Positions 1 through 41,052 of a stretch of DNA of 41,052 nucleotides are shown piece after piece. The notes under the pieces were generated by a model. It worked only from the letters and a program-made list of their open reading frames with translations. It ran no database searches and was not told the origin of the DNA. Within the stretch, counting starts at the first letter, position 1. Every line of letters starts with the position of its first letter. The stretch spans positions 1 through 41,052 of the forward strand of contig JAICNY010000002.1 in the NCBI GenBank assembly GCA_025930955.1. The letters run 5' to 3'. This DNA is from Thermoleophilia bacterium. GTDB taxonomy: Bacteria; Actinomycetota; Thermoleophilia; Gaiellales; Gaiellaceae. Made by a program: the position numbers and the translations under genes.

Positions 1-1137
1 CCCGAGCTCCATCCCGCCGATGAAGTACTCGAACCGCTCGACCATGCGCGCGTCGCCCTCGCTCGCGCGCGCGAACGGGGAGAGCTCGAGCGGATAGTCG
101 TGGAGGATCGTCGGCTGGAGGAGGTTCGGCTCGACGAAGCTCGAGAGCGCGTGATCGACGAGCTGCGACCAGGTCTTGTCGTGCGACGTGTCGATCCCCC
201 GGCCGTCGAGGAGCGTGCGGAGCTCGTCCTCGTCCTGCGACCAGACGCCCTCGGCGGCGAGCGCCTCGACCAAGGACACGCGCTTCCAGGGCGCGGCGAG
301 GTCGATCTCCTGGCCGCGGAACGTCGCCCTCGTCGTGCCGAGCACCTCCCGCGCGACGCCGTCGACGAGCGTCTCGATGCGGCGCATCGTGTCCTCGTAG
401 TCCGCGTACGCCTCGTACCACTCGAGCATCGTGAACTCGGGCGCGTGCTTGTACGAGACGCCCTCGTTGCGGAAGTCCTTGCCGATCTCGTACACCTTCT
501 CGAGCCCGCCGACGATGAGGCGCTTCAGGTAGAGCTCGGTCGCGATGCGGAGGTAGAGATCCTGGTCGAGGTCGTTCGAGCGCGTCACGAACGGCGTCGC
601 GAACGCGCCCCCGTAGCGCGGCTGGAGGATCGGCGTCTCGACCTCGATGAACCCGTCCTCGTCGAGCCGGCGGCGGATCGCGGAAACCATGCGGCTGCGC
701 GTTATGAAGTCGCGGCGCGCGTCCTCGTTGACGAGCAGGTCGAGGTAACGCCTGCGGTAGCGAGTCTCCGCGTCGACGAGGCCGTGGTACGTGTCCGGGA
801 GCGGCTTGGCGATCTTCGCCAGGAGCTCGAGCTCGTCCACGGCGAGGGACGGCTCGCCGCGGCGCGACATCGCCGGCTTGCCGGTGACGCCGACGACGTC
901 GCCGAGGTCCACGTCCACCGGCCCGGCGCGATCCGCGGCGACGAGGAGCTGGATCTGTCCGGTGCGGTCGACAAGATCGAGGAAGACGAGCTTCCCGTGG
1001 CCCCGCCGGCCCATGACGCGGCCGGCGAGGCGGCGCGTCCGGTTCGCCTCCGCCCCGGGCTCGAGCCCCTCCGCGTCCGCGCGGACGTCGGCCACGAGGT
1101 CCCGGTCCGGAAACCGCTTGGGCAAGGCGTCCGCCAT
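1..1137 (-). CDS. lysS: Lysyl-tRNA synthetase, class II (C-terminal end outside window)
   Basis: Reverse-strand translation from ATG at 1137: MADALPKRFPDRDLVADVRADAEG...RVMGRRGHGKLVFLDLVDRTGQIQ...YLDLLVNEDARRDFITRSRMVSAIRR...FRNEGVSYKHAPEFTMLEWYEAYADYED; class II LysRS motifs. Not in the ORF track because it runs off the window. Confidence 0.95.
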   Translation of the reverse strand, partial: MADALPKRFPDRDLVADVRADAEGLEPGAEANRTRRLAGRVMGRRGHGKLVFLDLVDRTGQIQLLVAADRAGPVDVDLGDVVGVTGKPAMSRRGEPSLAVDELELLAKIAKPLPDTYHGLVDAETRYRRRYLDLLVNEDARRDFITRSRMVSAIRRRLDEDGFIEVETPILQPRYGGAFATPFVTRSNDLDQDLYLRIATELYLKRLIVGGLEKVYEIGKDFRNEGVSYKHAPEFTMLEWYEAYADYEDTMRRIETLVDGVAREVLGTTRATFRGQEIDLAAPWKRVSLVEALAAEGVWSQDEDELRTLLDGRGIDTSHDKTWSQLVDHALSSFVEPNLLQPTILHDYPLELSPFARASEGDARMVERFEYFIGGMELG

Positions 1138-1195
1138 GGCCCGCGAGTCTATTCGCGCTCGCGGGCGCTCAGCCCCATCTGGGGACGCGAACGCC

Positions 1196-1301
1196 GCGAG
1201 GCCGGGCTCCGCCCGGCCTCGCTCACCGGCGCCCGACTGCTCGCCGCCCACCGCCTGAGATCGTCATGGTCGCGGCGAAGCCGCGGCCGGATCTCAGGCG
1301 G
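1196..1301 (-). other. Double-hairpin element copy A at the greA 3' end
   Basis: GCGAGGCCGGGC-TCC-GCCCGGCCTCGC (1196-1222), TCACCG, then CCGCCTGAGATC/GATCTCAGGCGG 12-bp stem (1251-1262/1290-1301) enclosing GTCATGGT + CGCGGC-GAA-GCCGCG + GCCG. Confidence 0.8.
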
Positions 1302-1767
1302 CCTTGACGTCCATGATCTTGTACTTGAGCGAGCCGCGCGGGGCCGAGACCTCGACGGTCTCGCCCTTCTTCTTGCCGAGGATCGCCTTGCCGACCGGCG
1401 ACTCGTTCGAGAGCTTCTGCTCCCGCGGGTTCGCCTCGGCAGAGCCGACGATCACGTACTCGATCGTCTCCTTCGCGTCGAGGTCGCGCAGCCGCACGCG
1501 CGTGCCGACCGCCACGACGCCCTTCGGCACGTCCTCCGCCTCGATCAGCCGCGCACGCGTGAGGCGCTCCTCGAGCTGGATGATCCGCTGCTCGAGCATC
1601 GCCTGCTCGTTCTTCGCGTCGTCGTACTCGGAGTTCTCCGAGATGTCGCCGAACTCGCGCGCGTGCTTGATGCGCTCGGCCACCTCGCGACGCTTCTCCG
1701 TCGTGAGGTACGTGATCTCTTCCTTGAGCTTCTCCAGTCCCTCTGGAGTGAGCAATACGTCTTTCAC
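1294..1767 (-). CDS. greA: Transcription elongation factor GreA
   Basis: 157 aa, LTPEGLEKLKEEITYLTTEKRREVAERIKHAREFGDISENSEYDDAKNEQ; GTG start preceded by GGAGGAA. Confidence 0.97.
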   Translation of the reverse strand: MKDVLLTPEGLEKLKEEITYLTTEKRREVAERIKHAREFGDISENSEYDDAKNEQAMLEQRIIQLEERLTRARLIEAEDVPKGVVAVGTRVRLRDLDAKETIEYVIVGSAEANPREQKLSNESPVGKAILGKKKGETVEVSAPRGSLKYKIMDVKAA

Positions 1768-1889
1768 TGTTCCTCCGTGGCCCCTCGCTCCGACTCATGG
1801 GGCCGGGGCCACCGCTCCCATGAACCGGCGAATGATAGCGACCGTGTCAAGAACCGCCGTTTCGTCCTCGGCTACCCTTTCCTGCCCGA

Positions 1890-2948
1890 ATGCAGGTGAA
1901 TCTGGAGAGCAGCTGGCAGATCGGCCCGGTGGAGATCCCGAGCCGGATCGTGCTCGCGCCGATGGCCGGCGTGAGCGTCCAGGCCTTCCGGCGCCAGGGC
2001 CGCCGCTACGGCGCCGGGCTCGTCTGCTCGGAGATGGTGAGCTGCGCCGGCCTCAGGCACCGGAACGAGCGGACGCTCGGCTACCTCCGCATCGGAAGCG
2101 ACGAGAGCCCACTCGCCGTGCAGATCTTCGGCTCCGACCCGGAAACGATGGCCGAGGCGGCGCGCATGGTCGAGGCGGCGGGCGCGGACATCGTGGACAT
2201 CAACTTCGGCTGCCCGGTCGGGAAGGTGACGAAGACGGGCGCCGGCGCGACGCTCCTCGAGGACCCGAAGCGCGCGGTAGCGATCGTCGGCGCGGTCGCC
2301 GACGCCGTCGAGACGCCCGTCACGGTGAAGATGCGCCGCGGGCTCGGGAACGGCTCGCGCGCCGCGCTCGAGCTCGGCCCCCGGCTCGCCGATGCGGGCG
2401 CCGCCGCGCTCACGCTCCACCCGCGCTCGGCGAAGCAGATGTACACCGGCACCGCCGACCACGGGCTCACGGCGGAGCTCGTCGAGCGCGTCGACGTCCC
2501 GGTGATCGCGTCCGGCGACATCACGTCGCGCGGGCGTGCGCTCGACGTCCTGGAGCAGACCGGAGCCGCCGCGGTCATGGTCGGGCGCGCCGCCCAGGGC
2601 GACCCGTGGACGGTGGGCGAGATCGCCGGGCTCGTGCACGAGCGGCCGTCGCGCGAGGAAGTGGTGGCCGAGCTTCTCCTCTTCATGCACGACACGGTCG
2701 AGGAGATGGGCGAGGAGCGGGCGACCGGGTTCCTGAAGAAGTTCTACGGCTGGTACCTCGGCCGTGGGCGCTTCCCGAAGCCGTTCAAGCAGGAGCTCGT
2801 CCGGCTCGCGACGGTCGCCGAGGTGGAGGAGCGGCTCCTCGCGGCCGCCCCCGGTGCCGGCGGGCACCTCGAGCGCCTGCGCGCCGAGACGCCCTCGCTC
2901 GAGCATACGACGCTCGACCTGCCCGTCTCGATCTACGCGGGCGGATGA
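1890..2948 (+). CDS. dusB: tRNA-dihydrouridine synthase (Dus/NifR3 family)
   Basis: IPSRIVLAPMAGVS...VDINFGCPVGKVTKTGAGATLL...VTVKMRRG...ASGDITS...AAVMVGRAAQGDPW. Confidence 0.95.
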   Translation: MQVNLESSWQIGPVEIPSRIVLAPMAGVSVQAFRRQGRRYGAGLVCSEMVSCAGLRHRNERTLGYLRIGSDESPLAVQIFGSDPETMAEAARMVEAAGADIVDINFGCPVGKVTKTGAGATLLEDPKRAVAIVGAVADAVETPVTVKMRRGLGNGSRAALELGPRLADAGAAALTLHPRSAKQMYTGTADHGLTAELVERVDVPVIASGDITSRGRALDVLEQTGAAAVMVGRAAQGDPWTVGEIAGLVHERPSREEVVAELLLFMHDTVEEMGEERATGFLKKFYGWYLGRGRFPKPFKQELVRLATVAEVEERLLAAAPGAGGHLERLRAETPSLEHTTLDLPVSIYAGG

Positions 2949-2949
2949 C

Positions 2950-2979
2950 GGCGGGAGCGGCCCGAAGGCCGCCCCCGCC
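2950..2979. terminator. Hairpin between convergent genes, likely bidirectional terminator
   Basis: GGCGGG-A-GCGGCC-CGAA-GGCCGC-C-CCCGCC; no T tract. Confidence 0.55.
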
Positions 2980-2990
2980 GCGGTTCGCGC

Positions 2991-3857
2991 TTACGGGCTG
3001 GACATGGGATCGTCCGGGCGCTGCCGCGTCCCGACCGTCCCGACCTGCGTCTCCTCGTACTCGGATTCGGTCCCGACGCGGGACGGCGGCCCGGCGACGT
3101 CGTCGCCCTCGATCCGCTCGCGCGTGCGGTCGACGTCCTCCCGCGCCCGTTCGCGGCCGACCTGCAGGTCGCGGCGGACCTGCTCCGTCGAGGCCTGGCC
3201 CTTGACGTACGCGCCCTCGAGCATCCGCGCGGCGACCTCCCGGCCACCGAGGCCGAACGCGAGCGCCGCACCGAGCGCGATCGCGCCCATGAGCGCTGCG
3301 TACGTGATCGTCACGATCGTCTCGGCGATCATGAGCTGGTCGAGGATCATGAACACGGCGACCGCCATGATCAGGACCGGCACGACGGTCCCGACGACAC
3401 GGCCGGTCGGCGTGTCGCCCATCGTCCTGGCCACGAGCGCACCGGCCGCCGCCGCGATCGCGCTCGCGACGAGGAAGATGAGGAGCGCCGCGAGGACGTT
3501 CGGCAGGTACGCGAAGATCGCCCCCACGAAGTCCGTGAACGCCGCGATGCCGAGAATCGGGATCGCGATCGCGAGGACCCCCAGGAAGAGCGCCCAGAAG
3601 ACGATCCGCCCGAGCAGCCGCGACGGCCGTTCGGTCACCTTCGAGACGTACGTCCCGCCCTGCCCCGTCGTCAGCCGGTCGTCGAGCCTGCTCCGCCCCA
3701 GCAGCCGCGTGACGACGTTCGCCAGCACCTTCGCGACGAAGAAGCCGACGATGAGGACGACGAGAAACCCGATCAGGTTCGGGATGAACTCGAAGAACCC
3801 CTCGAACCCGTTACGGAGCTCGTCTCCCCAGCTCTCGTTTGCCTGTCCTAGCAGCAT
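2991..3857 (-). CDS. Membrane protein with MscS-like TM-helix repeats
   Basis: 288 aa; FIPNLIGFLVVLIVGFFVAKVLANVVTRLLGRSRLDD, several hydrophobic helices, charged C-terminal tail; GGGGGGAAC SD before ATG. Confidence 0.7.
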   Translation of the reverse strand: MLLGQANESWGDELRNGFEGFFEFIPNLIGFLVVLIVGFFVAKVLANVVTRLLGRSRLDDRLTTGQGGTYVSKVTERPSRLLGRIVFWALFLGVLAIAIPILGIAAFTDFVGAIFAYLPNVLAALLIFLVASAIAAAAGALVARTMGDTPTGRVVGTVVPVLIMAVAVFMILDQLMIAETIVTITYAALMGAIALGAALAFGLGGREVAARMLEGAYVKGQASTEQVRRDLQVGRERAREDVDRTRERIEGDDVAGPPSRVGTESEYEETQVGTVGTRQRPDDPMSSP

Positions 3858-3926
3858 GTTCCCCCCGTCGTTTCTTTGAGTTTTCGAACGAGGTAGCGGG
3901 ATCCCCGCCGCCGGAGCGCGCGAAAC

Positions 3927-3951
3927 GCGGGGCGGCGAGCGCCCGCCCCGC
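3927..3951. promoter_or_regulatory. Palindrome GCGGGGCGG-N7-CCGCCCCGC directly upstream of a TATAAC -10 box; candidate operator
   Basis: 9-bp perfect arms, 25 bp overall; next 6 nt are TATAAC (3952-3957), ATG at 3965. Confidence 0.55.
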
Positions 3952-3964
3952 TATAACTCGTCTC

Positions 3965-6900
3965 ATGGCCACGACGATCACCGGTGAGCGCCGGATCGTG
4001 TCGGTTCTGATCGCGGACGTCGTCAACTCGACGGGGATCGGCGAGCGGCTGGGGCCCGAGCGCTCGAAGTTCCTCATGGACGAGGTCCAGCGGATCATGA
4101 CCGCCCAGATCCGGCGCTACGACGGCACCGTCGTCCAGCGCGTCGGCGACGAGATCTTCGCCGTCTTTGGCGCGCCGGTCGCGCACGAGGACGACGGCGA
4201 GCGCGCCGTCCGCGCCGCGCTCTCGCTCCAGCGGGCGATCGCGCGCTACGCGGAGGAGGTGCGCGACGCCTACGAGGTCGAGCTGGCGGTGCGCGTCGGC
4301 GTCCACACGGGCCCGGTCGTCGTCCCGGGCGACGACGGCAAGGACATCGGCGAGCGCTGGAACGCGCTCGGCGACACGGTCAACGTCGCGTCGCGCCTGC
4401 AGGAGCTCGCCGCTCCGGGCGAGGTGGCCATGGGCGCCGAGACCGCCCGCCAGGTGGAGGGCTGCTTCGAGGTCGAGGAGCTCGGCGAGCACGAGCTCCA
4501 GGGCAAGAGCGCGCCGTTCGCGACCTTCACGGTGCGCGGCGTCCGCGACCCCGAGCGCCCCGCGCCGGAGGGCCCGCTCGTCGGGCGCGACTTCGAGCTG
4601 ACGGTGCTCGAGCGCGCGATGGACGGGCTGCGCGAGGGCAAAGGCGTGATCGTCTCCGTGATCGGCGAGGCCGGGATCGGCAAGTCGCGGCTCGCGGGCG
4701 AGGTGCGCGCGGAGTACGGCGACGCGATCCGCTTCGTCGAGGGCCGCGCGGTCTCGTACGCGCAGAGCTTCCCCTACTCGCCGGTCCGGGATCTGCTCCG
4801 GAGCTGGCTCGGCGTCGGCGCCTCGACGCCCGAGACGCGGGTGCGGCTCGAGCTCAAGACGCAGATCGCCGGCCTCTTCGGCGAGCACGCAGACGAGGCG
4901 TACCCGTTTCTCGCGAACCTCCTCGGCCTGACGCTCGAGCCCGACGCGGCCGAGCGCGTCCGCGAGCTCAACCGCGAGAGCGTGCAGCACCAGACGTACG
5001 AGGTCTTCGCCGAGCTCGTCTGCCGGCTCTCGAGCGAGCTCCCGCTCTGCCTCGTCCTCGAAGACCTCCACTGGGCGGACGAGGCGACGCTCGAGCTGCT
5101 CGAGGAGACCCTGCGCGTGACCGAGGAGGCGGCGGTCGGGTTCCTGTTCCTCCACCGCACCGAGCGGGAGCACCGCTCCTGGCACCTCGGCGAGCGCGCG
5201 CGGCAGATGTACCCGCACCGCTACCGGGAGATCGAGCTGCGCCCGCTGCCGGGCGACGCGAGCCGCCTGCTCGTCGAGGAGGCGGCCGACGGCGAGCTGC
5301 CGGCGTCCGTCGAGGAGCTCCTCGTCGAGCGTGCCGGGGGAAACCCGTTCTTCCTCCAGGAGGCCTTCCGCGACCTCGTGGAGCGCGGCGCGCTACAGCG
5401 CTCCAACGGCTCCTGGAAGCTCGCCGTCGACGCCGACGAGCTCGCGGTGCCGGCCCTCGTCCAGGGCGCGCTGCAGGCGCGGCTCGACCGGCTCGATCCC
5501 GGCACGCGCGAGGTGCTCTCGATCGCGGCCGTCGCCGGGCGGACGTTCGGGCTCCCGCTCCTCGAGACGCTCGTCCCGCCGGAGCGCGTCCGCCTCGCCC
5601 TGAGCGAGCTCCAGCGGCTCGACCTGATCGTCGAGGTGCGGCGGCGCCCGACGCCGGAGTACCGCTTCCGCCACGGGCTCGTCCAGGAGGTCTCGTACTC
5701 GACGCTCGTCGAGCCGACGCGCCGCGAGCTGCACCGCCGCGTCGGCGAGGCGCTCGAGGCGCTGTACGACGAGTCCCGCGAGGAGATCTTCGACCTGCTC
5801 GCGCGTCACTTCACGGAGGCCGACGAGCCGGAGAAGGCGGTCGAGTACCTCCTGGCCGCCGGGGACAAGGCGCGCCAGCTCTACGCCGACCAGGAGGCGC
5901 TCGAGCACTACCGAAGGGCGCGCTCCTTCCTCGCCCGAATGCGCGACGAGCGGCGGGCGCGCGACACGCTCTTCAAGATGGCGCTCGCGCACCACCTCGC
6001 GTTCGACTTCGAGCAGGCGGAGGAGGCCTACGACGAGGCGTTCTGCTGCCGCGTCGACCCCGCGCCGCGACCGCAGCCGACCGAGCGGATCACGACCGCC
6101 GCGCTCGCCCCGGACGACGTGACTCCCGGCGAGTCGTACACGAGCGAGGGCGCGCACTTCATCTCGCACCTCTTCCATGGGCTCCTGCTCGTCGACCGGG
6201 AGCTGAACGTCGTGCCGGCGATGGCCGACAACATGCGCGTCTCGAGCGACGGCCTCACGTACCTCTTCCGGCTGCGCGAGGACGCGAAGTGGAGCGACGG
6301 CGAGCCCGTGACGGCGGACGACTTCCTCTACGCGTGGGAGCGGGTGCGCGAGGAGCAGCCGATCACGGTGTTCCTCATGGAGGACATCGAGGGTTACCAG
6401 GCGCTCGACGACCGCACGCTCGAGGTGCGGCTGCGCGAGCCGCGCAGCTACTTCCCGTACATCCTCGCCTCGAACTGGTCGTTCCCGCGCCCGAAGCACC
6501 TGTGCGAGCGGCTCGGCGAGGACTGGTCGAAGCCCGAGAACCTCGTCACGAACGGGCCGTACACGCTCGAGCAGCTCTCCGACGAGGGCGCCCTGCTCGT
6601 CGCGAACCCGCACTGGGCGGGCCCGCGCGGCAACGTCCGCGAGATCGAGGTGCGCTTCGCGGGCGAGTCGACGACGCTCGTCGAGGAGTGGATCTCGGGG
6701 CGCTACGACGTCCTCCAGGCGCACGACCCGGAGACGCGCGACGCGCCGGACACGGTCGGCGACCTCATCCCGGAGCTCTCGCTCACGTACGTCGGCTTCC
6801 GGCCCGACCGCGGGCCGTTCGCGAACGAGCTCGTCCGCAAGGCGTTCGCGCACGCGATCGACCGCGAGGCGGTGCGGCCCGGGCGGTTCGGGCTCCTCAC

Positions 6901-7501
6901 GGCGGCGACCCGGGGCGGCGCGATCCCGCCGGCGATGCCGGGCCACTCGCACCGGGTCGCGCTCGGCTACGAGCCGGACCTCGCGCGGAAGCTCCTCGCG
7001 GACGCGGGCTATCCGGAGGGGAAGGGCCTCCCTGAGATCGGGCTCGTCTCGTCGCACCGCGACGAGCTCACGGAGCGCCTCGCCGAGCAGTGGCACGAGG
7101 TGCTCGGCGCGCGCGTGGCGGTCCGGCACTCCCCCGGCCACCTGTGGGCCGAGAACCTCGGCGACGACGACCTGTGGGTCTCAGGCTGGACGGCGGACTA
7201 CCCCGACCCGGACGGGTTCTTCCGCGGGCTCTTCAAGGCGTCAGGCTGGCCGTTCTACCGCGACGCGGAGATCGAGGACGTCCTCGAGCGCGCTCGCTCC
7301 CTCCAGAACCAGGGCGAGCGGATGCGCCTCTACCACGAGCTCGACCGGCTCTGGGTGAACGAGCGCGCGGCGATCATGCCGCTCTTCTACGGGCGGACGC
7401 TCATCTTGCGACGGCCGTGGGTCGAGGGCGTCTGGGCGACGCCCCTCACGCGCGTCCAGCTCGGCGAGGTCGTCGTGACGAAGACCGGCGACGCGGGCTA
7501 G
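3965..7501 (+). CDS. Class III adenylate/guanylate cyclase - AAA_16/STAND ATPase - short TPR - SBP_bac_5 (OppA-like) fusion protein
   Basis: Cyclase: VLIADVVNSTGIGERL, RVGDEIFAVFG, LGDTVNVASRLQ. ATPase: GEAGIGKSRLAGE (Walker A), LCLVLEDLHWADEATLELLEE (Walker B). TPR-like EKAVEYLLAAGDKARQLYADQEALEHYRRA. SBP_bac_5: VVPAMADNMRVSSDGLTYLFRLREDAKWSDGEPVTADDFLYAWERV...NGPYTLEQL...RKAFAHAIDREAV...ARKLLADAGYPEGKGLP...WTADYPDPDGFF. No signal peptide or TM seen. Confidence 0.92.
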   Translation: MATTITGERRIVSVLIADVVNSTGIGERLGPERSKFLMDEVQRIMTAQIRRYDGTVVQRVGDEIFAVFGAPVAHEDDGERAVRAALSLQRAIARYAEEVRDAYEVELAVRVGVHTGPVVVPGDDGKDIGERWNALGDTVNVASRLQELAAPGEVAMGAETARQVEGCFEVEELGEHELQGKSAPFATFTVRGVRDPERPAPEGPLVGRDFELTVLERAMDGLREGKGVIVSVIGEAGIGKSRLAGEVRAEYGDAIRFVEGRAVSYAQSFPYSPVRDLLRSWLGVGASTPETRVRLELKTQIAGLFGEHADEAYPFLANLLGLTLEPDAAERVRELNRESVQHQTYEVFAELVCRLSSELPLCLVLEDLHWADEATLELLEETLRVTEEAAVGFLFLHRTEREHRSWHLGERARQMYPHRYREIELRPLPGDASRLLVEEAADGELPASVEELLVERAGGNPFFLQEAFRDLVERGALQRSNGSWKLAVDADELAVPALVQGALQARLDRLDPGTREVLSIAAVAGRTFGLPLLETLVPPERVRLALSELQRLDLIVEVRRRPTPEYRFRHGLVQEVSYSTLVEPTRRELHRRVGEALEALYDESREEIFDLLARHFTEADEPEKAVEYLLAAGDKARQLYADQEALEHYRRARSFLARMRDERRARDTLFKMALAHHLAFDFEQAEEAYDEAFCCRVDPAPRPQPTERITTAALAPDDVTPGESYTSEGAHFISHLFHGLLLVDRELNVVPAMADNMRVSSDGLTYLFRLREDAKWSDGEPVTADDFLYAWERVREEQPITVFLMEDIEGYQALDDRTLEVRLREPRSYFPYILASNWSFPRPKHLCERLGEDWSKPENLVTNGPYTLEQLSDEGALLVANPHWAGPRGNVREIEVRFAGESTTLVEEWISGRYDVLQAHDPETRDAPDTVGDLIPELSLTYVGFRPDRGPFANELVRKAFAHAIDREAVRPGRFGLLTAATRGGAIPPAMPGHSHRVALGYEPDLARKLLADAGYPEGKGLPEIGLVSSHRDELTERLAEQWHEVLGARVAVRHSPGHLWAENLGDDDLWVSGWTADYPDPDGFFRGLFKASGWPFYRDAEIEDVLERARSLQNQGERMRLYHELDRLWVNERAAIMPLFYGRTLILRRPWVEGVWATPLTRVQLGEVVVTKTGDAG

Positions 7502-8274
7502 CCACGCCCGTCGCGGTTCCGTTCCCAGACGAGGCGCAGCCCTTCGAGCGTGAGGAACGGGTCGACGAGCTCGATCGCCTCGGAGTGCGGCGCGATCAGG
7601 TCGGCGAGCCCGCCCGTCGCGACGACGCGGGTGCCCTCGCCGAGCTCCGCCCGCATGCGCTCGACGATTCCGTCCACCTGGCCGGCGAAGCCGAAGACGA
7701 CGCCCGACTGGAGCGCGGCCGCCGTGGACGTCCCGATCGTCCGCTCCGGCTCGACGAAGTCGACCTGGCGCAGGCGCGCGGCGCGGGCGAAGAGCGCGTC
7801 CATCGAGACCTCGATCCCCGGGGCGAGGACGCCGCCGACGTACTCTCCCGCCGCGGAGACGGCGTCGAAGTTCGTCGACGTGCCGAAGTCGACGACGATG
7901 CAGGGCGTCCCGTAGCGCTCGCGGGCGGCGACGGCATTCGCGACGCGGTCGGGGCCGACCTCGCGCGGGTCGTCGTAGCGGAGCGGCACGCCGGTGCGCG
8001 TGCCCGGCCCGACCACGAGGAGCGGCGCCTCCGCGTAGCGCCCGGCAAGCTCGGTGTACGCGCGGACGAGGGCCGGGACGGTCGTCGAGAGGCAGACGCC
8101 GGACACGTCCTCGAAGCCGAGGTCGCGGAGCTCGAGCAGCCGCCCGACGAGCGCGCCGACCTCGTCGCCGGTGCGCTCCGCCTCGGTGGCGACGCGCCAG
8201 TGCTCGACGAGGCGCTCGCCCTCGAAGAGCGCGAAGACCGTCTGTGTGTTCCCGACGTCGATCGCGAGGAGCAT
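7498..8274 (-). CDS. coaX: Type III pantothenate kinase
   Basis: MLLAIDVGNTQTVFALFEGE...VVDFGTSTNFDAVSAAGEYVGGVLAPGIEVSMDALFARAARL. Confidence 0.96.
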   Translation of the reverse strand: MLLAIDVGNTQTVFALFEGERLVEHWRVATEAERTGDEVGALVGRLLELRDLGFEDVSGVCLSTTVPALVRAYTELAGRYAEAPLLVVGPGTRTGVPLRYDDPREVGPDRVANAVAARERYGTPCIVVDFGTSTNFDAVSAAGEYVGGVLAPGIEVSMDALFARAARLRQVDFVEPERTIGTSTAAALQSGVVFGFAGQVDGIVERMRAELGEGTRVVATGGLADLIAPHSEAIELVDPFLTLEGLRLVWERNRDGRG

Positions 8275-8298
8275 CGTGATCGCGCCCGGCGGCCGGAG

Positions 8299-8667
8299 CT
8301 AGGCCGGCTCGTCGTCGCCGGAGATCGACTCACCGAGCTTCTCGGCGAGCGCCTCGGGCGTGAGGGCGGGCTCCTCGCCCTCGCCGCGCAGCTCCTCGAT
8401 CGTGACGTCGCTCGACGTGTAGACCTCGGCGCGCGGGATCATCCGGGTCGGCCGGTTCTTGTCCCAGACCCAGACGTCCTCCATCGTCAGGTGGAAGAAC
8501 GGATAGCTCGTCTGCGGCAGCACCTTGAGGTCCAGCTTGTTGCAGAGGTACGTCGAGTCCTGCGTCACGACGCAGTAGCGAAAGAGGCCGAAGACGGCCG
8601 TGTACTCGCGCTTGAGCCGAAGCTCGAGATCGGCCTCGTACTCGTCGAGGTCGTCGAGGTGCGACAT
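8299..8667 (-). CDS. DUF2469-like conserved actinobacterial protein
   Basis: MSHLDDLDEYEADLELRLKREYTAVFGLFRYCVVTQDSTYLCNKLDLKV...VWVWDKNRPTRMIPRAEVYTSSDVTIEEL; start chosen by TAGAAT box 7 nt upstream of ATG 8667. Confidence 0.7.
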   Translation of the reverse strand: MSHLDDLDEYEADLELRLKREYTAVFGLFRYCVVTQDSTYLCNKLDLKVLPQTSYPFFHLTMEDVWVWDKNRPTRMIPRAEVYTSSDVTIEELRGEGEEPALTPEALAEKLGESISGDDEPA

Positions 8668-8677
8668 GGATCGCATT

Positions 8678-9145
8678 CTAGAGGTCTGGGGGCAGGGTTC
8701 CGAGGATCGCGGCCAGGCTGCGGCCGTCGGGGAGCGCGAGTGCGGGATCGAGCTCGACGAGCGGCTCGAGGGCGAATCGCCGCTCGTGGAGGCGCGGGTG
8801 CGGAACGGTGAGGCCCGGCTCGTCGATCGTCTCCCCGCCGTAGAGCAGGAGGTCGAGGTCGATCGTACGCGGGCCGAAGCGCGGCCCGGTGCGCTCGCGC
8901 CCGAGCGCGCGCTCGACGGCGAGGAGGCGGTCGAGGAGCTCCCGCGCGCCGAGCGTGGTCTCGAGGCGGGCGGCGCCGTTCAGGAAGGGGGGCTGGTCGG
9001 TGTAGCCGACGGGGGCGGTCTCGCGCAGGCTCGAGGTCGCGGTGACGGAGATGTCGGGCTCGGCGTCGAGGCGGGCGAGCGCCTCTTCGATCGTGGCGCG
9101 GCGATCACCGAGGTTGGCGCCGAGGCCGACGTAGGCGATCGTCAC
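8678..9145 (-). CDS. folK: 2-amino-4-hydroxy-6-hydroxymethyldihydropteridine diphosphokinase
   Basis: YVGLGANLGDRRATIEEALARL...FLNGAARLETTL...GPRFGPRTIDLDLLLYGG. Confidence 0.96.
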   Translation of the reverse strand: MTIAYVGLGANLGDRRATIEEALARLDAEPDISVTATSSLRETAPVGYTDQPPFLNGAARLETTLGARELLDRLLAVERALGRERTGPRFGPRTIDLDLLLYGGETIDEPGLTVPHPRLHERRFALEPLVELDPALALPDGRSLAAILGTLPPDL

Positions 9146-9497
9146 CGCTCGCGCTCGACGGTGACGGCGGAGTGCTCGACGGGCGCGTCCAGGCGGACGT
9201 CGGGCTTGCGGACGCGGACGCGCACGCGCTCGACCGGAAAGCGGGCGAGGAGGGTCTCCGCGGTCGCGGCGGCAAGGGCCTCGAGGAGGGTGTACGCGCG
9301 CGCGTCCGACACCTCGCGGACCGCGGTGACGACCTCGCGGTAGTCGACGGTGTCCTCGAGGTCGTCGGTTTGCGCCGCGGTTGCGTCCGCCGTCAGCTCG
9401 ACGTCGAAGAGGAAGCGCTGGCCCTCGCGTCGCTCCTCCTCGGTCGCGCCGTGGTAGCCGCGGAGCTCGAGCCCGGCGAGCTCGATCGTCAGCGAGC

Positions 9498-9501
<4 letters not shown>
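9142..9501 (-). CDS. folB: Dihydroneopterin aldolase
   Basis: VSSLTIELAGLELRGYHGATEEERREGQRFLFDVELTAD...DTVDYREVVTAVREV; GTG start at 9501 overlapping folP end. Confidence 0.93.
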
Positions 9502-10325
<824 letters not shown>

Positions 10326-10371
10326 GGCGACAGGCTAGCCCGCGCGCGCGTGGCAGGGCGCTGGCCGAAAG

Positions 10372-10625
10372 GGGGTCAGACGCCGCACCAAGTCGCATAC
10401 GAATCCGTGCCAACTTCGTAACACCCCTGCTGGAAGCGGGCTTTTCCACCCCCGGAATCCGTCTCGAGAGTGTGACGCGAGCGCGCTTATGGGGTCAGAC
10501 CCCGTGCCGGGAGCCCGCACGCTTTCGCGCGGAAGGGTGACGTCCCTGCAAATCGACCGGTTCTCGGCCGCTAGAGGTGTGACGCCAGTCGCACGGTGAC
10601 GGCGCTTACGGGGTCAGACCCCGTA
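10372..10625. repeat. Palindromic GGGGTCAGACCCC repeats: two full copies (10488-10506, 10607-10625) plus a degenerate half copy at 10372-10384
   Basis: TATGGGGTCAGACCCCGTG and TACGGGGTCAGACCCCGTA, each preceded by GTGTGACGC...GCGCTTA; the second is a perfect 19-nt palindrome around a central A. Confidence 0.75.
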
Positions 10626-10636
10626 GCGGAAGCGTC

Positions 10637-10733
10637 GCGGCGGCGGGCTTCGCCCGGCGCCGCTCACCGACGCTCGCTGATACGCGACGAAGTCGTCATG
10701 GTTCGCGCGAAGCGCGAGCCGGACTTCGTCGCG
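10637..10733 (-). other. Double-hairpin element copy B, directly 3' of the lipoprotein stop
   Basis: GCGGCGGCGGGC-TTC-GCCCGGCGCCGC (10637-10663), TCACCG, then CGCGACGAAGTC/GACTTCGTCGCG (10683-10694/10722-10733) enclosing GTCATGGT + TCGCGC-GAA-GCGCGA + GCCG. Confidence 0.8.
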
Positions 10734-11276
10734 CTAATCGCCGGCGATGAAGAACTGCCAGGTGCCGTTGGCCGCGATGCCGGTGCGCCAGCCGAGGTAG
10801 CCGCTGCCGTCGCCGTAGAGCTCGGCCAGGTCGCCGAGGAGCTCCCGTTCGTGCTCGGTCAGCTCGTCCTCCGGCGTGTCGAAGGCGAACGGCCAGATGT
10901 AGAGGCCGCCGACCAGTGTGTACGGCATGCGGAGGATTCGGGCGAGGATCTCGATCGGACTGTCCTCGCCCTCCTGCTCGACCATCTGCCAGTACGCGAT
11001 CGGCCCGCCCTCGTCGGGAAGCCCGAACGTGTACGAGAACTCGTCGTGCAGGAACGGCCGCAGCGCCTCGTAGTCCCCCGACTCCGCGGCCGCGAGCAGC
11101 CCCGCGTGCGTCTCCGCGACCGCGTCGGGCAACCCGACGGCCGTCGGCTCGGAGACCGTCTCCGTCACCGTCTCCGTGACCGTCTCGCTCTCGCTCACGG
11201 TCGTCGTCACCGTCTCCGTCCCGCCGCACCCGACGACCGCGACCGCGACGACCGCGCCGAGGAGGAACCCTCGCAT
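10734..11276 (-). CDS. Predicted lipoprotein with Thr/Val/Glu-rich linker
   Basis: MRGFLLGAVVAVAVVGCGGTETVTTTVSESETVTETVTETVSEP; lipobox VVGC; TACAGT box 6 nt before ATG. Confidence 0.8.
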   Translation of the reverse strand: MRGFLLGAVVAVAVVGCGGTETVTTTVSESETVTETVTETVSEPTAVGLPDAVAETHAGLLAAAESGDYEALRPFLHDEFSYTFGLPDEGGPIAYWQMVEQEGEDSPIEILARILRMPYTLVGGLYIWPFAFDTPEDELTEHERELLGDLAELYGDGSGYLGWRTGIAANGTWQFFIAGD

Positions 11277-11307
11277 CGCGCGACTGTACCGCCCGTCGGG
11301 GACGACG

Positions 11308-13263
<1,956 letters not shown>

Positions 13264-13333
13264 ACGGGGTTGTCTCCTGGATCGAAGGGTAGCAGCGGGG
13301 TTCTGCGCGGCACCCGGCTTGCCTGCCGGCCCC

Positions 13334-13915
13334 CTACGCTTCGGCGATGAGCTCCTCGCGCACGACCCCGATGTAGGGGAGGTTGCGGTAGCGCTCGGCG
13401 AAGTCGAGCCCGTAGCCGATCACGAACCGGTTCGGGATCTCGAAGCCGATGTAGCGGCACTCGACCTCGTTCTCGCGCCGCTCGGGCTTCGTGAGGAGCG
13501 CGCAGACCTCGAGCGACGCGGGGCCGCGCGACTCGAGCGCGCGCAGGAGGTACGAGAGCGTGAGGCCCGAGTCGACGATGTCCTCGACGATCAGGACGTT
13601 CCGGTCCTCGATCGGCACGTCGAGGTCCTTGAGGATCCTGACGACGCCCGAGGAGTCGACGCCGGCGCCGTAGCTCGAGATCGCCATGAAGTCCACCTCG
13701 ACCGGCAGGTCGATCCGGCGCATGAGGTCGGAGAGGAAGAAGACCGCGCCCTTGAGGACGCAGACGAGCAGGAGGTCGCGGCCGCGGTAGTCCTCGGTGA
13801 TCTGCGCGCCGAGCTCGCCGATGCGCCGCTGGAGCGCGTCTTCCTCGATGAGGATCTCGTCGACCCCGGCCTCGAGGCTCGGCTGAACCGTGCCGGTCGA
13901 ACGCGGCTCGCTCAC
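13334..13915 (-). CDS. hpt: Hypoxanthine phosphoribosyltransferase
   Basis: [20 protein letters not shown]...[21 protein letters not shown] start. Confidence 0.96.
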
Positions 13916-14931
13916 GCGGGCTCCTCTCGCGTCGCCGTGACCGCGTCCTCCCAGCCGGGCGCGGTCGCGACGCCGGGGACGGCGACGACCTCGTCGCCGC
14001 GCACGACGAGCGGCCAGGCGTCGCGCTCCGAGCGGGGGACCTTCGCGTCCACGAAGAGATCCTGCACCTTCTTGGCGCGGCGTGCGAGCCGATCCCCCGC
14101 GCGCCAGCCCCGGACCCGCAGGCCCGGGCGGCTCGCCTCGATCCGCCAGGGCCCCCAGCTGACGGGCCCGCGGTCGAGCGACGCGGGGGCGCGCTCGAGC
14201 CAGACGGCCTCCCGCTCGCGGACGGCGACGCGGCCGCCGCCGAGGTCGGCGCGGCGCGAGCCGGTGGGCGCGGCGAGGAGCTCGGCGATCGCGCGCGCGA
14301 TCGGCTGGGGGAGCGCCGCCGGCTCCTCGAGCGCGGCGAGCACGTTTCGCTCCGCCTGCGGATGGAGCCGGCGCAGCGCCGGGACGATCTCGCACCGGAT
14401 GAGCCCCCGCACGGTTCCGTCGTTCGAGGAGTCGGTGCGGAACGCGAGCCCCTCGGCGCGGCAGTACGCCTCGGTCTCCTCCCGCCAGAGCGGGAGAAGC
14501 GGGCGGACGACGCCGTCGTCGCGGTGGACGCGAATCCCCGTCATCGTCCCGCTCGTCGCCAAGCGGTAGAGGATCGTCTCGACCTGGTCGGAGGCGGTGT
14601 GGCCGGTCGCGCGGAGGCGATCGCGCGCAACGGCGTAGCGGAGGTCGCGGAGCTCCGCCTCGGTCGCGCTCGCCGGGTCGGCGGGCGCCTCGACGACCTC
14701 GGCGCCGAGGACGTCGCGGCAGAAGCGGGCGTCCTCGGCGGACTCGGCACCGCGAAGCGCATGGTTCACGTGGAGCGCGGAGACGCGGTACCCGAGCGCT
14801 GAGAGCGCGTGCCAGAGAGATGTCGAGTCGGCGCCGCCGGAGACGAGGCACGTGACCTCGCCGCCGGGCCGGATCAGTTCGTGTCGGCGGACGTGCTCCT
14901 CGACGCGGGCCCGGATCGCGGCGGTGTCCAT
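13912..14931 (-). CDS. tilS: tRNA(Ile)-lysidine synthase
   Basis: [20 protein letters not shown] (PP-loop SGGxDS), [30 protein letters not shown] box 6 nt before ATG 14931. Confidence 0.95.
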
Positions 14932-14978
14932 CCCGCGATTGTAGGCGCGACAGACTGGCCGGCAGCCGGCCGGCGCTA

Positions 14979-14993
14979 GTAACACAGTGTTAC
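14979..14993. promoter_or_regulatory. Palindrome GTAACAC-A-GTGTTAC upstream of tilS
   Basis: Perfect 15-nt palindrome around one central base; relatives at 27001 and 40882. Confidence 0.6.
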
Positions 14994-15003
14994 AAGGCGC
15001 GGC

Positions 15004-15507
15004 TCAGAGGAGCGGGGTCACGTCGCAGCCCTCGCGGGCGAGGCCGGGCTGCGCCTGCACGAGGACCTCGCGCGCGAAGTTGGCGAGACCGTAGGCCCGG
15101 TGCATGTGGAGGCCGGCACGCTTCTTCTCCTTCTTCCCGACCGAGACGGCCTCGCCGTACTCCACGAACATCGCGTTGATGAGCCGCTGCGAGAGCTTGA
15201 GCGACGGGTCGCGCGGCTTTACGTAGCCGACGCGCCGCGCGGCGTCGCTCGCCTCGCGGGCGACCTCGTCGGCGTCGAGCTCACCGGCCCGGTAGCCGTC
15301 GGCCCACACGGCGAGGGCGGTCATGTCCGTCGAGGCCGCCTGGATGAAGCGCCTGTCCGTCGCGCTGCACGTGTGCGCGTACGCCGCCTCGCCGCCTCCG
15401 CCGCGCATGGCGAAGCCGATTCCGAAGGCGAGGACGAGAGCCGCCGCAGTCACTCCGATTCCACGCACCGCAGACGAAGCATCGGGCCGCCGCGCAGCGG
15501 GCGCCAT
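15004..15507 (-). CDS. Predicted secreted/anchored protein of unknown function
   Basis: 167 aa, N-terminal hydrophobic segment GIGVTAAALVLAFGIGFAM. Confidence 0.7.
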   Translation of the reverse strand: MAPAARRPDASSAVRGIGVTAAALVLAFGIGFAMRGGGGEAAYAHTCSATDRRFIQAASTDMTALAVWADGYRAGELDADEVAREASDAARRVGYVKPRDPSLKLSQRLINAMFVEYGEAVSVGKKEKKRAGLHMHRAYGLANFAREVLVQAQPGLAREGCDVTPLL

Positions 15508-15540
15508 GCCTCGCCCGGGTGAGCCTGTAACCAGGCCTGG

Positions 15541-16326
15541 CTACGGGAAGATGAGCGACCGGTACGCGATCGTCCTGCGCATCCCGAGCGAGTCGTAGAG
15601 CGCGAGCGCCGGCGTGTTCTCCGGCCGGACGAAGAGGCAGACGATCGGCGTCCGCTCGAGCAGCAGGCGGCAGAGATCGGCGAGGCCGCGCTTCGCGTAG
15701 CCGCGGCCGCGCAGCTCCGGGTCGACCCAGACCTGCTGGAGCTGCACGGCCCGGTCGGTCCATGCGGAGGCCTCGGCCTTGAAGAGGATGTCCCCGTCGC
15801 GGCGCCAGAGCCAGCTCCGCCCCTGCTCGACCTGCACCCGCGTGCGCCACTCGAAGAGGGCGGGGTCGCGCTCGTACGCGTCGATCCCGACCTCCTCGAG
15901 GTACGCGGCCGCCGCGGCAGGGACGAGCAGCTCGAGGTCGTCGAACGTCGCCGCCCGGAGCCCGCTCTCGCCCGGCGCCGGCGGCTCCGTCAGCTCGTAC
16001 ACCGGCTGTCCGGGCCGGTCGTCGAGCGGTGCCGGGAGCGCGTCGCGCACCGCGTCCCAGAGCCCGCTCACGGCTCCCTCCTCCCCCACGATCATACGCG
16101 GCTCGGCCTCGGCCGTGAGCGAGGCGAACGCGGCCGCCCCGGCGCCCGACGGGACGACGTTCGCGCCGATGTGGCAGACGGCGACGTAGCGCGCGTCCTC
16201 CTCGACCGCGGCGAAGCGGCCGAGCCCCCGGCGCGCGACGTCCTCGAGGAAGACCCGCTCGACCGGCTCCTCGGCGCAGAACGCGAGGATCCGCTTCGGA
16301 TCCGGCCGGCGTACGAGCCGTCGCAC
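15541..16326 (-). CDS. GNAT acetyltransferase with DUF4081-like N-terminal region
   Basis: C-terminal QVWVDPELRGRGYAKRGLADLCRLLLERTPIVCLFVRPENTPALALYDSLGMRRTIAYRSLIF. Confidence 0.85.
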   Translation of the reverse strand: MRRLVRRPDPKRILAFCAEEPVERVFLEDVARRGLGRFAAVEEDARYVAVCHIGANVVPSGAGAAAFASLTAEAEPRMIVGEEGAVSGLWDAVRDALPAPLDDRPGQPVYELTEPPAPGESGLRAATFDDLELLVPAAAAAYLEEVGIDAYERDPALFEWRTRVQVEQGRSWLWRRDGDILFKAEASAWTDRAVQLQQVWVDPELRGRGYAKRGLADLCRLLLERTPIVCLFVRPENTPALALYDSLGMRRTIAYRSLIFP

Positions 16327-16382
16327 GCCGGGAGTATCCCCGACGCGTGCGCCGGGCTCGTGCGCGCGTTAGGCTCCCGCGC

Positions 16383-17096
16383 GTGCCGATCCACGTGCGA
16401 GCCGAGCCGGGCGACTACGCGGAGGCCTGCCTCCTCCCCGGCGACCCGCTGCGGGCCCGCTACATCGCGGAGACGTTCCTCGACGACGTGCGGCAGACGA
16501 ACGCCGAGCGAGGGATGCTCGGGTTCACGGGGACGTTCCGCGGACGGCCGGTCAGCGTCCAGTCCACGGGGATGGGCTGCCCGTCGGCGGGAATCGTGAT
16601 CGAGGAGCTCGTCCAGCTCGGCGTCAAGCGGCTGCTCCGCGTCGGCACGTCCGGGGGCCTCCAGCCGGACCTCGAGCTCGGCGACCTCATCATCGCCCTC
16701 TCCGCGGTGCCGGCCGACTCGACCGCGACGCACTACGTCGGCGGGGAGCCGCACGCGCCGACCGCGAACTGGGAGCTCGTCCACGGCGCGGCGCACGCGG
16801 CGAAGGAGCTCGGCAGGCGCGTCCGCGTCGGACCGATCGTCTCGAGCGACGTCTTCTACGACCCCGACCAGGGGCGCGCGCAGCGCTGGTCCGACCGCGG
16901 GATCCTCGCCGTCGAGATGGAGGCGGCCGTCCTCTTCACGCTCGGCGCGCTGCGCAAGGTGCAGGCGGGCTGCCTCCTCACCGTCAGCGACGTGATCGTC
17001 GAGGGGGAGTTCAAGCGGATCTCCGACGAGGACCTGAAGGCCGCCGTGGACGGGATGACCGAGCTCGCGCTCGGCACCGTGACCGCCGAGCGCTGA
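16383..17096 (+). CDS. deoD: Purine-nucleoside phosphorylase, DeoD family
   Basis: PIHVRAEPGDYAEACLLPGDPLRARYIAETFL...GFTGTFRGRPVSVQSTGMGCPSAGI...AVEMEAAVLFTLG; GTG start with TAGGCT 7 nt upstream. Confidence 0.9.
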   Translation: MPIHVRAEPGDYAEACLLPGDPLRARYIAETFLDDVRQTNAERGMLGFTGTFRGRPVSVQSTGMGCPSAGIVIEELVQLGVKRLLRVGTSGGLQPDLELGDLIIALSAVPADSTATHYVGGEPHAPTANWELVHGAAHAAKELGRRVRVGPIVSSDVFYDPDQGRAQRWSDRGILAVEMEAAVLFTLGALRKVQAGCLLTVSDVIVEGEFKRISDEDLKAAVDGMTELALGTVTAER

Positions 17097-17101
17097 TCCC
17101 G

Positions 17102-18028
17102 GTGGCGCGCGACGGCGTCGTTTTCCTCGTGAACCCGGCGTCGGCGAACGGCTCGACCGGACGCCGCTGGGCGGAGATCGCCCGCCGGGCCGCCGCGGCG
17201 GGGCTCGAGGGCGAGGCGCTCATCTCGACGCGGCAGGGCGAGATCGCAGAGCTCGCGGAGCGCGCGGTCGCCGACGGCGCGGCGGTCATCGTGGTCGTCG
17301 GCGGCGACGGGACGGTGTACGAGGCCGTGAACGGGCTCGTCCGCTCGGGCGCCTCCGCGGAGGTCGACGTGGCGATCGTCCCGCGCGGCACCGGCACGGA
17401 CTTCGTCCGCACGTTCGGGATCACGGGCGACCTCGACCGCGCGTTCGCGACGGTGCGCGAGGGACGCGTGCGCGCCGTGGACGTCGGCCGGGCGCGCTAC
17501 GTCGCCTGGGACGGCACTCCCGCCGAGTCGTACTTCGCGAACTTCGCCGGCGCCGGGATCAGCGGCGCGATCGCCCGGCGCGCGAACGCGACGTCGAAGG
17601 CGGCGGGCGGCCGCGTCTCCTTCATGTGGGCGACCGTCGCCGTGTTCGCGGGCTGGAAGGCGACGCCGGTCGAGCTCACGGTCGACGGCGAGCGCCGCGC
17701 CGGCCCGATGTTCGAGGTTCTCGCCACGATCGGCGAGTACGCCGCGGGCGGGATGCGCGTCACGCCCGGCGCGGCGCCCGACGACGGGCTCCTCGATGTG
17801 ATCACGATCGGCGACGTGACGAAGGTCGACTTCGTCCTCACGTTCCCGAAGATCTACCGCGGCACCCACGTGAGGCACCCGAAGATCGAGACGCTGCGCG
17901 GCCGCACCGTCCGGATCGAGTCCGAGGAGCCGCTCCCGATAGCGCTCGACGGCGAGCAGCCGGGGACGACCCCGCTCGAGGTCGACCTCCTGCCCGGAGC
18001 CCTCAGGCTCCGCGTGCCTGCTCGTTAG
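17102..18028 (+). CDS. Diacylglycerol kinase family lipid kinase (DagK/YegS-like)
   Basis: VFLVNPASANGSTGRRW...VVVGGDGTVYEAVNGLV...IVPRGTGTDFVRTFG. Confidence 0.92.
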   Translation: MARDGVVFLVNPASANGSTGRRWAEIARRAAAAGLEGEALISTRQGEIAELAERAVADGAAVIVVVGGDGTVYEAVNGLVRSGASAEVDVAIVPRGTGTDFVRTFGITGDLDRAFATVREGRVRAVDVGRARYVAWDGTPAESYFANFAGAGISGAIARRANATSKAAGGRVSFMWATVAVFAGWKATPVELTVDGERRAGPMFEVLATIGEYAAGGMRVTPGAAPDDGLLDVITIGDVTKVDFVLTFPKIYRGTHVRHPKIETLRGRTVRIESEEPLPIALDGEQPGTTPLEVDLLPGALRLRVPAR

Positions 18029-18477
18029 CCGGAGCCGGTCGGCTCGTCCGTCGGCGGCGGCGGGCTCTTGCGCGTGGTCGGCGGCTTCCTCGCGGCGGTC
18101 GTCTTCGGCGTCTCGGCCGTGGCCTTCGGCTTCGGCCTGGCCGCCGTCGTCTTCGGCTTCGCCGCGGTCGTCGAGCGCGCGGTCGCGGCCGTCTCGCCGG
18201 CCTTGCCGGCCTCCGTCTTCTCGAGCGCCGCGAGCCGCTTCTCCAGCGCCTCGATCTGGTTGCGGAGCCCCTCGAGCTGGTCGGCGGCGGCGAGCCCGAC
18301 GGTGCCGAGCGTCTTGCGCGTCCGCTCGTCGACCTTGCCCTTCGCCTCCATCGCGCGCGCGAGCGCGTCCGTGACCTTCTCGTTCTTGCCGAGCTCCTCC
18401 ATGAGCCGGTTCACGGCCTCCTCGCCGCGGCCCGCGAGCCGGTTGAGGACGCCGGTGTCGTTCTCCTGCTTCGCCAT
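18025..18477 (-). CDS. Coiled-coil protein with Lys/Ala/Pro-rich, histone-H1-like C-terminal tail
   Basis: DQLEGLRNQIEALEKRLAALEK followed by AKPKTTAARPKPKATAETPKTTAARKPPTTRKSPPPP. Confidence 0.75.
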   Translation of the reverse strand: MAKQENDTGVLNRLAGRGEEAVNRLMEELGKNEKVTDALARAMEAKGKVDERTRKTLGTVGLAAADQLEGLRNQIEALEKRLAALEKTEAGKAGETAATARSTTAAKPKTTAARPKPKATAETPKTTAARKPPTTRKSPPPPTDEPTGSG

Positions 18478-18529
18478 TCCTGCCTCCCTGTCGACCCCGA
18501 TCACCTTACCCGGGTCCGACCCGTCCGGA

Positions 18530-19411
18530 TCACCCTGTCGGAGCGGCGGCGCGGCGGCGGCGGACGGCGCGGGCGCCGAGCCAGCCGAGGAGGGCGACGA
18601 GCAGGAGCGGCGCGACGGCCGCGACGAGCACCAACGCCCAGCGCGCGACCGTGACGAACGCGTGCGCGCCGGCCTTCCAGGCGTCGACGACGCCCCAGCC
18701 GCCCGCGTCCGCCTCCTCCCGCTCGGGCTCGCGGAGCTCGAGCGTGATCGTGGCGAGCTCCGTGCGGTCGTCGAGGAAGCGGAGCCGGCCGCGCACCTGC
18801 TCGAGCTCGAGCTGCGTGCCGTTCAGCTGCGACTGCACGGCGAGCGCCGCCTGCACCGTCCGCGCCCGTTCGAGCAGCTCGAGGAGCTGGGCCTCGACCG
18901 CCTCGAGGTGGCGCTGCCGCGCCTCGAGGTCGACGTACTCCTGCGAGACGTCGGTCCCCTCCTCGCTCTCGTGCTCGATCTCGCCGAGCCGGCCGAGCGC
19001 GTTCATCGCCGCCGCGTACGACTCGCCGCGCACGCGTAGGACGAGCATGCCGCTTCGCGGGACGTCCTCGTCGCCGCGCTGGGTCTGCGAGCTGACGACG
19101 AACCCGCCGAGCCGGGCGGCGATCCCGCGTGCCTGGCGGACGGCGTCGTCGAAGCGGCCCTCCTCGACGACGACGCCGAGGGTCGCGGTCTGGATCACCT
19201 TCGGGCCGGCGCCGGGAAGCTCGGCGACCGGAACGGCCGCCTCGTCGGAGCCGCCGCCCTCGCCACCGCCGCCGTCGCTCTCCGCCACGGCGCCCACCTC
19301 GCGTTCGACGGCGGCGTCGCCGGACGCCTCGCCGTCGCCGTTGCCGGAGGAGCAGGCCGAGAGGAGCACGACTGCGCAGAGCGCCACGAGGAGGAGCCGG
19401 ATCGTCTTCAT
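18530..19411 (-). CDS. DUF4349 lipoprotein
   Basis: Lipobox LLSAC; QTATLGVVVEEGRFDDAVRQARGIAARLGGFVVSSQTQ, coiled coil, C-terminal TM. Confidence 0.88.
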   Translation of the reverse strand: MKTIRLLLVALCAVVLLSACSSGNGDGEASGDAAVEREVGAVAESDGGGGEGGGSDEAAVPVAELPGAGPKVIQTATLGVVVEEGRFDDAVRQARGIAARLGGFVVSSQTQRGDEDVPRSGMLVLRVRGESYAAAMNALGRLGEIEHESEEGTDVSQEYVDLEARQRHLEAVEAQLLELLERARTVQAALAVQSQLNGTQLELEQVRGRLRFLDDRTELATITLELREPEREEADAGGWGVVDAWKAGAHAFVTVARWALVLVAAVAPLLLVALLGWLGARAVRRRRAAAPTG

Positions 19412-19452
19412 GCTTGCTCCGACGGGCCGTGCGCTGCGAAAGTTCCCGGCTC

Positions 19453-19878
19453 GTGGACGGGTTCGCCTTCTCGGCAGACATCCGTGTCCGCTTCAGCGAG
19501 ACGGACGCGCAGGGCATCGCGAACAACGCGGTGTACCTGAACTGGTTCGAGGTGGCGCGCGTCGCCTACCTCGCGCGCTTCCGCGGCGGCTACCGCGGGA
19601 TGATCGAGGAGGGCTTCGAGGCGGTCACGCTCGAGACGCACGTCCGCTACCGCCAGCCGACGCGCTTCGACGACGAGCTCCGGATCTGGACGCGGATCGC
19701 CGAGCCCGAGCGCCTGCGCGCCCGCTTCCGCTTCGAGTACGCGCTCGAGCGGGTGAGCGAGCCGGCGGGCGTCGTCGCCGACGGCTGGACGAGCCACGCG
19801 ACCGTCGACGCGACGACGCTCTCGCCCGTGCGGATGCCGGACTGGCTCCGCGAGGCGATCCGCGACGTCGAGCGCTAG
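19453..19878 (+). CDS. Acyl-CoA thioesterase, 4HBT hot-dog fold
   Basis: IRVRFSETDAQGIANNAVYLNWFEVARVAYL; GTG start. Confidence 0.88.
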   Translation: MDGFAFSADIRVRFSETDAQGIANNAVYLNWFEVARVAYLARFRGGYRGMIEEGFEAVTLETHVRYRQPTRFDDELRIWTRIAEPERLRARFRFEYALERVSEPAGVVADGWTSHATVDATTLSPVRMPDWLREAIRDVER

Positions 19879-21791
19879 CGGCGCCCGCTGCCGGTCGTCG
19901 TCGGCGGCGGGCCGGGCGGCGGCGGGCCCGGCGGCGGGGGCGGCGGCGGGGGCGGCGGCGGCCCGGGCGGTGGGGGCGGCGGCGGCGGAGGCGGCGGCGG
20001 AGGCTTCGGCTTCGGGATCGTCCCGACGCGGACGACGCGCGGGATCGAGTCGTAGCTCGTCACCCACGCCTCCTCGTAGAGCACCTCGCCGCCCTCGTAG
20101 ACCGTCCGCCGAACGGTGATCGTCCGGGCGGGCGCGCCGACCTCCTCGACGACCCGCTCGCCGACGAAGAGCGTCGGGTCGGGCACGGTCTCGACCTCCG
20201 CCTTCTCGGTGATCCGGAGGAAGCCCGGGTCGGACTCGACGCGCCGGTTCGTCTCGCCGCCGAGGAGCCGGATCGTGATGCCGGTGTCGCCGGGGATGCC
20301 CTGCATGACGATCCAGCCGTCCGTGTCGTTCTCGAATCCGAGGTCGATCTCGGGGTAGGTGACCGTCGCGTCGCGCCCGGCGACGTAGCGGTCGATGTAG
20401 AGCGAGTGCGCGGTCCGGTCGGTGATCTTCACCCCGGCCTCCCACGCCGCGTTGAAGACGGTCGTCGCCACCTGCGAGACGCCGCCGCCGACGGTGTCCT
20501 CGTACTCGTTGTCGATGATCGTCGGGGCCGGCCGGTAGCCGCGGCGCTCCGTCCGAGGGCCGACGACCTCGTTGAAGGAGAACGGCGTGCCCGGCGCGAG
20601 CCGGGTCCCGTGGATCGCGTTCACGGCGAGCGTGAGGTTCGTGATCCGGTCGGCCGTCCCCGCGTACGCGGTCGTGTACGAGGAGAGGACCCGCGTGATC
20701 CCGAGCGAGCGCGCCTCCTCGGTCGTCAGCTCCGGCTCGACGGTCGCGACGACGAGCCCCGCCTCGCGGCGGTTCGGCGAGCGCGCGCCGGCTAGGAGCG
20801 CCTCGCCGCTCGCCTCGGCGTCGACCTGTTGGCCCGTGCGGCTCTCGACGACGCGGACCGTCCTGCCGTCGTCCGCGACGGTGAAGCCCGCCTCGCGCGG
20901 CCGGCGGTTCACGGAGCGGGCGAGGCGGTCGAAGTAGCGGTCGGCGGCCTTCCCGCCGATCTCGAGCGCCGTCCGCCCGTCGGCCGGGAGCAGGAGGAAG
21001 TCCGCGAGCTGGCGGGGCTGGACGCCCCACGCCGCGCCCTTCCAGCTGAACTGCACGGGTGCCGAGAGCACCGTCCGCACCTCGGCGAGTACCGGCTCGA
21101 GCTCGGCCGCCTCGACGGACGGGTGCGCGGTCGTGACGCCCAGCGGGACCGGCTCCCGGTCGAACCCCGCGACCGCGTGGACGATCATGTCGGCCGACTC
21201 GCGCCGGGCCAGGGTGGTGCCGACGCGGTCGGGGACGAGCGCCGGCTCCATCCCCCGCAGCACGATCGCGGCGTCGCGGGCGGGGCGGTCGACCTCCTTC
21301 GCCATCCTGTCGAGCTCGAACGCGAGGCGCGCCTCGTAGACCTCGGCGGCAGGCTCGACGTCCGCGCCGAAGAGGCGCAGCGAGAGCCGCTTGAGCCCGC
21401 GAACCGGGTGCGGCCAGTCTCCCTCGGCGCGCGCCTCGGCGGCGACGGCGTTCCAGTCCACGCGCGCCTCGAGGTCGGCGGGTGAGAGCGGGAAGCGCTC
21501 GTCGCCGACCGTGAAGACGACCGGGACGTCGGCGAGCTCCGCCGCGCGCGTCTCGAGGAGGGCAGCGGCCTCGGCGGGCGTCTTCCCGGCGACGTCCATC
21601 CCGGCGACGGTCACGCCGGCGGGAATCCGCGCGGCCGAGCCGGCGAAGCCGAGCCCGAGCGCGAGCGTGGCGACGACGAGCGCGATGAGGAGGCCGAGCC
21701 CGAGGCGCTTCCACGGGACCGAGCGAAGGAACGCCTTCCGGCGCGCAGGACGGCGCTCGCGCACCGGCCGGACGTCGACCTCGGCCCGCAA
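19875..21791 (-). CDS. VanW-family/YoaR-like membrane-anchored protein with G5-like domain and poly-proline tail
   Basis: VanW: GTPFSFNEVVGPRTERRGYRPAPTIIDNEYEDTVGGGVSQVATTVFNAAWEAG; tail PPPPPPPPPPPPPGPPPPPPPPPPPGPPPP; TTG 21791 has TAGATT 7 nt upstream (ORF track starts at 21800). Confidence 0.88.
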   Translation of the reverse strand: MRAEVDVRPVRERRPARRKAFLRSVPWKRLGLGLLIALVVATLALGLGFAGSAARIPAGVTVAGMDVAGKTPAEAAALLETRAAELADVPVVFTVGDERFPLSPADLEARVDWNAVAAEARAEGDWPHPVRGLKRLSLRLFGADVEPAAEVYEARLAFELDRMAKEVDRPARDAAIVLRGMEPALVPDRVGTTLARRESADMIVHAVAGFDREPVPLGVTTAHPSVEAAELEPVLAEVRTVLSAPVQFSWKGAAWGVQPRQLADFLLLPADGRTALEIGGKAADRYFDRLARSVNRRPREAGFTVADDGRTVRVVESRTGQQVDAEASGEALLAGARSPNRREAGLVVATVEPELTTEEARSLGITRVLSSYTTAYAGTADRITNLTLAVNAIHGTRLAPGTPFSFNEVVGPRTERRGYRPAPTIIDNEYEDTVGGGVSQVATTVFNAAWEAGVKITDRTAHSLYIDRYVAGRDATVTYPEIDLGFENDTDGWIVMQGIPGDTGITIRLLGGETNRRVESDPGFLRITEKAEVETVPDPTLFVGERVVEEVGAPARTITVRRTVYEGGEVLYEEAWVTSYDSIPRVVRVGTIPKPKPPPPPPPPPPPPPGPPPPPPPPPPPGPPPPGPPPTTTGSGRR

Positions 21792-21825
21792 GGCGGCCAA
21801 TCTAGCAGCGCGCCTCGGGACTTCG

Positions 21826-22752
21826 TCAGGGCGGCGGAAGGCCCGCCCGGCGCCGCAGCTCGAGCACGCGGAGGACCGCCTCGTCGAGCTCGCCGGCGCG
21901 CGCGAGCGGCACGAGCGCGCGGATCGCGCGACGCGCGTGCCCGGGGCTCGTGTAGAGGACGAGGTCGCCGCCTGCGCGAAGCGCCCGGCGCGCCCATTCG
22001 ACGGGCCACGGGCCGCTCGAGAAGATGCTCAGCGAGTCGGTCACGACGACGCCCTCGAACCCCCAGTCGCGCAGCATCCGGTGGGCCTCGTGGGAGTTCA
22101 GGGCCCGCGCGAAGCCGAGCTCCCGGTAGACGGCGTGGCTCGTCATGACGCACGGGACCCCGGCCCGGATCGCCGCGCGAAAGGCGGCCAGCTCCGCACG
22201 GCGGAACCGCGACAGCACCCACGGCCGGTCGTCCGTCGACTGCTCGGCCGAGCCGAGGCCCGGGAAGTGCTTCACGCACGCGGCGACGCCGCCCTCGCCG
22301 AGCCCGCGCGCAAACGCGACGCCGAGCTCCGGCCGGCGGAAGTGGCGCGCGCCGAGCGGCCCGCCCGCGAGGTCGAGGACGGGCGCGAAATCGGCGTGGA
22401 CGCCGGCGCGCCGGAGCGCCGCGCCCGTCTCCCGTCCGGCCGCGCGCGCCTCCCGGGCGGTCGCGTGCTCGGACGGCCACGGGGCCGGCGGCAGCGCGGG
22501 GAACGAACGCACCTCGCCCCCCTCCTGGTCGACGAAGACGAGCGTGTCGCGCGGCCGGGGCGCGTCGGCGTTCCACGAGCGCACGAAGACGCCGCCGACG
22601 CCGCGAGGCGCCGGGAGGCCGGAGACGACGACGAGCGCCGCCTTGTCCCGCGCCGTGAGCCCCGCGAGCGGATCCTCCGCGGGAGGGGATCCGCCGCCGA
22701 GACCGGCCGCCGCGAGGAGGGCTTGCGCGAACGCGGCGACGGGCAGCGGCAC
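21826..22752 (-). CDS. Glycoside hydrolase family 3 N-terminal-domain protein (NagZ-like)
   Basis: LVFVDQEGGEVRSF...KHFPGLGSAEQSTDDRP...VVVTDSLSIF. Confidence 0.85.
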   Translation of the reverse strand: MPLPVAAFAQALLAAAGLGGGSPPAEDPLAGLTARDKAALVVVSGLPAPRGVGGVFVRSWNADAPRPRDTLVFVDQEGGEVRSFPALPPAPWPSEHATAREARAAGRETGAALRRAGVHADFAPVLDLAGGPLGARHFRRPELGVAFARGLGEGGVAACVKHFPGLGSAEQSTDDRPWVLSRFRRAELAAFRAAIRAGVPCVMTSHAVYRELGFARALNSHEAHRMLRDWGFEGVVVTDSLSIFSSGPWPVEWARRALRAGGDLVLYTSPGHARRAIRALVPLARAGELDEAVLRVLELRRRAGLPPP

Positions 22753-22769
22753 GTCACTAGACTAGCCCC

Positions 22770-23984
22770 GTGGATTTCGACCTCACCCCCGAGCAGCGCG
22801 AGGTGCAGGCGACCGTCCGCCAGTTCGTGGACGAGCGCATCCTTCCGACCGCGATCGAGAACGACATCAACCACCACCTCGACATGGAGGCGATCGAGGG
22901 CATGGCCGAGCTGGGCCTGCTCGGGATCGTCATCCCCGAGGAGTACGGCGGCGCCGGCATGGACTTCGTCTGCGAGGCGCTCTCGTGCGAGGAGATCGAG
23001 CGCGGCGAGGCGGCGTTCCGGACGCTCATCTCGGTGCACGTCGGCCTGAACTCGCTCTCGCTCCTGCGCTACGGCACGGAGGAGCAGAAGGAGCGCTACC
23101 TGACGCCCCAGGCGAAGGGCGAGAAGATCGCCTGCTTCGGCCTGACCGAGCCCGCGGCGGGCTCGGACGTCGCGTCGATGAAGACGACCGCGCGGCGCGA
23201 GGGCGACACGTACGTCCTGAACGGCCAGAAGAACTGGATCTCGTACGCGTCGGTCGCGGACCACGCGCTCGTCTTCGCGAAGACCGACCCGGAGGCCGGC
23301 CACAAGGGCATCTCCGCGTTCGCGATCGAGACCGCGTGGCCGGGCGTCTCGACGGCAGACACCGAGAACAAGCTCGGCATCTGGGCGGGCTCGACGGGCG
23401 AGCTCTTCTTCGAGAACGTCGAGGTGCCGGCCGAGAGCCTCGTCGGCGAGGAGGGGCAGGGCTTCGAGATCGCGATGTACGGGCTCGACCAGGGCCGCTT
23501 CACCGTCGCGGCCGGAGCGTGCGGCGTGGTGCGCGCCTGCCTCGAGCGCTCCGTCGAGTACGCGCGCGAGCGCGAGACGTTCGGCAGGCCGATCGGCAAG
23601 CACCAGTTCGTCCAGGACATGATCGCGAAGATGGTGCTCGGCTACGAGACGTCGAAGCTCCTCGTCATGCAGGCCGCGTGGCTCAAGGACAAGGGCGTCC
23701 GGAACACGCGCGAGACGAGCCTTGCGAAGTGGCACGCGACCGAGAGCGCGTTCGAGGCGGCGCATCTCGCGATCCAGGTTCACGGCGCGTACGGCTACTC
23801 CGCGGAGTACGGCGTCGAGCGGTACTTCCGCAACGCGCGCGCCCCGATCATCTACGAGGGCACGACGCAGATCCACAAGATGATGCAGGCCGAGCACGCG
23901 CTCGGGTACCGGAACCTGAACGGCTCCGGCGGCGACGTGTCGCCGATCGCGTCGTGGGCGCCGGCGCTCCTCGCACGCGGCTAG
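22770..23984 (+). CDS. Acyl-CoA dehydrogenase
   Basis: CFGLTEPAAGSDVASMKTTARREGDTYVLNGQKNWISYA...QVHGAYGYSAEYGVERYFRNARAPIIYEGTTQIHKMM. Confidence 0.97.
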   Translation: MDFDLTPEQREVQATVRQFVDERILPTAIENDINHHLDMEAIEGMAELGLLGIVIPEEYGGAGMDFVCEALSCEEIERGEAAFRTLISVHVGLNSLSLLRYGTEEQKERYLTPQAKGEKIACFGLTEPAAGSDVASMKTTARREGDTYVLNGQKNWISYASVADHALVFAKTDPEAGHKGISAFAIETAWPGVSTADTENKLGIWAGSTGELFFENVEVPAESLVGEEGQGFEIAMYGLDQGRFTVAAGACGVVRACLERSVEYARERETFGRPIGKHQFVQDMIAKMVLGYETSKLLVMQAAWLKDKGVRNTRETSLAKWHATESAFEAAHLAIQVHGAYGYSAEYGVERYFRNARAPIIYEGTTQIHKMMQAEHALGYRNLNGSGGDVSPIASWAPALLARG

Positions 23985-23987
23985 CGC

Positions 23988-24434
23988 TCAGCCCCGCACC
24001 GAGCTCTCGACCGGGAAGAAGTGCTCGACGGGCGCGTCGCGCCCGAGCGTCGGGACGTCGCCCGCGAACGCGCCGACGAGGCCTTCCTCGGGGCGCTCGG
24101 ACACGTCCGGCGCGACCTTCGACGAGAGGAGGAAGACGCGCGCCGGCTCCTGCGAGCGGTTCTCGAGCGCGTGGAGCCCGTCGCGGCCGCGCGGGAAGAA
24201 CGCGAGCTCGCCGGGCCCGAGCGTGCGCTCGTCGTGCTCCCGCCGGACGGTCACCGCGCCCGCGAGGACGAGCGCGAGCTCCTCGTTCCCGTGGTGCAGG
24301 TGGTACGGCCCCCGGTGCCCCGGCGCGAGCTCGAGGACGACGCCGCCGACGAGCTCCGTCCCGAGCGCGTGGCCGACGAACCGGATCTTCACCGTCTCCC
24401 GCTCGACGTCCCAGTCGTCCGTGTGGATGTTCAC
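23988..24434 (-). CDS. Cupin-domain protein
   Basis: PGHRGPYHLHHGNEELALVLAGAVTVRREHDERTLGPGELAFFPRG; GTG start with GGAAGGAGG. Confidence 0.85.
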   Translation of the reverse strand: MNIHTDDWDVERETVKIRFVGHALGTELVGGVVLELAPGHRGPYHLHHGNEELALVLAGAVTVRREHDERTLGPGELAFFPRGRDGLHALENRSQEPARVFLLSSKVAPDVSERPEEGLVGAFAGDVPTLGRDAPVEHFFPVESSVRG

Positions 24435-24495
24435 CGCGCCTCCTTCCCTCGCCTGCACGGGAGAACGACCGACGGCCGCCCGCCTTTCCCGGCTC

Positions 24496-24549
24496 GTGTT
24501 GCATCATCCCCGCGTGAAGGCGCGACGGCCGGGCCGGGTGATGCAACAC
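24496..24549. promoter_or_regulatory. Inverted repeat GTGTTGCATCA-N32-TGATGCAACAC flanking the start of the next gene
   Basis: 11-bp perfect arms at 24496-24506 and 24539-24549. Confidence 0.6.
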
Positions 24550-25041
24550 GTGGTCGCGGGAGCGGCGGTTCTCGCGGGCGCGCTGGCCCTCGCGCCGGGC
24601 GCGTGGGCGCCGCCGCCGGCGCAGGGGACGCTCGTCCCGGGGGTCTCGCTCGGCGGGATCGAGCTCGGGATGACCCGCGACGAGGTGCGCGCCGCCTGGG
24701 GCGGGCGCTTCGGGGTCTGCCGGAACTGCCGGCGGCCGACCTGGTTCTTCAACTACCGCCCCTACGAGCCGCAGGGCGCGGGCGTCGCCTTCCGGCGCGG
24801 CGAGGTCGTCCACGTCTTCACCCTCTGGAGCCCGCCCGGGTGGCAGGCGACCGACGGCCTCACGCTCGGCGCGGATGAGATCGACGTGGGCGCGGGCCTC
24901 GTCCTCGCCGGCGACCGCGCCTGCGACGGCTACACGGCGAAGCGCGCCGTGACGGGCGAGACGGAGACGGTCTTCTACGTCCACGAGGGGAGGCTCTGGG
25001 GCTTCGGGCTCGTCCGGCCCGGCGCGAACCCCTGCCTCTAA
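24514..25041 (+). CDS. Secreted protein of unknown function with SmpA/BamE-like signature
   Basis: VKARRPGRVMQHVVAGAAVLAGALALAPGAWA signal peptide; GIELGMTRDEVRAAWGGRFGVCRNC. Confidence 0.7.
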   Translation: MKARRPGRVMQHVVAGAAVLAGALALAPGAWAPPPAQGTLVPGVSLGGIELGMTRDEVRAAWGGRFGVCRNCRRPTWFFNYRPYEPQGAGVAFRRGEVVHVFTLWSPPGWQATDGLTLGADEIDVGAGLVLAGDRACDGYTAKRAVTGETETVFYVHEGRLWGFGLVRPGANPCL

Positions 25042-25733
25042 CCGGCGACGAGCCCGAGCGCCGCGGGCAGCGCGCGGAGGTCCGGCAGCGCGTCGTTCCG
25101 CCCGCCGAAGCGCCCCTCCCGGTCGAGCAGGAACGCGCGCAGGCCGAGCGCGCGCGCCCCGTCCACGTCGTCGGTCGGGGAGTCGCCGACCATCGCGGCC
25201 CGCTCCGGCACGGTGCCGAGCAGCTCGAGCGCGGCGAGGAAGATCGACGGGCTCGGCTTCACCTTCCCGTGCCGGCCGGAGGAGATCCACGCGTCCACGT
25301 CGAGGCGGAAGTGCGCGATGAAGTCCTCGAGGTCGCGGCTCGTGTTCGAGACGAGCCCGATCCGGAGCCCGTGCGCGCGCAGCTCCGCCATCGCCGGCAA
25401 CGCGTCCTCGTACAGCTCGAAGTTGTCCGACCGCTGCCACCCGCGCGTGATCTCGAGCGCGATCTCCCGGATGTTCGGGCCGTCGCCGCCCATTCCGCGC
25501 AGGATGTCCTCGGTGAAGCGCACCCAGACCTCCTCGTCGTGATCGAGCTCCGGGTGGTGCTCGATGTCCACGATCGCGGCCGAGCGCGCCTCGAGGTAGC
25601 GCGCCGGGTCGAGGTCCAGGCCGAAGCGCGCGGCCGCCTCGCGGTACCCCGGCCCGCCGAGCAGCGGGCCCGGCTTCGCGAGGGTGAAGTCGACGTCGAA
25701 GAGAACCGCCTCGAGCGGTAGCGGCTCAGACAC
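25038..25733 (-). CDS. HAD-family hydrolase
   Basis: VLFDVDFTLAKPG, GLVSNTSRD, GDSPTDDVDGARALG. Confidence 0.93.
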   Translation of the reverse strand: MSEPLPLEAVLFDVDFTLAKPGPLLGGPGYREAAARFGLDLDPARYLEARSAAIVDIEHHPELDHDEEVWVRFTEDILRGMGGDGPNIREIALEITRGWQRSDNFELYEDALPAMAELRAHGLRIGLVSNTSRDLEDFIAHFRLDVDAWISSGRHGKVKPSPSIFLAALELLGTVPERAAMVGDSPTDDVDGARALGLRAFLLDREGRFGGRNDALPDLRALPAALGLVAG

Positions 25734-26571
25734 GCGCGGGATCCGGCCACCGGTACGCGGCGGCCTGCCGGTTCGCGAGCGACGGGAGCTCCGCGCGGAT
25801 CCGCTCCAGCCGCTCGCGGTCGAGCTCGGCGACGATCACGCAGTCCTCGTCGGGCGCCTGGGCGAGGACGACGCCCCAGGGGTCTGCGACGAGCGAGCGC
25901 CCGTGGCTCGCCTTCGCGCCGCCGGCGTACGTCCCCCACTGGTTCGCGGCCGCGACGTAGCACTGGTTCTCCACCGCACGCGCGCGGACGAGGAGCTCCC
26001 AGTGGTCCCTGCCCGTGAACGCCGTGAATGCGGCCGGGACGGTGGCGAGCTCGGCCCCGTCGAGCGCGAGGATCCGGTACAGCTCCGGGAACCGGAGGTC
26101 GTAGCAGACGGAGAGCCCGACGCGCCAGCCGCCGGCGGCGCACACCACGGTCTCGTCGCCCGGCTCCTCCGCTTCGCTCTCCCGATACGCGACCCCGCCG
26201 ACGTCCACGTCGAACATGTGGATCTTCCGGTAGGCCGCGACGAGCTCGCCGTCCTCGTCGAAGACGGGGCAGGTGTTCGACAGCCGCTCGCGTCCCTCGC
26301 GCTCCTCCGTGAACGAGCCGCCCACGATCGCGACCCCGTGCCGCCGGGCCCAGCCCGCGAGCGCCGCGACCGTCTCCCCGCCCTCGAGCGGCTCCGCGTT
26401 CGCGCGCAGGACGTCGGGCGACCCCCAGGCGTTCCATTTCTCCGGCAGGACCACGAGCCGCGCGCCCGCGGAGGCCGCCTCGCCGACGAGCCGCTCGGCG
26501 GTCGCGAGGTTGTCCGCCTTCACGGGCCCGGCGCACATCTGGACGCACGCGATGCGAAGCCGGTCGGACAT
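25726..26571 (-). CDS. Carbon-nitrogen hydrolase (nitrilase superfamily)
   Basis: LVVLPEKWNAWG, YRKIHMFDVDV, VGLSVCYDLRFPELYR (Glu-Lys-Cys triad). Confidence 0.95.
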   Translation of the reverse strand: MSDRLRIACVQMCAGPVKADNLATAERLVGEAASAGARLVVLPEKWNAWGSPDVLRANAEPLEGGETVAALAGWARRHGVAIVGGSFTEEREGRERLSNTCPVFDEDGELVAAYRKIHMFDVDVGGVAYRESEAEEPGDETVVCAAGGWRVGLSVCYDLRFPELYRILALDGAELATVPAAFTAFTGRDHWELLVRARAVENQCYVAAANQWGTYAGGAKASHGRSLVADPWGVVLAQAPDEDCVIVAELDRERLERIRAELPSLANRQAAAYRWPDPARV

Positions 26572-26594
26572 GGACGGAGGATAGCCTTGCGCCC

Positions 26595-26996
26595 GTGCCC
26601 CGCACGCCCGCGGAGATCCTGCTCGGCGCCGGGACGATCGCGGTCGTCGGCGCGTCGCCGCGGCCACAGCGGCCCTCGAACTCGGTCATGCGCTATCTGC
26701 TGGACGCCGGCTACCGCGTGATCCCCGTGCGCCCGCACGTCCGGGAGGTCCACGGGATCCCGTGCGTCTCCTCGCTCGCGGAGATCGACGAGCCGATCGA
26801 CCTCGTGGACGTCTTCCGCCGCGCCGACGCCTGCCCAGGGGTGACGCAGGAGGCCGTCGACGCGGGCGCCAAGGCGGTCTGGCTCCAGCTCGGCCTCGTC
26901 TCCCCCGAGGCGCGCCGGATCGCCGAGGACGCGGGCGTCGAGTACGTCGAGAACGCGTGCACGGCGATCGTGCACGAGCGCGCAGCGCGGGCCTGA
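26595..26996 (+). CDS. CoA-binding protein (YccU-like Rossmann domain)
   Basis: TIAVVGASPRPQRPSNSVMRYLLDAGYRVIPVRP...VKAVWLQLGLVSPEA-type motif. Confidence 0.92.
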   Translation: MPRTPAEILLGAGTIAVVGASPRPQRPSNSVMRYLLDAGYRVIPVRPHVREVHGIPCVSSLAEIDEPIDLVDVFRRADACPGVTQEAVDAGAKAVWLQLGLVSPEARRIAEDAGVEYVENACTAIVHERAARA

Positions 26997-27000
26997 ACAA

Positions 27001-27015
27001 GTGACACAGTGTTAG
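27001..27015. promoter_or_regulatory. Palindrome GTGACAC-A-GTGTTAG, extended ACAA...TTGT (26997-27019)
   Basis: Same core as 14979-14993. Confidence 0.5.
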
Positions 27016-27040
27016 TTGTAAGGGTTCCGCGGAGGCGATC

Positions 27041-27069
27041 TTGCGCTCCGCTCGGCGCAGGAGGACAAT
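27041..27069 (+). promoter_or_regulatory. Sigma70-like promoter TTGCGC-N17-GACAAT
   Basis: -35 27041-27046, -10 27064-27069, upstream of 27107 ATG. Confidence 0.45.
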
Positions 27070-27106
27070 CGCGGCGGGAGGGGACGCGACCCGAGGAGGG
27101 GAGTCA

Positions 27107-28567
27107 ATGCGGAAGACCCTGATCGCGGCCACCGTGACGGCGGTTGCGCTCGTCTTCGGCGCCGTCGCGCTCACGGCGCCGAGCAACGGCGACGAGCTCC
27201 TGAAGGACGAGAAGCACTTCCTGGAGCAGTCGAACAAGACGTTCAGCGGCGGCAGCAAAGCCGGCTCGGCCCGCAACATGGTCGTCGTCGGCAAGAACGA
27301 CCTGGGCCTCCGCGGCTTCAACGCGGACGTGTGGGCGCACGAGGGCTACGCCTACGTCGGCCAGTGGGGGTTCCAGGACTGGACGAACGGCTCGAAGACG
27401 CGATTCTGCCCGAGCGGCGACAGGGCGGGCGTGGCGGTGCTCGACGCGCGCAATCCGGCGAATCCGACGGTCGTTTCCCGCCTGCTCAACCCGGCGGGAA
27501 CGTCGGCCGAGGACGTGGTCGTCTACACGGCGCCGTACGGCCCGCTGGCCGGCCGGGACATCGCGGCGGTCGGGATCCAGACGTGCGGCGGCTCGCGCTA
27601 CGACGAGAGCTTCCGCCGAGGGATCCAGCTCTTCGACGTCACGAGCCCGGCCACGCCGGTCGAGGTCGGCTTCCTCGACTCGGGCTGCTGCACGCGCGGC
27701 GTCCACGAGCTCGAGTTCGCCCACCGCGCCGACCTCGGGAGGACGTTCGTCTACGCGTCCGTCCCGACGAGTGAGTACGACGACGCCCTCAGCCCGAGCG
27801 GGCGGCGCGACCAGCAGGGCCGCGGCGACTTCCGGCTCGTCGACGTGACCAATCCGGCCGCGCCGGTCGAGGTCTCGAACTGGGGCGTCCTGCGAAACCT
27901 CGGCGCCGCGCCGACGCCCGGCCAGGGCTGCGACGCGGACGGCGTCTACGGCCACAGCGCGATGCCCTCGCACGACGGGAAGCTCGCGTTCGTCTCGTAC
28001 TGGGACAGCGGGTTCATCGCCCTCGACGTGACGAACCCGGCCAACCCGGTCTACAAGGGCCGAACGGTCTACGAGGCCGACGAGGACGGTGACGCCCACT
28101 CGTCGATGTACGACATGGAGCGGAAGCTCCTCTTCACCGCCGACGAGGACTTCTGCAAGACCTCCGGGCCGGGGATCGAGACCGGGTACGGCTACCTGCG
28201 TGTCTACGACTACTCGAACCTCGCGGCGCCCGTGCAGATCGGCGAGTTCCGCACGCAGAACTCGCTCGGCATCGGCGCACAGGGATCGGGCGACTACACG
28301 ATCCACAACGCGTTCGTGCACGGGACGGACGTCTACATCTCGTGGTACTCGGACGGGATCAGGGTCGTCGACGCGTCGAACCCGCGCGCCCCGCGCGAGG
28401 TCGCGCACTTCGTCCCGCCGGCCGGCCAGAACACGGTCAAGCCGTCGCAGCGCGGCACGCTCTCGAACACGACCCAGGTGTGGGGCGTGTACGTGGACGA
28501 AGCGACCGGGCTCGTCTACGCGAGCGACATGAACACCGGCCTCTGGATCCTGCGGAGGACGGGCTAG
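27107..28567 (+). CDS. Secreted LVIVD-repeat beta-propeller protein
   Basis: Signal peptide MRKTLIAATVTAVALVFGAVALTA; repeated VAVLDARNPANPTVVS, LFDVTSPATPVEV, LVDVTNPAAPVEV, ALDVTNPANPVYKG, VVDASNPRAPREV. Confidence 0.92.
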   Translation: MRKTLIAATVTAVALVFGAVALTAPSNGDELLKDEKHFLEQSNKTFSGGSKAGSARNMVVVGKNDLGLRGFNADVWAHEGYAYVGQWGFQDWTNGSKTRFCPSGDRAGVAVLDARNPANPTVVSRLLNPAGTSAEDVVVYTAPYGPLAGRDIAAVGIQTCGGSRYDESFRRGIQLFDVTSPATPVEVGFLDSGCCTRGVHELEFAHRADLGRTFVYASVPTSEYDDALSPSGRRDQQGRGDFRLVDVTNPAAPVEVSNWGVLRNLGAAPTPGQGCDADGVYGHSAMPSHDGKLAFVSYWDSGFIALDVTNPANPVYKGRTVYEADEDGDAHSSMYDMERKLLFTADEDFCKTSGPGIETGYGYLRVYDYSNLAAPVQIGEFRTQNSLGIGAQGSGDYTIHNAFVHGTDVYISWYSDGIRVVDASNPRAPREVAHFVPPAGQNTVKPSQRGTLSNTTQVWGVYVDEATGLVYASDMNTGLWILRRTG

Positions 28568-28580
28568 GGGGAGGCGTGGA

Positions 28581-28612
28581 GCGGGGCGGCGTCCCGAGGG
28601 ACGTCGCCCCGC
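28581..28612. terminator. 15-bp hairpin between LVIVD gene and antisense tRNA-Pro
   Basis: GCGGGGCGGCGTCCC-GA-GGGACGTCGCCCCGC, one G-T. Confidence 0.65.
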
Positions 28613-28618
28613 CTCGCA

Positions 28619-28692
28619 TCGGGGTGCCCGGATTCGAACCGGGGACCTCGCCGACCCGAACGGCGCGCGCTACCAGGCTGCGCCACACCCCG
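28619..28692 (-). tRNA. tRNA-Pro (anticodon CGG), no encoded CCA
   Basis: CGGGGTGTGGCGCAGCCTGGTAGCGCGCGCCGTTCGGGTCGGCGAGGTCCCCGGTTCGAATCCGGGCACCCCG; anticodon loop TTCGGGT. Confidence 0.95.
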
Positions 28693-28713
28693 AGGCGGCA
28701 ATAGGGTATCGAA

Positions 28714-29457
28714 ATGGCGCAGCGGGACGAGATCATCGCGTTCTGCGACGAGCTCCTCGACGTCGGCGCGTATCCCGACTACGGGCCGGTCGGGCTCCAG
28801 GTCGTCGGGGCGACCGAGGTGCGGAAGGTCGTCTGCGGCGTCTCGGCGTCGCGCGAGCTCTTCGAGCGCGCGGCCGAGGCGGAGGCGCAGCTCGTGCTCG
28901 TCCACCACGGGCTCTTCTGGGAGAAGGAGTCGCGCGTCGTCGACCGCATCGTCCGCGGCCGGCTGCAGGCGCTCTTCGAGGCCGACCTGACCCTGCTCGG
29001 CTACCACCTCGCGCTCGACGCGCACCCGGAGATCGGGAACAACGCGTACCTCTGCCGCGAGCTGGGCGTCGAGCCGGAGCGGCGGTTCACGGACTGGGGC
29101 TGGGGCGGGTCGCTCGCCGCGCCCGTCCCGGCGTCCGACTTCGCGAACCGCGTGCAGGTAGTCGTCGGGCGGATGCCCCTCGTCTTCTCGTACGGGCCGG
29201 AGGAGATACGCCGGGTCGCGGTCTGCTCCGGCGGCGCCGGCCGCTACCTCGGCACGGCGATCGCGGAGGGCTATGACTGCTTCCTGACCGGCGAGGCGGA
29301 CGAGCCGACGAAGCACCTGGCGAAGGAGGCCAGGGTGCATTTCGTCGCGGCCGGCCACTACGCGACCGAGACGTCCGGTGTCCAGGCGCTCGCCGCGCGT
29401 GTCGCCGAGCGGTTCGACGTCGAGTGGGAGTTCGTCGACCTCCCGAACCCCGTCTGA
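28714..29457 (+). CDS. NIF3-like dinuclear metal-centre protein
   Basis: LVLVHHGLFW...TLLGYHLALDAHPEIGNNAYLCRELG...FLTGEADEPTKHLAKEARVHFVAAGHYATE. Confidence 0.94.
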   Translation: MAQRDEIIAFCDELLDVGAYPDYGPVGLQVVGATEVRKVVCGVSASRELFERAAEAEAQLVLVHHGLFWEKESRVVDRIVRGRLQALFEADLTLLGYHLALDAHPEIGNNAYLCRELGVEPERRFTDWGWGGSLAAPVPASDFANRVQVVVGRMPLVFSYGPEEIRRVAVCSGGAGRYLGTAIAEGYDCFLTGEADEPTKHLAKEARVHFVAAGHYATETSGVQALAARVAERFDVEWEFVDLPNPV

Positions 29458-29468
29458 CCCGGCGGCGA

Positions 29469-29497
29469 TTGCCCCGTCCGCGGTCCGTGGGTATTCT
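29469..29497 (+). promoter_or_regulatory. Sigma70-like promoter TTGCCC-N17-TATTCT
   Basis: -35 29469-29474, -10 29492-29497, ideal spacing. Confidence 0.6.
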
Positions 29498-29500
29498 GGG

Positions 29501-29593
29501 ACCGTGCGAAACGAGGTGGCCGGCCTTTGAGCCGAGACCTGAAAACCGGTGGTTGCGAAGCAGCCCGCCTGCGCGAACGCGGCGGGTTTTTTT
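29501..29593 (+). ncRNA. Candidate structured leader/small RNA with intrinsic terminator
   Basis: Own promoter; terminator CCCGCC-TGCGCGAACGC-GGCGGG-T7; competing helix GGTGGTTGC-GAA-GCAG(C)CCGCC. Confidence 0.6.
29564..29593 (+). terminator. Intrinsic terminator with T7 tract
   Basis: CCCGCC(29564-29569)...GGCGGG(29581-29586)TTTTTTT(29587-29593); the clearest canonical terminator I saw in the window. Confidence 0.85.
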
Positions 29594-29626
29594 GCGCCCT
29601 CGATCGGTAGCGAAAGGAGCGTTTCC

Positions 29627-29806
29627 GTGGCGAACCACTTCACGCCGGAAGAGCTGTCCGAGGAACTCGGGATCCCGCGCGAGGAGATCATCCGCGTGTG
29701 CGTGCAGGAGTCGATCCCGATCTACCACGGGAAGATCGACAAGAGCCTGTTCCAGGCCCAGCTCGCGGCGTCGGGCGGTTCGACCGGAAGGAGCGAAGCG
29801 GCCTAG
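29627..29806 (+). CDS. 59-aa protein of unknown function, possible helix-turn-helix
   Basis: VANHFTPEELSEELGIPREEIIRVCVQESIPIYHGKIDKSLFQAQLAASGGSTGRSEAA; AAAGGAG SD. Confidence 0.75.
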   Translation: MANHFTPEELSEELGIPREEIIRVCVQESIPIYHGKIDKSLFQAQLAASGGSTGRSEAA

Positions 29807-29845
29807 GAAGAGCGCGCTCGCCCGCCGGACGGCGGGACTCGCCGG

Positions 29846-30700
29846 CTAGGAGCGTGACGCCGCGCGCTTGCGGCCGCCGGACGCGGCCTTCTTGCGCGCG
29901 GCCGGCTTCTTGGCGCCGTCGCGCTTGCCGGCCGCCTGCTCGACGCTCTGCTTGAGCGCCTCCATGAGGTCGATCACCGGCGCGGCCGGAGCGGGCTCCG
30001 GCGCCGTGATCTCCTCGCCGGCGAGCTTCGCCTCGAGCATCGCGCGGAGCGCCTCGCGGTAGTCGTTTCCGTAGTCGGCCGGGTCGTAGGCGCCCTGCAT
30101 GCTCTCGACGAGCTGGACGGCCATCGCGAGCTCCGCGTCCGCGACGGACGTCTCCTCGACCGCCTCGTCGATCTCGGCGCGGGAGCGGATGTCCTCCGCG
30201 AAGTAGAGCGTCTCGAGCGCGAGCGACTCGCCGAGCGGGCGGATGAGGCAGAGGTTCTCCTTCCCCCAGAGGACGAACTTGCCGACCGCGCCGAGGCCGG
30301 TCCGCTTCATCGCCTCGAGCAGGAGCACGTACGGCTTGCGCTGCGCGTCCGCGTCGGCCGGGGCGAGGTAGTACGTCCGGTCGAAGTAGATCGGGTCGAC
30401 CTCGGCGACGGGGACGAAGCTCATGATGTCGATCGACTGCGAGCGGGTGAGCGCGACCGCCTCGAAGTCCTCGTCCTCGACGACCACGAACTGGCCCTTC
30501 GTGAACTCCCAGCCCTTGACGAGCTCGTCCGCCTCGACGTCGCGCTCGTGCGTCGGACACCAGCGCTTCTGCTTGATCGGCGTGCCGCACTCCCTGTGGA
30601 GCGTGCGGAAGGCGACGTCCTTGCGCTGCTGGGCCACCGCGAGCCCGATCGGGATCGTGACGAGGCCGAAGCTGATGGAGCCGTTCCAGATCGTGCGCAT
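29846..30700 (-). CDS. ku: Non-homologous end joining protein Ku
   Basis: MRTIWNGSISFGLVTIPIGLAVAQQRKDVAFRTLHRECGTPIKQKRWCPTHERDVEADELVKGWEF; Lys-rich C-tail. Confidence 0.97.
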   Translation of the reverse strand: MRTIWNGSISFGLVTIPIGLAVAQQRKDVAFRTLHRECGTPIKQKRWCPTHERDVEADELVKGWEFTKGQFVVVEDEDFEAVALTRSQSIDIMSFVPVAEVDPIYFDRTYYLAPADADAQRKPYVLLLEAMKRTGLGAVGKFVLWGKENLCLIRPLGESLALETLYFAEDIRSRAEIDEAVEETSVADAELAMAVQLVESMQGAYDPADYGNDYREALRAMLEAKLAGEEITAPEPAPAAPVIDLMEALKQSVEQAAGKRDGAKKPAARKKAASGGRKRAASRS

Positions 30701-30860
30701 GAGATGAGAGCGTACCGGGGGAGACAACGTTCGTCGCGCGATCGCCCTTCCCTGCCACGGCCCACGGCGCTCCACCGCACTGTGGACGAACCGGCACGAA
30801 ACCGGCGCGAACCGTCACAGACGCGTGCGTCTTTCCTCGATACGCTTGGAAGTGAGGGGA

Positions 30861-30875
30861 GGGGGCCGGGCCCCC
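30861..30875. terminator. GC palindrome GGGGGCCGGGCCCCC downstream of the NlpC/P60 gene
   Basis: Perfect palindrome, 20 nt past the stop. Confidence 0.4.
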
Positions 30876-30894
30876 GTTACCCGCGTGCGTGAAG

Positions 30895-32025
30895 CTACAT
30901 CCGGCGGGCGCCGACGTACGTGCTCGCGTACCAGCCCTCGTTGAGGTTCGAGATCTTGACCACGTCGCCCGTGTGCGGCGCGTGGACGAACTGGCCGCCG
31001 CCGATGTAGATCCCGTTGTGGCCGAGCCCGTTGAAGAAGACGACGTCGCCGGCCTGGAGCGCCGACTTCGAGACCGCGGAGCCGTACGCGTACTGCATCG
31101 CGGCGTTGTGCGGAAGCGACACGCCGACCTGCGCGAACGCGTACATGACGAGGCCGGAGCAGTCGAAGCCGCTCGGCGACGCGCCGCCCCAGACGTACGG
31201 GACGCCGAGGAACTGCATCGCCACGCCGACGACGCCGCCGTACTGCGACGGCGGCGGGTTGCCACCGCCACCGCCGCTGCCGCCGCTCGAGACGGGCGCC
31301 GGCGCGCTTTCCTCCTCGGCGAGCCGCTCCTCCGCCTGCGCCTGGAGCCGGGCCTGGCGGCGCCGCTCCTCGGCCTGGATCCGCTCGATCTCGTCTCGGA
31401 TCGTTGCGAGCATCGCCTCGCGCTCCGCGAGCTGCGCCTCGATCGCGGCCTTGCGCTGCTCGAGCTCGGCGACGATCGCCGCCTGCTCATCGCGCGCCGC
31501 CTCGAGCTCGGCCTCGCGCTCCTTCACCTCGGCGCGCACGGCACGGATCTCGTCGACGATGCGCGCGTCCTGCTCCGAGACGCGACTGGTCGCGTCCACA
31601 CGCGCGAGGAAGTCCTCGATGCTCGTCGCGCCGAGCAGGATCTCGAGCGTCGACGAGTCGCCCGACGTGTACAGCTGGTGGATCCGCACCTCGAGCGCGT
31701 CCTGCGCCCGGCCGAAGCTCTGCTTCGCGATCTTGAGCGCCCGCTGGTTCTCCTCTTGCTGCTCGTGGATGCGGTCGAGCATCACGCGGGCGCCGTTGTA
31801 CTCCTCGACCGCCTTCCCGACCTCCATGTCGAGCGCCTCGATCTGCGCGAGGACGGCCTCGGCCTCCGCCTGCTTCTCGGACGCGGGATCGGCCCCGGCG
31901 GGAGTCGCAACGAGGAGGGTCGCCAGGGCTGCGACGAGGATCGTCGCCGCTCGGCCCGTGCGGCGCAGGACGCTCGCTCGAACCGTGGCCCCGTGGCGCG
32001 GGCAGGGGGATCTGCTCGCAGTCAC
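30895..32025 (-). CDS. Coiled-coil NlpC/P60 peptidoglycan endopeptidase (RipA/CwlO-like)
   Basis: VAMQFLGVPYVWGGASPSGFDCSGLVMYAFAQVGVSLPHNAAMQYAYG...GDVVFFNGLGHNGIYIGGGQFVHAP. Confidence 0.94.
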   Translation of the reverse strand: MTASRSPCPRHGATVRASVLRRTGRAATILVAALATLLVATPAGADPASEKQAEAEAVLAQIEALDMEVGKAVEEYNGARVMLDRIHEQQEENQRALKIAKQSFGRAQDALEVRIHQLYTSGDSSTLEILLGATSIEDFLARVDATSRVSEQDARIVDEIRAVRAEVKEREAELEAARDEQAAIVAELEQRKAAIEAQLAEREAMLATIRDEIERIQAEERRRQARLQAQAEERLAEEESAPAPVSSGGSGGGGGNPPPSQYGGVVGVAMQFLGVPYVWGGASPSGFDCSGLVMYAFAQVGVSLPHNAAMQYAYGSAVSKSALQAGDVVFFNGLGHNGIYIGGGQFVHAPHTGDVVKISNLNEGWYASTYVGARRM

Positions 32026-32131
32026 AGGGGAGCGACTCTAGCAACGCCCGCCGACGTGCTGCAAACGCCACCCGCGCCGAAGGGGGCCGCAGTCCGTCCC
32101 GGCCGCCGTGAAGCTGGTAGGGTGCGCGACC

Positions 32132-33169
32132 GTGCGAGCGGCTGCACGCAGGCATGCGCGTCTCGCCCGTCTCGCCGTCAGCGTCTTTGCGGCGACAGCC
32201 ACCCTTCTGGGGGCGGCGGGGGCGCATGCAGACCAGGCAGGGGAGGCTGCGCGGGACGCGCAGGGCTTCGCCGACGCCGGAGACCGCCTCGCGGCAGAGG
32301 CGCAGGCGGTCACACTCGAGCTCTACGCGCTCGAGTCCGAGCTCGCCGCCGCCCGCGAGCGGCTCGCCTCCCTCCAGGCGCGCGCCGCCGCTGTCGAGGA
32401 GGAGCGGGAGGCCGCTCGCACGCGACTCGCCGCCGTCCGCGCGACGCTCGCGACGGCCGAGGAACGGCTCGCCGCCCGCCTGCGGGAGCTCTACGTCCAG
32501 AGCGATCCCGACCCGCTGGCCGTCGTCCTGGGCGCGCAATCGCTCGACGAGGCCCTCACCGCCCTCGACTCGCTCGGGCGCTTTGCCGACCAGGACCGCA
32601 CGGTGCTCGAACAGGTGCGCGAGGCCCGCGCGGCCGCGCACGACGCGGTCGAGCGGCTCGCCGCCCGCGAGGCGGAGCTCGAGGCGCTCGTCGCCGACGC
32701 CGCGGCCACCGAGGCGTCGCTCGCCGCATCGCAGGAGAGCCGCAGCGCGTACCTCTCGGGCCTGCGGGACGAGCAGCGCCTGAACGCCGCCCAGCTCGCC
32801 CGGGCGGAGGAGCAGGCCGCCGCGGCGCAGCAGAAGGCCGAGGCGATCCCCGCTGCGCCACCCTCGGTGGGCACGCCGACGCCGCTCGGCGGCCCGGTCA
32901 CGGGCCCCGGCCGGCAGCTGACCGTCGAGGTGACCGCGTACTCGCTCCCCGGCACGACGGCGACGGGGATCCCGGTCGGCTGGGGCGTCGTCGCCGTCGA
33001 TCCGTCCGTGATCCCGCTCGGCACCCGGATGACGATCCCCGGCTACGGCGAGGGCGTCGCGGCCGACACCGGCAGCGCGGTCAGGGGCCATGTGATCGAC
33101 GTCTGGATGCCGACCCGCGAGCAGGCGCTCGCGTGGGGCCGGCGGACGCTCACGATCACGCTCCACTGA
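32132..33169 (+). CDS. Coiled-coil protein with C-terminal 3D domain (predicted lytic transglycosylase-like)
   Basis: VEVTAYSLPGTTATGIPVGWGVVAVDPSVIPLGTRMTIPGYGEGVAADTGSAVRGHVIDVWMP; GTG 32132 with TAGGGT 8 nt upstream. Confidence 0.9.
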   Translation: MRAAARRHARLARLAVSVFAATATLLGAAGAHADQAGEAARDAQGFADAGDRLAAEAQAVTLELYALESELAAARERLASLQARAAAVEEEREAARTRLAAVRATLATAEERLAARLRELYVQSDPDPLAVVLGAQSLDEALTALDSLGRFADQDRTVLEQVREARAAAHDAVERLAAREAELEALVADAAATEASLAASQESRSAYLSGLRDEQRLNAAQLARAEEQAAAAQQKAEAIPAAPPSVGTPTPLGGPVTGPGRQLTVEVTAYSLPGTTATGIPVGWGVVAVDPSVIPLGTRMTIPGYGEGVAADTGSAVRGHVIDVWMPTREQALAWGRRTLTITLH

Positions 33170-33240
33170 GACCCGCGCGATCGCCCTCGAGCGAGCCGCC
33201 ACTACAATCCGAGCGTCCAGCCACGAACCCGGGGTCGCCC

Positions 33241-33921
33241 GTGCCGAACGACGCGAGGACGGAAGACGTGAACGAGCAGCCGCGAGTGCTGCTCGTCGAC
33301 GACCATGACCTCTTCCGGACCGGGCTCGCCAAGCTGCTGACCGAGCAGGGTGTCCACGTGATCGGCGAGGCTCCGACGGGCGAGGCCGCGCTCAGGCTCG
33401 TCGACGAGCTTACGCCGGACGTCGTGATCATGGATCTGAACATGCCGGGCCTCGGCGGCGTCGACGCGACGCGCGAGATCTCGGCCTCTGCTCCGCGCAC
33501 ACGCGTCGTCGTCCTGACCATCTCCGAGGACGACGACGACATCGTCGACGCGATCATGGCCGGCGCGTGCGGCTACCTCCTCAAGAACTCGACCGTCCAG
33601 GAGCTCGTCGCCGGGATCTCCGCCGCCGCGGACGGCGACTCGCTCATCTCGCCGCAGGTGGGGACGAAGGTGCTCCAGCAGCTGCGGGCCCAAGCGGGGG
33701 GCGTCCGCCGCGACACGGCCGCCCCGCGCATCGAGCTCTCGGAGCGCGAGCTCGACGTCCTCCGCCTCATCGCGATCGGCAAGGACAACGCCCAGATCGC
33801 GCAGGAGCTCTTCATCAGCCCGAAGACGGTCAAGAACCACATCTCGAACATCCTCATGAAGCTTCAGATCGAGAACCGCATCCAGGCCGCGGTCTACGCG
33901 GTTCGGAGCGGGATCGTCTAG
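33241..33921 (+). CDS. NarL/LuxR-family response regulator
   Basis: RVLLVDDHDLFRTGLAKLL...DVVIMDLNMPGLGG...LSERELDVLRLIAIGKDNAQIAQELFISPKTVKNHISNIL. Confidence 0.95.
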   Translation: MPNDARTEDVNEQPRVLLVDDHDLFRTGLAKLLTEQGVHVIGEAPTGEAALRLVDELTPDVVIMDLNMPGLGGVDATREISASAPRTRVVVLTISEDDDDIVDAIMAGACGYLLKNSTVQELVAGISAAADGDSLISPQVGTKVLQQLRAQAGGVRRDTAAPRIELSERELDVLRLIAIGKDNAQIAQELFISPKTVKNHISNILMKLQIENRIQAAVYAVRSGIV

Positions 33922-34250
33922 AGCGGCTCGGCCGCGCCGCGCAGGACGCTCTCTCGCCGCGCACGAAGCCCGTCGAGAAGCCGCCGAAGCCGCGTCAGCT
34001 CGAGCTCGAGCTCGGCGAGGCGCTCCGAGAGGGCGACGAGGTGCGCCGCGCCGGCCTCCCCGCCCGCCTCGGCGAGGCCGGCCGCGATCTCGCGCTCCAT
34101 CCGCAGCTGCTCGCCCTCGATCGCGAGCGCCTCGGCATAGCCGTCGGTGAGCGTATGCTCCATTGCCTCGAGGAGGACATCCGGGGACCCCTCGGAAGGT
34201 TGCTCCACGAGCGCCTCGATCCGGTCGATGAGAGACGGACGATCGCCCAC
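33918..34250 (-). CDS. Small coiled-coil protein of unknown function
   Basis: VGDRPSLIDRIEALVEQPSEGSPDVLLEAMEHTL...LVALSERLAELELELTRLRRLLDGLRARRESVL; GTG start, GATAAT 6 nt upstream. Confidence 0.65.
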   Translation of the reverse strand: MGDRPSLIDRIEALVEQPSEGSPDVLLEAMEHTLTDGYAEALAIEGEQLRMEREIAAGLAEAGGEAGAAHLVALSERLAELELELTRLRRLLDGLRARRESVLRGAAEPL

Positions 34251-34325
34251 CGACCCATTATCCGAGCCGCCCGTGGCACAAGACCATGGGCCGACCGGCC
34301 TATCTTTCGCCGCCGGAGTCCTACC

Positions 34326-35537
34326 GTGAGCACCACCCGCACCCGCCTGCTTCTCTCGCTCGCCGTCGTGCTCTCGGTCGCCGTCTCCGCGCCGGCCGCT
34401 GCGGCGCAGTCGCTCGCGACGCGGCTCGACCGGGCGCTCAACACCTCCGGCGTCTCGTGGAGCGCGAGCGGCGCGATCGCGCTCAACCTCTCGAACGGCC
34501 GCGTCGCGTACGCGCGGAACCTCGACAAGCCGTTCGAGCCGGCATCGAACCAGAAGCTCGCCGTGACGCTCGCCGCGCTCCACAAGCTCGGGCCGGACTA
34601 CCGGATCCCCACGCAGGCCTACGGCGAGGGTAGGCAGGACGGGGACGTCTGGCGCGGGCGGATCGTCATCAAGGGCTTCGGCGACCCCACGCTCACGACC
34701 TCCGACCTGAACACGCTCGCGCGCAAGGTGCGCGACCTCGGGATCACGCGCGTGACGGGCGGCGTGCGCGGCGACGAGACGTACTTCGACACGCGGCGCA
34801 CCGCGCCTGGCTGGAAGCCGAGCTTCTACAAGGTCTGGTGCCCGCCGCTCTCCGCGCTCGTCGTCGACCGCGCACGCGTGAACGGGACGGTCGTCGACCG
34901 CCCCGCGCTCGCGGCGGCGCACGCCTTCCGCGCAGCGCTCGTACGGAACGGCGTCGCCGTGATGCGCTCGGCCCACGTCGGGCCGCTCGGCGAGGAGGCG
35001 GTCGCGCTCGGGCGCGTCCGCTCGCCGCGGCTCGCGCTCCTCGTGCGCCGGATGAACCGCCCCAGCGACAACTTCTACGCCGAGATGCTGCTGAAGAAGC
35101 TCGGCGCGTACTTCCGCGGCAAGGGCACGAGTGGCGCCGGCGCCACGGTCGTACGCCGGGTGTTCCGAGCGCGCGGCGTGCCGCTCGCGGGGATCCGGAT
35201 CGCCGACGGCTCGGGCCTCTCCTCGCTCGACCGGCTGACGACGCGCGCGATCTCGAGGATGCTCGTCTCGGCGCGGAAGGACCCCGTGATCGGGTTGCCG
35301 TTCTTCAACTCGCTCCCGATCGCGGGCGTGAACGGGACGCTCAAGGACCGGATGCGCCGGGGCCCCGCCCGGGGCGTGGTCCGCGCAAAGACGGGCACGA
35401 CGCTCACCGCTTCCGCACTCTCCGGCTACGTCGGCTCGCGCTGGGTCTTCTCGATTCTCCAGAACGGCTCGCCCGTCCCCTGGACGTCTTCGCGTGCGAG
35501 CCAGGACCGCTTCGCCCAGATCCTCGCGGGCGGCTAG
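34326..35537 (+). CDS. D-alanyl-D-alanine carboxypeptidase/endopeptidase (PBP4, peptidase S13)
   Basis: Signal peptide; PASNQKLAV (SxxK), RPSDNFYAEML (SxN), VRAKTGTTL (KTG). Confidence 0.94.
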   Translation: MSTTRTRLLLSLAVVLSVAVSAPAAAAQSLATRLDRALNTSGVSWSASGAIALNLSNGRVAYARNLDKPFEPASNQKLAVTLAALHKLGPDYRIPTQAYGEGRQDGDVWRGRIVIKGFGDPTLTTSDLNTLARKVRDLGITRVTGGVRGDETYFDTRRTAPGWKPSFYKVWCPPLSALVVDRARVNGTVVDRPALAAAHAFRAALVRNGVAVMRSAHVGPLGEEAVALGRVRSPRLALLVRRMNRPSDNFYAEMLLKKLGAYFRGKGTSGAGATVVRRVFRARGVPLAGIRIADGSGLSSLDRLTTRAISRMLVSARKDPVIGLPFFNSLPIAGVNGTLKDRMRRGPARGVVRAKTGTTLTASALSGYVGSRWVFSILQNGSPVPWTSSRASQDRFAQILAGG

Positions 35538-35559
35538 CGCCCGGCGTATCGTTCGTCAC

Positions 35560-39301
<3,742 letters not shown>

Positions 39302-39316
39302 CGCCGCGGATGCTAG

Positions 39317-40036
39317 TCAGTCGTAGGCGACCCGCTCGAGGTAGAGGCCCCACGGAGGAGCCGTCCGGCCGGCCTCGCTCCGTGGGCGGCCCTCGAGCAG
39401 GCACGCGAACCTCTCCGGCTCCGCGTCGAGCATCGTCCCGACGAGCGTCCGCACCATGTGCCGGAGGAAGCTGTCGGCCGTGATCCAGAGCCCGAGCGCG
39501 TCGCCGTCGCGCTCCCACCGCGCGTCGAGGACCGCGCGGAGGAAGACGTCGTGCTGCGTGTCCGTCGGCGTGAACGCCCTGAAGTCGTGCTCGCCCGGGA
39601 GGAGCGCCGCGAGTGCCGCGAGGCGCTCGTCGTCGAGCGGGCGCGGGTGCCAGAGGGCCCGGCGCGCCTCGAAGGGGGACGGCGTCCGGCGTGTCCAGAT
39701 CCGGTAGCGGTACGTGCGGGAACGAGCCGAGAAGCGCGCGTGGAAGCCCTCCGGCGCCTCCTCCGCGGCGACGACGGCGACATCGTCCGGGAGCTCGGCG
39801 TTCAGCGCCTCGGCGGCGCGGGCGGCCGGCGGGCCCCCCGCGGCCGAGAGGCTCGCCACCTGCCCGCGCGCGTGCACGCCGGCGTCCGTGCGGCCCGCGA
39901 CCGCGAGCCCGTCCCAGGACGGGAAGACGGCGTCGAGCGCGGCGCGCAGCTCGCCCTCGACGGTCCGGCGGCCGGGCTGCGCGGCCCAGCCGGAAAACCC
40001 GGTCCCGTCGTACTCGAGCGTCAGCCGGTGGATCAC
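39317..40036 (-). CDS. truA: tRNA pseudouridine(38-40) synthase
   Basis: [44 protein letters not shown]. Confidence 0.96.
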
Positions 40037-40046
40037 GACGCGGAGC

Positions 40047-40095
40047 TTGACACGATCGAACGTAAGCAGTAACTTACCGTAAGCAATGGCTTACG
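40047..40095 (+). promoter_or_regulatory. ArsR-type promoter/operator: TTGACA-N17-TAACTT with two TAAG/CTTA palindromes
   Basis: GTAAG-N6-CTTAC (40062-40077) over the -10; CGTAAGC-AATG-GCTTACG (40078-40095) spanning ATG 40086. Confidence 0.75.
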
Positions 40096-40418
40096 CAACG
40101 GCGATCACCGCGCTGGCCGACCCGACCCGGCGGGCGGTCCTCGAGGAGCTCCGCTCCGGCCCCCGCGCCGTGGGCGAGATCGCGGCGCGCCTGCCGGTCA
40201 GCCGCCCGGCCGTCTCGCAGCACCTCCGAGTGCTGAAGGACGCCGGCCTCGTACGCGACCGGGCGCAGGGCACGCGGCGGCTCTACAGCCTGAACGGCGA
40301 CGGGCTCGCCGATCTGCGCGACTACGTGAACGGGTTCTGGGACGAGGCGCTCGCCGCATACGAGCGGGCCGCGAGAAGCGACACGGAAGGAGACGACGAT
40401 GGAGCAGGTCGTGAGTGA
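40086..40418 (+). CDS. ArsR-family transcriptional regulator
   Basis: [63 protein letters not shown]. Confidence 0.95.
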
Positions 40419-40857
40419 TCTCACGCTACGCAAGAGGGTCGAGGTGGGCGCCCCGCCCGAGCGGGCGTTCCGCCTCTTCACCGAGGGGATGGGCACGTGG
40501 TGGCCGAAGGAGACGCACTCGGTCGGCGAGGAGCGGGCCGAGACGGTCGTCTTCGAGCCCGGCATCGGCGGCCGGATCGTCGAGCGGACGCTCGACGGCG
40601 AGGAGCACGTCTGGGGCACCGTGACCGCCTGGGAGCCGCCCCGCCGCCTCGTCATGACCTGGCACCCGGGCCGCGGGCCCGAGACGGCCCAGGAGGTCGA
40701 GGTGCGCTTCGAGCCGTCCGGCGCGGGAACGCGCGTCGAGCTCGTCCACACCGGCTGGGAGCGGCTCGGCGACCGTGCTGCGGCCGTGTACGACAACTAC
40801 GACGGCGGCTGGAGCTACGTCGTCGGCGAGCGCTTCGCCGCCGCGGCGAACGCGTGA
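40399..40857 (+). CDS. SRPBCC/AHSA1-family protein
   Basis: RKRVEVGAPPERAFRLFTEGMGTWWPKETHSVG...MTWHPGRGPETAQEVEVRFEPSGAGTRVELVHTGWERLG; overlaps arsR by 20 nt. Confidence 0.93.
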   Translation: MEQVVSDLTLRKRVEVGAPPERAFRLFTEGMGTWWPKETHSVGEERAETVVFEPGIGGRIVERTLDGEEHVWGTVTAWEPPRRLVMTWHPGRGPETAQEVEVRFEPSGAGTRVELVHTGWERLGDRAAAVYDNYDGGWSYVVGERFAAAANA

Positions 40858-40865
40858 CGAAGCGC

Positions 40866-40911
40866 GGGAGCCCTTCGCTTAGTAACACAGTGGTACTAGC
40901 GAAGGGCTCCC
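40866..40911. terminator. Long hairpin with an embedded GTAACACAGTGGTAC core
   Basis: GGGAGCCCTTCGCT (40866-40879) / AGCGAAGGGCTCCC (40898-40911), 14 bp. Confidence 0.6.
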
Positions 40912-40969
40912 GGCCCACCCGAGGCGCACCGGTTCCACCGTGTGGCCGAGCGGGCATCATCCGCCTGGG

Positions 40970-41052
40970 ATGGCCGGCGGAAAGATCACGCTCCGCGAGG
41001 CGCAGACGATCGCCTATCTGCTCGAGCACGGGCGGATGCCCGACCCCGAGAC
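40970..41052 (+). CDS. N-terminus of unknown protein, truncated by window end
   Basis: MAGGKITLREAQTIAYLLEHGRMPDPE... open to the window edge. Confidence 0.5.
   Translation, partial: MAGGKITLREAQTIAYLLEHGRMPDPE

Follow-up and report, generated by a model that had tools for sequence, protein, structure and literature searches.

A predicted class III nucleotide cyclase joined through a STAND-type NTPase to an OppA-like SBP_bac_5 domain: a candidate cytoplasmic receptor of actinobacteria

The fusion gene and its locus

The window analysed here is a stretch of 41,052 nucleotides (contig JAICNY010000002.1, positions 1 to 41,052) from a Thermoleophilia draft genome in 259 contigs (GCA_025930955.1); the host is a soil or sediment actinobacterium. 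On its plus strand, at positions 3965..7501, lies a gene for a protein of 1178 amino acids that joins a cyclase, a STAND NTPase, a TPR-like stub and an SBP_bac_5 domain. We found by inspection that this is one intact ORF with no frameshift, in agreement with the initial annotation, which had described it as uninterrupted. Alignment with 15 full-length homologues backs ATG 3965 as the start. A conserved -10-like element of the leaderless promoter type, TATAAC (3952..3957, +), lies 7 nt upstream of this ATG and recurs in 6/6 related genes that occupy this locus; it reads TACAAT in the relative L014 and TAGACT, CAGACT or CACACT for the f2 genes, with little change in spacing. An element of the TATAAC/TACAAT/TAGACT type thus stands directly upstream of the start, at near-constant spacing, across 12 genes of the group that includes the window's gene (clade A), and this conservation fixes the start codon. 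An Rfam scan of positions 3000-9000 gave no match.

The gene is flanked on the left by dus, encoding dihydrouridine synthase (1890..2948, +; Pfam Dus, 246 bits), and on the right by coaX, encoding type III pantothenate kinase (7498..8274, -; Pan_kinase, 231 bits), which is convergent with the fusion gene, the two stop codons overlapping. In four insertion-free relatives (G030, G065, G014 and G018), dus (+) and coaX (-) are convergent neighbours only ~8-180 bp apart. The ancestral site is therefore a convergent dus/coaX junction, and the earlier statement that the fusion breaks a minus-strand housekeeping block was inexact. A gene for a small MS-channel-like membrane protein (2991..3857, -; Pfam MS_channel_1st_1, with homologues in L140 and L141) is also inserted at this junction; it adjoins the fusion in only some relatives. 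Among related genera the fusion gene is single-copy, occupies one site and has housekeeping neighbours. The conserved neighbourhood contains no ABC transporter genes, and across the clades no conserved operon partner names a ligand.

Domains and cellular location of the protein

The N-terminal domain (residues 12-188; 3998..4528, +) matches Guanylate_cyc (PF00211) with 76.2 bits against a curated cut-off of 21.9. As the initial annotation had proposed from its motifs, the catalytic residues are intact: metal-binding Asp18 and Asp62 and transition-state Asn140 and Arg144 are invariant in an alignment of 16 sequences, in which the homologues are 38-76% identical to the window protein. By profile and residues, the domain is a predicted class III nucleotide cyclase. 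The Lys/Asp pair by which adenylyl cyclases select the purine is absent, being replaced by Gln58/Asn133 in clade A and by other residues in a second group, clade B; the product is therefore given only as cAMP or cGMP. Unfused STAND cyclases also show changes at this pair, so the class III assignment is unaffected.

The cyclase is followed by a STAND-type NTPase (residues 204-~590; 4574..5734, +), delimited by Pfam, invariant columns and an AlphaFold model. AAA_16 (PF13191) matches residues 204-388 with 89 bits against a cut-off of 32.6. The Walker A motif GEAGIGKS (residues 234-241) and the Walker B motif LVLEDLHWAD, both noted initially as intact, are conserved: GxxGIGK(S/T), (E/D)DLHW, a sensor-type Arg398 and GNP at 459-461 (GxP) are invariant among the 16 sequences. 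The model places a helical segment at residues 497-579 of the NTPase, and pattern and model together suggest a winged-helix-like segment that extends to ~590, ahead of the sensor. The short helical stub that follows (residues ~591-702; 5735..6070, +; AlphaFold helices at 583-694) is TPR-like, with no TPR match in Pfam. Its shortness distinguishes the fused proteins: the nearest unfused homologues carry a TPR-type tail of ~485-524 aa behind the cyclase-NTPase part, whereas the fused proteins retain only ~110 aa of this region before the SBP begins. The SBP thus sits where its relatives have the long tail, as had been suggested.

The C-terminal domain (residues ~706-1165; 6080..7459, +) is a complete OppA-like SBP_bac_5 domain by Pfam, phmmer and Foldseek. 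PF00496 matches residues 748-1095 with 213 bits (cut-off 32.4) over profile positions 1-366 of 368, which bears out the earlier claim of a full-length domain, and phmmer matches this part to OppA at 3.9e-42. AlphaFold likewise models the SBP at full length, with a mean pLDDT of 82 for the clade A model and, for the TPR and SBP parts of clade B, a pLDDT of 88 and a pTM of 0.88. Its best fold matches in the PDB are the peptide binders DppE, OppA and MppA (probability 1.00; TMt ~0.8 to DppE and OppA). The Pfam scan and the models agree on the order cyclase, NTPase, TPR stub, SBP that had been read initially from the letters; the full-length model has a pTM of 0.56, so the arrangement of the domains and any contact between sensor and NOD are not readable from it.

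In OppA, Asp419 binds the amino group of the peptide N-terminus. The equivalent residue in the window protein is Asp1078, within the motif GWTADYPDP, and we found this amine-binding Asp of OppA and DppA in 12/12 clade A proteins. In clade B, the position is occupied by Gly in 15/15 proteins, within a near-uniform pocket motif, W(L/F)PGYxDPEY (15/15). The pocket motifs are conserved inside each clade, and the exchange of Asp for Gly between the clades indicates that the class of ligand is not uniform and that a peptide ligand cannot be general to the family.

The window protein contains no signal peptide and no TM helix; its highest 19-residue Kyte-Doolittle mean, 1.59, falls within the NTPase. 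Most of the free-standing SBPs chosen as references begin with signal- or lipobox-like segments, which the fused SBPs lack. With no export signal and with the start codon fixed at a leaderless-type start, we rejected the reading of an exported protein, and the cytoplasmic location that had been proposed for the SBP is supported.

Distribution and single origin of the fusion

We searched genomes of the order and the phylum for the same architecture, and at least 36 genomes encode it. The window's order accounts for 28 of these, a second order for 7 and a third family for 1; they belong without exception to one phylum, and each carries one copy. The phylum sample overturned an earlier view, drawn from the class sample, that the fusion was limited to one order. 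At the thresholds used, no other effector domain was found joined to this SBP in the 129 order and 397 phylum genomes. The window's genome has a further open frame, of 1092 aa (C236), that matches the SBP part; we rejected it as a second fusion, as it is an ordinary exported SBP inside a long open frame.

In the tree of the cyclase-NTPase part, every one of the 27 fused proteins falls into a single clade (99/96); the SBP tree likewise unites the 27 SBP domains of the fusions (100/98). A single fusion event explains this pattern, and the agreement of the two trees indicates that the domains have evolved as a unit. Values of dN/dS are below 1 in every domain (0.05-0.42); the SBP (0.26-0.42) has the highest value of any domain in the L015/L035 and L001/L009 pairs and is the fastest-evolving domain, with 69% identity in the closest pair against 81-83% for the NTPase and cyclase. 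By these sequence measures, the fusion is conserved under purifying selection. The chance that two separate genes have been read as one through an assembly or annotation artefact is vanishingly small: the genome behind the window is fragmented, but the fusion recurs as single open frames across dozens of species in independent assemblies, with congruent trees and a conserved junction, which rules out an assembly accident. In one genome (G009) the gene is split at a place where bases are masked or unknown, read as X in the translation, and we therefore did not count it as a two-gene state.

A proposed ligand-gated cyclase and its alternatives

We propose, with a probability of roughly 0.6, that the protein works inside the cell as a STAND cyclase gated by a ligand, with an OppA-like domain as its sensor, that is, as a cytoplasmic one-component receptor. 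It would be a MalT-like STAND switch whose output is a class III cyclase and whose usual TPR sensor has lost most of its length and bears the OppA-like domain at its end. For MalT and PH0952, it is established that a contact between sensor and NOD keeps the protein inhibited until the inducer drives ATP exchange and multimerisation (PMC6468293; PMC4381067). By analogy, the SBP/TPR arm may pack on the ADP-bound NTPase in the absence of ligand and hold the protein closed, until the binding of a small cytoplasmic ligand shuts the SBP lobes and releases the arm. In clade A this ligand would most likely be a short peptide whose amino terminus is free, for example an imported oligopeptide or a recycled muropeptide. 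The NTPase would then exchange ADP for ATP and oligomerise, pairing two cyclase domains into composite active sites that make cAMP or cGMP, which CRP-type proteins of the cell could read; the genome has five matches to cNMP-binding domains. The initial annotation thus stands as regards the architecture, the cytoplasmic location and the SBP in place of the TPR sensor, and its peptide-to-cyclic-nucleotide mechanism continues to be a proposal.

The same data bear on other readings. The SBP could gate the cytoplasmic STAND cyclase in response to a metabolite other than a peptide, such as a sugar, an opine-like compound, an antibiotic or a metal chelate, its pocket having been re-purposed within a promiscuous family. 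The loss of the amine-binding Asp in clade B and its new motif would fit such a ligand, as would the rapid change of the SBP; ligands bound within family 5 also include nickel complexes, agrocinopines, sialic acid and haem or glutathione, and sugar-related or other small molecules are the presumed signals of the intracellular SBP regulators SgrR and DsvR (PMC13060122). In the window's own clade, however, Asp1078 is kept without exception, and the top matches in sequence and fold are OppA, DppE and MppA; we consider a non-peptide ligand unlikely, though well worth keeping in view. Alternatively, the SBP may no longer bind any small ligand and may serve as a scaffold for protein-protein interaction, with the NTPase answering a partner protein as in some STAND proteins. 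Fast evolution and the clade B substitution are compatible with this idea, and inhibitory proteins can control STAND proteins, as in the case of MalT and MalY, but the full-length two-lobed fold, the SBP dN/dS and the pocket motifs kept within each clade make it improbable. We give still less credence to a Pycsar- or STAND-type defence sensor whose cyclase would signal phage infection to an effector. The cyclase does match PycC weakly, at best with 41.8 bits, and the MS-channel-like gene adjoins the fusion in the window; these matches, however, are partial and cover only the generic cyclase domain, the neighbours (MS-channel-like and coaX) include no Pycsar or cNMP-gated effector, the membrane protein has no Pfam match to a cNMP-binding domain, and that gene's inconstant adjacency and the single-copy, housekeeping setting of the fusion also argue against defence.

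Comparison with known systems places the protein between several families. It shares its cyclase and NTPase, in the same order, with the class III cyclase-AAA_16(STAND)-TPR proteins of actinobacteria, Chloroflexota and others, of which the nearest are 34-40% identical over residues 1-700 but end in a TPR-like tail of ~500 aa. The TOMM kinase/cyclase fusion TIGR03903 aligns over residues 6-669 with 284.8 bits, far under its cut-off of 705.75 and only from profile position 282; the window protein has no kinase domain. With OppA, DppE and MppA (SBP_bac_5, cluster C) it shares the full-length fold, the family motifs and, in clade A, the amine-binding Asp, but it lacks their signal peptide or lipobox, is part of a signalling enzyme in the cytoplasm and has no conserved ABC transporter neighbours. 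Its cyclase also matches the atrial natriuretic peptide receptor guanylyl cyclases, in which a periplasmic-binding-protein-like receptor and a class III cyclase likewise share one chain. Those receptors, however, are membrane proteins with an extracellular receptor of the type-I fold and a kinase-like middle, as opposed to a cytoplasmic SBP_bac_5 and a STAND middle. Escherichia coli SgrR and Vibrio cholerae DsvR, like the fusion, carry an intracellular C-terminal SBP_bac_5 sensor, but their output is an N-terminal DNA-binding HTH (PMC13060122); Pfam finds no HTH domain in the window protein, whose N-terminus is the cyclase. In the STAND transcription factors MalT and AfsR, too, a NOD switch separates the effector from a sensor at the C-terminus, with a TPR sensor and a DNA-binding effector in place of the SBP and the cyclase (PMC6468293, PMC10936776).

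In open-access text, we found no published description of SBP_bac_5 fused to a cyclase or a STAND protein. We tentatively suggest, at somewhat less than even odds, that these proteins form a new family of cytoplasmic receptors in which an OppA-type domain, brought inside the cell, replaces the STAND TPR sensor and couples the levels of intracellular oligopeptides, for example ones imported or derived from the cell wall, directly to a cyclic nucleotide, and that the sister clade has switched ligand. For the very common bacterial cyclase-STAND-TPR proteins we found no described inducer, as a TPR superhelix hints at none; replacing that sensor by a domain with a well-understood pocket makes a STAND cyclase directly testable, and clades A (Asp) and B (Gly) offer a natural contrast in specificity. 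If the proposal is true, a single protein would connect intracellular peptides with cyclic nucleotides and would be, besides SgrR and DsvR, a further use of a transport-receptor fold as a cytoplasmic sensor.

Reading frame, start codon and cellular location

The initial annotation described 3965-7501 (+) as a single uninterrupted cyclase-ATPase-SBP (solute-binding domain) reading frame. We found the frame intact, encoding a product of 1178 amino acids that carries, in one chain, Guanylate_cyc (residues 12-188), AAA_16 (residues 204-388) and, at the C-terminal end where it had been predicted, SBP_bac_5 (residues 748-1095), each a Pfam match well over its curated cut-off.

In an alignment, 15 full-length homologues start at the same position or only a few residues away. 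Directly ahead of the start lies a -10-like hexamer, TATAAC (3952-3957; element-to-start stretch 3952-3964). Upstream DNA from 12 genes of clade A, the fused proteins that include the window's, carries such a hexamer at near-constant spacing, surrounded by variable bases; it reads TATAAC in the six genes sharing the window's locus, and TACAAT, TAGACT, CAGACT or CACACT in the others. Because the homologues' starts coincide and the hexamer keeps its spacing, we conclude from these comparisons that the ATG at 3965 is the correct start. The pattern is that of a leaderless actinobacterial gene, and the fusion gene looks leaderless, which strongly disfavours a missed N-terminal signal peptide. Since the protein also contains no hydrophobic segment of transmembrane strength, the earlier assignment of a protein without signal peptide or transmembrane helix holds.

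Origin, spread and genomic setting

The closest unfused relatives share 34-40% identity up to residue ~700, and beyond the cyclase-NTPase part they continue for ~485-524 residues of TPR-type helices (e.g. L038, L039, L040). There, the fused family retains only ~110 residues (helices 583-694 in the AlphaFold model), followed by the SBP from ~706. This difference supports the proposal that the SBP replaced a long TPR sensor.

A search for the architecture, as previously suggested, located it in two orders and one further family of the same phylum, at one copy per genome: in the window's order, 28 of 129 genomes have it, with a further copy cut by a contig end, and in the second order 7/27 do. 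Named records include the MAGs 'Thermoleophilia bacterium' and 'Actinomycetota bacterium'; genome G018, which belongs to the window's family and consists of a single 2.62-Mb contig, lacks the fusion. In a cyclase-NTPase tree with 28 unfused controls, all 27 fused proteins form one clade (support 99/96). In the SBP tree, whose 27 fused sequences differ from that set in two rows only, one branch (100/98) parts fused domains from 18 free-standing SBPs, and clades A (12 sequences, including the window's) and B (15) each receive 100/100. The simplest account is a single fusion event followed by joint evolution of the parts. Purifying selection acts on every domain (dN/dS 0.05-0.42), and the SBP evolves fastest overall. 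The fused family is real and old. Four copies (L127, L137, L132 and L133, in G064, G075, G117 and G127) have one in-frame stop codon each, reflecting either decay or draft-genome error; their sister genomes have intact copies.

In the window and related genera of its family (L034/L012, L009, L010, L011, L014 and relatives), coaX adjoins the fusion within a folK-folP-ftsH-tilS neighbourhood, and dus is also near wherever the contig extends that far. In relatives lacking the fusion at this site, dus directly faces coaX in convergent orientation, with ~8-180 bp between the two genes in four genomes. The gene was therefore inserted at a convergent junction and splits no minus-strand operon, contrary to the suggestion that it breaks a minus-strand housekeeping block. 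In the rest of the family the fusion occupies different loci and has no common gene partner; thus the fusion gene behaves as a stand-alone sensor. Proteins with the five cNMP_binding matches in the window's genome could read the cyclase product.

Beside the fusion, 2991-3857 (-) encodes a small inserted membrane protein with only MS_channel_1st_1 helices and no MscS beta domain match; among the loci checked, only L140 and L141 have homologues at this place. Between folP and ftsH, 10737-11276 (-) is a conserved short lipoprotein-like gene (MRGFLLGAVVAVAVVGCGG...), also present in L034/L143, with no Pfam match. At L150 277-10733 (G024:C292), two more cyclase-AAA-TPR genes follow the fusion in tandem, so that three STAND cyclase genes cluster at this locus.

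Catalytic residues, ligand pocket and proposed switch

Across 16 aligned proteins, 38-76% identical to the window's own, the metal-binding Asp18 and Asp62 and transition-state Asn140 and Arg144 of the cyclase are invariant, as are Walker A GxxGIGK(S/T), Walker B (E/D)DLHW, Arg398 and the GNP of the GxP motif in the NTPase; these roles are established for the two families. Like other STAND cyclases, these proteins have substitutions at the purine-selecting Lys/Asp pair (Gln58/Asn133 in clade A), and so the sequence does not predict ATP versus GTP as substrate. Class III cyclases are expected to homodimerise where one domain holds all catalytic residues. That is the case here, and the expected homodimer fits an oligomerising NTPase next to the cyclase.

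AlphaFold on the family alignment gave an overall pLDDT of 82 (SBP mostly 80-95), and a separate model of clade-B TPR+SBP gave pLDDT 88 and pTM 0.88. With both models, Foldseek retrieved the oligopeptide and murein-peptide binders DppE, OppA and MppA at probability 1.00. In OppA, Asp419 binds the ligand's amino group. The aligned position, 1078, is Asp in 12/12 clade-A proteins and most free-standing SBP relatives, and Gly in 15/15 clade-B proteins, where a near-uniform motif, W(L/F)PGYxDPEY, encloses the change (including L021-L024 and L189-L194). The uniformity of this motif suggests that clade B has a changed, shared ligand rather than a decaying SBP.

We weighed three readings. We favour, at a probability of about 0.6, a cytoplasmic cyclase gated by its SBP, whose ligand in the window's clade would be peptide-like. 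An otherwise identical design that binds a non-peptide ligand seems unlikely to us, and an SBP acting as a scaffold is more improbable still. In MalT/PH0952, contacts between the sensor and the NOD, the NTPase switch part, keep the ADP form closed; inducer frees these contacts and the ATP form then multimerises (PMC6468293; PMC4381067). By analogy, we infer that the SBP, on closing around its ligand, would free the NOD, and that this would in turn allow the cyclase domains to pair.

Intracellular sensing by SBP_bac_5 is already known from SgrR/DsvR (PMC13060122). No NCBIfam equivalog fits the fusion protein: it scores far under the cut-off of TIGR03903, and OppA models match its C-terminal part only, also under cut-off. 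A search of open-access text brought up no account of a cyclase-STAND-SBP_bac_5 protein; one may have been mentioned elsewhere. Every single part of the fusion is known already, and their combination is a new architecture within STAND cyclases.
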